DNA from: Gammaproteobacteria bacterium
GTDB lineage: Bacteria > Pseudomonadota > Gammaproteobacteria > Nitrococcales > Nitrococcaceae
Reading direction: 5' to 3'
Assembly (NCBI GenBank): GCA_030433275.1
Contig: JAUILK010000012.1
Coordinates: 1-64,000, forward strand
DNA: 64,000 bases
Shown here: positions 1 to 64,000 of the stretch, piece by piece
Numbering within the stretch: the stretch's first letter is position 1
Layout of the letters: each line of letters starts with the position of its first letter
Program-made: the position numbers and the translations under genes
Notes under the pieces: model-generated
The model's input: only the letters and a program-made list of their open reading frames with translations
The model's database searches: none
Told to the model about the DNA's origin: nothing

Positions 1-117
1 TCACTGGCAATGCCGCCATTATACCGGCTGGGGCAGTCGGGATTATTTCAGAGTCTCCTTAACTACCCACCTTATCAGTAGGATCTGATTAAGAGTATTT
101 AATTAAAAAGTTTTTCA

Positions 118-657
118 ATGCCTAGATATTTTGTTAATAACAGACATGCTCAGCCATCACTGGGTGGGTTAATGTTACCCTTGCCACCGACTGATGGTCC
201 CATCATGATCAGAGCACAGCAAAATGTGGCTGATTTGTTGAGTGTCGCTATGTCAAAAGCAGTGGTTGGTGTTGTTAATCAGCAGCCACATAATGGTATC
301 TGGACCTCTGGCGTATCAGACTGCGCAGTGTTGGTGGTGATGGAGTGGGATCAGCATGCAAACCATTGGCAAAATTTCTTTTTTGAACATATCGCAGGTG
401 GTGATATCAGTAATGCTAACAAAAACCAGCTGCAGCAAATGATGACGAATTCGAATGTCAATAATTGTTATGCTGTAATTGGACATTATTTTGGTGTGCT
501 CGACAACCCCGACACTTCTACTGTTTTCAGTAATATTAAGAGGTTTTTAATTGCTCAGAATGTGCCAGCAGAAAATATTACAGAGTATATCTCTGGAATG
601 AACGGAATGCGCTTTGGAATTTTATTTTTCGGTGGCTTATTTGGCGAGGTTATTTGA
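118..657 (+). CDS. Hypothetical 179-aa protein, possible Cys-His deamidase-like fold
   Basis: I do not recognise a named family. The gene is visibly AT-rich compared with everything downstream, which suggests recent transfer. No signal peptide or clear membrane segment is seen. Residues 62-96 carry a cysteine (C69) in a hydrophobic strand followed by a histidine (H91) and GG (VMEW...FEHIAGG). That layout is loosely like the Cys/His core of CheD and CNF/BLF-type glutamine deamidases, but the spacing (22 residues) is longer than in those families and the usual Thr/Ser-Gly-Cys is not clean. The C-terminus is glycine- and phenylalanine-rich. It stands alone; the next gene is convergent and about 210 bp away. 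Function unknown. Confidence 0.6.
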   Translation: MPRYFVNNRHAQPSLGGLMLPLPPTDGPIMIRAQQNVADLLSVAMSKAVVGVVNQQPHNGIWTSGVSDCAVLVVMEWDQHANHWQNFFFEHIAGGDISNANKNQLQQMMTNSNVNNCYAVIGHYFGVLDNPDTSTVFSNIKRFLIAQNVPAENITEYISGMNGMRFGILFFGGLFGEVI

Positions 658-864
658 TAAAAAATCCGCGGAGATAAAAATTAATCGCTGCAAAACTAGC
701 GTTATTTGTTTGCCTTGAAAGGCGTTTTGTTCAACAACACTATTTCGACTACACTCATCCTGACACTGGGGATAGGTACTGTGAATGGGCATTACGCGGA
801 TAGGTGCCTTTTTTATAAGGCTTACCAAATCCTTGTTAGTGTTACAACCGCCTGAATACATGCT

Positions 865-896
865 TCTCAGCTCAGCCCAGCAGCGCTGAGCTGAGA
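865..896. repeat. Perfect inverted repeat over the stop codon of the ArsA-like gene
   Basis: The arms TCTCAGCTCAG (865-875) and CTGAGCTGAGA (886-896) are perfect complements of 11 bp around a 10-nt loop. The stop codon of the minus-strand ArsA-like gene (867-869) lies in one arm. No T-tract follows on the minus strand, so it is at best a weak or Rho-assisted terminator, or an mRNA 3'-end stabiliser. Confidence 0.5.
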
Positions 897-1802
897 GGCA
901 ACGGCGCGCAGTTGCTCCAAGCTGGTGATATCGCGCGCATCGTGGACGATGCGGGCGGCGCCAATGGCGGCGAAGCGGCGTTCGATCTCGGCTAAATACT
1001 CGGCCTGCTGGCTGAGCCGCGCGCGCATAAACGCCCCTTCCGCGTCGGCCGGCAGCACCCGGTTGACCAGTAGCTGCCCCACGGTGAGGCGGCTGTCCTG
1101 CAGCGCGCGCAGCGCCCGGGCGGTCTCCTCGATAGGCAGCCGCTCGGGGATGAGCACCAGGTAGAAGCACGCGTCTTCCAACAAGCGCCGGCGGGCCTGC
1201 TCGAAGCGACGTTGGCGCTCGGCAAGCCGCTCGAGCACCGGATCTTCGTCGCGCGCCGGCTCCCGGCCGGCCATGTTGCGCAGCATGCGCTCCATTCCGC
1301 TGACCCGCTCGCGCTGGCGACGCACGCCCTGCACCCAGGCGGTGAGCAAGCTCGGCAGGGTGAGCAGGCGCAGCGTCTGCCCGGTCGGAGCGGTATCGAA
1401 GACGATGCGCTCGAACTCCTCCGGGCAGCGGCCGATCAGCTCGACGAAGCGGTCGAAGAGCGCCGCTTCATCCGTGCCGGGGCTGGATCGGGCAAGATCG
1501 AGCTGCCTTTCCACGGTCGCGATGATCTCCGGGCTCACCGCCACCCGTGCGTCGGCCTTGATGCGCTCGATATGGCGTTCGGCCTCGGCTGCAGCATCGA
1601 TTTCGACCGCCCAGAGATCGCCGGCCACCCGACCGGGCTCGGCTCCGAGCGGGCAGCCGAACACATCGCCGGTGGAATGGGCCGGATCAGTGGAGACCAG
1701 CAGTATCCGCTCACCCGCCTCGGCACGCTGCAAGGCAAAGGCGGCGGCGAGCGTCGTCTTGCCCACCCCGCCCTTACCGCCGAAGAAAATCAGCCTGGCC
1801 AT
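867..1802 (-). CDS. ArsA/Get3-family ATPase
   Basis: A 311-aa deviant-Walker P-loop ATPase of the ArsA/Get3 family. The N-terminus has the P-loop GGKGGVGKTT (residues 8-17) with its signature first lysine, then a switch I-like STDPAHS segment and a switch II-like FDTAPTGQTLRLL. It is a single-domain protein, about half the length of the duplicated plasmid ArsA. No arsR, arsB or arsD is adjacent. Instead it is last in an apparent minus-strand operon after cstA, a 38-aa ORF and a small CC-ending protein, 10 bp after the latter. Role inferred: ATP-dependent handling of a client or metal linked to the CstA transporter rather than arsenite export. The family call is firm, the substrate is not. Confidence 0.9.
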   Translation of the reverse strand: MARLIFFGGKGGVGKTTLAAAFALQRAEAGERILLVSTDPAHSTGDVFGCPLGAEPGRVAGDLWAVEIDAAAEAERHIERIKADARVAVSPEIIATVERQLDLARSSPGTDEAALFDRFVELIGRCPEEFERIVFDTAPTGQTLRLLTLPSLLTAWVQGVRRQRERVSGMERMLRNMAGREPARDEDPVLERLAERQRRFEQARRRLLEDACFYLVLIPERLPIEETARALRALQDSRLTVGQLLVNRVLPADAEGAFMRARLSQQAEYLAEIERRFAAIGAARIVHDARDITSLEQLRAVASQLSAAGLS

Positions 1803-1812
1803 TGGCAGCTCG

Positions 1813-2079
1813 TCAGCAGCAGAAACCGATCTCCGGAAAGCGCTCTAGGCCCATGCGTCGGTGCCATTGGTGGAAGGCTTCGACCATTTCCGGGTAGAGC
1901 TCCAGCGTATAGTAACTCGCCGGGTTCGGGACCCCCAGGGCTTCGAGAAAGAGCATGGCAAGCAGCGCGTCCTGCTGGCGGTTGGCCTCCCGTTGCAGGG
2001 CCGAGCGCCAAGGCGCGGTGAAGAGCTCGTCGTGGAAGGCTTCAATACGACGATAGAGGCGAGGCAGATCAGGCGGCAC
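1813..2079 (-). CDS. Small CC-terminal protein (cory-CC-star-like)
   Basis: An 88-aa protein ending in Phe-Cys-Cys-stop, with conserved-looking blocks LYRRIEAFHDELFTAPWR, LEALGVPNPASYYTLELYP and FHQWHRRMGLER. I recall a small database family called cory-CC-star with this C-terminal Cys-Cys signature that occurs near CstA-type transporters; I could not check this. The start is GTG at 2079, which overlaps the end of the upstream 38-aa ORF by 11 bases, so translation is probably coupled. It has no signal peptide or membrane segment. The terminal Cys pair suggests metal or redox binding. It lies between cstA and the ArsA-like ATPase, so the three may act together. Confidence 0.75.
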   Translation of the reverse strand: MPPDLPRLYRRIEAFHDELFTAPWRSALQREANRQQDALLAMLFLEALGVPNPASYYTLELYPEMVEAFHQWHRRMGLERFPEIGFCC

Positions 2080-2185
2080 TGGAGTCGGCCTCCGCGGTCG
2101 TTGTGACCGCCGGCAACGCCAATCCCGGACCGAGGACCTTGAAATTCCGCTCCCCAGTCCAGCTGAGGCAATACATCACGGCCAT
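2069..2185 (-). CDS. Putative 38-aa ORF between cstA and the CC-terminal gene
   Basis: A short reading frame starts at ATG 2185-2183 and stops at TGA 2071-2069. Its protein begins MAVMYCLSWTGERNFKVLG and ends ADSSAA. It has an excellent Shine-Dalgarno, GAGGAGGG, centred about 5 bases before the ATG. It fills the gap after the cstA stop codon (2217-2215) almost exactly and overlaps the GTG start of the next gene, as expected for a real coupled cistron. The aromatic/Cys-rich first half is not random-looking. No family recognised. It could also be a leader whose translation re-initiates the downstream gene. Confidence 0.55.
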   Translation of the reverse strand: MAVMYCLSWTGERNFKVLGPGLALPAVTTTAEADSSAA

Positions 2186-2214
2186 TCCCTCCTCGTCGAC
2201 CGGGCCAATCTTTT

Positions 2215-3921
2215 TTAGCGCTCAACCGGCACCGCCTGAGCCCTCGATGCACGGCGCAGCCGGTTGAACGCCACGATCGCCTCCACCAGCAGCCAAACGC
2301 TCAAGACCAGAATGATGGAATCCAAACTCAGCAGCAACCAATCCCTCTGGGTATAAAACGTCACCAGGTTCAAAAACAGCGCGTAGACCGTCATGAACAG
2401 CAAGAACACCAGCGGGATGAGCGGAGCAACCGGATTGCACCGGCGCGCGGCAGTCCACACCGCAACCACCGCCAGAGTGAGCCCGGCGGTGAGCTGATTG
2501 GTGGTGCCGAACAGCTGCCAGAGACGACCGAAAGCAAAGCCCTGCTCGCCGCCGCCCGGCGCGAGCGCCAAGGCCAGCGGCGCCGCCACCCCCGCGGTGG
2601 TGGCGAGGGTAACGTTGCGGGCCAGCCAACGCGCGCCGATCAGCTCGCCGACCTCCTGGAAAATATAGCGCTGCAGGCGCACGCCCGTGTCCATGGTGGT
2701 ACCGGCGAAGGTGATGACCACCACCGAGGCGAAGATCGCCCCCAGCTCCGGCGGGATGCCGAGATGACTCACGAAGTGGCCGACACCGCCCACGAAATTA
2801 CCCACCGCACCGCTCGAGGCAGTACCGAAATCCACGTATTTCTCGTTCCAGACAGCGGCGGTGCCGATACCCGCCGTAGTGGCGAGGATGGCACCCAAAG
2901 CGAGCGAACCTTCCCCCAGGGCGCCCAAATAGCCTACATAGCGGGCGTCGGTCTCTTTGTCGAGCTGCTTGGAGGTGGTGCCCGAGGCGACCAGACTGTG
3001 AAAGCCGGAGATCGCCCCGCAGGCGATGGTGATGAACAGAAACGGAAACCAGCTCGGCGAGTCGGCCGCGATATGGGTATTGACCGCAGGTGCGTTGATG
3101 GTGTCGAAGCCGGCCAGCACACCGCAAAAGATCAGCCCGAGGGCGACGAACAGCTGATGGGAGTTGATGTAGTCGCGGGGCTGGAGCAGCATCCAGACCG
3201 GCAGCCGCGAGGCGAACCAAGTATAGAGGAAGATCAGCAGGATCCAGGTGGTCTTCGGGCTGAGCCCGGCGAGCGCCGCCAGGTCGTCGACCGACACCGG
3301 GTAGAGCTGGCCGACCGGAATCATGATATAAAGGACAACCAACCCGATCAGCGAAGGGATCAGTGCCGGGGAGCGTGACCGGTAGACCCGCTGGCCGACC
3401 GCGATGGCGATGGGAATGACGGCAACGGCCGGGATCACCGCGGCCGGATTGGCGATGAACAGCGTCGCCATGACTGCGGCGAAAACCGCGTTCACCAAGG
3501 TCAACAGGAAAAACAGGATGATCAGGAACAGCGACCGCGCCCGACTGCTGATGACGCTGCCCGAGAGCGTACCGATGTTCTGTCCTTTGTTGCGCACGGA
3601 GGTGACCAGGGCACCGGTATCGTGCACCCCGGCGGCAAAGATAGCGCCGAACACCACCCACAGCATCGCCGGCAGCCAACCCCAGTAGACGGCGATGGCC
3701 GGACCGACAATCGGTGCGGCGCCGGCCACCGAGGTAAAGTGGTGACCGAAGAGCACGTGTTTGTTGGTCGGGACATAGTCGACGCCGTCCTTGAGCTCGT
3801 GCGCCGGCGTGACGAAGTTCGGATCAAGCCGGTAGACCTTTTCGGCCAAATACCGGGAATAGAGACGAAACCCGAGATAGAAGGCCGTAAATACGAGTAC
3901 GGCCACCACCACTGCCGGCAC
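2215..3921 (-). CDS. cstA: Carbon starvation protein CstA family transporter
   Basis: A 568-aa polytopic inner-membrane protein of the CstA family, whose characterised members import pyruvate or peptides. The N-terminal segment is typical: one membrane helix, then YSRYLAEKVYRLD and the conserved VPTNKHVLFGHHFTSVAGAAPIVGP block (about residues 50-75), then AGVHD. Around a dozen further hydrophobic helices follow. It is shorter than E. coli CstA (about 700 aa), similar to the short CstA-like group. The GTG start at 3921 is chosen because AAGGAG lies 6 bases upstream. The usual partner YbdD/YjiX is absent; the following genes are a 38-aa ORF, a CC-terminal protein and an ArsA-like ATPase. Confidence 0.93.
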   Translation of the reverse strand: MPAVVVAVLVFTAFYLGFRLYSRYLAEKVYRLDPNFVTPAHELKDGVDYVPTNKHVLFGHHFTSVAGAAPIVGPAIAVYWGWLPAMLWVVFGAIFAAGVHDTGALVTSVRNKGQNIGTLSGSVISSRARSLFLIILFFLLTLVNAVFAAVMATLFIANPAAVIPAVAVIPIAIAVGQRVYRSRSPALIPSLIGLVVLYIMIPVGQLYPVSVDDLAALAGLSPKTTWILLIFLYTWFASRLPVWMLLQPRDYINSHQLFVALGLIFCGVLAGFDTINAPAVNTHIAADSPSWFPFLFITIACGAISGFHSLVASGTTSKQLDKETDARYVGYLGALGEGSLALGAILATTAGIGTAAVWNEKYVDFGTASSGAVGNFVGGVGHFVSHLGIPPELGAIFASVVVITFAGTTMDTGVRLQRYIFQEVGELIGARWLARNVTLATTAGVAAPLALALAPGGGEQGFAFGRLWQLFGTTNQLTAGLTLAVVAVWTAARRCNPVAPLIPLVFLLFMTVYALFLNLVTFYTQRDWLLLSLDSIILVLSVWLLVEAIVAFNRLRRASRAQAVPVER

Positions 3922-4040
3922 GTGTTTCTCCTTACTTGCGCTTGCTCCGCCCCAGCGCTATTCCCCGCCACTCCGCCGGCCACCCACCAAATCGACCGCA
4001 CGCCAATACGAACGGCGGCGTCCGCGCTCATGCCGGTAGC

Positions 4041-4802
4041 TCATCGCTGATCCGCTGCGCCACCACCTGCATCGGGCCAGTAGTGGCTGTCCGGCAGCGG
4101 GCGCGGACCAAAGATCGCTTGTCCGACCCGTACGACCGTCGCGCCCTCCTCCACGGCGATCTCGAAATCTCCCGACATGCCCATCGACAGCTCGTCGAGC
4201 ACGATCGCGGGCGGCGCCATGTCGCGGAGCCGATCCCGAAGGGCTCTGAGCCGGCGGAAACAGGCCCGGACACGCACCGTATCCGGGTCGAAGACGGCCA
4301 GCGTCATAAGACCGCGCACCCGCAGCGCCGAATACGCCGGCAGCGCGCGCAGAAAATCGGCAACGGCCTCGGGGGCAAGGCCGAATTTGCTCGCCTCATC
4401 AGAGGTGTTGACCTGCACGAGCACGTCGAGCCCTCGGCCCGTACTTTGCAAACGGCGCTCCAGCGCCTCGGCCAGCCGCAGGCTGTCCAAGGCCTGGAAC
4501 TCGCGCGCGAAGCGGGCCACCTGTTTGGCTTTGTTGGTCTGCAGGTGGCCTATGATACTCCAGATGACCGGCAGATCCGCGAGGCGTTCCGCCTTGGCGT
4601 CGGCCTCCTGGATCTTGTTCTCGCCGAACTCGCTGAGCCCGGCCGCAAAGGCCTCACGCAGCCGCTCGGCGGCGACCGTCTTGGTCACCGGCAGGAGCCG
4701 CACCTCCTCCGGCGCGCGACCGGCGCGCACGCAGGCCTGCGCAATGCGCCGGCGCACTTCGTCGCAGCGCTCTCTTATCAACTGAGTAGCGGCATTATCC
4801 AT
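4041..4802 (-). CDS. yggS: YggS/PLPBP family pyridoxal-phosphate homeostasis protein
   Basis: A PLP-binding protein of the YggS/PROSC family, which buffers free pyridoxal phosphate and affects amino-acid and keto-acid pools. The PLP-binding lysine is K41 in RLLPVTKTVA. Family blocks FGENKIQE, WSIIGHLQTNK and LSMGMSGDFEIAVEEGATVVRVGQAIFG (shown here in parts) are all present. ATG 4802 is preferred over an upstream in-frame start because the protein then begins MDNAATQLIRER, in line with the family. It is a single-domain TIM-barrel protein of ordinary length. The C-terminal 15 residues past GPRPL are extra. It lies upstream of cstA on the same strand, about 120 bp away. Confidence 0.92.
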   Translation of the reverse strand: MDNAATQLIRERCDEVRRRIAQACVRAGRAPEEVRLLPVTKTVAAERLREAFAAGLSEFGENKIQEADAKAERLADLPVIWSIIGHLQTNKAKQVARFAREFQALDSLRLAEALERRLQSTGRGLDVLVQVNTSDEASKFGLAPEAVADFLRALPAYSALRVRGLMTLAVFDPDTVRVRACFRRLRALRDRLRDMAPPAIVLDELSMGMSGDFEIAVEEGATVVRVGQAIFGPRPLPDSHYWPDAGGGAADQR

Positions 4803-4934
4803 ACGCTTCCAGTGCCATGCATCTGGCCAGACCCGGGCTACCACTGGGGGGCAGAACGGCTTGACCTAGTGTAGCGCGGCATAATTAATGGAACTTAAAA
4901 TTCTGTGTTGTGCCCTATTACAAATAGCATACCC

Positions 4935-5200
4935 AGGCAAAACACCGTAATACGAGTCGCCCCGGTACTTGAGTTGAATCCGAAGGAAGAGCAGCAACTA
5001 CGCCAGTTGGAGCAATCGAATACGGCAGGCGTGCGTGAAGCGCCGGGGGGGGGGCAGTGATCGTGTTGCTGGCGGGTAAAAGCATGACCAACCACGTAAT
5101 GGCCGGTGGTTACCAGTCTCAGCGAGATCGCGCCGACCTGCCAGCCTATCTGCCGGATCGCATCCACGCTCATACCCTGATTCTGTTTTTGGCTTTAGTT
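4935..5200 (+). pseudogene. IS630-family transposase N-terminal remnant (copy 1)
   Basis: Translation in shifting frames gives RVAPVLELNPKEEQQLRQLEQ, then VIVLLAGKSMTNHVMAG, matching the helix-turn-helix N-terminus of IS630-type transposases (typically RVAL-L---E--L--LAR... then RARIVLLAAEGM-N--IA). A run of ten G at 5045-5054 separates the two frames. The catalytic DDE part is missing. The first 90 bp are clearly similar to copy 2 at about 7205-7300. No terminal inverted repeats were identified. Confidence 0.7.
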
Positions 5201-5290
5201 ATAGCGTGGGATGCGCATTGTCCAGCCGGCAATGCCTGCACGCCGGAGCGGGCGCTGCGCATCCCGCACTATAATTTGAGTGCCATCCTA

Positions 5291-5334
5291 CTGCGGCCGG
5301 TCGCCCCACGCGAGTGTGGGGCGATCGGCCGCAG
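5291..5334. terminator. Long hairpin downstream of the NarK-like gene
   Basis: The arms at 5291-5309 and 5316-5334 pair over 19 positions with one G-T wobble around a 6-nt loop; the arm begins CTGCGGCCGGTCGCCCC. It lies 84 bp past the stop of the minus-strand porter gene. No poly-T tail follows on either strand, so it may be a Rho-type terminator, a REP-like element or the trace of an insertion-sequence end. Confidence 0.5.
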
Positions 5335-5417
5335 GAAAGCAATTCGATCTATTTCAGGGCCTGAAAATGCCCGTGCCGAAACAAACCGCCTAGACCTATT
5401 AGGTCATTATTTCGCAT

Positions 5418-6680
5418 TTATGAAGCTTCGGTCTGCATTTGTGAAGCTTCGGTATAATCTTTGGAATAGTCTATGGGTGCTGCATGCTTGAATCCGACAC
5501 GCGTAAACACAATGTAGAATCCGGCGATGTTCATCAGCGCCCAGACGACAAAGCCTCCAGTATAACCGCCCATAGACGTGCTAACAGCCATGACGCCCGT
5601 CATGGTGGCCCCGCAGGCTGCACCGGCGGCCTTGGCTAGCCCGCTGACCGTACCGACCTGTCGGAAGTAGACCGGAATCAGCTTGATCACCCCGGCCGCA
5701 GCAGCGCCGGAGATCAGCGCATGCACATAAATGGCGAATAGCTCGATCTTCAGTGACATCTGCATGGCGACAAGCACGGTCAGAAGAGCCATAACGCAGT
5801 ACATCGGCTTCAGAACGCTCAGGGTATCGAAACGATCGGCCAACCAGCCGCCCAACGGCCGGGTAATGGCGACGCAGACCACCATCAACGGGGTGTACAC
5901 CATGGACGCGTGGCTGGGATCCACATGCCACTGGGTGGCCAGATAGGTCGGCATAAACGACGCGAAAAACACGAGGGTCCCGAAGGACACCCAGTAAAGG
6001 TAAGCAACCAGCCATACCACCACGCCCGAACGGTACACGCCGATGATGTCACGCATCTTAAGGCCTTTCTGCATGCGATACGGCGAATCGGACGTAAAGA
6101 GCCAATAAAGCAGCGCCATCACCAGTGCAGCCGTGGCGAAAATCGGGAATATCAGACGCCAGCCGTCCGGACCCGAGGCGTGATCAACCACGAAAGTGAC
6201 GGTCATCAAGCCGACGATGATTCCGAGGTTGCCCAGAGCAAAGATGCCAAGGGCCGTACCCTGCTTCGATCGGGGGTACCAGTTCGATACATGAGCGTTG
6301 CCGACTACGAAGCTCGCACCCCCGAGCCCGAGCAACAACCCCACAGCCAGAAAGCCGAGGTAGCTATCGGCGAAGTATCCATAAGCCAGGGGAAAGACGA
6401 GGGTCAGAAGCAAAATCGTGAAAACCCTCCGGCCACCATATTTGTCCGTCCAGATGCCGAGCGGGATGCTGATGCCGGCCGCGAACAAAGGCTCCATCGC
6501 AGCCAGGATGAGCACTTGAGTGGAGCTGAAATCGTACCACTCGATCAGAAAGGGGGCGAGCGCCGAAAACATTCCCCAAATCGCAAAACCGAGCGAAAAC
6601 CCCAGGAACGCCAATAACATAACCCTGGAGTTGCCCGGCGCCTCGCCCTTCGGACTAACCGCGACAGATGGATTTCCCAC
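5418..6680 (-). CDS. NarK-like MFS transporter (nitrate/nitrite porter family)
   Basis: A 420-aa major facilitator with 12 predicted membrane segments. The motif between helices 4 and 5, GLGGASFVVGNAHVSNWYP followed by KQGTALGIFALGNLG, resembles the nitrate signature of the NNP family. A second G-rich motif is seen near RPLGGWLADRFD and MTGVMAVSTSMGG. It is shorter than fused NarK proteins. The GTG start at 6680 has AGGAGG 6 bases upstream. Its upstream region is AT-rich, and no clear FNR box was found. No nitrate reductase gene is nearby. The gene lies between two decayed IS630 copies, which suggests it was moved or was once part of a composite element. Substrate is inferred only. Confidence 0.82.
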   Translation of the reverse strand: MGNPSVAVSPKGEAPGNSRVMLLAFLGFSLGFAIWGMFSALAPFLIEWYDFSSTQVLILAAMEPLFAAGISIPLGIWTDKYGGRRVFTILLLTLVFPLAYGYFADSYLGFLAVGLLLGLGGASFVVGNAHVSNWYPRSKQGTALGIFALGNLGIIVGLMTVTFVVDHASGPDGWRLIFPIFATAALVMALLYWLFTSDSPYRMQKGLKMRDIIGVYRSGVVVWLVAYLYWVSFGTLVFFASFMPTYLATQWHVDPSHASMVYTPLMVVCVAITRPLGGWLADRFDTLSVLKPMYCVMALLTVLVAMQMSLKIELFAIYVHALISGAAAAGVIKLIPVYFRQVGTVSGLAKAAGAACGATMTGVMAVSTSMGGYTGGFVVWALMNIAGFYIVFTRVGFKHAAPIDYSKDYTEASQMQTEAS

Positions 6681-7189
6681 GACTTCCTCCTACAAAAAGA
6701 CATATTTAAAAGATATATTTATTTGCCGAGTATTTAATTCGCCGGGTCAGGTCGCGAATCACAAATAGCTTTTAATGACTCCAAATTGACACGGATTATT
6801 TCCCTTTAGAAAGCCCGGCTCAAATAGCAATACTCTAACTTGCAAATAATGGAACCACCCGCTTAACGCCCTATTCTCCTTTGCGCCGAATGCTTGGGTC
6901 CATGATTCTTGCTGCATGGACGCGAAAGCTGCGATGCAGGATTGTCACGTAATCTGATTTAGAATACTGCCCAAGGATGGTTGTTCGGCCTGATAAGACC
7001 TTCCTTATTTTTATACTACCTTTCGCTTTTGCGTTTGTCACGCCAAAGCATCCGCACGCCACACCGCCAGGCAGTGACTGGACTGGTCAGGAGCACGCTA
7101 GCCTTTAACTCTGCGGTTATCCGCACAAAAGCAGTATGGGCGAAACCCACGCAACCTTCAAGATGTGCAACTTCCGCTACCCTACCATT
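6681..7189. other. Intergenic region without a recognised gene
   Basis: About 500 bp, AT-rich near the porter start (6690-6780) and mixed after. Short ORFs here look like shadows and have no family match. The part nearest the porter must carry its promoter, but no confident -35/-10 pair was identified. Confidence 0.5.
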
Positions 7190-7855
7190 AAGCGCAGCGC
7201 CGAACAGAAAATCGTAATGCGAGTCGCCCTCGTGCGTGAGTTGAACCCAAAGCAAGAGAAGATGTAGAAGCGGCGCAAGCTGGAACAATCGAATACGGCA
7301 AACCCAAGGCTCAAGCCCCGCCGCCCGAGACCTTCAAGATCTCGTGAAACCCGCAGTTTATCGAAAAAGCTGATGTTCTCCTGCTACGAGAAAAACCAAA
7401 TCCAACTCCTGGACCGCACGCAATCGGGATTGCCCTCGAAGAAAGGTCGGGCGACGACGATCCATGACTACAAACGCCACGACATCACCACGTTCTTTGC
7501 GGCACTCAATGTCCTGGATGGCGCTGTCACCGGCGGCCAATGTCAGACGCGCCATGGTCACACCGAATCACTGAAGTTTCTGCGTCAGATCGAGTGAAAG
7601 ATTCCGAAGGGCGGGGCATTGCCCCTAATCTGCGGCAATTACGCCATCCACAAACACCACAGGTGAAACCCCGACTCGCCAAGCACCCGCTCGTTCATAC
7701 CCACTTCACGCTCGCTGCAGCCTCATAGCTCAACATGGGCGAACGCTTCTTCCGCGATTTCACCACAGAGGGCTTCGGCGGGGTGTGTTTACCCTCGTGC
7801 TCGAACTCACCCAAACGATTGAGGCGTGTATCGCTGAGCACAATCGGAACAGCAT
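7190..7855 (+). pseudogene. IS630-family transposase remnant (copy 2, with DDE region)
   Basis: The shifted frames spell an IS630 transposase. RVALVRELNPKQEKM is the N-terminus with an in-frame stop. Then comes a deletion, then EKNQIQLLDRTQSGLP, KKGRATTIHDYKRH and FFAALNVLDGAVTG from the catalytic core, then NYAIHKH and GERFFRDFTTEGF from the C-terminal part. Canonical copies read DEKSQIQALDRTQPGLP, DYKRHGTTTLFAALNVLDG and VERFFRDLT. At least three frame changes and several stops make it inactive. It ends against the 3' end of glgC. Confidence 0.88.
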
Positions 7856-7857
7856 GC

Positions 7858-9126
7858 TCAGCGCACATGCGCCACCTCTTGTCCGAGCATTTCGGCTGTA
7901 ACCAACACCACACCAGCCGCCGAGACGAAGAAACGCGCCCGATCGGCCGCGTCATCCTCGCCAATAACGGTTCCGGGCGGGATTTTGCAACCCTCATCGA
8001 TCACGCAGCGGCGGATGCGGCATCCCTCGCCTACCACTACATCCGGCAAGATCACGGCATCCTCCACCCTAGCTCTCGGCAATACGATCACTTGCGAGAA
8101 CAGCAGCGAGTGACGCACCTCCGCCCCTTGAATGATATCGCCGCCCGAGACCATAGAGTCGATGGCAATTCCGCTGTGACCCGCATCATCGATGAACTTC
8201 GCCGGTGGTAACTGCGCCTGATAAGTCCAAATGGGACGATCCTGGTCGTAGAGATCGAGTTCGGAACCCTTACCGATCAGTTCCAAGTTGGCTTCGAAGA
8301 AAGCGTCCACGGTACCCACATCGCGCCAGTAAGGCTGCTCGCCACTTTTGGGATCGGCAAAAGGATAGGCAATCACCTTGTCGTGGGCAATGGCAGCGGG
8401 GATGACATCCCGACCGAAGTCCCTGGAGGAGTCGGCATTCTCGGCATCCGCGCGCAATTGCTCGAAAAGGTATTCACGCTCGAACACATAGATACCCATG
8501 GAAACAAGCGCGGTATCCGGCTTGCCCGGCACCGGATTGGGCTCCTCGGGTTTTTCGGTGAATCGCAGCACTCGTCCGTTTTCGTCCACCGTCATTACGC
8601 CAAAAGCCCGTGCCCGCTCCCTTGCCATCTCCACGCACCCCACAGTCATGTCCGCGGCATGCTCCACGTGCAAGGCGATCATGGGTCCATAATCCATCTT
8701 GTAGACGTGGTCGCCCGCTAGGACCAGGACGTAGCGCGGCCGATGCGCCTTGATGATATCGATGTTCTGATGAATTGCATCGGCGGTACCGGCAAACCAC
8801 AAGGGTTTGTCCAAGCGTTGCTGAGCCGGTACGATCTCCACGAACTCACCAAATTCCCCGCGCAGGAATCCCCAGCCGCGCTGAACATGCTGGATGAGTG
8901 AGTGCGCCTTGTATTGAGTGATAACCTGAATTCGCCGCACACCGGAGTTAATGCAGTTCGACAGCGGGAAATCAATCAAACGGAACTTGCCGCCGAAGGG
9001 CATGGCAGGCTTCGTGCGCCAGTCGGTAAGATTGGCCAAACGCCCGCCCCGGCCACCTGCAAGAATGATGGCAAGCGTACCCCGGGTTAAGCGGCTGACG
9101 AAGCGAGGGTTACGCTCAAAATACAT
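7858..9126 (-). CDS. glgC: Glucose-1-phosphate adenylyltransferase
   Basis: GlgC, 422 aa, makes ADP-glucose from ATP and glucose-1-phosphate for glycogen synthesis. The nucleotide-binding loop is ILAGGRGGRLANLTDWRTKPA (parts at residues 21-40), followed by KFRLIDFPLSNCINSG, HVQRGWGF, and the sugar-phosphate region FGVMTVDENG and YWRDVGTVDAF. The C-terminal 110 residues form the left-handed beta-helix with hexapeptide-like repeats. The length is normal. It stands away from the glgB-glgE operon at 53 kb and has no glgA beside it. Its stop codon abuts an IS630 remnant, so insertion or deletion may have removed former neighbours. Confidence 0.97.
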   Translation of the reverse strand: MYFERNPRFVSRLTRGTLAIILAGGRGGRLANLTDWRTKPAMPFGGKFRLIDFPLSNCINSGVRRIQVITQYKAHSLIQHVQRGWGFLRGEFGEFVEIVPAQQRLDKPLWFAGTADAIHQNIDIIKAHRPRYVLVLAGDHVYKMDYGPMIALHVEHAADMTVGCVEMARERARAFGVMTVDENGRVLRFTEKPEEPNPVPGKPDTALVSMGIYVFEREYLFEQLRADAENADSSRDFGRDVIPAAIAHDKVIAYPFADPKSGEQPYWRDVGTVDAFFEANLELIGKGSELDLYDQDRPIWTYQAQLPPAKFIDDAGHSGIAIDSMVSGGDIIQGAEVRHSLLFSQVIVLPRARVEDAVILPDVVVGEGCRIRRCVIDEGCKIPPGTVIGEDDAADRARFFVSAAGVVLVTAEMLGQEVAHVR

Positions 9127-9172
9127 GATGGGACCGGCTCTCTCTCGAAGGCCTTGGCGTCATTTTGATGGG

Positions 9173-9877
9173 CTATCCACCTGCCGCAACCGCCAAAGTA
9201 GGATACTTTGCTGCGGCGCCGATGCCAAATACTGTTGCCGACTGCCGCTGCAGGCGCACCAGGTCGGCGGGCCGATCGATATCGAAGCTCAACGGCAATT
9301 CGACCCGATTTAACCCCAACCGACGCACTCGCGTGCGCGTCGTCACCATCACTTCGGGGCCACCCCAAGGCAGTGCCTGGAACAGCAGCGGCTGGGGACG
9401 ACGCAAGCCCACCAGCATATATCCGCCATCCTCGGCTGGCCCGACTACGACATCGGCACCCTCGGCGAGGCGATCGAAGGCGTGCTGCAATTGCCACGGC
9501 GTCAATGCGGCGCAATCACCGCCAATAAGCGCCGCAAAGGGCGCCGTGCGCAGTGACCACTGCAAGGCTCGGTGCATACGCTGGCCCAAATCACCTTGCA
9601 CCTGAACCCGCAGCGGCATCCCCTGCTCGCGCGCCCGGGCCGCAAGCCACGGGTGCGCACGCCCGGGAGCCGCCCAGAGCTCCATCGGCGCCACCCGCGC
9701 TTGCGCCGCCGTCGCCAACGTGTGCCTAAGCAGTTGTCGATAGCGCCGTGCCGCACCTCCCCGGCCGTAGGCCGCCGCCAAACGCGTCTTGACCCGCCCG
9801 GCAACCGGTGCCTTAGCAAAGATCAACAATCGCGCGGCCGGGTAGCGTACGGCAAGGTTCGCTGTTTCCATGCTCAT
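9173..9877 (-). CDS. TIGR04282/DUF2064 family glycosyltransferase
   Basis: A 234-aa nucleotide-sugar transferase-like protein of the DUF2064/TIGR04282 family. It opens with LLIFAKAPVAGRVKTRLAAAYG, has ALIGGDCAALTPWQL (the divalent-metal region) and VVVGPAEDGGYMLVGL, and closes with LPLSFDIDRPADLVRL. The family name in current databases links it to arsenosugar synthesis, which I recall but cannot verify. ATG 9877 is chosen because it overlaps the stop of the upstream glycosyltransferase as ATGA. The longer upstream frame is only the other gene's antisense-frame shadow. It forms a two-gene operon with the next entry. Confidence 0.88.
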   Translation of the reverse strand: MSMETANLAVRYPAARLLIFAKAPVAGRVKTRLAAAYGRGGAARRYRQLLRHTLATAAQARVAPMELWAAPGRAHPWLAARAREQGMPLRVQVQGDLGQRMHRALQWSLRTAPFAALIGGDCAALTPWQLQHAFDRLAEGADVVVGPAEDGGYMLVGLRRPQPLLFQALPWGGPEVMVTTRTRVRRLGLNRVELPLSFDIDRPADLVRLQRQSATVFGIGAAAKYPTLAVAAGG

Positions 9878-10581
9878 GGCATACGCTGGGGGCGCGGTGG
9901 CGAGTCGCTCCGTTCGTAACGGCGCTGCAGCATACGCGCATCGGCGCCGCAAAAATAAGCCAGCCGAAGGCACCACATCAAAGCGATAGTAGCCCATACA
10001 CCATTGCGCTCCCAGCGCCGGGCGGAGGTTACGATCGGCCCAAGGAGACAAGCGGGACGCCCATACCGTTTCAATCGACGTGACAACTCCACGTCTTCCA
10101 TCAGCGGCTGATCCGGATAGCCGCCGAGCGCCTTGAATAGCAAACGCTCCACAAACAACCCCTGATCTCCGGTAGCAATGCCGCTCAAACAAGAGCGCCG
10201 GTTCATCGCCCAAGCCACCAGGCGCAAAAGCCGTTTTTGACTGGACAAACGCACATCGAACCGCCCCCAACTATAGCCGCGCCCCCCCGCGCGCGCGATC
10301 TGCTCCGCCGCATCCGCCGGCGCCAGAGTATCGGCATGCAAAAACCACAGCACAGCACCATTTGCAACGGCCGCGCCGGCATTCATCTGCCGCGCGCGGC
10401 CGCGCGGCGCGACCAGCACTCGATCAGCAAACGGCGCGGCAATGCGCGGCGTGCCGTCACGGCTGCCGCCATCGACCACGATCACCTCATGGCCATGCGC
10501 CCTTAAAGGCTGCAGCACCCGCAGTGTCGCCGTGATTACTGAGGTCTCATTAAATGCCGGAATAATAACGGAGATGATCAC
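9874..10581 (-). CDS. TIGR04283 family GT2 glycosyltransferase
   Basis: A family-2 glycosyltransferase of 235 aa. It begins MIISVIIPAFNETSVI, followed by VIVVDGGSRDGT (nucleotide-sugar site), RGRARQMNAGA, the metal-binding FLHADT, and QGLFVERLLFKALGGYPDQPLMEDVELSRRL in parts. The start is GTG 10581-10579; an open frame continues upstream through the tRNA genes but only as a shadow. The pair TIGR04283-TIGR04282 is a recurrent operon. The C-terminus has the typical hydrophobic segment (WATIALMWCLRLAYFCG). It is transcribed divergently from the tRNA-Ala gene 88 bp away. Confidence 0.88.
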   Translation of the reverse strand: MIISVIIPAFNETSVITATLRVLQPLRAHGHEVIVVDGGSRDGTPRIAAPFADRVLVAPRGRARQMNAGAAVANGAVLWFLHADTLAPADAAEQIARAGGRGYSWGRFDVRLSSQKRLLRLVAWAMNRRSCLSGIATGDQGLFVERLLFKALGGYPDQPLMEDVELSRRLKRYGRPACLLGPIVTSARRWERNGVWATIALMWCLRLAYFCGADARMLQRRYERSDSPPRPQRMP

Positions 10582-10668
10582 TGAATCCGCCCACGGGATA
10601 CTCGCACCGCGCCGCCTATACTGGTACTCCGGGGACGCCGGTGTTAAACTGCGCGCCGCAAACAGCGC

Positions 10669-10744
10669 GGGGCCGTAGCTCAGTTGGGAGAGCGCGACAT
10701 TCGCATTGTCGAGGTCAGGGGTTCGACTCCCCTCGGCTCCACCA
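10669..10744 (+). tRNA. tRNA-Ala (anticodon CGC)
   Basis: A 76-nt cloverleaf. The acceptor arm GGGGCCG pairs with CGGCTCC, with one G-T pair. The D-arm is GCTC/GAGC, the anticodon stem CGACA/TGTCG with loop TTCGCAT (anticodon CGC, reading GCG), and the T-arm AGGGG/CCCCT with TTCGACT. Discriminator A and CCA are encoded. Confidence 0.96.
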
Positions 10745-10824
10745 AGTGCTTCGCGGCGCGGTCGATCCAACCGCAAATTCGGGGGCGCCCCTGAGCCAAA
10801 CCTCACGATACGCCACTCTATCCT

Positions 10825-10901
<77 letters not shown>

Positions 10902-11229
10902 TTACCATCATACCACTGCTGGCACGCGCCAAAACCTGCTCGGCCACTCATCGTTCACTGCACTCATCCGTATCGAAATGGCACTACCCATATCAAGATA
11001 CAGGGTGGCCGGATTCGGTTCCACACGGATCCACCCCGCAGTCCACATACCGCCCAGCTGTCCAGAAAACGATTGGAAGCGCTAGAATTCTCCTTGAGAT
11101 CAGGTAAATTGCCTACGTTCAAGGGAGCTAACTCTCAAACCATTCGTAGGCCGTTTTCATCCATTCGGTTGCTAGGCTGCGAGGAAGATCCCCCCGAGCG
11201 GGAGGACCGATACAGACCAGGAGGACGGT
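10902..11229. other. Intergenic region between tRNA-Arg and the PP2C gene
   Basis: About 330 bp with no recognised gene. The last 15 bases hold a clear ribosome-binding site (AGGAGG) for the phosphatase. No tRNA-derived attachment-site repeat was noticed. Confidence 0.5.
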
Positions 11230-11952
11230 ATGATCATCGCCGGCCAAACCCACATCGGCCGTGTACGAGTACGCAATGAGGATGCCATTGGCTGGGACGA
11301 AACAGCAGGTATAGCGGTTATCGCCGATGGCATGGGTGGCCACCCCGCAGGCGATGTGGCAAGTCGACTCGCCGTGGCAACCATCCTCAAAGCCGCACGC
11401 GAGTCAAGCTCTAGTAACCGTACATGGCTTGCGCGAGGCGGTGATCCTGCGCAGCTGATCCATAAGGCTCATCAGACCATTCTTAGCCAAGTCGAACATG
11501 AACCACGCTACGCCGGTATGGGAACGACAGTAGTTCTCGCCGCAGTCGACGAGCGACGCATAGCCATCGCCCATGTCGGCGATTCACGTGCTTATCGCCT
11601 GCATGAAAGCGGCCTCTCTCGCCTCACCCGCGACCACAACCTGGCCCAGGAAGCTCTGGACCAGGCGTGGATCACGCCGGAGCAGGCTCAACGCGCTCCC
11701 GAACGTCATCGCCTCACGCAGGTGCTGGGTATCGGCACAGTAAATCCAGATGTCATACGCCTTGAGCGCAACCAAGGCGATTTAATCATCCTCTGCACGG
11801 ATGGGCTCACCGGCGAGTTGGAGGACAGCGAGATCCAGCAGCAGCTCGCGCAAGCCGATCATGATCCGGATCGCACGGTGCAGCTGTTGGTGCGCTGCGC
11901 CGTTGACAACGGGGGCAACGACAATGTCTCAGTCGTAGCCTTGCAACTCTAA
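11230..11952 (+). CDS. PP2C-family Ser/Thr protein phosphatase
   Basis: A 240-aa cytosolic PPM/PP2C phosphatase of the Stp/PrpC type. Metal-binding motifs are intact: RNEDAIG near residue 18, VIADGMGGHPAGD (about 30-43), AHVGDSRAYRL (about 115-125), the TDGL aspartate (about 195) and GGNDNVSVV at the C-terminus. The start has AGGAGG 5 bases upstream. No partner Ser/Thr kinase (PknB type), FHA or type VI secretion gene lies next to it, so its target is unknown. It appears monocistronic. Confidence 0.93.
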   Translation: MIIAGQTHIGRVRVRNEDAIGWDETAGIAVIADGMGGHPAGDVASRLAVATILKAARESSSSNRTWLARGGDPAQLIHKAHQTILSQVEHEPRYAGMGTTVVLAAVDERRIAIAHVGDSRAYRLHESGLSRLTRDHNLAQEALDQAWITPEQAQRAPERHRLTQVLGIGTVNPDVIRLERNQGDLIILCTDGLTGELEDSEIQQQLAQADHDPDRTVQLLVRCAVDNGGNDNVSVVALQL

Positions 11953-12084
11953 CCACCGTGTGGCTGTATAGTCTAATTCTATTTTGGTGGCTTTATTGCC
12001 TGTCACTATTATAGGGTCAACCTGACTTTGCGCCGGCGCCCCCCGCTGCTCGGTTTCGGGGACAGGAACGCTCACACCCAAGAG

Positions 12085-12660
12085 CTACGAGGCAAAGGTA
12101 CAGCGATAGCAGTGGGCGGGTAGAAAATTGCGCAGCACGAATCCCCGCTCAACCGCATCAAAAGTCCGCTCCAAATGAGGACGCACGCGGTCGGAGAATT
12201 GATAGACTAGGAATTCACCGTTCGGGTTCAAATGCTCACGCGTTTGCTGCAGGACATTGTCGCGCACTGCCGGCGGCATGGTGCTGAAGGGAATGCCAGA
12301 GATTGCGTAATCCACACCTTCCCACCCGCGCTCCTGCAATGCCAGCCCTAAATCTGCCGCCGACATCCTAACCACCTCCAGGCGCGGATCCTTTACTTCA
12401 CTGTTGAGGTAGGTTACGAAATCCGAGTTCAGCTCCAGGGCCAACAGCCGCGCATCGGGGGCCATGTGGGCGAGCAATCTCTTAGTAATCGTACCAACGC
12501 CGGGACCATATTCAACAATACGCCTTGCCCTCGACCAATCGATCGGCCGTAAAAGCTGCTCGATGAGATGACGCGAGCTGGGAATAAGCGAGCCCAACAG
12601 ACCTGGATGTTTGAAAAAATTGCTGGCGAAAAGCCATTGCCCGTTGAGATAATTATTCAC
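12085..12660 (-). CDS. SAM-dependent methyltransferase (phospholipid N-methyltransferase/KsgA-like)
   Basis: A 191-aa Rossmann methyltransferase. The SAM motif I is VEYGPGVGTITKRLL, and LLALELNSDFVTYL is the acidic strand-2 motif. The N-terminal FFKHPGLLGSLIPSSRHL block is typical of the PmtA-like group related to rRNA adenine dimethylases. The equivalent of motif IV reads SGIPFSTMP. It may methylate phosphatidylethanolamine or another small substrate. GTG 12660 is chosen because AGGAGG lies 6 bases upstream; the frame extends 21 codons further without a ribosome site. It is a single gene, convergent with the PP2C gene. Confidence 0.82.
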   Translation of the reverse strand: MNNYLNGQWLFASNFFKHPGLLGSLIPSSRHLIEQLLRPIDWSRARRIVEYGPGVGTITKRLLAHMAPDARLLALELNSDFVTYLNSEVKDPRLEVVRMSAADLGLALQERGWEGVDYAISGIPFSTMPPAVRDNVLQQTREHLNPNGEFLVYQFSDRVRPHLERTFDAVERGFVLRNFLPAHCYRCTFAS

Positions 12661-13451
12661 AGTTTCCTCCTTCTTACTCGCCAATGAAAAAGGCCTTAGC
12701 CGGCAAGCGGCCAGTCTAAACAATCAGAACGGACGTAAAGGCCTAGGCGACGGTATCGCGCAGGCCGAAGGCACAGGGCTATCTGAGTTTCCGCCGTCAC
12801 GCCCGGAGAACGGTTGGCCGGTCACACCAAATCGTTTATCGGGTGTCGCCGCTGCGCTTTGACTGACCCAGCTCGAAGTTGCAAATGTAGCACTATACTC
12901 GGTAAGAGCCACCAGCGGGACTATTTTTACTCGACACCGAACCTGACCACCAACTGACAATGAATGACATTGGATCCGGAGAAAAGTAGCCTACACGCTG
13001 CTGCCTACTCTCAACTTGCGCTCGTCTCGATAAATGCTCGACACGCCGACGCGTTTTTCAGTCCCCCTTGAACTCCGCCATTCAGGAACACCGGCGGCCG
13101 GCGACAAGCTTTTGCGAGGGGCTATTATAGCGGTAACCGCAGCGTTCCTGCTCGCACCCGACCAGCTTTGTATCCTCATATCCGTGGCCGGGACAACGGC
13201 TCACCTGAAGCGCCACACTCATCCGCAGCCAGGATAAGCCTCCTGTCCACAGACGTGGCGCCAGTTTCATAACGTTTCGGACCAATCAAAAGCTTACGTG
13301 AAAATTTAACCGAGACCAAACAGAGGCCCTGCTGACTGATGGTCACTTCATATAGCTTCACATCATAACGCGTCAATAATGATTAGCACACTTCACCTGT
13401 CCGTTTCATCTCATATACGCCTATGTATAGTGGGTGACATTATCGTCTGTC
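12661..13451. other. 790-bp region without a recognised gene
   Basis: Only short, non-family ORFs occur on either strand, and their composition looks non-coding. I saw no RNA gene, array or transposase motif here. The left end must contain the methyltransferase promoter. Confidence 0.5.
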
Positions 13452-14009
13452 TTACGGCTTACCGGCGGCGTTTACAGCCTTGATGTCGGCCCCAATGGCC
13501 TTTAACCCCGCACGCGCGCAACGCTCATCCAGGTGGCCGCCGGGGGCTCCACCGACACCGATACCGCCGACGAACTCACCGGCGATGCGGATCGGCAGTC
13601 CGCCAGCAAGGATGAGGATGGAGGCGTTCATATCCCGCAGCGCTTGGAGTTCGGCATGTTCGGCAATCAGGGCGGCCAGTTTGGCTGTGGATTCACGCAA
13701 GCTAGCCGCGGTATAAGCCTTATGGTGGCTGCTGTCCACCGTATGCGGCCCGGCGCCATCTGCTCGCGCAAACGCCTTAAGGACGCCGTTACGATTGACC
13801 AGCGCCGCACTGACCCGATAGCCGTCCGCACTACAAGCGCTCACCGCTGCCAGCACCGCTTTTTGAGCAAGACTCAACGGCAACACAGACATCGTCGGTA
13901 GCGGCTTGGCGAAAGCAGCTCCGGCGATCGCCAACAGCGTGAGCAGCAGGCCAAACAGCCCGCAGAGGCCGGCAAGGCGAATGAGGGGGGTGCGATCCGT
14001 ATCCGACAT
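13452..14009 (-). CDS. Exported GlcG/HbpS-family haem-binding-like protein
   Basis: A 185-aa protein with an N-terminal hydrophobic segment (LAGLCGLFGLLLTLLAIAGAAFA) that acts as signal peptide or anchor. It is followed by the GlcG/HbpS domain: LSLAQKAVLAAVSACSADGYRVSAALVN in parts, HHKAYTAASLRESTAKLA, LILAGGLPIRIAGEFVGGIGVGGAPGG in parts, and C-terminal ERCARAGLKAI. Family members bind haem or small ligands. ATG 14009 is preferred because AAAGGAGA stands before it; an ATG 9 codons earlier has no such site. The exported form resembles HbpS, but no SenSR-type system is adjacent. Confidence 0.85.
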   Translation of the reverse strand: MSDTDRTPLIRLAGLCGLFGLLLTLLAIAGAAFAKPLPTMSVLPLSLAQKAVLAAVSACSADGYRVSAALVNRNGVLKAFARADGAGPHTVDSSHHKAYTAASLRESTAKLAALIAEHAELQALRDMNASILILAGGLPIRIAGEFVGGIGVGGAPGGHLDERCARAGLKAIGADIKAVNAAGKP

Positions 14010-14134
14010 CGGCCTTCTCTCCTTTGTCTCGGTCATAGTTTTAGCTTCGTCACGTAGTGCGCATCGCCCGATGCGATCCCAACTTATAACCGTCCACCTT
14101 CACGTGCGGCTCCACATGATCGGTTCACCGTCGA

Positions 14135-14938
14135 TCACGAGATCACAGGCGCAGGCAGCGTCTGGGTGAGTCGATCACAAAATCGCCGGACCCGCTCGGC
14201 GTTCTTGCCGAGGTCGCCGACCCCGACCCGCGAAACCGAGCGGATGTCCACCCGGGCGCCCGACCCGGCGGCACGAACAAGGATCACGACATCGTCCTTG
14301 AATCCGAACCAAAAGGTGGTGGCCGTCGCCTCGATACGCCCTGCCTGCGGCACGGCCGCGGCAATCTCCCAGCCCATAACCTTGGCCACTTCAAGCGCGG
14401 CCGAAAAGGCTTGCTTGGGACTCACCCGCAAGTGCAGGGACTGGATATCCGGATAGGCCTGCCGCTGGGCGCGCGCGACGCTCGGGCCACCATAGACGAC
14501 AGGGTTGGACGCCGCCCGACGTGCAGACAGGAGGGCATGGAAAAGAGGCGGCTGCGCGGTATCGGTGGTGATGTCGTGAATGGGCGGCACGCGACGGGCC
14601 TGTTGCAGCAGCGCCCAGGGCACCCCGAAGCTCATCGCTCCGACTAGCAGCCCAATCGAAGCGAACACGGCCCACGGCGGGCGTCGACCCCGACCGCTGA
14701 CGATCAACGACAAGGCCAGCACACTTACAAAACCGCCGGCCAATCCGACGAGCGCGCCCCAGCGTAGCAAAGTGAATGCCGGACTAAGCTCCAACAGTTG
14801 CCAACGATACCCCGGGCCCGGTAACAAAACGAGCGCCCCGCCGAGCAAGGCAAGCCCCAGCCCCATCCCCGTAAGCCAGTGCCCAAACCGCGGCTTATTG
14901 CCGGCTGATCGCACTTGGGAAGAGTCGTTTTCGCCCAT
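14135..14938 (-). CDS. DUF1499 membrane protein
   Basis: A 267-aa protein. Three membrane helices fill the N-terminal half (GMGLGLALLGGALVLLPGPGY, LLRWGALVGLAGGFVSVLAL and FASIGLLVGAMSFGVPWALL). A periplasmic or cytoplasmic DUF1499 domain follows from about residue 130, starting at PPIHDITTD, a segment typical of the family, and including GWEIAAAVPQAGRIEATATT and VDIRSVSRVGVGDLGKNAERVRRF in parts. The start is ATG 14938 with GGAGA just upstream; the open frame further upstream has no ribosome site. Function of the family is unknown. It follows the AEC transporter on the same strand. Confidence 0.85.
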   Translation of the reverse strand: MGENDSSQVRSAGNKPRFGHWLTGMGLGLALLGGALVLLPGPGYRWQLLELSPAFTLLRWGALVGLAGGFVSVLALSLIVSGRGRRPPWAVFASIGLLVGAMSFGVPWALLQQARRVPPIHDITTDTAQPPLFHALLSARRAASNPVVYGGPSVARAQRQAYPDIQSLHLRVSPKQAFSAALEVAKVMGWEIAAAVPQAGRIEATATTFWFGFKDDVVILVRAAGSGARVDIRSVSRVGVGDLGKNAERVRRFCDRLTQTLPAPVIS

Positions 14939-15063
14939 CGCATCTCCGGGCCGGGGTATGCCCGTTGTTTTCACCGAATGCCGCCGGTCGGGGCGACACC
15001 TGGTACGTGTAACCCATAGCAGTATGGCTTTGCGCATTGCTCGGGCAGTTCCGATTATGACGC

Positions 15064-16008
15064 TCAACCCACAGGATAGAGCCATAAGAGCACCGCCGAA
15101 ACCGTCGGCACCGCCAGTGTGGTCGAGACCAGCACAGCCGTCGAGACCGACCCGACATGAACCTGATAGCGCTGGGCTAGCACATAGACGTTGGCGCCTG
15201 TGGGCAAAGCGGCCTGGGTTATAGCAACCGCCGCCCAAAGCGGCGGCAACTGGAAGATGAACAATGCCGCACCGCTTACCAGCAGCGGATGGACAACCAA
15301 CTTCATTAGGCTCAGAAATCCGGTCTCGACGGCACCCTCACGGATCGGCTGACTGGCCAAAGTCGCGCCCAGCGCAAAGAGCGCGCAAGGGCCTGCGGCG
15401 TTGGCGAGCAAGCCCGCGTAGGCAAGCAATGGAGTGGGCGGCGTAATCGCGCTCAAATGCAGCGCCAACCCCAGAAAACCGGCGACGATGATCGGATTGC
15501 GCAGCAAACCACAACCGACCATACGTAACAGCGCGACCCCGCTGCAGCCCGCGCCGCGATCCGCTTCGATGATCACAGTGGCGAGCCCCAGCATAAGCAC
15601 ACCGTCGCCGATCACGATGAGCATCGCCGGCAGTGCCGCCTCATCCCCGTAGGCCGAAATGACCAGCGGCAACCCGACGAAGCCGACATTGGAGAAGGTC
15701 GCTCCCAAGCCCTGTAGAGCGCCCACCGCACCCGAGGCGCGAAACAGCCGCCGGCCCAGCATGAAGGTCACGGTAAAAAGCAACAGCCCGGCACCATAAT
15801 AGGTGCCGGCTAACGCTAGAGCCGCATCGGCCGAGGCCGCTGGCGCTTGCAACACCTTTACCAGAAGCAACGCTGGTAGCGCAAAATAAAAGACGAAAGC
15901 ATTGAGGCCTGCTACGGTATCGACGCTCAGCAAGTAGCTGCGTCCGGCCCCGTAGCCGGTGAAAATCAGGGCGAAAAACGGCAAGACGATATCGACGACC
16001 GCAACCAT
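15064..16008 (-). CDS. AEC-family (auxin efflux carrier-like) transporter
   Basis: A 314-aa inner-membrane carrier with about 10 helices in the two-repeat AEC arrangement. Typical features are DIVLPFFALIFTGYGAGR at the start, FYFALPALLL, the inter-repeat FSNVGFVGLPLVISAYG and, in the second half, KLVVHPLLVSG and QAALPTGANVYVLAQRY. Bacterial members export malate, malonate or other organic anions. Length is normal. No regulator or carboxylase is adjacent, so the substrate is open. Confidence 0.92.
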   Translation of the reverse strand: MVAVVDIVLPFFALIFTGYGAGRSYLLSVDTVAGLNAFVFYFALPALLLVKVLQAPAASADAALALAGTYYGAGLLLFTVTFMLGRRLFRASGAVGALQGLGATFSNVGFVGLPLVISAYGDEAALPAMLIVIGDGVLMLGLATVIIEADRGAGCSGVALLRMVGCGLLRNPIIVAGFLGLALHLSAITPPTPLLAYAGLLANAAGPCALFALGATLASQPIREGAVETGFLSLMKLVVHPLLVSGAALFIFQLPPLWAAVAITQAALPTGANVYVLAQRYQVHVGSVSTAVLVSTTLAVPTVSAVLLWLYPVG

Positions 16009-16212
16009 AAATGCCGCCGGTTGGAAAAAGGAAACGCAAGTCCATCACAGCCACATACCGGCGGCAAGCAAACTCACGACGATTCCCACCACTGGCCAGC
16101 CCGTGCAGGCCAGCCGCAGCGGCCTGCCCGAGCTCGCCGGATCAAGTGCTACGAATATCGCAGAGATTTCCGCTCGGTACAGCAAACTGGCTAAGAGCGC
16201 CTCGCCTACTGA

Positions 16213-17160
16213 TCAAAGCCGACGCTGCTGGGCGAGCGTCCACAGCGCCTGAGCGAGACCGTCGGTCACGGCGGCGAGACGACTGTAGTCCAGCTTCTCC
16301 GGGGTGTCCTGCGCGGTATGGTAGTAGGGATAGCGGTAAAATGCCGTATCGGTAACCATCACCGCACGATAGCCCTGGCGCCAAAACGAAAGATGATCGC
16401 TCCAGGCAACCCCAGGGATCATGGCCAGGGTGGCAATATACTCCGCCGGGAAATCGGTGGCAGCCCGAAACGCCCGCACTAGGCGTTGCAAAGCCAGTCG
16501 TGACCGTAAATTCGATACGAAAGCGATGAAGTTACCCCGATCCGGAAAGAAATAGCGCAGCAACGGCGGATAAGCCTGCGAGCCGGGTCGATCGCGGTAA
16601 CAGCCCATGGTCTCCAAAGAGATCATCAAGCGAATGTTCTCGCCCCGGGAACGCGCTTGGCTTGCATAGCGCAAACTGCCCTGATCAGGGGTAAGAAAAA
16701 ACGGCGATTCCTCGTTGGCGAAGGCAACGAAGCGCAGCTCACCCGGCCACCGCACTGCAGCATAGCGCCGGGAGAGCTCGAGCAGGGTGGCCACCCCGGT
16801 CGCATTGTCGTTTGCCCCAGGACTGCCGGGCACGGTGTCGTAATGCGCGCCCACCAACAAGATCGGCCCGTTAGACGGGCGCCCCACCGAGCTGATCTCA
16901 AGATTGGCACAGGACACCCCGCGCGTCGTGTAAGCCTGCTCGACAACCGTATAGCCCTGGTCTTGCCAGCACGCCCGCAGATACGCCTGCGTCGCCTCCA
17001 GCGCGTCCGGTCGATACACATTGCGCTCACCTATCTCGCCCGCCAGTTGCGCGACATGTCGCCGCAACCACTTCTCCCCCTCGCCCGGCCAAGTGCTGCA
17101 AGGCCCTTCTGCAGCCACCGGCGCGACCGCAGCCGCCTCCGAAGCAACTCGCCTAATCAT
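16213..17160 (-). CDS. M28-family zinc aminopeptidase-like protein
   Basis: A 315-aa M28 peptidase. Zinc-ligand motifs are visible: GAHYDTVPGSPGANDNATG (His and Asp ligands, about residues 108-126), FVAFANEESPFF (catalytic/ligand Glu pair), SLETMGCY (third region) and the last His in YPYYHTAQDTPEKLDY near the C-terminus. The N-terminus lacks an obvious signal peptide, unlike many exported M28 enzymes. The neighbouring EF-G-like gene upstream on the same strand ends 52 bp away. Substrate unknown. Confidence 0.9.
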   Translation of the reverse strand: MIRRVASEAAAVAPVAAEGPCSTWPGEGEKWLRRHVAQLAGEIGERNVYRPDALEATQAYLRACWQDQGYTVVEQAYTTRGVSCANLEISSVGRPSNGPILLVGAHYDTVPGSPGANDNATGVATLLELSRRYAAVRWPGELRFVAFANEESPFFLTPDQGSLRYASQARSRGENIRLMISLETMGCYRDRPGSQAYPPLLRYFFPDRGNFIAFVSNLRSRLALQRLVRAFRAATDFPAEYIATLAMIPGVAWSDHLSFWRQGYRAVMVTDTAFYRYPYYHTAQDTPEKLDYSRLAAVTDGLAQALWTLAQQRRL

Positions 17161-17212
17161 GACGGGTCCCGCTTTGCGATCGCACCCACGACACTCGCTG
17201 CCATGGCCCCGC

Positions 17213-19258
17213 CTAGGCCTCCTCCTCCAGCGGCTTGAATTCGGTGGCGAGGCGCTGTTGGATATGACCCGGCACCGGCTCGTAGTTACTGAACTGCAGA
17301 CGGTAATTGCCCGCGCCGCCGGTCATGGCCTTGAGCTTGGATGGGAAGTCTTCGAGTTCGGCCAAGGGCGCCAAGGCCTGCAGGGTGATGTGCTCGCTGT
17401 GGCTTTGCGTATCCTGGATTCGGCCACGCCGAGCGGAGATATCCCCCGTGATATCACCCATAGCCGCACTCGGGACATCGATCATTAGTTCCACGATCGG
17501 CTCCAGCACGATGGGATGCGCCTTATGCACAGCATCCAGAAAGGCTTTGCGGCCGGCGATGACAAAGGCAATCTCCTTGGAGTCCACCGGATGCGTCTTA
17601 CCGTCGTAAACCGTGACTTGGATATCCTGCATCGGGTAACCGGCGATCGCCCCATCGCTCAACGCCTGCCGTGCGCCCTTCTCTACAGCGGGAACGAGCG
17701 AACCGGGTATGGCCCCGCCCCGGATTTCGTTGACGAATTCGAATCCGGCCCCGCGAGGCAGCGGCGCGATCCGCAGGAACACTTCACCGAACTGACCGGC
17801 CCCACCGGTCTGCTTCTTGTGCCGGCAGTGTCCTTCCGCGGCCGCGGTGATAGTCTCGCGATAGGCGATCGAAGGCGGCTTGGTCTTCACCTCCAAATTA
17901 TATCGCTGCTGCATCTTCTCCAGCGTCAACTGCAAATGGCGGTCGCCCAAAGCCCAGAGCACCGTTTCATGGGTGGCCCGGTTCTGCTCGACGCGCAGCC
18001 CCGGATCCTCCTCGGCCAACTTGGCCAGCACCTCGGAGAGCTTCTGCTCATCGCCGTGGCGCGTGGCCTGTACCGCTGCGCCGAATACCGGCGTGGGGAA
18101 CGCCATGGGATACAGACGGATATGGTCCTCGTCGTGGGAGTCATGCAGCACGGCATCGAAGTGGATTTCCTCCACCTTGGCCACGGCACAAATATCCCCT
18201 GGGATACAGCGGGCGACCTCGGTGCGCTCTTTGCCGCGGAGCTTGAACAGGTTACCGGTTTTGAACGGCTTGCGAGCATCGCCGATATAGAGGCGACTGT
18301 CGCGGTTGACCGTACCCTGATGCACCCGGAATACCGCGAGTTTACCCATGAAGGGATCATGCTCGATTTTGACCACATGCGCTAATACGTGCTGATCCGG
18401 GTCGGGTTCGGCGTGGTATTCGCGAACGCCGCTTTCGTCCTCGCGGATGAAAGGCGGTGGATTGCCTTCCAAGGGATTGGGCATAAGCTGTTCGACAATA
18501 TTCAACAACTCTGCCAGCCCCGCTCCGCTTTTCGCCGAGGCGAAGCAGACCGGCACCAAATGTCCTTCGCGCAAAGCCGCCTCGAACGGCTCGTGCAACT
18601 GCTGCGGGTTGAGTGCCTCGCCCTGCTCGAGATAGAGAGCCATCAACGCCTCGTCAACCTCCACCACCTGATCAACCAACGCGTCGTGCGCTGCTTCGAC
18701 CGAAGAGAAGTCCGCTTCTCCGGCGGGGGCAAAAAAACAGTCTGCCACTGCGGCACCGCCCTTTGCCGGCAGGTCCAGGGCCAAGCACTCCGGCCCAAAA
18801 GTCGCGCGGATCTCCTCCAACAGTCGCTCCAGATCGACTCCTTCGACATCAGTCCGATTGATGATGATCAGCCGGCACAGGCCGCGTTCACCGGCCATCT
18901 GCATCATCTGCCGGGCTGTATTCTCGATCCCCGCCTGAGCGTTGATCACCACCGCTACGGTTTCCACTGCCGGCAAAACGGCCAACGCCTGTCCCAGAAA
19001 GTCGGGCGATCCGGGGGTATCGATAAGATTGATGTGAGCACCCTTCCAGTCCAGACTCACGATCGAGGCGCTGATGGAGTGGTGGATGGATTTTTCCAGA
19101 GGGTCGGCATCACTGACTGTCGTTCCCCGCTCCACGCTGCCGGGATTGGCCACGGCACCCGTTGCGACCAACAAGGATTCGATCAAAGTGGTCTTCCCCG
19201 CCCCGGCGTGCCCAACCAGGGCAATGTTGCGGACATTCTCGGTGGCATAATCAGGCAT
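17213..19258 (-). CDS. Elongation factor G-like GTPase (EF-G paralogue)
   Basis: A 681-aa translational GTPase with all EF-G domains: G domain, domain II (ARKPFKTGNLFKLRGK region), III, IV (HKKQTGGAGQFGEVFLRI) and V. G1 is GHAGAGKTT (residues 16-24) and G3 is DTPGSPDF. The G4 motif reads NRTD instead of the usual NKxD. It is not in a str operon (no rpsL, rpsG or tuf), so it is the secondary EF-G-like type rather than housekeeping FusA. Such paralogues have been linked to recycling or stress, but this one is untested. Start ATG 19258 has GGAGA upstream. Confidence 0.93.
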   Translation of the reverse strand: MPDYATENVRNIALVGHAGAGKTTLIESLLVATGAVANPGSVERGTTVSDADPLEKSIHHSISASIVSLDWKGAHINLIDTPGSPDFLGQALAVLPAVETVAVVINAQAGIENTARQMMQMAGERGLCRLIIINRTDVEGVDLERLLEEIRATFGPECLALDLPAKGGAAVADCFFAPAGEADFSSVEAAHDALVDQVVEVDEALMALYLEQGEALNPQQLHEPFEAALREGHLVPVCFASAKSGAGLAELLNIVEQLMPNPLEGNPPPFIREDESGVREYHAEPDPDQHVLAHVVKIEHDPFMGKLAVFRVHQGTVNRDSRLYIGDARKPFKTGNLFKLRGKERTEVARCIPGDICAVAKVEEIHFDAVLHDSHDEDHIRLYPMAFPTPVFGAAVQATRHGDEQKLSEVLAKLAEEDPGLRVEQNRATHETVLWALGDRHLQLTLEKMQQRYNLEVKTKPPSIAYRETITAAAEGHCRHKKQTGGAGQFGEVFLRIAPLPRGAGFEFVNEIRGGAIPGSLVPAVEKGARQALSDGAIAGYPMQDIQVTVYDGKTHPVDSKEIAFVIAGRKAFLDAVHKAHPIVLEPIVELMIDVPSAAMGDITGDISARRGRIQDTQSHSEHITLQALAPLAELEDFPSKLKAMTGGAGNYRLQFSNYEPVPGHIQQRLATEFKPLEEEA

Positions 19259-19635
19259 AGTGCAATCTCCGGGCTGGCAAAAAGCCGAACCACACGATTT
19301 TTTAGCTCCCCATAGCCACAGACCTGCGGCCCACGGCTTCCGAAACTCTTAAAACAATGAGAACCAAGCAACCTAGTGCACGATCGACTACCGCTTACGC
19401 TCTTTACAGCAAACCTCCATTTCATGTTCCTGATTCAGGGTTGCTTGCATGCGCCCTTTCACCGCCCGCGCCTGCAAGCACACAACTGGTTTCCCAACGT
19501 CTCCTCATACTTAAGATAGAACTTGATCAAAGGCTTTGCCTTCCCGTCCTTAGCCCAACACGGCGCTGCGCCATGAAATTAGGAACTCGCTAACAATTTA
19601 CGCGCCCCCTGACGGAACCGAGGAATTTTTAGAAA
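19259..19635. other. Divergent intergenic region
   Basis: 377 bp between the EF-G-like gene (minus) and the DASS transporter (plus). It must hold both promoters. I saw no clear promoter pair, operator or small gene. Confidence 0.5.
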
Positions 19636-21027
19636 ATGCAAGCCGAGCAACATACTTCGGAGACCCGCAACGGACTGCGACTGGCGCTCGGTGTAGTGGT
19701 GGCCGCTGCGGCCGCCGGTGCGGCACTGGCGGCCGATCTACATCCAGCGGCTTGCTGGACGGCTGCGATCACCGGACTGTGCGCGACCTGGTGGGTGCTC
19801 GAACCAATCCCGATACCGGCGACCTCGCTCATCCCGTTTGCAGCCTTCCCGCTCGCTGGAGTGGTCGATCACGAGCGGATCGCACAAGCTTACGGCCACC
19901 CGCTCGTCCTGCTCCTGCTCAGCGGCTTCATGTTGTCCAAGGCGGTCGAAAAGAGCCGATTACACCGCCGGCTAGCACTCGGCATGGTGCGCGCATGCGG
20001 AGGCGGCGGTCGTCGGCTGGTCCTAGGATTCATGCTCGCGAGCTGGGTCTGCAGCATGTGGATCTCGAATACCGCCACGACCGTGATGCTGCTGCCGGTC
20101 GCGCTTGCGATACTGGAGAGCCGCGAGGCCAAACCGACCGCAGTTCCGCTCCTACTTGGGATCGCCTACGCGGCTAGCATCGGCGGCATGGCCACGCCAA
20201 TCGGCACACCCCCGAACATCATATTCATGGCCGTTTACGAGCAGGCCACCGGCAAGACAGTGCATTTTTTGGAATGGATGACGATCGGTCTACCAGCAGC
20301 TACGCTGCTTCTGCCGATCGCATGGCTTTGGATAACCCGTTCCTTGGGCGGAACGACGGCGCCGGCGATTCCGCCTCCGGGGCCGTGGCGCCCCCCCGAA
20401 ACACGCGTATTGGCGGTCTTCGGTCTCACGGCGGCGGCTTGGATCTTTCGTACCGAACCGTTCGGCGGTTGGAGCAGCCTACTCGGCACCGAAACCGCTT
20501 CGGACAGTACGGTCGCGGTGGCCGCAGTCGTGGCCTTGTTCCTGCTACCGGACGACAAAGGCGGACAGCTCCTCGATTGGAATACCGCCCGCACGATTCC
20601 GTGGGGGCTGTTGATCCTGTTCGGTGGCGGTATCGCCATCTCGACCGCCTTCGAGGCCTCGGGACTGTCGGATGCCCTCGGCAAGGCGCTCGGCGGCATC
20701 GCGGCCTGGCCGCCAGTCGTGGTGACTCTGGCCTTGTGCCTGACGGTCACCTTTATAACCGAAGTGACCAGCAATACCGCGACCACCAACCTCCTCATGC
20801 CGGTTCTAGCCTCCGGCGCGCTCGGCGCCGGCCTCGCGCCCGAGTGGCTCATGCTCCCGACGGCGTTGAGCGCGAGCTGCGCGTTCATGCTGCCGGTAGC
20901 CACCGCTCCGAACGCAATCGTTGCCGGCAGCGGATACCTGCGCACCGCCGACATGGCTCGCGAGGGGATCGTACTCAATATCTTCGCCGCCATGGCGCTC
21001 ACGGCGGTGTGTTCACTGCTTCTGTGA
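19636..21027 (+). CDS. DASS/SLC13-family sodium:anion symporter
   Basis: A 463-aa transporter with about 11-12 membrane segments. The two Ser-Asn-Thr signatures that bind substrate and sodium are intact: SNTATTVMLLP (starting at residue 144) and SNTATTNLLMP (starting at residue 379), each with the matching G-TPP or TAPN element (GTPPNIIFMA, ATAPNAIV). Family substrates are dicarboxylates, citrate or sulfate. The gene is preceded by GAGGAA about 10 bases before ATG. It reads toward the GGDEF-EAL gene 140 bp downstream but is probably independent of it. Confidence 0.93.
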   Translation: MQAEQHTSETRNGLRLALGVVVAAAAAGAALAADLHPAACWTAAITGLCATWWVLEPIPIPATSLIPFAAFPLAGVVDHERIAQAYGHPLVLLLLSGFMLSKAVEKSRLHRRLALGMVRACGGGGRRLVLGFMLASWVCSMWISNTATTVMLLPVALAILESREAKPTAVPLLLGIAYAASIGGMATPIGTPPNIIFMAVYEQATGKTVHFLEWMTIGLPAATLLLPIAWLWITRSLGGTTAPAIPPPGPWRPPETRVLAVFGLTAAAWIFRTEPFGGWSSLLGTETASDSTVAVAAVVALFLLPDDKGGQLLDWNTARTIPWGLLILFGGGIAISTAFEASGLSDALGKALGGIAAWPPVVVTLALCLTVTFITEVTSNTATTNLLMPVLASGALGAGLAPEWLMLPTALSASCAFMLPVATAPNAIVAGSGYLRTADMAREGIVLNIFAAMALTAVCSLLL

Positions 21028-21169
21028 GCCGATCGTATGCGCAACCCAGCCGGCGACCCTTCAACGGCTGAAATGAATGTAGAATTTCAAAAAATATCTT
21101 ATATATAAATTTTCGACAGATACCGAGATTGACCAGTTTCTCAAAATTTTCAGGCTACAATCGATACCC

Positions 21170-23563
21170 TTGTCAACAAGTGCACAATTCGAGGCAGAGC
21201 TTGGGATGCATTTGAGTAAGCTCGGCATCGACTTCAAGCATACAAACCGGCTGGAGACGTCGGCGCATAGCACTGCAGCGCTCCAAGACCGCGTCGACGG
21301 GTTGTTCTCCTGCATGGACAGATCACTGGCGATGGCTTTTTTCGTCGCCGGTGCATATGCCTATATCTATTTCGAGCGCAATGGCGACAGTAGCACCCGG
21401 TGGTGGTTTGTAACGATAGCGACGACCGTCTTAGCACGCGCACTCACCGTCTGGTTCTATCGTCATAGGCGAGACCTGCTTGGCGATACCCGACTCTGGC
21501 TGCGCGTTTTTCGAATCGGATCGACATTAACCGCGCTTGCATGGGGCGCGGCCGGTTTCTTTTATTTTCCGATCGAGAACTCGATCGCGCAAAACCTGAC
21601 ATTGATGATTTTGACAGGCGTCGCAGCAGGGGCGCTGAGCACGCTCGCAGGCGATTTCCCGAGTTATCGCAGCTACGTCTTGCTCACACTGATGCCGTTG
21701 GTCTTGATGGGATTTCACCGTGGCGGCAGCGTGCAAATCATGATCGCGGTGATCGTCAGCCTGTTGATCGTTTTTCTGATCCAAGCCGGCTATCAGAACG
21801 CGCACAATATCGCACTGTCACTGGAGCTGCGCCACAAGAACGCCGGCCTGGTCGAAGACCTGCGACGGGAAAAAGAGCGGGCGATCAGCGAAGCGGAAAC
21901 CATGCTGGGCAGCCTACTGTCATCGGCCCCTATCGCACTGTGGATCGTCGACACGCACGGCAAGATTACTTATATCAAGGGCCAAAAATTCGGCCGTATG
22001 GACGATGGAGCGCTACCCACCATAGGTAAAAACCTAATACATGGATTCCAACAACACCATCCTCAGATCGCCTACGAGACGCAACGAGCGCTAAGCGGCG
22101 AGGCTTTTACCACCGAACTCGAATTGCAGAAATCGACCTTCGAAGTGCACTACACTCCTTTTCTGGACGAGGCAGGGACGCAACAGGGTGCGATCGGCGT
22201 CGCCGTCGATATTTCCGACCGAATCGAGCACAAAAAAGAGCTGTCACGGCACGCGAACTACGATCACCTCACCGGCTTGTCGAACCGTACTCACATCCTG
22301 GAGCAGGTGACCCATGCCTTCAACAACGCACAGCGTAGCGGCACCCATGTCGCCTTGTTTTTCATCGACCTCGATAATTTCAAGGCGATCAACGACACAC
22401 TCGGTCATGAGGCCGGCGATCAACTGCTGAAACAGGCCGCCGATCGCCTAATCGGTGCAATTCGCAAAAGCGACATAGCGGCGCGCCTGGGCGGCGATGA
22501 GTTTCTGGTCATATGTGACAACCTGACCCACCCGAATGCCGCCGAACTCATCGCGCACAAGATCACTAGGGTTTTTCGGCGCGCGTTCCAACTCGATCAA
22601 CGCGAGGTCTACGCCACCGCCAGCGTGGGCGTTGCCGTGTATCCGCAGGACGGCAGGACAGCCGATCAGTTATTGGGTAGCGCTGATACCGCCATGTATC
22701 ACGCTAAATCGGCCGGCAAGAACAGATACCGTTTCTTCACCCGCAAGATGCAAGAAGCAGCCGATCGCCATATAGCGATGGAAACCGAATTGCGCCATGC
22801 CCTTGCGCGCCACGAAATGCACCTGAGTTACCAACCCAAATTCGACACCCAAACCAATCAAATCCGCGGTGCGGAAGCTTTGTTGCGCTGGCACTCGCCA
22901 CACCTGGGGCAGATCAGCCCAGCGGAATTCATACCCGTTGCGGAACGCGCGGGTCTGATGCCCGAGATAGGAAGCTGGGTCCTAGAGACCGCTTGTCAAG
23001 AGGCCGTGCGATGGCGGTCTCTGTGCGATCAGCCCCTCAGCGTCGCCGTCAACGTATCGCCGCACCAGTTCCGAAACACCGATCTATTGGCCAATGTGAC
23101 CGAAGCATTGATCACAACTGGATTGACCACCGACGAACTGGAATTGGAGATCACAGAAAGCGTATTGGTGCAGGATACTCCGGATATCATACGGGTATTC
23201 GACAACCTGAGCCGTCTCGGTATCACTTTGTCACTCGATGATTTCGGCACCGGCTACTCTTCGCTGAGTTACCTGAAGAAGTTTCCCCTCCGGATCTTGA
23301 AAATCGATAAATCTTTCGTGCAGGATCTCAACGGCCGCGACGATTCGCTGGTCGATGCCATCATTGCCATGGCGCACAGCCTAAACCTCGAAGTCGTCGC
23401 CGAGGGAGTGGAAACCGAGCAGCAACTCGAATTTCTCAAACAGCGCAACGTCGAGTTGATCCAGGGTTTTCTCTTGAGCAAACCAGTCAGCAGCGAAGAC
23501 TTCCGTGCGATGCTTCAGACAACAATCCCGTCGCCTGGCCAATCCAAGAGCACGATCACCTGA
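21170..23563 (+). CDS. Membrane PAS-GGDEF-EAL protein (cyclic di-GMP turnover)
   Basis: A 797-aa inner-membrane protein. Residues about 50-220 hold five or six membrane helices with short loops (a MASE-like sensor region). A coiled segment and a PAS domain (about 245-350, with DTHGKITYIKG) follow, then a diguanylate cyclase domain with intact GGDEF (441-445) and a phosphodiesterase domain with intact EAL (569-571) and DDFGTGYSSL. Both activities may be present. Several starts are possible: TTG 21170 gives the longest frame, and ATG 21206 is a realistic alternative. It precedes the globin gene by 107 bp and may supply the c-di-GMP arm of the gas-sensing cluster. Confidence 0.93.
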   Translation: MSTSAQFEAELGMHLSKLGIDFKHTNRLETSAHSTAALQDRVDGLFSCMDRSLAMAFFVAGAYAYIYFERNGDSSTRWWFVTIATTVLARALTVWFYRHRRDLLGDTRLWLRVFRIGSTLTALAWGAAGFFYFPIENSIAQNLTLMILTGVAAGALSTLAGDFPSYRSYVLLTLMPLVLMGFHRGGSVQIMIAVIVSLLIVFLIQAGYQNAHNIALSLELRHKNAGLVEDLRREKERAISEAETMLGSLLSSAPIALWIVDTHGKITYIKGQKFGRMDDGALPTIGKNLIHGFQQHHPQIAYETQRALSGEAFTTELELQKSTFEVHYTPFLDEAGTQQGAIGVAVDISDRIEHKKELSRHANYDHLTGLSNRTHILEQVTHAFNNAQRSGTHVALFFIDLDNFKAINDTLGHEAGDQLLKQAADRLIGAIRKSDIAARLGGDEFLVICDNLTHPNAAELIAHKITRVFRRAFQLDQREVYATASVGVAVYPQDGRTADQLLGSADTAMYHAKSAGKNRYRFFTRKMQEAADRHIAMETELRHALARHEMHLSYQPKFDTQTNQIRGAEALLRWHSPHLGQISPAEFIPVAERAGLMPEIGSWVLETACQEAVRWRSLCDQPLSVAVNVSPHQFRNTDLLANVTEALITTGLTTDELELEITESVLVQDTPDIIRVFDNLSRLGITLSLDDFGTGYSSLSYLKKFPLRILKIDKSFVQDLNGRDDSLVDAIIAMAHSLNLEVVAEGVETEQQLEFLKQRNVELIQGFLLSKPVSSEDFRAMLQTTIPSPGQSKSTIT

Positions 23564-23670
23564 TTGCGCACACTTGGCATCGGGATCCTGGGTAAGTAAA
23601 ACGCGCGGTACGCGGAGAAGGCCGTCTCCGAGACAGCGGGCGAGCTGTCGCCAGCGGGGATAAACCAGTC

Positions 23671-24090
23671 ATGGATAACATTGAACAGCACGCGGAACAA
23701 TTCAACGACAGCTACGAACGCTGCATCGAAAATCCGAAGCCACCCGGGTTCCTGCATCGCTTTTACGAAATCTTCCTGTCTTCGTCCGAGGAAGTTGCGG
23801 CAAAGTTTAAGAACACCGACTTCGAAAGGCAGACTCGAGTACTCAAGGCTTCCTTGTACTACATGATGTTGAGCTGCAACGGGTCGCCAGCGGCGATGGC
23901 GCATTTACAACGCCTTGCCCGCCTTCACAGTAGAAAGCAGCTCGATATTCGTCCCGAATTGTACGATCTCTGGCTAACCAGCCTACTCCAAACCGTGCGG
24001 GAATACGATCCACGTTTCGGCCAACAAACAGAAGTGGCCTGGCGACATGTACTTGGCTACGGAATCGCCTTTATGAAATCCAGATATTGA
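23671..24090 (+). CDS. Single-domain haem globin (sensor-globin-like)
   Basis: A 139-aa protein with the globin fold. RFYEIFLSSSEEVAAKF (helix B to CD) includes the CD1 phenylalanine at about F46. LQRLARLHSRKQLDI holds the proximal histidine H86. YDLWLTSLLQTVREYDP and a C-terminal helix WRHVLGYGIAFMKSRY follow. This resembles the globin domains of globin-coupled sensors and related stand-alone globins more than truncated haemoglobins. It has no output domain, so it may scavenge or sense oxygen or NO for a neighbouring partner such as the GGDEF-EAL protein upstream or the H-NOX kinase system downstream. Confidence 0.8.
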   Translation: MDNIEQHAEQFNDSYERCIENPKPPGFLHRFYEIFLSSSEEVAAKFKNTDFERQTRVLKASLYYMMLSCNGSPAAMAHLQRLARLHSRKQLDIRPELYDLWLTSLLQTVREYDPRFGQQTEVAWRHVLGYGIAFMKSRY

Positions 24091-24246
24091 TCATGGAGCA
24101 GAGGCAAGCCGTATCTGAACTCCACAATCGCTAACACAGACGCAGAGCAAACTATCCGTACTGAGTATGCGTCAACCAAACTTGCCGGTTACTTTTGCCT
24201 GCGAAACGATGCATTAAATGCAATTCTGCACGGCGATCGCGAAGCA

Positions 24247-24263
24247 CTTGGAACGATTCCAAG
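24247..24263. promoter_or_regulatory. Perfect 7-3-7 inverted repeat (site 1)
   Basis: CTTGGAA-CGA-TTCCAAG. A perfect dyad with a 3-base centre, 135 bp upstream of the H-NOX start. It could be a repressor or activator operator. It does not match the FNR, NsrR or NorR consensus as I know them. Confidence 0.45.
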
Positions 24264-24338
24264 GAGGCGGGGAAACGCTGCGATAGAGCACACGTAAGGG
24301 TAAAATCGCAAAGCCTTGCATTGCGCCAGGCCTGACGA

Positions 24339-24355
24339 CTAACTTATAAAGTTAG
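24339..24355. promoter_or_regulatory. Perfect 7-3-7 inverted repeat (site 2)
   Basis: CTAACTT-ATA-AAGTTAG. Same geometry as site 1, centred 92 bp downstream of it and 43 bp before the H-NOX start. Its position suits an operator or a 5'-leader hairpin. Confidence 0.5.
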
Positions 24356-24397
24356 CGAAGTCATCCCGGCTACGCACCGGTTGTCGGAAGTGCGGCC

Positions 24398-24949
24398 ATG
24401 AAAGGGGTCGTATTCAACCTGCTGGAAGAGATCGTCACCCTCCACTACGGTCTGTCGGCGTGGGACGAATTGCTGGAGAAGACGCAGCTCGAAGGAGCCT
24501 ATACGTCGCTCGGCAGTTATCCGGACACGGATTTTTGGAAGCTTGTGGCTGCAGCCGCGGCGGCTAAAGGCAAATCGGACGATGAAATCGTGCGCTGGTT
24601 TGGGCGCGGTGCACTCCCGTTATTGGCCAAACGCTACCCGCACTTCCTCACACCGCACACTCACACGCGCGCGTTTCTACTCACGCTGAACGATATCATC
24701 CACCCTGAGGTGCGTAAGATCTATCCAGGTGCAGATGTCCCCGTATTCGATTTCGACATATCCACACCAGATAGCCTTGCAATTGGCTACAAATCGGCAC
24801 GCAAACTGTGCGCGTTTGCTGAGGGCATGATCGAGGGCGCGGCGGTTCACTACGGTGAACGGGTCGAGATCACTCAACCCCAGTGCATGAAACACGGCGA
24901 TGAACAGTGCCTTTTGATCTGTTCCTTCCAATCGGCCACCCAGAGATAA
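24398..24949 (+). CDS. H-NOX (haem nitric oxide/oxygen binding) sensor protein
   Basis: A 183-aa stand-alone H-NOX protein. It opens MKGVVFNLLEEIVTLHYG, the family start. The proximal haem ligand is H102 in NDIIHPEVRKIYPGADVPVF, with the conserved proline at 115. The haem-propionate clamp Y-x-S-x-R is Y131, S133 and R135. Cysteines at 138, 163 and 171 resemble the zinc/redox site of some bacterial members. No distal tyrosine typical of O2 binders was assigned, so NO is the likelier ligand. It lies 4 bp before the hybrid kinase, the standard H-NOX/histidine-kinase operon in which the haem protein inhibits the kinase when NO is bound. Confidence 0.95.
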   Translation: MKGVVFNLLEEIVTLHYGLSAWDELLEKTQLEGAYTSLGSYPDTDFWKLVAAAAAAKGKSDDEIVRWFGRGALPLLAKRYPHFLTPHTHTRAFLLTLNDIIHPEVRKIYPGADVPVFDFDISTPDSLAIGYKSARKLCAFAEGMIEGAAVHYGERVEITQPQCMKHGDEQCLLICSFQSATQR

Positions 24950-24953
24950 CCTC

Positions 24954-27101
24954 ATGACCAGCGCGATGGAGCCCCATGCAGCCTGGCAAAAGCGCTACGA
25001 ACGAGAGCGCAAAGCGAGGCTGGAAGCCGAAGCTATTGCTGAAAAGTCAACCCGCGAGCTCTACGAGCTGATCCAAAATTTAAAGAAAGCCGCCGCAGAG
25101 CTGCGGCAAGCCAAAGAAGCGGCACAAGCTGCCAGCGTGGCCAAAGGCAATTTTCTAGCCAACATGAGCCACGAAATTCGCACCCCGATGAACGCCATCA
25201 TAGGCATGACCGAATTGGTGCTCGACACCGAGTTGACGGACACGCAACATGAGTACCTCGCCATGGTGCGCGAAGCCGGCAATTCCCTGCTGTCCCTATT
25301 GAACGACACACTCGATTTTTCCAAGATCGAAGCTGGCAAACTGGAACTCGACTCCGATGTGTTCGGCTTACGCGAACGCCTCGGTGACGCTATGAAATCG
25401 ATGGCGTTCCGTGCTCACGGCAAAGGCCTCGAGTTGGCCTATCACGTCCACTCCGAGGTACCGGATGCGCTCCTCGGGGACGCCTCGCGATTACGTCAAA
25501 TCGTAGTCAACCTGGTCGGAAACGCAATCAAATTCACCACCCAAGGCGAGGTAGTGCTCGACGTGGCCTGCACGTCGCAAACAGACGCCACTGCAGACAT
25601 CCATTTCACGGTCACCGACACTGGCATTGGCATTCCCGCCAACAAGCTGGAGAGCATCTTCGACTCATTCGAGCAGGCTGATATGTCGACGACGCGCCAA
25701 TTCGGCGGCACAGGCTTGGGACTGGCCATCTCTTCACGGTTGGTGGAATTGATGGGAGGTCGCATCTGGGCCGAAAGCGAGCCGGGACGCGGCAGTGGCT
25801 TCCACTTCACAGTAAAGTTCTCCCTAGCGGCCGAGCGGCCGAGCGAAGCGCAACCCCCTCAAACCGTTTTCCCACACGACGTGCGCGCGCTTATTGTCGA
25901 TGACAACGCCACGAATCGTCTGATCCTCAACGAGATGCTGAGCAATTGGGGCATGCAGGCAACATCCGTTGCCACCGTGGCTGAAGGGCTTGCTGCGCTG
26001 CGCGCGGCCTACGATGCAAGACAGCCGATTCACCTTGTAATTACTGATTGCCACATGCCCGGAGAAGACGGTTTTGACCTCGCTGAAAAGATCAACCGGA
26101 ACAGTCAACTCGCGGACATCCAATTGATTATGCTCACTTCTGGTAGCGAACCGGACGACATCAGGCGTTGCGAACAATTAGGGGTTGTCGCGCACTTGCT
26201 CAAACCGGTTAAGCAATCGGAACTGTTAGACGCCATCGGCTTGGCGCTCGGTCTGCAAGTGACCGAAGCAGAGATGCCGCTCGAAGAGGCGCGAAAGCTT
26301 GGCGCGTTGCGAATCCTCCTCGCCGAGGACAGCATCGTCAATCAGAAGTTGGCTCTCGGCTTGCTGCAAAAGCACGGCCACGATGTCACAGTCGCCAATA
26401 ATGGTAAGCAGGCTGTGGCCGCCATTGATGGAGAGTGCTTCGACCTCGTGCTGATGGATATTCAAATGCCGGAGATGGATGGATTGGAAGCCACCGCGGT
26501 GGTCCGCGCGAAAGAGATGAAAAGCGGCCGACACGTGCCCATCATCGCACTGACCGCCCACGCCATGGCAGAAGACCGCGAGCGTTGCTTGAAGGCCGGG
26601 ATGGATGGCTACGTCAGCAAACCCATCCGCGCCCGGGAACTGTTCGACACCATAGCCGCACTTATCGCCACAGAGGTGCCGGCACAGAGCGGCAAAACGC
26701 CCCCTGCAATGCAAGGGCAAGCCACAACAGAGCCGGCCACTTCTGCCGACGCACTTATCCACTGGACCGTGGCGCTGCAAACGGCGCAAGGCAACCAGGA
26801 TTTTCTGAAAGAACTGGTACAACTCCTACTGGAGGAATCTGCGAGGCTGTTCGTCGAAATTCATGCCGCCATCAAGGAACAGGATGCAAAAACCCTACAA
26901 CGCGCCGCCCACACGCTCAAGAGCTCCCTGAAGGCCTTAGGGGCCAGTTCCGTCGCGCAGGCTGCAGAACGTCTCGAGACCATCGGGCGCGAAAATCGAC
27001 TGAGTGACGCCAATGCAGCGGCTTCATTGCTGCATCAGCGGTTCGACCCGCTCAAGATTGAACTGCTTGCCTTTCTCGCCGGGGAAACAACCATCGCTTA
27101 G
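24954..27101 (+). CDS. Hybrid histidine kinase with two receivers and HPt (H-NOX-associated)
   Basis: A 715-aa soluble kinase. The N-terminal coiled coil (residues 8-65) is followed by HisKA with H73 (NMSHEIRTP), HATPase with GIGIPANKLESIFDSFEQ and GGTGLGLAI in parts, receiver 1 with D365, receiver 2 with D502, and a C-terminal HPt domain with H653 (AAHTLKSS). There is no transmembrane or ligand-binding domain, as expected when H-NOX serves as the sensory subunit. The HPt end needs a further receiver protein to deliver phosphate. The stop codon overlaps, tail to tail, that of the receiver-GDH gene on the other strand. Confidence 0.95.
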   Translation: MTSAMEPHAAWQKRYERERKARLEAEAIAEKSTRELYELIQNLKKAAAELRQAKEAAQAASVAKGNFLANMSHEIRTPMNAIIGMTELVLDTELTDTQHEYLAMVREAGNSLLSLLNDTLDFSKIEAGKLELDSDVFGLRERLGDAMKSMAFRAHGKGLELAYHVHSEVPDALLGDASRLRQIVVNLVGNAIKFTTQGEVVLDVACTSQTDATADIHFTVTDTGIGIPANKLESIFDSFEQADMSTTRQFGGTGLGLAISSRLVELMGGRIWAESEPGRGSGFHFTVKFSLAAERPSEAQPPQTVFPHDVRALIVDDNATNRLILNEMLSNWGMQATSVATVAEGLAALRAAYDARQPIHLVITDCHMPGEDGFDLAEKINRNSQLADIQLIMLTSGSEPDDIRRCEQLGVVAHLLKPVKQSELLDAIGLALGLQVTEAEMPLEEARKLGALRILLAEDSIVNQKLALGLLQKHGHDVTVANNGKQAVAAIDGECFDLVLMDIQMPEMDGLEATAVVRAKEMKSGRHVPIIALTAHAMAEDRERCLKAGMDGYVSKPIRARELFDTIAALIATEVPAQSGKTPPAMQGQATTEPATSADALIHWTVALQTAQGNQDFLKELVQLLLEESARLFVEIHAAIKEQDAKTLQRAAHTLKSSLKALGASSVAQAAERLETIGRENRLSDANAAASLLHQRFDPLKIELLAFLAGETTIA

Positions 27102-28747
27102 GGAAAGAGGCCCCGCAGCCGCTTCGCGCTCTCCACACGATAGAGCGCTTCGATCATAGCCGCGGTACGCACATCCAGCTTCTTTTCCTGGGCGCGCAGC
27201 AAAGTACGGCGAAAGGCATTGGTCAAGATGTCACGCAGCCGCGCATTGACCTCCTCCAGAGGCCACATGAGATTCTGCAAACCCTGTACCCATTCGAAAT
27301 AGGAGACGATGACCCCACCCGCATTGCCCAAGATGTCTGGAAGCACGAAGATACCACGCTCGTTCAATATCTCATCCGCTTCGAGCGTCGTGGGTCCGTT
27401 GGCACCTTCCGCCAGTATCTTACAAGCGAGCTGCCCAGCGTTTTCCGCAGTGATCTGATTTTGCAACGCGCAGGGAGCGAGAATGTCGCAGGGCAGTGTC
27501 AACATCTCACGGTTGCTGATTTTCTCTCCAAAGGGGCAACCGGCAAGCTGTTGATTCTCACGCACGTAGTCCCGCAGCTTGGCGATCGGTAACCCGTTCG
27601 AATGGTAGATTGCCGTGCTCACATCGCTCACCGCCACCACCTTGGCGCCGCACTCGGCGAGGAAAGTGGCGGCATGCGCACCCACGTTGCCAAAACCCTG
27701 CACCACGACCACGCCCTTGGCGATGTCGACGGTTAGGTGCCGACAAACCTCTTCGATCAGATAAACCAAACCGCGCCCGGTTGCTTCGTTACGACCGAGC
27801 GAGCCGCCGATGACGATCGGTTTGCCGGTCACCACGGAGGGCACGGAGTAGCCGACATGCTGACTATACGTATCCATTATCCACGCCATGACCTGCTCAC
27901 TAGTCCCCATGTCGGGGGCCGGGATATCCTTGTCGGGGCCGATAATACCAATGAACTCCAAGGCATAGCGTCGCGTCAACCGCTGCAGCTCACTGCCGGT
28001 CAGCCCGTTCGGATCGATCCGCACCCCACCCTTGGCACCACCAAAGGGGAGGTTCATGAGGGCGCATTTCCAGGTCATCCACATGGCCAAGGCCGCGACC
28101 TCGCCGAGATTGACGTCTTGATGGTAACGGATGCCACCCTTGGTCGGGCCCATGGCCAGGACGTGCTGTACCCGATAGGCAAAAACCGTTTCCACCTGCG
28201 CACGCTCATCCCGCCTAAATGGCAGGGTGGCGATCTGAGAACGCTCGGGAAACAACAACCGTTGGCGGATGTTGTCGTCGAGGCCGGCGATGTAGGCGGC
28301 CTTGAGGAATTGCTGCTGGGCAAGGCGGAACATCGCCGAGGACCACTCGGCGCCGCGCGCGCGGGTCCGCTCAATGGCATAGTGAATGGAGCGGATCAGG
28401 GAGGTCTCATTAATCCGCTCCTTGAGTAGAAAATCTTGTGCGCCGCTTTCGACTGCCTTGCCTGCCAGACTCACATCGTCGAGTGCGCTTTGAATAACGA
28501 TGGGTATATCGAGTGCCTGAGCGCGAACACGGTAGAAGGTGTCGAGTGCTTCACTATCTGGAAGCATGAGGTCCAGTAGTACGACATCGATGCCGCCGAC
28601 GGCCAAACGCTGGAGCGCCGCCGCGAGGCGGTCGACCGCGACCACCTCGAAGACAGGCCGCCTCGCCTGGCCCAGCAGCCGCTGTATCAACCGAGTGTAA
28701 AGCGGATTGTCCTCTACCAGAAGAACGGTGATTGGCTTGTCGGCCAT
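27098..28747 (-). CDS. Response-regulator receiver fused to glutamate dehydrogenase
   Basis: A 549-aa fusion. Residues 1-125 are a complete receiver domain: acidic pair E12-D13, phosphoacceptor D59 in VVLLDLMLP, S87 and K109. Residues about 138-549 are a full glutamate dehydrogenase of the Glu/Leu/Phe/Val family: GPTKGGIRYH (K203), TWKCALMNLPFGGAKGG (K227 and K239), catalytic D279 in PAPDMGT, and the dinucleotide loop GFGNVG (351-356). It normally interconverts glutamate with 2-oxoglutarate and ammonia using NAD(P). Nothing looks truncated. No DNA-binding output exists, so phosphorylation could control the enzyme directly. The gene is convergent with the H-NOX kinase. I know no characterised example. 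Confidence 0.94.
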   Translation of the reverse strand: MADKPITVLLVEDNPLYTRLIQRLLGQARRPVFEVVAVDRLAAALQRLAVGGIDVVLLDLMLPDSEALDTFYRVRAQALDIPIVIQSALDDVSLAGKAVESGAQDFLLKERINETSLIRSIHYAIERTRARGAEWSSAMFRLAQQQFLKAAYIAGLDDNIRQRLLFPERSQIATLPFRRDERAQVETVFAYRVQHVLAMGPTKGGIRYHQDVNLGEVAALAMWMTWKCALMNLPFGGAKGGVRIDPNGLTGSELQRLTRRYALEFIGIIGPDKDIPAPDMGTSEQVMAWIMDTYSQHVGYSVPSVVTGKPIVIGGSLGRNEATGRGLVYLIEEVCRHLTVDIAKGVVVVQGFGNVGAHAATFLAECGAKVVAVSDVSTAIYHSNGLPIAKLRDYVRENQQLAGCPFGEKISNREMLTLPCDILAPCALQNQITAENAGQLACKILAEGANGPTTLEADEILNERGIFVLPDILGNAGGVIVSYFEWVQGLQNLMWPLEEVNARLRDILTNAFRRTLLRAQEKKLDVRTAAMIEALYRVESAKRLRGLFP

Positions 28748-29063
28748 AGCCGCCTACTCCGCGAGCAACTCGAGGCTATCAATAATGATAGTGCCTCCAG
28801 CACCGGATGCCCGCTTCGGACCATCTCGAAGCAGTCCCGCACAAACGCCGCGCACCGCGCAGCCCGCCATCAAACCTTGGATAATCGCGCACTACCGTAG
28901 AACACGACGGTAAGCGAGTGGATAGGTCAAAGTTTTTAAATAAATTTACATTCGCAACTGACTCGTATTAACATTAATAATAGCATTCATATTAGACCCA
29001 CCCTCTCTGCGTAATTACTAAAAAATATAATTTTATAACTATACTTAATATAAGTTGATTAAG
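28748..29063. other. Divergent AT-rich promoter region
   Basis: 316 bp between the receiver-GDH gene (minus) and the dihaem protein (plus). The right half (28920-29060) is strikingly AT-rich and contains TATACT about 30 bp before the downstream ATG, a candidate -10 element. No small gene seen. Confidence 0.5.
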
Positions 29064-30398
29064 ATGAAACAAGTAGCGATCATTGCATTTGATATCCTAC
29101 GAACCGGCATAAGGACAACGAGCCATTTCGCGCTCGTCTTACCGCTCACGATCGGAACCGCACATTCCGTGGGGTTGTCACCGAGCATCGACGACAGTCA
29201 CTTTACTCCGTTGCAATTGTTGGGGAAAAATCTGTTCTTCGATACTTCGCTGTCCAACCCGACCGGCCAGTCCTGCGCGTCGTGCCACACACCTGAAAAT
29301 GCCTTCACCGATCCGGATAAATCATCACCCACTTCGGCCGGGGCCGATCCGAATTTATTTCTCAACCGCAATGCACCGACCATCATGTACATGGCCTACA
29401 GTCCGGCACTGCACTACAACGCCGATGATGACACCAATGTCGGGGGGCAATTCTGGGATGGGCGAACCGATTCACTGGAGGAACAGGCTAAACAGCCGCT
29501 ACTCAACCCATTGGAAATGGCCAATCCCAGCAAGGCAGCAGTGATTGACTCGGTACAAAACGGACCAAACGCGGAGTTGTTCAAATCGGTTTTCGGTATG
29601 GATGCTTTCACGGATACGGAGACCGCCTACGACAACCTGGTTCATGCCCTAGCGGGCTATGAACGCACCGCGGTGTTTGCTCCATTCAGCTCGAAATTCG
29701 ATGCCTACGTCGCCGGGAATGCCGAGTTGACTCCTGCCGAACAGGCCGGCCTGGAGTTGTTCAATGATCCCGCCAAGGGGAACTGCGCGGCTTGTCATAT
29801 TAGTACGCCATCGCCTGATGGGACACCTGCTTTATTCACCGACTTCACCTATGACAACATCGGCATCCCCAAAAACCCCGATAACCCATTTTATTCGCTA
29901 CCAGCCCAGTACAATCCTGACGGAGCGAAAGCGCTGGACCTCGGCTTGGGCAAGACCACCGGTGACCCGGATACAAACGGTCAGTTCAAGGTCAGCACGC
30001 TGCGCAATATTTCACTAACCGGGCCTTATGGCCACAATGGGTACTTCGACACGCTCGAACAAATCGTCGATTTCTATAATACCAGCGACGTCAAACCGGA
30101 ATGCTCCGATCCGTTGACCAGCGCTGCACTGGCAACAACGCTTGGCTGCTGGCCCGCGGCCGAGTATGTGGCCACCGTCAACCACGACGAGCTTGGCAAT
30201 CTCGGCCTCACCAGCGAGGAAGTGAGCGACATTGTCACATTTCTGGGCACACTTGAGGATGGTTGGACCGAGGCGCGTGCAACCACGGTGGGGGAGCCGC
30301 CAACGCTCGCGATGATCGTGCTGGGCCTGCTCGGTTTGCGCCTTGCCTACCGCTTGCCGAGGCCGCCTAAGCGTTACTCTGAGCGATACCCAGACTAA
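29064..30398 (+). CDS. Dihaem cytochrome c peroxidase/MauG-like protein with PEP-CTERM-like tail
   Basis: A 444-aa exported protein with a hydrophobic N-terminal signal region. Two haem c motifs are CASCH (71-75) and CAACH (241-245), in the CCP/MauG layout (ELTPAEQAGLELF before the second; TLRNISLTGPYGHNG as the distal Met/Tyr region). The C-terminal 34 residues start EPPTLAMIVLGLLG and end in a basic cluster, resembling a PEP-CTERM sorting signal that an exosortase would cleave. ATG 29064 is preferred over the TTG 3 codons upstream. It probably reduces H2O2 or oxidises a partner at the cell surface. No exosortase gene is in the window. Confidence 0.88.
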   Translation: MKQVAIIAFDILRTGIRTTSHFALVLPLTIGTAHSVGLSPSIDDSHFTPLQLLGKNLFFDTSLSNPTGQSCASCHTPENAFTDPDKSSPTSAGADPNLFLNRNAPTIMYMAYSPALHYNADDDTNVGGQFWDGRTDSLEEQAKQPLLNPLEMANPSKAAVIDSVQNGPNAELFKSVFGMDAFTDTETAYDNLVHALAGYERTAVFAPFSSKFDAYVAGNAELTPAEQAGLELFNDPAKGNCAACHISTPSPDGTPALFTDFTYDNIGIPKNPDNPFYSLPAQYNPDGAKALDLGLGKTTGDPDTNGQFKVSTLRNISLTGPYGHNGYFDTLEQIVDFYNTSDVKPECSDPLTSAALATTLGCWPAAEYVATVNHDELGNLGLTSEEVSDIVTFLGTLEDGWTEARATTVGEPPTLAMIVLGLLGLRLAYRLPRPPKRYSERYPD

Positions 30399-30418
30399 CA
30401 ATCACTCAGAATCCGGAT

Positions 30419-30452
30419 AGGAGGGACGGGCTTCTCGTGGCGCCGCCCTCCT
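30419..30452 (+). terminator. Possible terminator hairpin after the dihaem gene
   Basis: AGGAGGG (30419-30425) pairs with CCCTCCT (30446-30452), extended by CGG/CCG after a one-base bulge. It lies about 20 bp after the stop codon. There is no strong T-tract, so termination is only inferred. Confidence 0.4.
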
Positions 30453-30553
30453 TCGATAACCCACAACCCATTGAGCTACAGCTTGATACACGCATCCTCA
30501 TTTTCGCATAACGATCCACATCGACGGCCAGACAACAGCGGTATCCTACTCAT

Positions 30554-31420
30554 TTAAAGGCCTTTTTTGCAACGCATCTCAGACGCACCATATCCCCAGG
30601 TGATCAAGGCTTCGCCCTGATGTTCCCAGAAAATCTCGTTGCGCCCCTGGTACCTTGCGCCGCTGCCGCTCGAATGCAAGTACATCAGCGAGACGCTGTC
30701 TGCGTATTCGGCGATCAACGTTGGGGGGACGGTTTGAAAGAATGTAGCGATGACCTCGTTGCCAGAGTTGCCGCCGCACACATACCGGAGCGGGCCATTG
30801 CTGGGCACTAGCCGATACCGAGCCTGCAATTCGGCAATGCGGTGAATATACCCATCTCGGACGCATCCGCCCTTGTCGTCGCTCTTCCAACACTCGTTCC
30901 GCCCTTTGATCCAGCCTCGTTGTTGCGCTTTCAACTGTGGCAAATGCTTGTTGGCCGCTTTCTTGGACGCGATTGCGTAGACATCGGACAACTGGCGATC
31001 GAGCGCGGACAATCCCCTGTCTTTGCAAATTACCGCCTCGATGCTGTCCGGTCTCACCTTCTCGCAGTCGTATGACGGCCATGGCGCCATCGCCGCGACA
31101 GCCGCGTTGCCGTCACCGCTCGACCTCGAACGGCCCCCTCGAACAAGCTGATCGATGTACCAGCACCAACTTTCACTGTCGCGACTCGGAACATCCGGTT
31201 CGCCTCGGACCCCGAGCTTGAACTCGATCACGGCTTTCCATTCCTCAGAGCCGGCGTCCGGACCATGATTGTGCAAATCGCTTGTTGGTACTTGCTCTTC
31301 GATCGTTCGGTACCAGAAATCCGAGCAAAGCAACCACGGTGCCGAATTTGGTTTCTGGCCCTCACTTGCCTGCACGCAAACCGCCACAACGACGAGAGAA
31401 AACAGCAAATTCCTACTCAT
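30554..31420 (-). CDS. Exported LprI-MliC two-domain protein (lysozyme inhibitor-like)
   Basis: A 288-aa protein with an N-terminal signal peptide (MSRNLLFSLVVVAVCVQAS). Residues 117-204 match the LprI (DUF1311) fold: YDCEKVRPDSIEAVICKD, LSALDRQLSDVY, and QQRGWIKGRNECW with its paired cysteines. Residues 213-285 resemble MliC, the C-type lysozyme inhibitor: YVCGGNSGNEV, SGARYQGRNEIFWEHQGEA in parts, and a closing RCKK cysteine. Both families have members that block host or predator lysozymes. A central linker (40-115) is unassigned. The gene is isolated, convergent with the dihaem gene. Confidence 0.8.
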   Translation of the reverse strand: MSRNLLFSLVVVAVCVQASEGQKPNSAPWLLCSDFWYRTIEEQVPTSDLHNHGPDAGSEEWKAVIEFKLGVRGEPDVPSRDSESWCWYIDQLVRGGRSRSSGDGNAAVAAMAPWPSYDCEKVRPDSIEAVICKDRGLSALDRQLSDVYAIASKKAANKHLPQLKAQQRGWIKGRNECWKSDDKGGCVRDGYIHRIAELQARYRLVPSNGPLRYVCGGNSGNEVIATFFQTVPPTLIAEYADSVSLMYLHSSGSGARYQGRNEIFWEHQGEALITWGYGASEMRCKKGL

Positions 31421-31666
31421 GAAAAACCCCTGAAATAACTGCTCGGACCGCTAATAACGATCAACGGCCTACCTTACGAGTCGATTCCTTCATATCTCGA
31501 GCAATATTTGCGGCAATGGCATTAAAGTGACACTCACCGATTTGCAAGCGTCGTGGAAGCTAAACGGAGTAGTGATATGCAGCTTTCGCCTCGTCTCGGC
31601 CTCTCTGTGCCATCCTGGTCGCCGGCCATGATGTGATCACAACCCAGGTGAACCCGTGTCCTTTAT

Positions 31667-32026
31667 TTACCTTCCGAAACCAAGGTCCTTGCGCATTTCC
31701 CGTAGTAATGCATGCTGAGCATCTTCTCTAGCTGCTGTGCTTGGCGGACTATCCTTCATCTCTTGCAACTTTTCAAAAACCGAATCAGAGGCATAGAGTC
31801 GCAACTTTAGCTCCCAATAGGCATACTTTTTCAATGCCTCCTCAGAATTTGTCAGCGCCACCTCCCTGTAGGCATCCAATAGGCCATCGCAAGAGGCCTT
31901 ATAGTCAAGAAGCCACATTTCTTTCAATTTTGATTTTTGCTCTAAAAAATGCTTAATTAAAAAAGTTATTACACCACCAAATCCAACACCAGAGAGAAAC
32001 GAGGTAACCGCGCCAATTTCATCCAT
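31667..32026 (-). CDS. Hypothetical small membrane-anchored protein
   Basis: A 119-aa protein with one N-terminal hydrophobic segment (FLSGVGFGGVITFLI) followed by a charged, helical, probably cytoplasmic domain rich in Lys, Glu and Leu. It is AT-rich relative to neighbours and has no partner gene within 200 bp, so it looks acquired. No family recognised. Confidence 0.6.
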   Translation of the reverse strand: MDEIGAVTSFLSGVGFGGVITFLIKHFLEQKSKLKEMWLLDYKASCDGLLDAYREVALTNSEEALKKYAYWELKLRLYASDSVFEKLQEMKDSPPSTAAREDAQHALLREMRKDLGFGR

Positions 32027-32206
32027 AGCTACTTCTTAAAATGTGCGAATTAATGGGGTCAGATTCGATGATACTACAGATATCCATTGGACATAGTAGC
32101 CCCCGGAATCAAATAACCCGTGGCACCAGAGGTGCTATAATAGTACTCGTCGAACGAGCGCCGAGCTGCAGTAACAGATCCACACTTTAATCAGCGAGAT
32201 TTCTAC

Positions 32207-32220
32207 ACGGCCCGGGCCGT
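32207..32220. repeat. 14-bp perfect palindrome
   Basis: ACGGCCCGGGCCGT lies just downstream of the stop codon of the minus-strand exported protein at 32254. It may form a short GC hairpin acting in termination; no T-tract follows. Confidence 0.35.
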
Positions 32221-32253
32221 ATTCTGGGCCCGAGCCTCTGGAGTTCACCAAAC

Positions 32254-32685
32254 TTAGAACTTGGCTGCGCTTTGCTGTTTTGCCTCCTGCAGCAGAGCCT
32301 CGACCGCCTGGGCCACGTGGCCGGCAGCCTCGGCCGACTCGATCCGTGTACCGATGTGCGCGAGCTTCGCGGCCTGCTTCAACATACGGGCAGCCGTTTC
32401 ACTGACCTCCATGTCGTGGATTGCACCCTTTCCCATACCGTTGCAGGGATTGCCGACCGAATCATCGAAGCCTTTCCCTCGCTCGCCGACCAAACAGTTA
32501 ACTACGTGCTGAAGGTGCATCCGATGCTTTTTCAACGTATCCGCCTTAGCGGCGAAACCGGCATGTTCTGTAGCTGTATCCAGTTCCTTCATACCATGGC
32601 TCGTTGCGAGCGCGAGGCCAGCGGCGAACAGGCCAGCTACAAGGGTGAGAGATAAGCCGAATCGAGTTGCCACATGTCTGTGCAT
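32254..32685 (-). CDS. Hypothetical exported protein with conserved Cys/His blocks
   Basis: A 143-aa protein with a clear signal peptide (FGLSLTLVAGLFAAGLALATS). The mature part has a His/Cys segment (KHRMHLQHVVNCLVGERGKGFD, shown in parts), GNPCNGMGKGAIHDM, and a helical Ala-rich C-terminus. The two cysteines could form a disulfide or bind metal or haem. ATG 32685 follows GGAGG at reasonable distance; the frame extends 12 codons upstream. It is located next to the MerR/CDF metal-efflux pair, so a periplasmic metal role is possible but unproven. Confidence 0.75.
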   Translation of the reverse strand: MHRHVATRFGLSLTLVAGLFAAGLALATSHGMKELDTATEHAGFAAKADTLKKHRMHLQHVVNCLVGERGKGFDDSVGNPCNGMGKGAIHDMEVSETAARMLKQAAKLAHIGTRIESAEAAGHVAQAVEALLQEAKQQSAAKF

Positions 32686-32840
32686 TATGCTGCACCTCCA
32701 CTTGCATAGATCGCTCGACAAAATCCGGTTTACTGGACTGACTGTGCCCTCATACCGGATCGCGACTGCTCACCCCCTTCGAGAAACCATAGACTATTCC
32801 ATGCGGATCCGCCGCCGCTCATGCAGGAATCGAATGGCCA

Positions 32841-33290
32841 TTAGTCTTCGAATGCCTCTGGAAAACTCATATGCTCGGTATGGCATCGATCCTGCATCGA
32901 GAGAACTCGAATCACGCGGCAATCGGCCACCCGGCCACCACGGCACGCCCCCGCCATGCGCTGCAACTCATGGCGCAATAGCTCCAGACGTCTGAGTCGG
33001 CTTTCGATGGCGGCAAGGTTGGTGCGTGCGATGCGATCGATCTCAGCGCAGGACTGATCTGGATAATCCGCCAAAGTCAGTAACTCACGGATCTGCTCGA
33101 GGCTAAACCCAAGCTCCCGAGCGTGGCGGATGAAGTTCAAACGACCCAGATGCTGCACTGTGTAACGCCTCTGATTGCCGCCGGTGCGCCGTGGCTGCGG
33201 CATCACGCCGATACGCTCATAGTGACGGATGGTCTGTATCGAACAGCCGGTGCGTCGGGATAGAACACCGATCGAGAGCCCATTTGGCAT
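32841..33290 (-). CDS. MerR-family metal-responsive regulator
   Basis: A MerR regulator: winged helix with TGCSIQTIRHYERIGVMP, a dimer helix, and a C-terminal metal-binding loop containing C85 and a CRGGRVADC motif (numbering from the upstream GTG), as in ZntR/CadR/PbrR proteins. A third Cys-His cluster (CHTEH) follows. ATG 33290 is preferred. The GTG at 33302 would start directly beside the -35 element of the divergent promoter. It should repress and, with metal, activate the CDF exporter on the other strand. Zn(II), Cd(II) or Pb(II) are the likely inducers. Confidence 0.92.
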   Translation of the reverse strand: MPNGLSIGVLSRRTGCSIQTIRHYERIGVMPQPRRTGGNQRRYTVQHLGRLNFIRHARELGFSLEQIRELLTLADYPDQSCAEIDRIARTNLAAIESRLRRLELLRHELQRMAGACRGGRVADCRVIRVLSMQDRCHTEHMSFPEAFED

Positions 33291-33302
33291 CGTCGTTCTC
33301 AC

Positions 33303-33333
33303 TTGAACCTACAACGACTATAGGTTTTATCTT
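33303..33333 (+). promoter_or_regulatory. MerR-type operator-promoter for the CDF exporter
   Basis: TTGAAC (33303-33308) and TATCTT (33328-33333) are separated by 19 bp, the over-long spacer that MerR proteins correct by DNA distortion. The dyad AACCTA-N9-TAGGTT (33306-33326) sits in the spacer. Position and geometry fit control of the downstream transporter by the divergent MerR gene. Confidence 0.85.
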
Positions 33334-33379
33334 AACAAATGTTGGTGATGTGCTTTCCGAATTCGGCGAATAATGCGCG

Positions 33380-34330
33380 ATGCCGCCTCATACTTCTTAT
33401 CGACACAACGGGGATAGCAATACCGGCGCCCTACTGTGGAGCCTGCTTCTGACGCTCGCATTCGCCGCTGTCGAGGCGGTCGGCGGAATACTCTCAGGCT
33501 CGCTCGCCTTGCTGGGCGACGCCGGTCACATGGCCACCGATTCGCTCGCGTTGGGCTTCGGTGCCCTGGCGGCCTGGCTCAGCCGCCACCCGCCGACAAT
33601 GCGCCACTCCTATGGATTACAACGCTTCGAGCTGCTCGGCGGGTTGGTCAACGCACTTTTCATGCTCGGCGTGGTGGCTTGGCTCGGCTACGAGGCCGTG
33701 CAGCGACTCGCGGCACCGCAGCCGATCGCGGGGAGCATCGTAATGGTCATCGCCACCGTCGGTTTGAGTGTGAACTTGCTAGTGCTGCGGATCCTGCACA
33801 GCGGCGCGCAAACCTTCAATACCCGCGGGGCGATTTTGCATGTGCTCGGCGACTTGCTGGGCTCAGTGGCGGCACTGACCAGCGGCGCCATCGTTTTTTT
33901 CACCGGTTGGACCCCCATCGATCCCCTGTTGTCGCTGGTGATCGGTGTACTGATTCTGGGCTCGACGGGCAAGCTCCTGCTCGAGGTCTTGCATGTCTTT
34001 CTCGAAGGGGTCCCCCCGCACGTAGACCTGGCCGAGGTCGGCCGCGCCCTGGCTGAACTCGAGGGAGTCGAGGAAGTGCATGATCTGCATATTTGGACTC
34101 TAGCCTCCGGCAGTCATGCCCTTTCAGCGCATATCTATATCCGCGACCTGAACCGCTGGCCGCTCTTACTGGCCACCATACAAAATTTGCTCAGACACGA
34201 GTACGAGATCACGCATACCACGATCCAGCCCGAATCCACAACGGCGATCACCTTCAAACCCCTGAGCGATGTCCTACGCGAGCTAAAAACACCGCGCCGC
34301 GACCGGCCCCGGTCCCATAATCCCACCTAA
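33380..34330 (+). CDS. CDF-family divalent-cation exporter (CzcD/ZitB type)
   Basis: A 316-aa cation diffusion facilitator with six membrane helices and a cytoplasmic C-terminal domain. The metal-site motifs are in helix 2 (LLGDAGHMATDS, H and D) and helix 5 (HVLGDLLGS). The cytoplasmic domain has VEEVHDLHIWTLASGSHALSAHI in parts, with family histidines. It exports Zn(II) and possibly Cd(II) or Co(II) in exchange for protons. The start is ATG 33380, 47 bp after the -10 of a MerR-type promoter; a nearer ATG at 33373 is out of frame. Confidence 0.94.
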   Translation: MPPHTSYRHNGDSNTGALLWSLLLTLAFAAVEAVGGILSGSLALLGDAGHMATDSLALGFGALAAWLSRHPPTMRHSYGLQRFELLGGLVNALFMLGVVAWLGYEAVQRLAAPQPIAGSIVMVIATVGLSVNLLVLRILHSGAQTFNTRGAILHVLGDLLGSVAALTSGAIVFFTGWTPIDPLLSLVIGVLILGSTGKLLLEVLHVFLEGVPPHVDLAEVGRALAELEGVEEVHDLHIWTLASGSHALSAHIYIRDLNRWPLLLATIQNLLRHEYEITHTTIQPESTTAITFKPLSDVLRELKTPRRDRPRSHNPT

Positions 34331-34499
34331 GCCCCCGTATCCAGTTTTCTACTCCGCACTTCCGCCAGTCGGCGTTGGCCGCAATCGTAATCGGCAAGCT
34401 CGTCAACAAATGCAGCCCCGCGGCGCATACCGGCTCGAGATCATCCAGAGCGCTTTGTACGATTAGAGCAGGATATGGATCTTTGCCGGATCTCCATAC

Positions 34500-34528
34500 G
34501 CATATATAATATTGAAGCATATATTATG
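34500..34528. repeat. Tandem AT-rich repeat upstream of marR
   Basis: GCATATATAAT (34500-34510) and GCATATATTATG (34517-34528) are near-copies spaced 17 bp start to start, 26 bp before the marR start. This is a plausible promoter/operator for autoregulation of the marR-emrAB operon. Confidence 0.5.
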
Positions 34529-34553
34529 TAATGCTATTAATTGACGATTATTT

Positions 34554-35021
34554 ATGGATGAGATCGATCGTAACTTCGGCTTTCTTCTCTACGACGCCGC
34601 CCGCCTGCTGCGCCGCGATTTCGACCGCCGGGCGCGAAGGCTTGGTTTGAGCCGCGCGCAGTGGTCTGTACTTGCACTCCTGGCGCGTAACGAAGGCGTC
34701 AAACAGGCGGAACTCGCCGAGATACTGGATGTCCAGCCCATCACTCTAGCCCGCCAGCTCGACCGCCTAGAACGCGGCGGACTCGTGCGTCGCTGCGCGG
34801 ATCCCGAAGACCGACGGGTACGGCGACTCTATTTAAGCGAGCAAGCCGGGCCTATCCTCGCCCAGCTCCGCGTGCTGGGCCATGAGACCCAGCACGCGGC
34901 ATTGCGCGGCTTGAACCACGAGCAGTGCCGCCACCTTACCCAAATGCTGGCCCGAGTCCGCGACAACCTCTCAACCAGCGAATCCGCCTTGGCGAAACCG
35001 GCCGAGGAATCCGATGAGTAG
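34554..35021 (+). CDS. MarR-family transcriptional regulator
   Basis: A 155-aa winged-helix regulator: LGLSRAQWSVLALLARNEGVKQAELAEIL in parts, the recognition helix VQPITLARQLDRLERGGLVRR and the wing DPEDRRVRRLYLS. It is the first gene of a three-gene operon, overlapping emrA by 8 bp. It probably represses the operon and is released by phenolic or other toxic compounds, as in EmrR/MprA systems. An AT-rich tandem repeat upstream may be its operator. Confidence 0.93.
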   Translation: MDEIDRNFGFLLYDAARLLRRDFDRRARRLGLSRAQWSVLALLARNEGVKQAELAEILDVQPITLARQLDRLERGGLVRRCADPEDRRVRRLYLSEQAGPILAQLRVLGHETQHAALRGLNHEQCRHLTQMLARVRDNLSTSESALAKPAEESDE

Positions 35022-36144
35022 TTACCTCTCTCTACGCCGTCTGAAGATCGAAATTCCTCGACCGCGCCGAATCGCGGCCCGCCACCTGCTGCTCGCTGGT
35101 GTGCCCGTGACGATTGCGATGGTGGCCGCGTATTTCTACGTCATAGGCGGGCGCTACGCAGCCACCGAGAATGCCTATATCAAAGCGGACAGGGTGCAAA
35201 TCAGCGGCCAAGTAGAGGGACCAATTACACGAATTGCAGTCGAGGAGAACGAAGCGGTCCAACAAGGCGCCTTGCTCTTCCAAATCGATCCCGCACCTTA
35301 CCGGATTGCGCTGCGCCTGGCGCAAGCTCGGCTGCAACAGGCGCGCAGTGCAATCGAAACATTGAAGGCAAGCTATCGCCAGACCCAAAAAGCGTTACAA
35401 GTTACCCGCTTGAACGCCGCCTATGCGCAGCGGGAATATCAGCGGCAGCTGACCCTCGCCCAGCGCCACGTCACCTCTCAAGCGCAGCGGGATCGTTATC
35501 ACCATGAACGAGACGTCGCCAAAGAGCAGTTGGCCGCTCGACGCCAAGAGCTCGCACGCATCCGAGCGAGCCTGAGTGGCGATCCAAACATCGCGATAAA
35601 CCAACACCCTCGCTATCGAGAGGCCGAAGCCGCCCGCGATGCTGCGGCGCTCGATCTGCAGCGCACTTGGGTCCGGGCCCCGTTCGACGGGGTCGCCGCC
35701 AAGGTCCCGGATCCGGGTGCGCCGGTCACCGTCGGCAAGCCGGTCATGAGCCTGGTCGCCACGCGCGGCGCATGGATCGTAGCCAACTTCAAAGAGACCG
35801 CACTCACCCATGTCAGATCGGGTCAACCGGTGAGGATCGCAGTCGACACCTATCCCGATCGGCAGTGGCATGGTCGGGTCGAAAGCATCGCTCAAGCCAC
35901 AGGAGCCGAGTTCTCCTTGTTGCCGCCACAAAACGCCACGGGCAACTGGGTCAAGGTGGTTCAACGCATTCCGGTACGTATCGCCATTGACCGTCAATCC
36001 GACGATCCACCGTTGCGCGCCGGCATGAGCGTAACCGTCGCAATCGACACCGGCTATCACCGCCGTGGCCCGGAGTTTCTGTCACCGCTGCTAGCCTGGG
36101 CCCGCACCATGATCGCACCGGTAACGGCGCACTCGGGTTCCTGA
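35014..36144 (+). CDS. emrA: EmrA-like membrane fusion protein
   Basis: A 376-aa HlyD/EmrA adaptor. One N-terminal membrane anchor (LLLAGVPVTIAMVAAYFYVIG) is followed by the biotinyl-lipoyl half-motif (YIKADRVQISGQVEGPITRI), a long coiled-coil hairpin (about 95-200), and the second half-motif (TWVRAPFDGVAAKVP) with a beta-barrel domain. It links the inner-membrane pump to an outer-membrane channel. ATG overlaps the marR stop; the gene ends 2 bp before emrB. No TolC gene is in the window. Confidence 0.94.
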   Translation: MSSYLSLRRLKIEIPRPRRIAARHLLLAGVPVTIAMVAAYFYVIGGRYAATENAYIKADRVQISGQVEGPITRIAVEENEAVQQGALLFQIDPAPYRIALRLAQARLQQARSAIETLKASYRQTQKALQVTRLNAAYAQREYQRQLTLAQRHVTSQAQRDRYHHERDVAKEQLAARRQELARIRASLSGDPNIAINQHPRYREAEAARDAAALDLQRTWVRAPFDGVAAKVPDPGAPVTVGKPVMSLVATRGAWIVANFKETALTHVRSGQPVRIAVDTYPDRQWHGRVESIAQATGAEFSLLPPQNATGNWVKVVQRIPVRIAIDRQSDDPPLRAGMSVTVAIDTGYHRRGPEFLSPLLAWARTMIAPVTAHSGS

Positions 36145-36146
36145 GC

Positions 36147-37733
36147 ATGACGCAAGCCACCACGCGCGCGACCCAAACAGGTTTGATCACAATCACCATC
36201 ATGCTCGCAACCGTCATGCAAGCGCTCGATGCCACTATCGCCAATGTCGCCCTGCCGCACATGCAAGGAACCCTCTCGGCTACCAGCGAGGAAATCGCCT
36301 GGGTGCTGACCTCTTATATCGTGGCGGCGGCCATTATGACTCCGCTGACCGGCTTCCTCGCCGCCCGACTCGGTCGCAAGCGCCTGTTCTCTTGGGCCAT
36401 CGCGGGTTTCACCGTGGCCTCCGTGCTCTGCGGTATCGCCACCTCCTTGGATCAACTCGTGCTGTTCCGATTGCTGCAAGGCGTCTTCGGCGCCTGTTTG
36501 ATACCGCTCTCTCAAGCCATACTTCTCGATACCTTCCCACGCGAGCAGCACGGCTCAGCGATGGCCATATGGGGGGTGGGCGTGATGGTCGGTCCGATCC
36601 TGGGACCCACCCTCGGGGGCTACCTTACCGAGGTCTACAATTGGCGCTGGGTGTTCTTCATCAACCTGCCCTTGGGCATCCTCGCGCTGCTGGGAATTGT
36701 GGCGTTCGTCCACGAAACCGAGCGCGAATACCGCCGCTTCGACCTGTTCGGCTTCGCTTTACTCAGCCTCGCCATCGGGGCCCTGCAATTGATGCTCGAC
36801 CGCGGCCAAACCCTCGACTGGTTCGCCTCCGCCGAAATCGTAGCCGAGGCAATGCTCGCGGGGATCGCTCTCTACATGTTCTTAGTGCATATCCTGACCG
36901 CGGAACGCCCCTTTCTAGAACCCGCGCTGTTCCGCGACCGCAATTTCTCCACCGGTTTACTGCTGATCTTCGTGGTTGGCGTAATTCTGCTTGCAACGTT
37001 AGTGCTGCTGCCGCTGTTCCTACAGAATCTCATGGGCTATCCAGTACTTACGACCGGATTGGCATTAGCCCCACGCGGCCTAGGCAGCATGGCGGCGATG
37101 GTAATGGTCGGACGTTTGGTGAACCGAATGGATCCCCGCATGCTAATTCTCACCGGTTTATTGCTGACAACGCTTTCGCTCTGGCAGATGTCCGGCTTCA
37201 GCGCCGATGTGCGCCCGTACGAGGTGGTGAGCAGCGGACTGGTTCAGGGGCTCGGGCTTGGCTTCATCTTCGTGCCGTTGAGTACACTGAGTTTCGCTAC
37301 TTTGGCGGCGCGCCATCGAACCGAGGCGACGGCGTTATACAGCTTGATGCGCAACATCGGCAGCAGCATCGGCATCTCGAGCATGGTGGCCTTGGCGGCG
37401 TGCAACACGCAGATCAATCACGCCGAACTCGGCGAGCAGCTCCACCCGTTCCGCGGCGCCCTGGATAATTTGCCGCTGCCGCCGGGCATCGAGCCCGGTT
37501 CGGCAGCGGCGCTGGCCGTGTTAAATGCCGAACTGACACGACAGGCAGCAGTGATTGCCTACCTCAACGATTTCCGCCTGTTGAGCTGGCTCACGCTCGC
37601 CGCGCTACCCCTGCTGCTGTTGCTGCGCAAGCCGGATACACCGGCCAACGCGGTGCCCAAAACAACGCCGGTGGAGCCGCGAACCCCACGCGCACAGCAC
37701 GTGGTTGACAGTTGCACCCCGGTCAGAAATTAA
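36147..37733 (+). CDS. emrB: EmrB/QacA-type DHA2 drug-efflux MFS transporter
   Basis: A 528-aa MFS pump with 14 helices. Motifs: MQALDATIANVALPHMQGTL (DHA2 motif D1), SYIVAAAIMTPLTGFLAARLGRKRLF in parts (motif A), and GVGVMVGPILGPTLGGYLTE (motif C, antiporter). A long final periplasmic loop near LGEQLHPFRGALD fits EmrB. It forms a tripartite exporter with EmrA. The stop codon overlaps, tail to tail, that of the hydrolase gene on the minus strand. Confidence 0.95.
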   Translation: MTQATTRATQTGLITITIMLATVMQALDATIANVALPHMQGTLSATSEEIAWVLTSYIVAAAIMTPLTGFLAARLGRKRLFSWAIAGFTVASVLCGIATSLDQLVLFRLLQGVFGACLIPLSQAILLDTFPREQHGSAMAIWGVGVMVGPILGPTLGGYLTEVYNWRWVFFINLPLGILALLGIVAFVHETEREYRRFDLFGFALLSLAIGALQLMLDRGQTLDWFASAEIVAEAMLAGIALYMFLVHILTAERPFLEPALFRDRNFSTGLLLIFVVGVILLATLVLLPLFLQNLMGYPVLTTGLALAPRGLGSMAAMVMVGRLVNRMDPRMLILTGLLLTTLSLWQMSGFSADVRPYEVVSSGLVQGLGLGFIFVPLSTLSFATLAARHRTEATALYSLMRNIGSSIGISSMVALAACNTQINHAELGEQLHPFRGALDNLPLPPGIEPGSAAALAVLNAELTRQAAVIAYLNDFRLLSWLTLAALPLLLLLRKPDTPANAVPKTTPVEPRTPRAQHVVDSCTPVRN

Positions 37734-38608
37734 TACGCATTCAGAAATGGAGCGATAAGGCGCGCCAGCGCTTGTGGCTGCTCGTAGTGCACGGCATGAC
37801 CCGCCTCCGGTACCGATATTTCACGGAAATCCCGAAAGCAACCGGTGCGCTCCACCCAGTCACCCAGCGCGTGCAACCGAGCTACATAGGCCGAATTCCC
37901 TCCATAAACCCAAAGCACCGGCGCCGTGATGCACCGCCAACAAGCCATGGCCTCCTCCAGCCGATAGAGCACTGGGTTGGGCCGTTTATGGGCCGGGTCA
38001 CCCCTGAGATAAACACCGTCCCCCGAGCGGTAGGCCCAATCATGGGCAAGTGCTTCAGCACGCTCGCGCGTCAGGCCTGGCTGCCGGCACAGCAGATGCT
38101 CGGCCAGCGCGGCATAGTCTTTGAACCGCTGCGGTCGCGGCGGCTGGCGCAAACTCTCGAGCCAGCATGCGTAGCGCCCTGGCGCCTCTCGCGGATCGCT
38201 CTCCGCGAGCCCAAAACCCTCAATCGAGACCAAACACCGTACCCGCCGGGGTCTTACGCCCGCATAAAGACCGGCGACGTTGCCACCCATACTGTGTCCT
38301 ATCAGAGTAACGGCCCGCGCGGGTGCGAGCTCATCCAATAGCGCATCCAAATCGGCCAGGTAATCGGCAAACCAATACCCCCCCGGCGCTCGATCACTCC
38401 CCCCGAAACCACGCCAGTCCGGTGCCACACAATGGCGCACCGGGCCCAAGGCATGGGCCAGCAAACGGAATGTAAGTCCGGTGTCCATCCAGCCATGCAG
38501 CAGCAGCGTGGGCTGATCACCGCGGTGGCCCCATTCATAGATACGGTAGCGTAGACCACGGATGTTCAGATCCCGGATGCACGGGTTTCCATCGCTTGCA
38601 TTCCTCAT
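37730..38608 (-). CDS. Alpha/beta-hydrolase
   Basis: A 292-aa alpha/beta-fold hydrolase. The oxyanion motif is LLHGWMDTG, the nucleophile elbow GHSMGG (S106), and the catalytic His lies in PEAGHAVHYEQP near the C-terminus. A cap region with many Arg/Trp lies at 150-220. It resembles the soluble epoxide hydrolase/esterase group; substrate unknown. ATG 38608 is chosen because it overlaps the upstream SDR stop as ATGA; an ATG 12 codons earlier lies inside that gene. Confidence 0.9.
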   Translation of the reverse strand: MRNASDGNPCIRDLNIRGLRYRIYEWGHRGDQPTLLLHGWMDTGLTFRLLAHALGPVRHCVAPDWRGFGGSDRAPGGYWFADYLADLDALLDELAPARAVTLIGHSMGGNVAGLYAGVRPRRVRCLVSIEGFGLAESDPREAPGRYACWLESLRQPPRPQRFKDYAALAEHLLCRQPGLTRERAEALAHDWAYRSGDGVYLRGDPAHKRPNPVLYRLEEAMACWRCITAPVLWVYGGNSAYVARLHALGDWVERTGCFRDFREISVPEAGHAVHYEQPQALARLIAPFLNAY

Positions 38609-39348
38609 CGTTTGAGACGGGCCGCGTGCTCTTGGATGTCCCACTCCTGCGCGGCGAACTCATCGGCCGTGGTGTGGGTAAGCAGCTGCCAAATGAACTC
38701 GGCCACCGTGTCCGGGGATACGAGCATTCCGGTCCGTTCGAGCTCTCGAAAACGCTCCACGTCCGGGAAGCGCTCGCTGTCCTGCTTTCGAATGAGCGCC
38801 TGCATCGGCGTATCCACAACCCCAGGACGCACGCTTCCCACAGCAACGTCGTGCAAGCGCAGCTCGAGATCCAGCACCTGGTAGAGCATGTACAGCGCCG
38901 CCTTTGTCGTGCAGTAAGCGCCCCAGCCGGCCAGGGGATAATGCGCCGCACCCGAAGAGACATGGAGAACCCGCCCACCGCTCAGACAGGGGAGCAAGCG
39001 TTGTGTGAGAAACAGCGGCCCCTCGACATTAACTGCCTGGGCATAGCGCCACTCCGCCAATTCAACCATCTCCAGGGGGCGCACCGGTTCCAAGACACCG
39101 GCATTATGCAGCAGATAACGCACTCGACGCCCGGCTACTGCTTCCGCCACCTGCTCGCGGCCCTCCGGAGTCGCCACATCCGCAACCTGCATCTCGATTC
39201 TATCTGGCCGTGCTTGAACAAGCGCCTCAAGGGGCCCGCTGCGACGACCAACCGCGAGCACTGCTAAGCCCTCGGCCGCCAGCCGTTGCACCACGGCCCG
39301 CCCAATGCCTGTTCCACCTCCGGTTACCACCGCAAGCTCGTGCATCAT
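38605..39348 (-). CDS. Short-chain dehydrogenase/reductase
   Basis: A 247-aa SDR. The cofactor loop is VTGGGTGIG (near residues 8-16), then HNAGVLEPV in place of the NNAG motif, a Ser in HVSSGAAHYP, and the active Tyr-Lys in AYCTTKAAL. RPGVVDTPM follows the catalytic region. Starts at 39348 or 39345 are both served by GGGAG; the longer is given. The translational overlap with the hydrolase suggests a joint pathway. Substrate not deducible. Confidence 0.9.
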   Translation of the reverse strand: MMHELAVVTGGGTGIGRAVVQRLAAEGLAVLAVGRRSGPLEALVQARPDRIEMQVADVATPEGREQVAEAVAGRRVRYLLHNAGVLEPVRPLEMVELAEWRYAQAVNVEGPLFLTQRLLPCLSGGRVLHVSSGAAHYPLAGWGAYCTTKAALYMLYQVLDLELRLHDVAVGSVRPGVVDTPMQALIRKQDSERFPDVERFRELERTGMLVSPDTVAEFIWQLLTHTTADEFAAQEWDIQEHAARLKR

Positions 39349-39371
39349 TTTCTCCCGGTCGTTAGCGGTTG

Positions 39372-40154
39372 CTAGAGTACGCGGCTCGACAGCGCCCTTT
39401 GGAGCGGGTCTTGCCGAAAAAACCGGCGCAGCTGCTCGTAGACCGCCGGATACCCAGCGCAAAGCCGCTCGGGCAGCTCGAAGAAAACCTCGCAAGCTAC
39501 CGCGAAGAATTCGCCGGGCGATTCCAGAGCGTAACGATCGAGCACCGATTCCTCGTCTGCCGCCGCAGCCGCCTGGGCTTGGCTCCATGCATCCGTAAAG
39601 GCCCGAGTCCAGTTCCGCTGCGACATGCCCCGATGCATTGGAGGCATACCGTTCGCCACGCCGTTGCGCATGTCCAGCTTATGCGCGAACTCGTGCAGGA
39701 TCACGTTGTAGCCATCCAACCTCGCCCCACCTTGGATGTCGTCCCAAGAGAGAACGAGCGGCCCGTCATCCCAGGCTTCACCGATCAGTTCCAATACTTG
39801 CTCGTGGACCACCCCAGCAACATCTGAATGCGCATGCCGGGCGCGGAACCCACCGGGATATATTACGATGCTATACCAACCGCGGTACCAGTCGAGTCCC
39901 AGCTCCAACACCGGCATGCATCCCAGCGCCGCAATGGTGGCCCTCTGCCTAGGGCCCACCTGAAAGCCTGCCATCCCATAGAAACGCTTTTCGGCCACCA
40001 GTAACGTCGCAAGCTCGTGCAACCGTTGCTGCGCCGGCACGCTCATGTGCATGAGCAAGGGTTGGCCGGCGATTATCTCTTGCCAAAGAGACTCCGGTAT
40101 GCGCTTTTTGGAAAGGATACGTTTTCGACACCAGCGTCGCAGCCAACCGGTCAC
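39372..40154 (-). CDS. mtfA: MtfA-like zinc metallopeptidase (M90)
   Basis: A 260-aa cytosolic M90 peptidase. The zincin motif HEFAHKLD has H154, E155 and H158, preceded by GARLDGYNVIL; the third ligand is probably a Glu in SPGEFFAVACEVFFE. In E. coli MtfA binds the Mlc repressor and affects PTS glucose control; there is no sign of that pathway here. The GTG start at 40154 overlaps the stop of the hydroxyacid dehydrogenase gene (GTGA), so the two are translationally coupled. Confidence 0.93.
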   Translation of the reverse strand: MTGWLRRWCRKRILSKKRIPESLWQEIIAGQPLLMHMSVPAQQRLHELATLLVAEKRFYGMAGFQVGPRQRATIAALGCMPVLELGLDWYRGWYSIVIYPGGFRARHAHSDVAGVVHEQVLELIGEAWDDGPLVLSWDDIQGGARLDGYNVILHEFAHKLDMRNGVANGMPPMHRGMSQRNWTRAFTDAWSQAQAAAAADEESVLDRYALESPGEFFAVACEVFFELPERLCAGYPAVYEQLRRFFRQDPLQRALSSRVL

Positions 40155-41131
40155 GCCCCTCTTGCTCCACCCGGCCCGACTACGACTCGCAGCGGCTTCC
40201 CAGCAAGCCAGTTAATCACATTCTCTGCCGTTTGCTCGATGAGGCGCTGGCGCGCCTGGCGGCTACCCCAAGCGCAGTGCGGAGTCACGATCAGATTAGG
40301 AATATCCAACTCCAGCAACGGGTTACCTTGCCGTGGCGGCTCCTCGTTAAGCACATCAACCCCGGCTCCTGCGATCTGCCCGGTACGCAGCGCGTCGGCT
40401 AGCGCCGCCTCGTCCACGATTCCACCCCGAGCGGTATTAATCAGCAGCGCCGTGTTTTTCATCCGGGCAAATTCCGCTGTGCCGATGAGTCCGCGGGTCT
40501 CGGGGGTAAGTGGACAATGCAGACTGAGAACGTCCACCTCTGCCAGCAGCTCCTCCAGCCGCATGCGGTCGGCTTCGGGCCGCCGCACCCCGGGGCGCTG
40601 TGCCACCCGTACCGACATTCCGAGCAGTTCGGCCGTTTGCGCGACCCGCCGACCGATCTCGCCGTAGCCAAGAATACCGAGTACGCGATCCTCGAGCTCC
40701 CCAATTGGATGCGCCAGCAGGCAGAATTGATCGGCACGGGCCCAGTGACCGCCACGTACGTCCCGCACATAGGAGAGCAAATTGCGCGAGAGCGCGAGGA
40801 CGAGCATAAAAACATGCTGCACCAGCGAGGCCGTACCGTAACCGCGGCAATTCACCACCGTGATTCCGCACGCCGCCGCAGCCTGTAAATCCACGTTGTT
40901 GGTGCCGGTGGCAAGCACACAAATCAACCGTAGCCGAGGACAGCGTTCGAGTACCGACCGACAGAGCACCGTCTTGTTCACGATCGCGCACTCCGCGGTA
41001 CCGATATGTTCGACGGTTTGCGCGGCAAGGGTCACTTCAAAATAATGTATTTTTTCAAAAATAGATTCTAATTTATTGAAATTTAAATCATCAAGATCCA
41101 GAGAAGCGCGATCCAGTAAAACCGCCCGCAT
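40151..41131 (-). CDS. D-2-hydroxyacid dehydrogenase (glycerate dehydrogenase-like)
   Basis: A 326-aa NAD(P)-dependent enzyme of the D-isomer family. The Rossmann motif is LGILGYGEIGRRVAQ, and the catalytic Arg-Glu-His set lies in NTARGGIVDEAAL, VDVLNEEPPRQGNPLL and TPHCAWGSRQARQRL. The last two are typical of glycerate/hydroxypyruvate reductase (HprA type). ATG 41131 has AAGGAG 5 bases upstream; the frame opens 11 codons earlier without a site. It should interconvert hydroxypyruvate and glycerate or a similar keto acid. Confidence 0.93.
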   Translation of the reverse strand: MRAVLLDRASLDLDDLNFNKLESIFEKIHYFEVTLAAQTVEHIGTAECAIVNKTVLCRSVLERCPRLRLICVLATGTNNVDLQAAAACGITVVNCRGYGTASLVQHVFMLVLALSRNLLSYVRDVRGGHWARADQFCLLAHPIGELEDRVLGILGYGEIGRRVAQTAELLGMSVRVAQRPGVRRPEADRMRLEELLAEVDVLSLHCPLTPETRGLIGTAEFARMKNTALLINTARGGIVDEAALADALRTGQIAGAGVDVLNEEPPRQGNPLLELDIPNLIVTPHCAWGSRQARQRLIEQTAENVINWLAGKPLRVVVGPGGARGA

Positions 41132-41445
41132 ATCATCTCCTTGGGGCCCGACCCACAACCGCACCTATCGCGATCATATCGTAGGATACTTAAGGGATCG
41201 TTTAGAGGAGTCGTCGCCGCACTCGGGTTGGTATTCGCCGGCACGAGGCTAAACTTTGAGCATAGCTGGATGCAATTGCGGATCGAGCAAGCGCGGTGCC
41301 CCGCAATCAACTACGCTTGCCAAAAGACCCAGCGGGGTGGTGCCGAACCCGAACCGCCCGCCGACCCGTAGCCAGATAGGCACAAGCCGACGCGGGATTG
41401 CAACACATAGCTCTGGGCACCGGCCCAGCTTGCCACAAGGCGGGA

Positions 41446-41907
41446 ATGGCGATGCCTGCTCAGAAGCTTAAGCAATTCATGAACCAGAATGAAATCAATT
41501 ACTTGATTATTCAGCACTCACCGGCATTCACTGCCCAAGGGATCGCTGAAGCCGCTCACGTCTCCGGCCGATATTTCGCCAAAACCGTGACGGTGAGCCT
41601 AGATGGCATCCTGGCCTTGGCGGCCATCCCAGCCATGCGTCAGGTCAATTTGCCGCGTCTGGCACGCGCCGTGGGCGCCAAACACGCCGCTCTGGCTTCG
41701 GAATCGCAATTTCAGGATCGTTTCCCCGGCTGCGAACTCGGCGCGATGCCACCGTTCGGCAACCTCTTCGGCATGGAAACCTATGTAAGCTGGGATCTTT
41801 CTCAGGCGCAAGAAATTGCCTTTAACGCCGGATTACAATCCGAAGTCATGCTACTCGCCTGGCGCGATTACCTGCACTTGGTCAAACCCAAGGTGCTGGA
41901 TTTCTAA
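41446..41907 (+). CDS. YbaK/ProX-like aminoacyl-tRNA deacylase
   Basis: A protein of about 153 aa with the YbaK/EbsC editing-domain pattern: YLIIQHSPAFTAQGIAEAAHVSG at the start, the conserved lysine in FAKTVTVS, LAAIPAMRQVNLPRLA, and GAMPPFGNLFGMETYV near the C-terminus. It probably clears mischarged tRNA. ATG 41446 and ATG 41452 both follow GGCGGGA; the longer is given. Convergent with gshA with only 6 bp between stop codons. Confidence 0.9.
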   Translation: MAMPAQKLKQFMNQNEINYLIIQHSPAFTAQGIAEAAHVSGRYFAKTVTVSLDGILALAAIPAMRQVNLPRLARAVGAKHAALASESQFQDRFPGCELGAMPPFGNLFGMETYVSWDLSQAQEIAFNAGLQSEVMLLAWRDYLHLVKPKVLDF

Positions 41908-41913
41908 AGCCGC

Positions 41914-43281
41914 TCAATACGCATGCTCTTCGAATACGGGCTCGACGCTGTGGTGCCAGCGCCGTTCCCAGGAATCCAGCAGGCGTTCGGCCGGAGTGAC
42001 ACCTGACTCGGCAATCTCCTGCAATTCCATCAAAAACCGGGTCTCATCGCCACCGGCCTCGTTAAGTCGAGCGCGGCGCCGCAGCCCTTGTTCTGCAATC
42101 CCGAGTGCCTCTCGAGCCACCTCCTGGAGCGAGTAATCGCGGAACGGTGTCCGCAGCCCCCAGCGCGGCACAGCACCACGCAACTCCTCGCGTTCCGCGT
42201 GCGTCCAGTCCGCCACCAACTGATTTGCCGCATCCAATGCCAACTCATCATAAAACAACCCGACCCAAAAAGCCGGCAACGCGCACAGTCGACCCCACGG
42301 CCCCGCATCCGCCCCACGCAGCTCGATAAACTGCTTAAGGCGCGCCTCGGGGAACAACGTGGTGAGGTGATCCTCCCAATCGCTCAGCACCGGCAGACAC
42401 CCCGGCAGCGCGGGCAGCCGACCGGCTAGGAAATCACGAAACGACTGCCCGCTGGCATCGATGTAGCGTCCTTGGCGACGGACGAAATACATCGGCACGT
42501 CCAAGGCATACTCGGTATAGCGCTCGAAACCCATACCTGGCTCGAAAACAAACGGCAGCATACCGCACCGATCCGGGTCGGTATCAGTCCAAATTAAGCT
42601 GCGGTAGCTCAGATATCCGCTCGGCGCCCCTTCATAGAAAGGAGAGTTAGCAAACAAAGCCGTTGCCACAGGCTGCAGTGCCAAGCCGACACGCAACTTG
42701 CGCACCATATCGGCCTCGTCACGGTAATCAAGATTGACCTGCACTCCGCAGGTGCGGGTCATCATATCGAGCCCTAGCGAGCCGCGCTGCGGCATGTAAC
42801 GGCGCATGATCCCATAGCGGGCTTTCGGCATCCACGGCATCTCATCCCGACGCCACAACGGCTGGAAGCCGAGACCGATCAACCCCAACCCAAGTTCGTC
42901 GGCAACCTGGCGCACTTCCCGCAGGTGGGCGTTAACCTCCTCGCAACTCTGATGCAGGGTTGTCAGCGGTTCTCCGGAGAGTTCCATTTGCCCGCTCGGC
43001 TCAAGGGTCACCGCCGCCGCGCCGCGCTGCAGCGCGACCGGCCGCCCTTCCTCGAGCAGCGGTTCCCAACCAAACGCCGTCATGGCCTCAAGAAAGTTCC
43101 TAATACCGGCGTCACCTTCGTAAGGAACGGGGCATCGATCGGCCAGGCGAAACACGAATTTTTCGTGTTCCGTGCCGATTCGCCAATGTGATTCCGGCTT
43201 ACTCCCGCGTACCAGGTATTCAACCAACTGACGTGGGTCGGTGATGGGCTCTTCGGATACCGATGCCTTTGCCTGTGTCAT
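41914..43281 (-). CDS. gshA: Glutamate-cysteine ligase, plant/class II type
   Basis: A 455-aa ligase for gamma-glutamylcysteine, first step of glutathione synthesis. The class II pattern includes RIGTEHEKFVFR, ALQRGAAAVTLEPSGQMELSGEP in parts, MPKARYGIMRRYMP, RTCGVQVNLDY, and SYRSLIWTDTDPDRCG. It belongs to the plant-alphaproteobacterial type rather than E. coli class I. The start ATG 43281 is supported by a normal family N-terminus. No gshB lies nearby. Confidence 0.95.
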   Translation of the reverse strand: MTQAKASVSEEPITDPRQLVEYLVRGSKPESHWRIGTEHEKFVFRLADRCPVPYEGDAGIRNFLEAMTAFGWEPLLEEGRPVALQRGAAAVTLEPSGQMELSGEPLTTLHQSCEEVNAHLREVRQVADELGLGLIGLGFQPLWRRDEMPWMPKARYGIMRRYMPQRGSLGLDMMTRTCGVQVNLDYRDEADMVRKLRVGLALQPVATALFANSPFYEGAPSGYLSYRSLIWTDTDPDRCGMLPFVFEPGMGFERYTEYALDVPMYFVRRQGRYIDASGQSFRDFLAGRLPALPGCLPVLSDWEDHLTTLFPEARLKQFIELRGADAGPWGRLCALPAFWVGLFYDELALDAANQLVADWTHAEREELRGAVPRWGLRTPFRDYSLQEVAREALGIAEQGLRRRARLNEAGGDETRFLMELQEIAESGVTPAERLLDSWERRWHHSVEPVFEEHAY

Positions 43282-43481
43282 ACGCCTCGTCGCGCGGTCG
43301 CCCCCGGTTGCTTAGGATGTATACGAATTAGCACGCGCCCGCGCAAGCACCTAGCGAGAAATTGACGAAATCGCCGTTGATCGTGCGCTGCCGATTCATC
43401 AAAAAAACCAAACAAACCAACTTAATAGCAAATTTTTTAATAAAAAATCTAATTTTTACTATAGATCAAAGGACTGATTTG

Positions 43482-45023
43482 TTAACCAGCTGACTCGGGA
43501 GCTGGGGCGGGAACGACGATGGCGTGTTCACGCTCACCGTCATCCAGCGATTCGTATTGCCCCAGTTGTTGCTCAAGAACGCGCAGATCGGCTTCCGAGG
43601 CACCACGTCCCTCCGTCCGCCGCTGTGCGACCCGCTGGCGTAGCTGCGCCGGTGGCACTTCCAAGGCCAGAATCGCGAATCCGGCCTGCCGCGCCATGGC
43701 CAGTTCGGAAAAGCAGCGGCGCTGCGCTGGGTCTAGGAAGGTTGCATCGACGACCGGCACAAAACCGGCGTTGAGCACGCCCTCAGCCAAAGTACGCAAA
43801 TGCGCATAGGTCTGCTGAGTTTGCGCGTGTGTATAGGCGCCCCCGCCCACCGGGGAGTCGGTATGTGAATACTTGGCAAGCCCCAGCAGGCGCTTTCGCT
43901 CGACATCCGAGCGCAGGCGAATACAGCCGAAGCGCTCTACCAACGCTTGTGCGGCTGTGCTCTTGCCGGAGCCAGTCACACCAAAGGTAATCACGAGATG
44001 AGCGGGGGCTGGCCGCGCCAAAGACTCAGCCAAAGCCAAATAACGATCCACCCGCTCAAGCGTGATTTGTTGCGTTTCCAGCGTACCACAATGCTCTTCG
44101 AGGGAAAGCATATCGACTTTGATGCGCACCATTGCTCGATAAACGCTGTAGAACGGAATGACCTCGAGGGCGCTGTAATCGCCGCTGCGCTCGAGATACG
44201 CATTGAGCAAGTGATGGGCAGCGACCGGCTGGGCGCGGAAATACAGATCCATGATGGTGAAAGCGATGTCGTTGGCCGTATCGATCCACCGCAGATCCGG
44301 AGCAAACTCGATGCAATCAAAGGCGGCCAATCCATTATCCCATGCAATGATATTGTCAAGATGTAAATCACCATGGCACTCGCGCACATGCCCCTCGCGT
44401 TGGCGCCGAGTAAAAACCGCGGCAAGGCGCTGGGCCGCTTCCTGCGTCCAAATGCGCAACCGTTGCAGCCGCACGGCCTGTTTTTGCCCAGCGAAGTTTC
44501 GCTCCGGAGCGTCGAAATTCTCGAGCGCACGCCGGCTGATGCGGTCCGGGGCACCATAGAAAGGGTCCGTGGCGATGGGCGTAGCGGCGTGAAAGTCGGC
44601 GAGTTTATCGGCCAGACGCTCGATCAGGTCGTATTCAAGCGCACCACGCTGGGCGCGGTTGCCGAGCAGCGCCGACTGCGGAAAGCGGCGCATCTTGACC
44701 GCATAATCCACCACTTTACCGGTGCCACCGAGCTTTAGCCCACCGGCATTCTCGGTCACAGGAATCACATCCAGATAGAGATATGGGGCTAAGCGACGGT
44801 TGAGGCGAACCTCTTCCGTACAAAAATAATGACGCTGCTCGAGTCCCGTAAAGTCAAGGAAACCGAAATCGACCGGCTTTTTCAACTTATATGCGTAATC
44901 ACCGCCAAGCAAAACGGTGGAGATATGCGTCTCGATGACCTCGACGTTCTCTGCCGACTGTGGCCAGGCCCGAGCACGCTGCAAAGCCGCCACCCGCTGG
45001 CGATGCTCGGCCAACGCATCCAT
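43482..45023 (-). CDS. Two-domain phosphotransferase (APH-like) and AAA kinase protein
   Basis: A 513-aa protein. The N-terminal 330 residues have the aminoglycoside-phosphotransferase-like fold: VETHISTVLLGGDYAYKLKKP region, CHGDLHLDNI (catalytic D219, residues 216-225) and FDCIEFAPDLRWIDTANDIAF in parts. The C-terminal 170 residues form a P-loop kinase with Walker A GVTGSGKST (348-356) and DATFLDP. This fusion recurs in proteobacteria as a 'bifunctional aminoglycoside phosphotransferase/ATP-binding protein' of unknown substrate. No resistance context is seen. Confidence 0.9.
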   Translation of the reverse strand: MDALAEHRQRVAALQRARAWPQSAENVEVIETHISTVLLGGDYAYKLKKPVDFGFLDFTGLEQRHYFCTEEVRLNRRLAPYLYLDVIPVTENAGGLKLGGTGKVVDYAVKMRRFPQSALLGNRAQRGALEYDLIERLADKLADFHAATPIATDPFYGAPDRISRRALENFDAPERNFAGQKQAVRLQRLRIWTQEAAQRLAAVFTRRQREGHVRECHGDLHLDNIIAWDNGLAAFDCIEFAPDLRWIDTANDIAFTIMDLYFRAQPVAAHHLLNAYLERSGDYSALEVIPFYSVYRAMVRIKVDMLSLEEHCGTLETQQITLERVDRYLALAESLARPAPAHLVITFGVTGSGKSTAAQALVERFGCIRLRSDVERKRLLGLAKYSHTDSPVGGGAYTHAQTQQTYAHLRTLAEGVLNAGFVPVVDATFLDPAQRRCFSELAMARQAGFAILALEVPPAQLRQRVAQRRTEGRGASEADLRVLEQQLGQYESLDDGEREHAIVVPAPAPESAG

Positions 45024-45235
45024 AACGACTTATTCCCCTTGCCACGCTGCCCGAGCCCGCCGCAAGCTCGCGCTCAGTCTTCCGCCTAAAAACTTATCTG
45101 CATCCGGCCAAGCCCTAACATCAAGGGGCTTGACGGGCTGCTGAACCAGCGCCGTCGCCAAGCAAATGCACAAACAAGTTTCTCTTTGCAAATTGATTTT
45201 ATGCATCCGCATATGGGATTGCCCGGCACATTGCC

Positions 45236-46216
45236 TTAGCCATCCGCAGCAAGCCCCTTCTCGGCAAGCCAAGCCGCATTGAATAACCGAGAGTAATAGC
45301 GTCCACCGCCGTCACAAAGCACGGTGACGATTTTGTGCCCCGGACCCAATTGCCTTGCCACCTGCACGGCAGCCGCCACATTTACCCCGGTCGAACTGCC
45401 CACGAAAAGGCCTTCCTCGCGCAGCAACCGATAGACCATGGGGACCGCTTCCTGATCGGGGATAACCAATGCATCGTCGATGGGCGTCCCGCTCAAATTA
45501 TCCGTTACCCGACTACTGCCAATCCCCTCGGAAATGGAGTTGCCTTCCGAGGCGGCGGGCTCGCCGTGCAAAACATAGTTGTAGAGGGCACTGCCGGCCG
45601 GGTCGGCGAGTATGATCCGAATGGCCTCACGCCGCTCCTTGAGATAACGGGCCACTCCGGCCAACGTTCCGCCGGTACCGGTAGCCGATACGAACGCATC
45701 GATACGACCCTCGGTCTGCCGCCAGATCTCGGCACCGGTAGTCTCATAGTGCCCGTCCCGGTTGGCCGTATTATCGAACTGGTTGGCCCAAATGGCGTTA
45801 TCAAGACCGTCAGCCAGTCGCCCTGCAACCTTCTGATAATTGTTCGGGTCCCGATAGGGTACAGCAGGCACGGTACGCACTTCTGCGCCTAGGGTAGCCA
45901 GCAGATCGATCTTCTCTTGGGACTGCGTCTCCGGGATCACGATGACACAACGATAGCCGCGCGCGTTACATATGTGCGCAAGGCCGATCCCGGTGTTCCC
46001 GGCCGTTCCTTCCACCACCGTACCGCCGGGACGTAGTTCACCACGGCGCTCCGCCGTGCGAATGATGGCCCAGGCCGCTCGATCCTTTACCGAACCACCC
46101 GGATTCATGAATTCCGCCTTGCCCAAAATCTCGCAGCCGGTTTCCTCACTCAGGCGGCGCAGTCGGATCAGCGGTGTATTACCGACGGCACCTATGAAGC
46201 CGTCGCTGATTTCCAT
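45236..46216 (-). CDS. cysK: Cysteine synthase A-family enzyme
   Basis: A 326-aa PLP enzyme making cysteine from O-acetylserine and sulfide. The PLP lysine is K44 in NPGGSVKDRAA, and the substrate loop is EGTAGNTGIG, with SATGTGGTLAGV for the phosphate. The cofactor is followed by QFDNTANRDGHYETTGAEIW in parts. TAGNTG in place of the common SGNTG is the variant found in cystathionine beta-synthase-like and CysK2-like proteins. GGAGGA lies about 9 bases before ATG. It stands alone. Confidence 0.92.
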   Translation of the reverse strand: MEISDGFIGAVGNTPLIRLRRLSEETGCEILGKAEFMNPGGSVKDRAAWAIIRTAERRGELRPGGTVVEGTAGNTGIGLAHICNARGYRCVIVIPETQSQEKIDLLATLGAEVRTVPAVPYRDPNNYQKVAGRLADGLDNAIWANQFDNTANRDGHYETTGAEIWRQTEGRIDAFVSATGTGGTLAGVARYLKERREAIRIILADPAGSALYNYVLHGEPAASEGNSISEGIGSSRVTDNLSGTPIDDALVIPDQEAVPMVYRLLREEGLFVGSSTGVNVAAAVQVARQLGPGHKIVTVLCDGGGRYYSRLFNAAWLAEKGLAADG

Positions 46217-46551
46217 GATGGCAATCCTCCAGCGTCTGCTTTATCGCTCAAAAATAAGACCGCTCCACCGATCCAGCCGCTCGACAGCCACGCAATGCCC
46301 GCACACTGTAGACGATGCATTGCAACGACACCACCGCCTCGCGGCGTTGCGCGTTACACGCCGATCCGTTACCGCAAAGGGAGGCAGCCTGAGCTGGACT
46401 ATTCGATTGCCGGACACTGATTTGCTTCGGCAAAAAGGCTACACTTGCAAGATCAGCCCCGCAGAGCAATCGAGTGGCGCGAAATATTTCGTTAACGAGC
46501 GCTCAACCAAGTATCCGTTCGATTACGGCAATCAGTTGCCTAACGCGAAAT
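46217..46551. other. Intergenic region without a recognised gene
   Basis: 335 bp between the cysteine synthase and PhaB-like genes. Short ORFs here look like noise. The end nearest cysK must contain its promoter; nothing specific was identified. Confidence 0.5.
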
Positions 46552-47295
46552 TCACATATAGATACCACCATTGATATTGATCTGCTGTCCGGTGATGTAG
46601 CCGCCCTCACTCGCCAAGAAAGCGACGGTCTCGGCGATCTCCCTGGGCTCGCCGAATCGGCGCAGGGGAATTTTCGCTAACAGCTTCTCCTGGATGGCTT
46701 CTGGGACCATCGCCAACATCTCGGTCGATGTGAACCCGGGCGCAACTGCGTTGACGGTAATATTGTATTTGGCCAGTTCCAGGGCGGCGCTCTTCGTGAA
46801 AGCGATCATCCCTCCCTTGGAGGCGGCATAATTGGACTGTCCGAAATTGCCTGCTTGACCAACGAATGAACTGATATTGATGATCCGACCATAACCCTGC
46901 TCCATCATCGTTGGACAGGCCGCACTAGTCGTATAAAAAACGCTATTAAGGTTAGTGTGGATCACAGATTGCCAGTCTTCATCTGTGAGGCTTTTAAGGG
47001 ACTTGTCGCGGGTAATACCGGCATTGTTCACCAGCACGTCGACTCGGCCGTAGTGCTCGACAACCGTCCCGACCAACCCGCGAGCCTGATCACTACGACT
47101 GACATCCGCCTGAACAGCCAAGCATTCGCTGCCAAACAGCTTAATTTGTTCCGCCAAGGCGTTGGCCGCCTCTGCGCTGCGATTGTAATTGACTGCCAAT
47201 TTCGCGCCTAAACCGGCAAGGGCAAGGGCAATCTCCTTGCCGATACCGCGAGCACCCCCGGTGACCAGGGCAACCTGATTATCAAGGCGACGCAT
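46552..47295 (-). CDS. Acetoacetyl-CoA reductase/FabG-like SDR
   Basis: A 247-aa SDR. NADPH loop VTGGARGIG (11-19), NNAGITRDKSLKSLTDEDW, catalytic S142-S143, Y156 and K160 (YAASKGG), and the C-terminal GQQININGGIYM, which is typical of PhaB/PhbB acetoacetyl-CoA reductases. FabG 3-oxoacyl-ACP reductase is the alternative. The start ATG 47295 follows AAGGGGAG; the frame extends 64 codons upstream but with no matching domain. No phaA or phaC is nearby, so a role in polyhydroxyalkanoate synthesis is uncertain. Confidence 0.9.
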   Translation of the reverse strand: MRRLDNQVALVTGGARGIGKEIALALAGLGAKLAVNYNRSAEAANALAEQIKLFGSECLAVQADVSRSDQARGLVGTVVEHYGRVDVLVNNAGITRDKSLKSLTDEDWQSVIHTNLNSVFYTTSAACPTMMEQGYGRIINISSFVGQAGNFGQSNYAASKGGMIAFTKSAALELAKYNITVNAVAPGFTSTEMLAMVPEAIQEKLLAKIPLRRFGEPREIAETVAFLASEGGYITGQQININGGIYM

Positions 47296-47558
47296 GAGTC
47301 GGTACTCCCCTTCGGTTATGTACGGTTTCAAGAAAACGGCGATCCACTTGCGACAAATATAGAGCAACACTCTGCCCGAGACTTTGTTGACCTTGGCCCG
47401 AGCCGTCGCCCTATTCAGTATAGGTAGCTCAGAGAACAGAGGGAAAGGCAACCGCGATAAAACTATTCCCTCCCCCTGTTCAAACAACTAAAGTCGGCTA
47501 CTCTTTTTGATAGGGGATGGGAATCGATCGCAGACTTTCCGGAAGGAGGGATCCAAAA

Positions 47559-47759
47559 ATGCCACGTCGCAGGCGCGATGAAAACGGACTGGTTCCGCAT
47601 CGCAATGGGCGGTTCCACTGCATCAATCAGCAATGGTTCTTCGCCACGCGCGAGCAACGCCTGGTCGGTCCCTATCGTGATCAGGACGAAGCGGAAGCAG
47701 CGCTAGAGAACTGGCTGGCGCCACCCAGAACTCATCGTATCAACCGGTTCGGAAGCTGA
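47559..47759 (+). CDS. Small DUF6316-like protein
   Basis: A 66-aa soluble protein with the pattern NGRFHCINQQWFFATREQRLVGPYRDQDEAEAAL (in parts), which I recognise as resembling the small DUF6316 family. ATG 47559 has AGGAGGG 9 bases upstream; an in-frame ATG 14 codons earlier lacks one. Function unknown. Its upstream region is divergent from the PhaB-like gene. Confidence 0.65.
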   Translation: MPRRRRDENGLVPHRNGRFHCINQQWFFATREQRLVGPYRDQDEAEAALENWLAPPRTHRINRFGS

Positions 47760-47842
47760 CGAAGAAATAGCTCACCATTAACGTGGCGTCCAAAGTTTAC
47801 GGAGAAATCCGCCTTCCCGTGCAAGAGATCAAATTGTGCATG

Positions 47843-48529
47843 CTACCAGTGTAGGCGATGCTTGGGTTTGATCGGCAAGCGTCCACGCCAGAATTGGATC
47901 AGCACAAAACCAAAGATCATGCCACCTATGTGCGCGAAATGGGCAACGCCGGACAACGATCCTGTGAACCCAGCCCAGAGTTCGAACGCCCCGTATAACA
48001 GCACGAAATACTTCGCTTTCATAGGGATGGGCGGAAACAAAAGAAAGATCATTTGGTTCGGGAACATCATTCCGAAAGCGAGCAGAATCCCGAAAACGCC
48101 TCCGGAGGCCCCGATGGTTGGGTAAATATCGCCTTGGCCTGCGGCAATACTCGCCACGACCAACTGAATCAAACCAGCGCCCACGATACAGAAAAAATAA
48201 TAAAAGACAAACGGTCGGGACCCCCACAGATTTTCGATTTGTGCACCGAACATCCATAGAGCGAACATATTGGCGAACAGGTGCAACATACTGCCGTGCA
48301 AGAAAGCGTAGCTGACCAGCTGCCAGATATGAAAGCCTGGCATCTGGCCAGGCCCGATGGGCGCCGTCGCAACCTCCGTTATTCCGAGCGGCCACAGCCC
48401 AAAATAAAGCACGGGCGCCAGAGAGCCGCCCATTTGCTGCCAGAGAAACACCAATGCGTTGCTGATCAATAGCCCCAGGACTACCGGAGGCAAGCGGGTC
48501 TGGCTGGAAAAGCTTCTATCACGGTTCAT
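47843..48529 (-). CDS. Rhomboid-family intramembrane serine protease
   Basis: A 228-aa membrane protein with six or seven helices. The catalytic dyad is S142 in GASGGVFG and H200 in AHIGGMIFG. The oxyanion-hole motif HGSMLHLFANM has H83 and N87. The L1 loop motif is replaced here by LWMFGAQIENLWGS. Active by all visible residues. It probably cleaves single-pass membrane substrates; none is indicated by the neighbourhood. Confidence 0.95.
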   Translation of the reverse strand: MNRDRSFSSQTRLPPVVLGLLISNALVFLWQQMGGSLAPVLYFGLWPLGITEVATAPIGPGQMPGFHIWQLVSYAFLHGSMLHLFANMFALWMFGAQIENLWGSRPFVFYYFFCIVGAGLIQLVVASIAAGQGDIYPTIGASGGVFGILLAFGMMFPNQMIFLLFPPIPMKAKYFVLLYGAFELWAGFTGSLSGVAHFAHIGGMIFGFVLIQFWRGRLPIKPKHRLHW

Positions 48530-48687
48530 TAGCGCGTCATCCTGTCGGGCCCGCCGCCATCATACTGGGCTGGGTTGGTTTGGCGCCACTCGCGAGCGCT
48601 GGTTTTTTTCAGTACCTGGCAATGCTTGTCGAACAACCAACACCTCAGTAACCTTAGCGCTTCCGGGTAAGGTCGTGCGCGCCTTTA

Positions 48688-50019
48688 ATGAGTAAGTCCA
48701 AACGATCAAACAATACCAATCGGGCCGGGTTACCCGAACACCCGCAACGCAGCGCTTTGCTTGCCGAAGTGCATGCACGCCCCGTTGCACCCTTACGTGC
48801 CCCCCAACATCTAACCCACCTGGCTCTCTATGCTGGCACCGGCGAGCATGAGCGTGAACTGGCGCACATTGGCGTGCTCTGTCGCGAATTCGGTATCGAT
48901 CCGCCTGCAGCAAAAGCGGACCATGTGCTTCTAGAGACGCAAGCGTTCCGGCTGCGTTGGGAACCGCATACGGAATTCTCCACTTATACGATCTTCTCGC
49001 GCGCGCCGAATGGACAACCCTTTGAGACCACCGGGCTCGATGCCGTGCCGGCGTCTTGGGTCGCAAAGCTGCCGGGGAAACTCCTAGCAGCGACTCATCT
49101 TAGCCTCGTTCAGGCGGACACGGTCGCCGAGTACCCTGAACGGATGGCCGAGTACTTTGATTTGCAGAGCCTCACCGGCAGTCGATGCGCCGGTGGCGCG
49201 GCTACGGTTTGGACCGATTTCCAGCCCAAACCCGATGGCTTCACGCGCTTTCTGGTTCTCGACCGGGGCCTCCGCCCAGCTCAAGCCGGACGGTTAATCC
49301 AACGCTTGCTGGAAATCGAAACTTATCGGCTGATGGCCTTACTCGCCCTTCCCATCGTGCGCCAGCTCATGCCCGAGATCACTGGAATGGAGAATGCGCT
49401 CGGCGAGCTCACCGAGCGCATGGCGAGTGCCCGCGATACAGAGCAGGAGCAAGGGTTGCTCGAAGCGCTGTCCTCCTTATCAGCCGATGTGGAGCGGATC
49501 ATCGCTCAGAACAACTTCCGCCTCGGCGCCGCCGCCGCCTATTCGGCGCTAGTGCGGCGGCGCATCGACGCATTGCGCGAGACGCGCGTCGAGGGTGTAA
49601 GCACGGTGCATGAATTCATGGGACGCCGACTGGTTCCGGCTATGGATACGTGTCAAGCCATTACCGAGCGTCTGGATCGCCTCTCACGACGGGTCAGCCG
49701 AGCGGCCAGCTTGCTGCGCAGTCGCGTAGATCTGGCGCTCGAGGCGCAGACTCGAGACCTGCTTGAATCCATGAACCGCCGCACGCGCCTGCAATTGCGC
49801 TTACAGACTACCGTAGAAAGCCTTTCAGTAGTGATCCTGAGCTACTATACGATCGGCCTCATCCATCACGCCCTCGTGGGACTTGAGGCGAGCGGGCTGC
49901 ATGTACCAGTGGAGTTGCTCACCGGACTAAGTGTTCCAATAGTGGTTCCTGCCGTAGCCGGCGGAATCTTTGCCATTCACCGCTGGGTCGAGCATGCCGA
50001 TAGGACTACGACCAAATAA
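48688..50019 (+). CDS. DUF3422 family protein
   Basis: A 443-aa protein matching DUF3422: LLAEVHARPVAPLRAPQHLTHLALY in parts, LRWEPHTEFSTYTIF, and a C-terminal region with two membrane helices (ESLSVVILSYYTIGLIHHAL and PIVVPAVAGGIFAIHRW). The middle is helical. Family function unknown. ATG 48688 is the natural start. It reads away from the rhomboid gene; an insertion-sequence graveyard lies downstream. Confidence 0.9.
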   Translation: MSKSKRSNNTNRAGLPEHPQRSALLAEVHARPVAPLRAPQHLTHLALYAGTGEHERELAHIGVLCREFGIDPPAAKADHVLLETQAFRLRWEPHTEFSTYTIFSRAPNGQPFETTGLDAVPASWVAKLPGKLLAATHLSLVQADTVAEYPERMAEYFDLQSLTGSRCAGGAATVWTDFQPKPDGFTRFLVLDRGLRPAQAGRLIQRLLEIETYRLMALLALPIVRQLMPEITGMENALGELTERMASARDTEQEQGLLEALSSLSADVERIIAQNNFRLGAAAAYSALVRRRIDALRETRVEGVSTVHEFMGRRLVPAMDTCQAITERLDRLSRRVSRAASLLRSRVDLALEAQTRDLLESMNRRTRLQLRLQTTVESLSVVILSYYTIGLIHHALVGLEASGLHVPVELLTGLSVPIVVPAVAGGIFAIHRWVEHADRTTTK

Positions 50020-50112
50020 ACGCCCTATCGCGGACCGAGTCCTAGGTCTATAGCGTACAAGCATTATATCGACTGAACCGCCCCGGCTAATCCGAAGGCC
50101 CGCTAGTGTAAG

Positions 50113-50361
50113 TCACACCGCTTTGGCTGACTCGTTGAGTTGCCGATAATACGTGGCCTCTGCTGGTGGCATGTCGCCGATCGGCTCCAGCAGCCGCCGG
50201 AGGGTTGAACCAGTCGACCCCAGGCCAGTGTCGCCACACTCTACCGCGTGGTGTGTTTTCCAGGCCTAGCGATGAATGACTTCGGTCCTGTACAAGCCGT
50301 TGACCATCTCGGCCAACGCATTGTCGTAGGAGTCGCCGACGCTGCCGACCGACGGCGAAAA
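50113..50361 (-). pseudogene. IS3-family transposase C-terminal remnant
   Basis: Minus-strand translation reads SPSVGSVGDSYDNALAEMVNG, LYRTEVIHR, stop, then AWKTHHAVEC..., RRLLEPIGDMPPAEATYYRQ and a final stop. This is the end of an IS3-group OrfB integrase (rve) domain, whose last catalytic Glu lies in ALAE. An in-frame TAG and lost segments make it inactive. Confidence 0.9.
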
Positions 50362-50520
50362 CCGAGAAGGACCTCCAGGCCCTGCTGCCGTGGCAGCAGG
50401 AGCAAAGCCTAGCGGTGCGCTTCGCCGACCTGTGGAGTAAGGTTGGTGAAACGCATACCGTCCGGCCGCGGCCGTTCCCGTTGCCCGCTGTCCCCTACAC
50501 CCGGGCAGCCTAGAATTGGA

Positions 50521-50720
50521 TCAAGTTTCCTGGGATCGCCGAATTGTACTCACCAACTCTTTAAACCGAGCGCTTCCCCAAGGCCAACGTTCCGCGAAAT
50601 CGATCAACCTGGCGGCAACCGGATTATTCTCTATACATCGTGATTGCTCCAGGAACACCGTCTGCTTCGGGGCGCCGCATTCAGAATAGGATACGCTTGA
50701 AGGGCGCGCCAACGTGCTTG
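50521..50720 (-). pseudogene. REP-associated (Y1/IS200-like) transposase C-terminal remnant
   Basis: The minus strand encodes CIENNPVAARLIDFAERWPWGSARFKEL (parts), ending SQET-stop. The YIENNPV-A-LV---EDWPWSSA pattern is the hallmark tail of Y1/RAYT transposases. The catalytic HUH and Tyr parts are missing. It overlaps the 3' end of bioA, which must have been spared. Confidence 0.75.
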
Positions 50721-50725
50721 AGCGA

Positions 50726-52024
50726 TCACAACTCGTCGAGAATGGCGGTGATCCCCCGATAGGCCTGCGCAAGCTCGTCCCTGGTGATGCAATACGGCGG
50801 CATCAAGTACAGCACATTGCCGAGCGGACGCAACAGCAAACCCTCCTCGAAGGCCTTGCGTTTGATGATGGCGGAAACCTGGTTCAGATAGCCCGGCCGG
50901 TCGGCCGTTTTGATATCCATGGCGGCGATGGTGCCGGTCACCCGGATTTTATCGAGCTTGGGATGATCGTTCAGCTGCGCCAGATGCTCGGTATGTTCCT
51001 GCTCCAGGGTTTTGAAGGCGCGTTCGTTTTGCTCGAGCAACTCCAAAGTCGCATTAGCAGCGGCACAGCCAAGCGGATTCGCGGTATAGCTGTGACCATG
51101 AAACAGGGTCTTAGCCGGATCCGAGCTTGCGAATGCCTCATAGACGGAATCGGAGCAGACTGTCACCGCCAGCGGCAAAAAACCGCCAGTCAGCCCCTTG
51201 GCAAGGGCGATCACGTCCGGCTCCGCCTCGGCGCGTTCGCAAGCGAACCACCCCCCCGTCCGGCCAAAGCCAGTCATCACTTCATCGAAGATGAGCAGCG
51301 TATCGTGCTCGCGCGACAGACGGCGCAGCGCCTGCAGAAACTCCGGCCGGCACATGCGCATCCCGCCGGCGCCTTGCACCAGGGGTTCGATGATGATCGC
51401 CGCATAGCGCTTGGGGTTTTGCTCGAACAGTTCGACAAGCCGGCCGAGCGTCGCACCTTCTTTTGCCTGGATTTCGTCGTCTCCACGCCAGGTCGCCGGA
51501 TACGGCACGGGCTCGACCGGGAACAACAGCTCTTTGTAGACATCCGTAAAAAGCGAGCGGGCACTGACCGACATGGCCCCGAAGGTATCGCCATGATAAG
51601 CATGCTCGAAGCAAATGAAGGATTCACGTTTCTCGCCGAGATTGGCCCAATATTGCCAAGCCTGCTTAATGGCGATTTCCATGGCGGTGGAACCGTTATC
51701 CGAATAGAAAACTCGGTTTAACCGACCGGGCAATTTCCCAGCGAGTGTTTCCGCCAATTTCTCTGCCGGCTCATGGGTGAAACCGGCAAAAATAACATGT
51801 TCCAGGCGTTTGGCTTGCCTATGAATCGCATCGGCTATTTCCGGCCGCGCGTGGCCGAGTACATTGACCCACCAACTCGATATCAGATCGAGCAGCTGTT
51901 TGCCCCCTGCCAGCTCGATCCAGGCCCCATTACCGGAAATGGCTTCATGCGGCGTCGGCACCCCTTTGATTGGCATAAACGGATACCAAATATTGGGATG
52001 AGAACCTGAATATTTTTCTTGCAT
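50726..52024 (-). CDS. bioA: Adenosylmethionine-8-amino-7-oxononanoate aminotransferase
   Basis: BioA, 432 aa, transfers the amino group of SAM to KAPA to make DAPA in biotin synthesis. The N-terminus IWYPFMPIKG and ISSWWVNVLGH (substrate Trp-Trp) are typical. The cofactor signature is FDEVMTGFGRTG, with the PLP lysine K276 in IALAKGLTGG. The C-terminus LRPLGNVLYLMPPYCI is complete. It precedes... bioD is encoded upstream on the same strand, 20 bp away. Other bio genes (bioB, bioF, bioC) are not seen here. Confidence 0.97.
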   Translation of the reverse strand: MQEKYSGSHPNIWYPFMPIKGVPTPHEAISGNGAWIELAGGKQLLDLISSWWVNVLGHARPEIADAIHRQAKRLEHVIFAGFTHEPAEKLAETLAGKLPGRLNRVFYSDNGSTAMEIAIKQAWQYWANLGEKRESFICFEHAYHGDTFGAMSVSARSLFTDVYKELLFPVEPVPYPATWRGDDEIQAKEGATLGRLVELFEQNPKRYAAIIIEPLVQGAGGMRMCRPEFLQALRRLSREHDTLLIFDEVMTGFGRTGGWFACERAEAEPDVIALAKGLTGGFLPLAVTVCSDSVYEAFASSDPAKTLFHGHSYTANPLGCAAANATLELLEQNERAFKTLEQEHTEHLAQLNDHPKLDKIRVTGTIAAMDIKTADRPGYLNQVSAIIKRKAFEEGLLLRPLGNVLYLMPPYCITRDELAQAYRGITAILDEL

Positions 52025-52044
52025 AATAAAAAAAGATCTAAAAT

Positions 52045-52698
52045 TTAACCGAAAATTTCATCGAACATGGCTTGCAAGGTGTCCGGGTTAATCGGGCTAA
52101 CCCGGTCAACCACTCCTATTACCGAAACTTTCCCGTAATGCTCGATCGCCTCGTGGTTTATTTTATTCTCCGGGCCATTCATGATAACGCCGGCGATCGG
52201 TATGGATCGCTGCCGCAGCTGTTCGATGGACAATAATGTGTGATTGATTGTACCAAGGCTCGTGCGTGTGACCAAAATCACGGGAAGCCCCAGATAACCA
52301 ATCAGATCGATTAGCAGCTGCGTGGAATTGAGTGGCACCAGCAAACCGCCGGCGCCTTCGACTACTATTTTTCCCTCGGGTAGGACTGGTGGCGGCAGTG
52401 CAAAATCGCGCAAACGAATCTCAAGGCCATCCAATGTCGCCGAGGCGTGCGGCGATAAGGGCGCGGTCAAGCGAAAGCGTTCTTCGGCGAAATAGACATC
52501 GCTCAGGCCCGTTACGCGTTTTACGAACTGCGTATCCGTCTCCTCGCCGAGCCCGGATTGAATGGGTTTCCAGTAGCGCGCTCTCAAACCCAGCGCTAGC
52601 ATGGCCGCCACCACGGTTTTCCCTACCCCAGTGTCCGTGCCGGTGATAAAAAGACCTTTCGGTAAGTGGGTGCTCAAGCCGCTCCGATCACCAAGCAT
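52045..52698 (-). CDS. bioD: Dethiobiotin synthetase
   Basis: BioD, 217 aa, closes the ureido ring of dethiobiotin using ATP and CO2. The P-loop is GTDTGVGKT (20-28), the DAPA/carbamate region YWKPIQSGLGEETD, then VVEGAGGLLVPLN and LVTRTSLGTINHTLLSIEQL in parts. The N-terminal 14 residues may start later, at an internal codon. It is the first gene of the bioD-bioA pair. Confidence 0.96.
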   Translation of the reverse strand: MLGDRSGLSTHLPKGLFITGTDTGVGKTVVAAMLALGLRARYWKPIQSGLGEETDTQFVKRVTGLSDVYFAEERFRLTAPLSPHASATLDGLEIRLRDFALPPPVLPEGKIVVEGAGGLLVPLNSTQLLIDLIGYLGLPVILVTRTSLGTINHTLLSIEQLRQRSIPIAGVIMNGPENKINHEAIEHYGKVSVIGVVDRVSPINPDTLQAMFDEIFG

Positions 52699-52832
52699 TA
52701 CTTGTCGCTTCCTTCGAAAAGCTGCAATATCTCACCATTTCATGGCCTCCTGAGTTCAGAGGCCGCCTACTTGTCAGGTCGCGGCCGGGAGATTCGCGGT
52801 ATGCCGTGCGGACAGGGTCAACGGCCTGCCCA

Positions 52833-53471
52833 TCAATCCGGCGGTTTGACCGCGACTACGGTCATCAACCCCCATAGCCAGTCGATCTTGTAGCGCTCGA
52901 GAAGCTCCGGATGCAGCCCAGCTTGCCACAGCATCTCCGCGCATTGTGCCAGCGCATAGGCCCGATAATGGGCTGCGTTGAACCGACGCAGCAACCGATC
53001 CAATAACCGGCTGGTCCAAAAATCACGGCACCAATCGGTGAGGGCGATGCGCCCCTGCGGGCGGAGCACCCTTCTCATCTCGGCCAGGACGCGGCCAGGA
53101 TCGCGGAAGTAGTGCAGCGCGCTGGTGGAGACCACCAAATCGAAAGTCTCGTCACGAAAGGGTAAACGCGGCGCACTGGCCAGACAGAGCCGAGCGCCTT
53201 GCCTAAGCTTTTCGGCGGCGATTGCCAGCATCTCGGCAGAAGCATCCACTCCGGTCAGCTCGATGCGGGGGTAGCGCCGGCGCAGCGAGCGCAGCAATGC
53301 GCCGGTGCCGCAGCCAATGTCGAGCACCCGGTCGCTCGGCTGGACTCGTACGCGTCGCAATGTTTCCTCGACGCTTTGTGAAACATAGAACGACCAGCGG
53401 TGGTCATACTGATGTGACAGCCGGGCGTATTCGGCTCGGATAGGATCAGGTGTAATCTGCCTCATGATCAT
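52833..53471 (-). CDS. Class I SAM-dependent methyltransferase (UbiE/BioC-like)
   Basis: A 212-aa methyltransferase: motif [16 protein letters not shown], acidic strand GVDASAEML, motif [17 protein letters not shown] and [15 protein letters not shown]. It resembles the UbiE/COQ5-like group. Closeness to bioD suggests a BioC-like role in pimeloyl-ACP synthesis, but no BioH is present and the similarity is general, so this is only a possibility. Several start codons are possible; ATG 53471 is given. Confidence 0.88.
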
Positions 53472-53588
53472 TTTGCTGTTCAATCGTCGGCACCGCGCGA
53501 GGCGAATGACGAGCAGAGTTTAGAGGCGGTTCACAATCAGCCGTGCTTTGGCTTGACAGTAACAAAAGAGGCGTTACACGTTTCCATT

Positions 53589-55529
53589 ATGAGTTCACCT
53601 ATTTGCAGTGACAGCACACCGATCCGACATGACGTCAGCTTGCTGACGGAGCACGATATCTATCTTTTCAGACAGGGCACTCACTTCAGGCTGTACGAGA
53701 AGCTGGGTGCCCACCCCATGACCGTGGAGGGTATCGAGGGAACCTATTTCGCCGTCTGGGCGCCCAATGCCGAGCAGGTCTCCGTCATCGGCGAGTTCAA
53801 CAGCTGGCAGCCCGAAGTCCATGAACTCGCCCCGCGAGACGATCAATCCGGAATCTGGGAAGGCTTCATCACGGGGGTCGGTCAAGGGGCATTGTACAAA
53901 TACCACATCGAATCCGGTTGGCACAGATATCGAGCCGATAAAGGGGACCCCTTCGCGTCCTATTGGGAAATGCCGCCCGGAACCTCTTCGCGAATCTGGC
54001 AGCCAAATTATGCCTGGCAGGACACGGAGTGGATGGAGCGGCGGCAACGCGCCAACGCTCTCGATGCACCGATTTCCATCTACGAAGTGCATCTCGGCTC
54101 GTGGCGGCGGGTGCCGGAAGAAGACAACCGCCCATTGAACTACCGCGAGATCGCGCCGACGCTCACCGCTCACCTCCGGAAGACGGGCTTTACCCATGTC
54201 GAGATCCTGCCGATCATGGAGCATCCCTTCTACGGATCCTGGGGCTATCAAGTCGTCGGCTATTTCGCGCCAACGGCGCGTTACGGCACGCCCGAAGACT
54301 TCATGTACTTCGTCGATTACCTCCATCGCAACGGTATTGGCGTCATCCTCGACTGGGTACCTTCGCACTTCCCCGGTGATGGCCACGGTCTGGCTTATTT
54401 CGACGGCACCTATCTATTTGAGCATGCCGATCCGAAAAAAGGCTTCCACCCGGAGTGGAGCAGCTACATTTTCAACTACGGTCGGCATGAGGTGCGCTCA
54501 TTCCTCGTCAGCAGCGCCCTGCACTGGCTCGAGCGCTACCACCTCGACGGACTACGGGTGGATGCGGTTGCCTCCATGCTCTACCTCGATTATGGCCGCA
54601 AGGCCGGCGAGTGGATTCCGAACGAGCACGGCGGCCATGAGAATCTGGACGCCATCGCCCTGCTGCACAGCCTCAATGAAGCGGCTTATCGGGATCATCC
54701 CGATGTGCAGATCATCGCCGAGGAATCCACAGCCTGGCCCATGGTGTCGCGACCTATCTATCTCGGCGGGCTCGGCTTCGGCATGAAGTGGAACATGGGC
54801 TGGATGCACGACACGCTGCGCTATTTCGCGCAAGACCCCGTCTATCGCAAATACCATCATAACCAGCTTACCTTCAGCCTGTGGTACGCGTTCAACGAGA
54901 ACTTCGTGCTTCCGCTCTCCCATGATGAGGTCGTACACGGCAAGGGTTCACTGCTCGGCAGGATGCCGGGTGACGAGTGGCAAAAGTTTGCCAATCTGCG
55001 CTTGCTCTACGGTTATATGTGGGCCCATCCCGGCAAAAAACTCTTGTTCATGGGTGGCGAGCTCGGTCAATGGGGCGAGTGGAACCATGATGCGAGCCTC
55101 GACTGGCATCTACTCGAGCAGCCGTTGCCACAGGGACTGCAGCGCTGGCTACAGGATTTAAATCGCTGTTATCGGGCAGAGCGCGCATTGCATGAGATCG
55201 ACTTCGCCGCCGCAGGATTCGAATGGATCGATGTCCACGATTGGGAAAAGAGCGTCATCAGTTTCTTGCGCCGCGGCCGTGATCCTGAGCAAATCGTGCT
55301 GGTGGTTTGCAACTTCACTCCCATAGAACGGACCAACTATCGCGTAGGCGTGCCGTGCAGTGGCGCCTGGCAGGAGCTGCTCAACAGCGACGCCGAACTC
55401 TACGCCGGCAGTGGGCGAGGTAACTTCGGCCGCCTTGAAGCCGCGCCCATGCCGCAGCATGGCCGCTATCACTCGCTGGCGTTGACCCTGCCACCGCTCG
55501 GTGTGCTTTACCTGAAGCCAGTCGGCTAA
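53589..55529 (+). CDS. glgB: 1,4-alpha-glucan branching enzyme
   Basis: GlgB, 646 aa, GH13. A CBM48 domain ([20 protein letters not shown], parts) precedes the barrel. Catalytic residues: D325 ([16 protein letters not shown]), E378 ([10 protein letters not shown]) and D446 ([12 protein letters not shown]). It inserts alpha-1,6 branches in the glucan made by GlgE or GlgA. It lacks the second N-terminal CBM48 of longer forms. The ATG at 53589 is preferred to a TTG upstream. First gene of the storage operon, divergent from the methyltransferase gene. A weak TTGACA-like element lies at 53553-53558. Confidence 0.97.
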
Positions 55530-55588
55530 CCGGTTAACCAAGGCGCAGCCGCCATAGCTATTGCTATTGCACAGGGGGAATCGTGCAC

Positions 55589-57586
55589 ATGGCCACATCG
55601 TCGCAGAGCGACGGCCGCAAACGCGCTGTAATCGAAGGCGTTGCACCGGAAGTGGACGCGGGTCGTTTCCCGATCAAGCGTACGCTCGGCGAAAAAGTCG
55701 TGGTGGAGGCAGACACCTTCGTCGACGGCCACGATCAGCTTGCCTGTCTGCTCCGGTACCGCAAAGCCGATGCTGAAACATGGATGGAAGTGGCCATGCA
55801 CCCGCTCGGCAACGATCGCTGGCGCGGGGAGTTTACGGCAGGCGAGCTCGGGCGGTATGGCTACACCGTCACCGCCTGGGTGGATCATTTCCGTACCTGG
55901 TGCGTCGAGCTGGAAAAGCGCACCAAAGCGGAAGACATTGCCAGCGCCCTAATGATTGGCGCCGACCTCATCGAGGCCGCGGCGGGCCGTGCGGCTGAGC
56001 CGGATGCGGCCGAGTTGCGCCGCTATGCAAAGGCACTGCGTACCGAAGGCGATCCGCTCACGCGCCGCTCGCAGGCACTCGACCCCCTTCTCGCCCAACT
56101 GATGGCGCGATCCCCAGATCGCTCGTTGGCAACGACCTATGAGCGCGAGCTTATAGTCGTAGTTGATATCGCCCGCGCCCGCTTCAGCACCTGGTATGAG
56201 CTTTTTCCACGCTCGTGTGTGCAGGAGCCGGGCACCCACGGCAGCTTGCACAGCTGTGCCGAGCGCCTGTCCTACATCGCGGCCATGGGCTTTGACGTGC
56301 TCTATCTGCCGCCCATCCATCCGATCGGTACCAGCGCACGCAAAGGCCGCAACAATACGCTAAACGCCACCGCCGAGGATCCTGGCAGTCCCTGGGCCAT
56401 CGGATCCGAAGCCGGTGGGCATAAGGCGGTGCATCCGCAACTCGGCACGCTGGAGGATTTCCGCCAGTTGGTACGCCGTGCCCGAGAGCAGGGGCTCGAG
56501 GTGGCGCTCGACATCGCTTTTCAATGCTCGCCGGATCACCCCTATGTCAAGCAGGCGCCACAATGGTTCCGGTGGCGCCCGGATGGCACTGTTCAATATG
56601 CAGAGAACCCTCCCAAAAAATATCAGGACATCTACCCGTTCAACTTCGAGAGCGAGGACTGGCAAGGGCTTTGGGATGAACTCGAAGACGTGTTCCTATA
56701 CTGGATCGAGCAAGGCGTACGGATTTTTCGGGTCGACAATCCCCACACCAAGCCTTTCCCGTTCTGGGAATGGTTGATCACGCGCGTCAAGACGCAACAC
56801 CCCGAGGTGATTTTTCTAGCGGAGGCCTTCACCCGACCCAAGGTGATGCACCGGCTCGCAAAGCTCGGCTTCACCCAGTCCTACACATATTTCACCTGGC
56901 GTAACAGCAAATGGGAGCTCATGGACTACTTCACCGAGCTCACGCAAACCGCATCGCGGGAATATTTCCGGCCCAACTTGTGGCCGAACACACCGGACAT
57001 TCTGAACGAATACCTGCAAGTCGGCGGGCGGCCCGCTTTCATGATCCGACTCGTACTGGCCGCCACGCTGGGAGCGAATTACGGAATCTATGGCCCAGCC
57101 TTCGAACTCTGCGAAGCGAGACCGCGCGAACCTGGCAGCGAGGAATACCTGGACTCGGAGAAATACGAAATTCGCGCTTGGGAGCTTGACCGCCCCGACA
57201 GCCTTGCCCACTTCATCACGCGAGTTAACCGGATCCGGCGCGAGAATCCGGCGCTCCAGCAGGATTGGAACCTGCGCTTTCATCCCATCGACAACGAGGC
57301 ATTGATCTGTTATTGCAAGCACAACGATGCACTGGACAATGTAATCCTGGTGGTAGTCAACGTCGATCCGCATCATACCCAAGCCGGCTGGGTGGAACTC
57401 CCGCTCGAAGCGTTGCAACTTCCTGCCGACCACCCCTATCAGATGCATGATTTATTGAGCGACGCCCGCTATCTTTGGCAAGGCACGCGCAATTACGTCG
57501 AACTCGACCCACGCAGCGCACCGGCCCATATCTTTCGAGTGCGCCGGCATGTATGCACCGAGCGTGATTTCGATTACTTCATGTGA
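55589..57586 (+). CDS. glgE: Alpha-1,4-glucan:maltose-1-phosphate maltosyltransferase
   Basis: GlgE, 665 aa, adds maltose units from maltose-1-phosphate to alpha-glucan. The N-terminal beta domain is followed by the GH13_3 barrel: YELFPRSCVQEPGTHGS, DVLYLPPIHPIG and KGRNNTLNA (maltose-1-P loop). Catalytic D383 (RIFRVDNPHTKP), E412 (FLAEAFTRP) and D470 (WPNTPDILNEY). The gene follows glgB by 59 bp. Its stop codon overlaps the GTG start of treS. It uses GGGGGA as ribosome site for ATG 55589 or GTG 55583. Confidence 0.97.
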   Translation: MATSSQSDGRKRAVIEGVAPEVDAGRFPIKRTLGEKVVVEADTFVDGHDQLACLLRYRKADAETWMEVAMHPLGNDRWRGEFTAGELGRYGYTVTAWVDHFRTWCVELEKRTKAEDIASALMIGADLIEAAAGRAAEPDAAELRRYAKALRTEGDPLTRRSQALDPLLAQLMARSPDRSLATTYERELIVVVDIARARFSTWYELFPRSCVQEPGTHGSLHSCAERLSYIAAMGFDVLYLPPIHPIGTSARKGRNNTLNATAEDPGSPWAIGSEAGGHKAVHPQLGTLEDFRQLVRRAREQGLEVALDIAFQCSPDHPYVKQAPQWFRWRPDGTVQYAENPPKKYQDIYPFNFESEDWQGLWDELEDVFLYWIEQGVRIFRVDNPHTKPFPFWEWLITRVKTQHPEVIFLAEAFTRPKVMHRLAKLGFTQSYTYFTWRNSKWELMDYFTELTQTASREYFRPNLWPNTPDILNEYLQVGGRPAFMIRLVLAATLGANYGIYGPAFELCEARPREPGSEEYLDSEKYEIRAWELDRPDSLAHFITRVNRIRRENPALQQDWNLRFHPIDNEALICYCKHNDALDNVILVVVNVDPHHTQAGWVELPLEALQLPADHPYQMHDLLSDARYLWQGTRNYVELDPRSAPAHIFRVRRHVCTERDFDYFM

Positions 57587-60500
57587 AATCAAGTCAGCAG
57601 GACGGAGGGCGCACTGGCATGCGCGCGCGCAAAGGCATCACCTCGCTGGAAGATGATCCGGTTTGGTACAAGGACGCCATAATCTACCATCTGCATGTCA
57701 AAACCTTCTTCGACAGCAACAATGACGGTGTCGGCGATTTCCAAGGCCTGACCACGAAGCTCGACTACATCCAGGATCTCGGCGCCAACACGATTTGGCT
57801 ACTGCCTTTCTACCCATCACCGATGCGCGACGACGGCTACGATATCGCCGACTACCGCAACATCCATCCGGCCTATGGGAGCCGGCGCGATTTCCGAAAT
57901 TTCGTACGCGAGGCGCACCGGCGCGGTATCCGCATCATCACCGAACTCGTGATCAACCACACCTCCGATCAGCACCCATGGTTTCAGGCCGCCCGGCGCG
58001 CTCCGCACAACTCGCCCAAGCGGGATTTCTATCTGTGGAGCAAGACCGATAAACGCTTCCCCGAGACGCGCATTATTTTCACCGACACGGAGAGCTCGAA
58101 TTGGGCTTGGGATCCGCTGGCGCAAGCTTATTATTGGCACCGCTTCTTCTCGCATCAGCCGGATTTGAACCACAACAATCCACAAGTAGTCAGAGCGGTT
58201 ACCCGGGTGATGCGTTTCTGGCTCGACATGGGTGTGGACGGCTTGCGCCTCGATGCAATCCCCTATCTCTGCGTGCGTGAAGATTCCAATAATGAAAACC
58301 TTGCCGAAACCCACGCCGTGGTCAAACAAATGCGTGCGGTCGTCGATGCCCATTACCGCAACCGTCTCTTCTTGGCCGAGGCAAATCAATGGCCCGAAGA
58401 CGTGCGCGATTATTTCGGCACCGGCGACGAGTGCCACATGGCGTATCATTTCCCGTTGATGCCGCGGATGTATATGGCCATCGCCCAAGAGGATCGCCAT
58501 CCCATCGTCGAGATCATGGACCAGACCCCAAATATCCCTGAAACCTGTCAATGGGCCATATTCCTGCGCAACCACGATGAGCTCACCCTCGAGATGGTGA
58601 CCGACGAGGAACGTGACTACATGTACCAGGCGTATGCAAGCGATCCGCGCATGCGCGTGAACGTGGGAATCCGGCGCCGCCTGGCATCGCTCATGGACAA
58701 CGACAACGATAAGATCAAGCTGATGAACAGCCTACTCATGTCGATGCCGGGTTCGCCGATTATCTACTACGGCGATGAGATCGGCATGGGGGATAATATT
58801 TTCCTCGGCGATCGCAACGCCGTACGCACTCCCATGCAGTGGTCGCCTGACCGTAACGCCGGTTTCTCCAGAGCCGACCCGCAGCGGCTTTATTTGCCGC
58901 CCATCATGGACCCCATCTACGGCTACGAGGCAGTCAACGTCGAGGCGCAAAGCCGCAATCCCAGCTCGCTGCTCAACTGGACCAAACGTCTTATCGCCGT
59001 GCGCAAAGCGCACAAGGCATTCGGGCGCGGGCGCTTGGAGTTCATCAAACCCGGCAATCGCAAGATTATCGCCTATCTGCGCGTGTACCAGGATTCAGTC
59101 ATTCTCTGCGTAGCCAACCTGGCGCGCTCAGCGCAGCCAGTGGAGCTCGATCTCGCCCGCTTCCGAGGCCGCCTACCGATCGAGCTGATGGGCCGTACGG
59201 CATTCCCGCCGATTGGCGAACTGCCCTACCTCCTCACGCTCACAGGTCACGGCTTCTACTGGTTTCATCTCGCCGAGGCAGGCGAGGCCCCGGCCTGGCA
59301 TCAGGAAAACCTGCCGCCAGATGAACTCCCGATGCTCGTGATGTTCGCGGGCTGGAAGAGCTTGTTCCCGAGCGAGGTCGCCGCGTCGCACCAGGGCATG
59401 GCCGAACGCATGCGCGAGCGTTTTTTGACCGAGGCTTTACCGGCGTTCCTCCCCGTGCAGCGTTGGTTTTCGGCAAAAAGCCAGCGGCTCGAACGTGTCG
59501 AACTCGTCGAACACATGCTGTGGTCCGAGGGTGAACGGGGCTATTTGCTGGCCTGGCTCCAGGTCGACTCGACGGGCCGCGCCACGCAGACGTACTTCCT
59601 GCCGCTCGCAACGACCTGGGGGACCCCGCGCGACGAGCACCTGCGTGAGCTGTTGCCCTACGCACTGGCGCGGGTCAGGCAGCAAGCCCGCATGGGCATC
59701 CTCCACGATGCGCTGCGCGATGGACATTTCTGCCAGGCCGTGGTCCGCGCAATGGGCCGCAACCGGTATCATCGAGTGAACGGGACGGCGCTGCGGTTCA
59801 CCTCGACGGCCGCGTATCCGCAGCTATTGGCCAAACTTGCACCTGACGCCACCATCGCGCGTCCGACAAGCGAAGGAAGTAATACGGCCATTATTTTGGG
59901 CGCGGAGCTTTTCCTCAAGGCGTATCGGCGGCTCGAGCCGGGTGTCAGCCCGGAGCTCGAGATGGGCCGTTTCCTGACGGAGCGTTCACCGTTCGCCAAT
60001 GTCGTACCCCTGTTGGGCGCACTCGAGTACGAAGACCACGACGGCACCGTGACAACGCTCGCCTTGTTGCAAAAATACATTCCTGCTCAAGGTGATGCTT
60101 GGTCATATTGGGTCGACTACCTGCAGCGATTCCTGGAAGACACTCTACTGCGACCAAGCGCCGAGGTAGAGACCGAACTCGAAACCTTGCACGCCGCCAA
60201 CCTGTCTCTGTTGCACACGCTCGGACGGCGCACCGGTGAGCTGCATCGCGCCCTGGCCCAGTACACCGGCGACCCCGCCTTTGACCCGGAGCTTATACAG
60301 ACCGCCGACCTCGACAACTGGTGCACCACAGTGCTAGCACAAGCACAAGCCACACTGCAGCGGCTCGAGCGCGATGTCGAACGCCTTGCTGAGGAAGCAC
60401 GCACCGCCGCCGAGCAACTCATCGCCGCCCGACAGGGCTTGCTCGAGTGCATCCAGCACAACGCGCCGACGAGGTTCACAGGATTGAAAACACGCTTGCA

Positions 60501-60972
60501 CGGCGATTACCACCTCGGCCAGGTACTCGTCGTCGAAAACGATTTCATCATCATCGACTTCGAGGGCGAGCCGGCGCGTCCGCTTATCGAGCGCCGTCAG
60601 AAGCACTCGCCACTGAAAGACGTGGCCGGTATGCTGCGCTCTTTCAGTTATGCGCTGCATACAGCGCTGCAGCACGTTACGGCCGAGCGCCCCGCGGACC
60701 GGGAGCGGTTGGCGCCATTCGCGCAGGATTGGGAAAGGCGTGCCGCGACGGCGTTTCTCGCCGGGTATGCCGAAGGCCGCCAGGATGCTGACATCCACCC
60801 AGAGCCGATCGAGACGGCCATACCACTCATCACTTTGTTTATAATAGAAAAAGTGCTCTATGAGCTGCACTATGAACTGGACAATCGACCCGACTGGGTC
60901 GGAATTCCTCTTGCCGGGCTCCACGCGCTGCTGGATCAACCGGAAGCCATCTTCGCTCCTACAATGAAATAA
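57583..60972 (+). CDS. treS: Trehalose synthase-maltokinase fusion (TreS-Mak)
   Basis: A 1129-aa fusion. Residues about 25-560 are TreS (GH13_16), which isomerises trehalose and maltose: DPVWYKDAIIYHLHVK, D224 (GLRLDAIPYL), E266 (FLAEANQWPE), D332 (RNHDELTLEM). The remaining part is maltokinase: LPVQRWFSAKSQRLERVEL region, HGDYHLGQ (H973, D975), and IDFEGEP. It turns trehalose into maltose-1-phosphate for GlgE, one gene upstream. The GTG start overlaps the glgE stop (GTGA); an ATG at 57619 is an alternative. Confidence 0.96.
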   Translation: MKSSQQDGGRTGMRARKGITSLEDDPVWYKDAIIYHLHVKTFFDSNNDGVGDFQGLTTKLDYIQDLGANTIWLLPFYPSPMRDDGYDIADYRNIHPAYGSRRDFRNFVREAHRRGIRIITELVINHTSDQHPWFQAARRAPHNSPKRDFYLWSKTDKRFPETRIIFTDTESSNWAWDPLAQAYYWHRFFSHQPDLNHNNPQVVRAVTRVMRFWLDMGVDGLRLDAIPYLCVREDSNNENLAETHAVVKQMRAVVDAHYRNRLFLAEANQWPEDVRDYFGTGDECHMAYHFPLMPRMYMAIAQEDRHPIVEIMDQTPNIPETCQWAIFLRNHDELTLEMVTDEERDYMYQAYASDPRMRVNVGIRRRLASLMDNDNDKIKLMNSLLMSMPGSPIIYYGDEIGMGDNIFLGDRNAVRTPMQWSPDRNAGFSRADPQRLYLPPIMDPIYGYEAVNVEAQSRNPSSLLNWTKRLIAVRKAHKAFGRGRLEFIKPGNRKIIAYLRVYQDSVILCVANLARSAQPVELDLARFRGRLPIELMGRTAFPPIGELPYLLTLTGHGFYWFHLAEAGEAPAWHQENLPPDELPMLVMFAGWKSLFPSEVAASHQGMAERMRERFLTEALPAFLPVQRWFSAKSQRLERVELVEHMLWSEGERGYLLAWLQVDSTGRATQTYFLPLATTWGTPRDEHLRELLPYALARVRQQARMGILHDALRDGHFCQAVVRAMGRNRYHRVNGTALRFTSTAAYPQLLAKLAPDATIARPTSEGSNTAIILGAELFLKAYRRLEPGVSPELEMGRFLTERSPFANVVPLLGALEYEDHDGTVTTLALLQKYIPAQGDAWSYWVDYLQRFLEDTLLRPSAEVETELETLHAANLSLLHTLGRRTGELHRALAQYTGDPAFDPELIQTADLDNWCTTVLAQAQATLQRLERDVERLAEEARTAAEQLIAARQGLLECIQHNAPTRFTGLKTRLHGDYHLGQVLVVENDFIIIDFEGEPARPLIERRQKHSPLKDVAGMLRSFSYALHTALQHVTAERPADRERLAPFAQDWERRAATAFLAGYAEGRQDADIHPEPIETAIPLITLFIIEKVLYELHYELDNRPDWVGIPLAGLHALLDQPEAIFAPTMK

Positions 60973-61056
60973 AACGCTATCGGCTATGATGAGGCGTCCC
61001 TTGCGAGCGTGTTGACGTACACTGCTCGGCCCTATACCGCGACCAGCAGATGATCC
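60973..61056 (+). promoter_or_regulatory. Short gap with possible weak promoter before glgX
   Basis: 84 bp between treS and glgX. TTGACG (61012-61017) and TATACC (61033-61038) are 15 bp apart, a weak sigma-70-like pair. Read-through from upstream is equally likely. Confidence 0.25.
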
Positions 61057-63188
<2,132 letters not shown>

Positions 63189-63192
<4 letters not shown>

Positions 63193-64000
63193 ATCGTCGC
63201 CATTCAATGCCGTTTGGAGCCGAGATCCAAACCGATGGCCGAGTGCGTTTCCGCCTGTGGGCGCCGGCGCTTGAGCGGCTCACCTTGGCGCTCGAGAATC
63301 CGGCGGAAGAGCGGCTTTTGGACATGGAACCCCAGGCGGGCGGTTGGTTTGAGCTCACGAGCGCGGCGGCCCACGTGGGCAGCCGCTATCGCTTCGTGCT
63401 GCCCGATGGCAAGCGCGTTCCCGACCCCGCCGCGCGGTTCAATCCCGAGGATGTACACGGCCCGAGCGAAGTAATCGATCCCATGGCGTTTTGTTGGGAG
63501 GATGCCGATTGGCATGGGCGCCCCTGGCAGGAGGCGGTGATTTACGAACTGCACGTGGGGGCATTCAGCTCCAGCGGTACCTTCGATGGCGTGCGGGAAC
63601 GGCTTGATCACCTGGCAACGCTCGGCGTCACCGCACTCGAACTCATGCCGGTGACGGATTTCCCAGGCAAGTGCAACTGGGGCTACGATGGGGTGTTGCC
63701 CTTTGCCCCCGACAGCCGATACGGACGGCCCGACGCGCTCAAGCGGCTCGTGCAGGCCGCGCACCGCCATGGGCTTATGGTGCTGCTCGATGTCGTCTAC
63801 AACCACTTTGGCCCCGAGGGCAATTATCTGCAGGCCTACGCGCCGGCGTTTTTTACTCACCGGCATACCACGCCGTGGGGTGCGGCGATCAACTTCGACG
63901 GCAAGCACAGCCGAGCGGTGCGACGCTTTTTCATCGACAACGCGCTCTATTGGCTAGAGGAATTCAATCTGGATGGGCTGCGGCTCGACGCCGTACACGC
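63189..64000 (+). CDS. treZ: Malto-oligosyltrehalose trehalohydrolase, truncated by window end
   Basis: The first 270 codons of TreZ (GH13_10), whose product releases trehalose from maltooligosyl-trehalose. CBM48-like N-terminal domain ([21 protein letters not shown], parts), [45 protein letters not shown] (parts), [13 protein letters not shown], and the nucleophile D267 in GLRLDAVH at the very edge. The rest, and probably treY (and perhaps malQ or glgA), lie beyond 64000. ATG overlaps the glgX stop. Confidence 0.96.

Follow-up and report, generated by a model that had tools for sequence, protein, structure and literature searches.

A Putatively Exported LprI-MliC Fusion Protein Preceded by a Conserved, Predicted Three-Helix Domain in a Gammaproteobacterium

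Results

The LprI-MliC Gene and Its Putative Export Signal

The DNA under study (the window) is a stretch of 64,000 nucleotides from a Gammaproteobacteria bacterium of the family Nitrococcaceae (contig JAUILK010000012.1, assembly GCA_030433275.1, positions 1 to 64,000). Positions 30554..31420 are occupied by an open reading frame (ORF) of 288 amino acids with an ATG start, delimited by ORF calling, Pfam searches, alignment and structure prediction. The gene is on the minus strand, which had not been specified in the original prediction for this locus. A Shine-Dalgarno-like CAGGGG (31427..31432, minus) was read by eye 6 nt upstream of the ATG. The ORF provided the only match to PF07007 or PF09864 in its own genome (E ≤ 0.001), and the copy number of the LprI-MliC gene there is one. 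The products of four loci in a scan of named genomes (L004, L005, L006 and L007) align with the protein over nearly its whole length at 55–66% identity. Thus, the 288-aa ORF is not a chance frame.

Residues 1–18 (31367..31420, minus) resemble a signal peptide when inspected by eye, with hydrophobic residues 5–16 followed by VQA/S, and model confidence was low over residues 1–28. A crude pattern search detected no lipobox, and Cys15 lies outside any lipobox context. The start is consistent with a soluble periplasmic protein that undergoes putative export. The LprI and MliC profiles both scored above their cut-offs behind this signal-peptide-like start in the one minus-strand ORF, which upholds the prediction that the two domains are joined in a single exported, probably periplasmic protein. 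NCBIfam yielded no match for the 288-aa protein, and no PDB sequence matched up to E 1 when the protein itself was the query. An AlphaFold2 model was built from the window protein and 19 relatives, an alignment of 20 rows that was confined to loci of named genomes and from which L017, L023 and L025–L027 were omitted; alignment A8 was likewise restricted to loci of named genomes. The model had a mean pLDDT of 83.7 and a pTM of 0.61, at which value the relative placement of the predicted domains would not be fixed.

The Gene Resides in an Accessory Stretch

The LprI-MliC gene is part of a 3.35-kb stretch (28859..32207, strand unspecified) that also includes a cytochrome c peroxidase-like gene (PF03150 in Pfam) and an ORF of 119 aa. 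In the congener G004 the sequences that match window positions 27000–28858 (91%) and 32208–34427 (90%) are adjacent with 143 bases between them; these bases replace the 3.35 kb, and the peroxidase-like gene is absent with the rest. In a second congener, G001, the match ends at 30361, short of the LprI-MliC gene, and the other flank is elsewhere on the contig. The absence of the stretch in G004 and the broken match in G001 indicate that the LprI-MliC gene is accessory in its genus. The window protein had no match in the four congeners searched, in which the gene is thus dispensable. A genome search matched three of 59 genomes, its own included, and the other two matches were partial and confined to the LprI part (residues 112–199 in G030 and 108–210 in G058).

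The neighboring ORFs of 119 aa and 140 aa had nothing in Pfam, and inspection by eye of ORFs of at least 180 aa revealed no neighbor suggestive of peptidoglycan metabolism. In a separate ORF of 549 aa at 27098–28747 (minus), a response-regulator receiver domain (PF00072, E 1.9e-16) is fused with a Glu/Leu/Phe/Val dehydrogenase (PF02812, E 2e-50; PF00208, E 2.2e-77). A receiver-dehydrogenase fusion appears to be unusual, and the DNA of this one is kept in two congeners.

Location within an accessory stretch would suit an orphan immunity protein that counters muramidase-type toxins of rival bacteria, for example, type VI secretion effectors. In PMC12135965 and PMC8867033, LprI/DUF1311 proteins are predicted to act as the immunity partners of type VI effectors that cleave peptidoglycan, and the type VI sheath gene VipB was present in congeners G001 and G004. 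However, VipB had no match in the own genome (G000), and no effector gene adjoins the LprI-MliC gene as judged by eye. Moreover, the fusion is not tied to type VI secretion: among nine genomes searched, seven possessed both halves (in two pieces in G139), but only two of these seven had VipB. An orphan immunity function was judged to be improbable.

The MliC Half Retains One of Two Inhibitor Motifs

The MliC domain occupies residues 205–288 (30557..30808, minus) as assigned by Pfam, a profile match in the PDB and the predicted structure. PF09864 matched residues 213–280 (E 7.3e-14, 51.9 bits compared to a cut-off of 22). Residues 205–288 were predicted as an eight-stranded barrel, with mean pLDDT values above 90 in ten-residue blocks from residue 201 to the end. 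The predicted half superimposed on Brucella PliC (4mir) with a Z-score of 13.5 (rmsd 1.6, 79 residues aligned) and on Pseudomonas aeruginosa MliC solved with lysozyme with a Z-score of 12.3 (rmsd 1.7, 76 residues aligned). The PliC and MliC crystal entries overall gave Z-scores of 11.7–13.5, and the NMR entry for Escherichia coli YdhA gave 8.8. Failure of the C-terminal part to resemble MliC had been set beforehand as grounds for abandoning the original prediction; both the profile and the predicted fold instead bear the assignment out. A profile of 24 rows, from which L023 was omitted owing to the C-terminal META domain of that protein, reached 3f6z (P. aeruginosa MliC with hen lysozyme; E 0.0021) and 4mir among PDB sequences, and was weak on Salmonella PliC (3oe3, E 0.054) and E. 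coli YdhA (2f09, E 0.14). Cys215 on strand 1 and Cys284 on strand 8 of the predicted barrel occupy the positions of the cysteine pair of MliC and PliC proteins, and would form a disulfide.

Two inhibitory motifs are described for MliC in PMC5507604, SxSGAxY in loop 4 and YxxxTKG on strand 6. The first is matched exactly by SGSGARY at residues 251–257 (30650..30670, minus). The exact form occurs in 11 of the 24 rows, window included, and a looser form in 22. The second motif is absent from the window protein. Alignment places WEHQG (residues 265–269; 30614..30628, minus) at its site with His267 in place of the lysine. Among the 24 rows, again with the window protein included, this position is His in 20, Lys in two and Glu and Gln in one each. 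Membership in the MliC/PliC family thus is by profile and fold, not by the full inhibitor motif. The alteration of YxxxTKG may change the “double key-lock” reported for P. aeruginosa MliC, and the target may differ. The best reading of the alignment is that the second contact with a lysozyme-fold enzyme is probably modified by the substitution of His267 for Lys. In a separate three-part relative, L047 (genome G529), the loop-4 motif is degenerate as well, which suggests that the inhibitor site may be lost while the LprI and N-terminal domains stay.

The LprI Half

The LprI domain (residues 115–204; 30809..31078, minus) was assigned by Pfam, alignments and the predicted structure. PF07007 matched residues 127–202 (E 1.4e-5, 25.9 bits with a cut-off of 22), and all five rows of alignment A1 matched the LprI profile with E values up to 10 admitted. 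The half is predicted as a bundle of four helices (127–133, 135–155, 160–179 and 183–201) and is strongly conserved over the 20-row structure alignment. Its cysteines Cys119, Cys132, Cys177 and Cys186 (C4, C17, C62 and C71) are invariant in 24 rows.

The LprI part (window 30887–31096, minus) also matched the PHROG families phrog_4675 (E 2.1e-14, the best value), phrog_14799 and phrog_33858, which are of unknown function and comprise 235–262 positions. None of these matches extends beyond LprI and the residues immediately preceding it, and they imply that LprI-like domains also are found in phage protein families.

A Conserved, Predicted Three-Helix Domain Precedes the LprI-MliC Pair

The region between the signal peptide and LprI had been regarded as an unassigned linker of 75 residues with possible extra function. 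It does carry something extra, but most of it is not a linker: profile searches, alignments and the predicted structure delimit a conserved, predicted folded domain of ~68 residues (residues ~29–96; 31133..31336, minus). The true linker is only residues 97–114 (31079..31132, minus), which are poorly conserved and mostly of low model confidence. The domain bears the motif HGPDxGSxEW and helices at 34–43, 59–68 and 83–95. When it was predicted alone (pLDDT 85.8, pTM 0.75), the same three helices emerged as in the whole-protein model.

Residues 29–96 matched nothing over the curated cut-offs in Pfam or NCBIfam; sub-threshold hits included Cullin_binding (E 0.011, one of five rows). The best profile match to PDB sequences had E 0.15, and comparison of the model with the PDB gave a best E of 3.9 in Foldseek and a best Z-score of 2.5 among 31 chains in VIA. 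The absent fold match in the PDB does not show that the fold is new, nor does the absence of a library match exclude a family for these residues. Nine columns are invariant among 14 aligned domain rows that include free-standing proteins. The equivalents of Cys32 and Cys86 are both kept in each of the 11 rows of non-viral contigs; the three viral-contig rows lack the pair and have two other cysteines elsewhere in the domain. This pattern of joint retention or joint replacement fits a disulfide, and in the window protein Cys32 and Cys86 presumably form one.

That 17 of the 21 named loci with LprI and MliC are without the N-terminal domain would be expected if the region were a functionless spacer in an ordinary two-domain LprI-MliC inhibitor. 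The nine invariant columns, the confident fold predicted for the region alone and the occurrence of the domain on its own in other genomes all oppose a spacer, which was considered very improbable.

Six three-part proteins besides the window protein possess the domain, namely L004–L007 and those of G139 and G529. The G139 protein is frame-broken inside MliC, and the G529 protein (L047) has a diverged N-terminal domain, the degenerate loop-4 motif noted above and an MliC score of 17.0 compared to the Pfam cut-off of 22. A domain profile matched seven of 369 genomes of the class and a broader profile matched five of 398 genomes of the phylum, the own genome included in each case; the match in G525 was weak (E 2.2e-4). 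In the two sets combined, and besides G000, G139 and G529, eight genomes harbor the domain in free-standing form. It spans five families of the class of the window, and others. The free-standing proteins are L029, L031–L034, L076, L077 and, weakly, L079, along with the viral-contig lipoproteins L038–L040; the relation of all of them to the HGPDxGSxEW domain is by profile. No LprI or MliC domain was found in the same frame as these free-standing copies, and the L033 frame has no ATG, GTG or TTG before the domain. A crude pattern identified a lipobox-like start in nine of 11 free-standing proteins, compared with none of seven three-part and five of 20 two-part proteins. The domain is a mobile module.

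On each of eight viral contigs there is a gene for a small lipoprotein, mostly of about 90 aa, with a HGPDYGSQEW core; these genes may lie in host flanks. A viral or plasmid origin was not sustained. When viral contigs were scanned with the full-length alignment, none of the 66 pattern matches was confirmed as a relative, and L038, one of the viral-contig lipoproteins, had no counterpart among phage records. Among plasmid records the N-terminal domain of the window protein had a best match of only E 5, and L038 had one partial match, in Paraburkholderia caledonica (E 5e-4, 43% covered).

A strict partner logic, in which the domain stands alone only where a separate LprI-MliC protein exists, was refuted by G205, G419, G316, G160 and G078 of the class set: these genomes have the free-standing domain without an LprI-MliC profile match and without PF09864. 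In the weakly matching G525, a different gene gives an LprI-type match and PF09864 has none. In total, an LprI-MliC match over both halves is lacking in six of the eight genomes that have the domain on its own; only G617 and G730, from a single genus, hold both at separate places. G617 and G730 also share a 1072-aa ORF and one other near the domain; these two aside, no recurrent neighbor was evident by eye in ten regions, with ORFs inspected for eight. In G205 an ecotin gene (873–1364; PF03974, E 2.2e-37) ends 49 nt before the lipoprotein copy L029 (1414–1719) on the same strand, and both products could be periplasmic inhibitors of enzymes, encoded in one operon. Three more of 11 genomes searched have ecotin, on other contigs or far away, and ecotin was beside none of the other free-standing copies listed. 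The link between ecotin and the domain was set aside as a single observation of coincidence grade.

The LprI-MliC Fusion Is Recurrent

The two domains had been held to occur normally apart, which is correct as a matter of frequency, as most matches are to the LprI half alone, but not as a claim of novelty: the fusion is already known and recurrent, and what is new is the delimited third domain at residues ~29–96. All 21 loci in the scan of named genomes cover LprI and MliC, 17 without the N-terminal domain and four with all three. Among them are Pseudomonadota, Myxococcota, Thermodesulfobacteriota and one Nitrospirota bin. The 24-row profile matched 102 of 398 genomes of the phylum; in 12, own included, it covered both halves in a single frame (query start ≤ 9, end ≥ 164), with LprI before MliC in each. 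Of the 369 genomes of the class, 22 matched, with both halves in one frame in three (own included) and in two pieces in G139; most other matches of the profile were to the LprI half alone. Among plasmid records both halves were covered in 13 of the best 20 of 21 places (start 104–115, end 285–288). Six of the seven Azospirillum places among the plasmid matches listed are annotated as “MliC family protein” and one is without annotation. A further elaboration exists in Propionivibrio dicarboxylicus (L023:3914–4909), in which LprI-MliC is followed by a C-terminal META domain (PF03724, E 3.2e-12).

According to PMC2267010, the great majority of COG3895 (MliC) proteins contain no further conserved domain, and PMC7933661 notes that the founding LprI of Mycobacterium tuberculosis has MliC as a second domain. 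The latter was the only literature found that names both PF07007 and PF09864; a search for LprI in combination with MliC yielded three papers.

A tree of 34 LprI-MliC rows was poorly resolved, with bootstrap values that did not settle. The three-part rows scatter in it (five changes), but a single three-part clade was not rejected (p-AU 0.183 with all seven rows and 0.317 without L047), and so the tree would give no verdict on a single origin of the three-part form.

Discussion

The favored interpretation, which we consider probable, is that the window protein is a soluble periplasmic inhibitor of a lysozyme-fold glycosidase in which the LprI and N-terminal domains add binding surface or target choice. 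The protein would be exported to the periplasm as a soluble protein, where the C-terminal MliC barrel would insert the loop-4 SGSGARY into the active-site cleft of the enzyme. The target could be a c-type lysozyme of external origin or a bacterial enzyme, whether muramidase or lytic transglycosylase. Extra binding surface, or control over target choice and location, may come from the helical LprI domain and the N-terminal three-helix domain. We infer binding and inhibition, as well as the target, the disulfides and the contributions of the LprI and N-terminal domains. Lysozyme inhibition is reported for PliC and two MliC proteins in PMC2267010, and M. tuberculosis LprI is proposed in PMC7933661 to confer lysozyme resistance, for which the MliC domain suffices. 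The suggestion that the fused protein blocks more than one lysozyme class did not gain support: in the relevant passage of PMC7933661, the LprI-only protein ScwA left lysozyme resistance unaffected.

A different target is envisaged if the protein regulates the lytic transglycosylases of its own cell, restraining or stabilizing endogenous murein hydrolases and being largely unconnected with animal lysozyme. The 21 named holders of LprI-MliC are metagenome-assembled genomes or belong to genera that live in soil or water, and the lysine of the second inhibitor motif is changed, both of which favor such a regulator. In addition, the LprI-domain protein ScwA of Salmonella is described in PMC7933661 as periplasmic, without a role there in lysozyme resistance, and as raising levels of MltD, and in P. 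aeruginosa MltF is inhibited by IltA and MltB by Ivy proteins (PMC10746161). However, lack of a match in the four congeners searched is odd for a housekeeping function, no peptidoglycan gene is linked among ORFs of at least 180 aa viewed by eye, and the loop-4 lysozyme motif is kept. Regulation of endogenous enzymes is, on balance, unlikely.

Within the favored reading of a periplasmic inhibitor, a bolder proposal is that residues 29–96 define a family of periplasmic or lipoprotein domains with the motif HGPDxGSxEW that bind a peptidoglycan-cleaving enzyme or peptidoglycan itself, and hence that the window protein is a three-pronged inhibitor with a retuned target. The retuning would be suggested by the second MliC motif, in which the replacement of Lys by His is conserved. 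This proposal is speculative and we think it doubtful. Only the fusion would tie the N-terminal domain to lysozyme.

As the fusion architecture is known, the main surprise of the original prediction falls away. The lead that remains is a small domain, without a family name in the libraries searched and probably with a disulfide, that is fused before a lysozyme-inhibitor pair and elsewhere stands free. If the domain acts in the same pathway, the fusion hints at the function of the free-standing lipoproteins. The conserved change in the second motif also raises the question of whether it is an animal lysozyme or a bacterial enzyme that this subfamily inhibits.

Among known systems, M. tuberculosis LprI as described in PMC7933661 likewise combines LprI and MliC in one exported protein; going by description, it is a lipoprotein, whereas the window protein is without a lipobox and has the extra N-terminal domain. 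Salmonella ScwA resembles the window protein in being periplasmic, not lipid-anchored and with LprI located C-terminal to another region, but ScwA is without the MliC domain that the window protein has and showed no lysozyme role in the tests recounted in PMC7933661. P. aeruginosa MliC (3f6z) and Brucella PliC (4mir) share the fold and the SxSGAxY loop with the window protein, in which, in contrast, YxxxTKG is replaced and the barrel is fused to other domains. The two-part LprI-MliC proteins of Azospirillum, Skermanella, Shewanella, Microbulbifer, Microvirga and others are 48–69% identical to the window protein over LprI and MliC (36% for Cupriavidus), but all are without the N-terminal domain; where annotated at all, they are labeled “MliC family protein” or “lysozyme inhibitor LprI family protein.” Finally, the small free-standing proteins share the HGPDxGSxEW domain with the window protein as judged by profile, but carry it alone and mostly behind a lipobox-like start.
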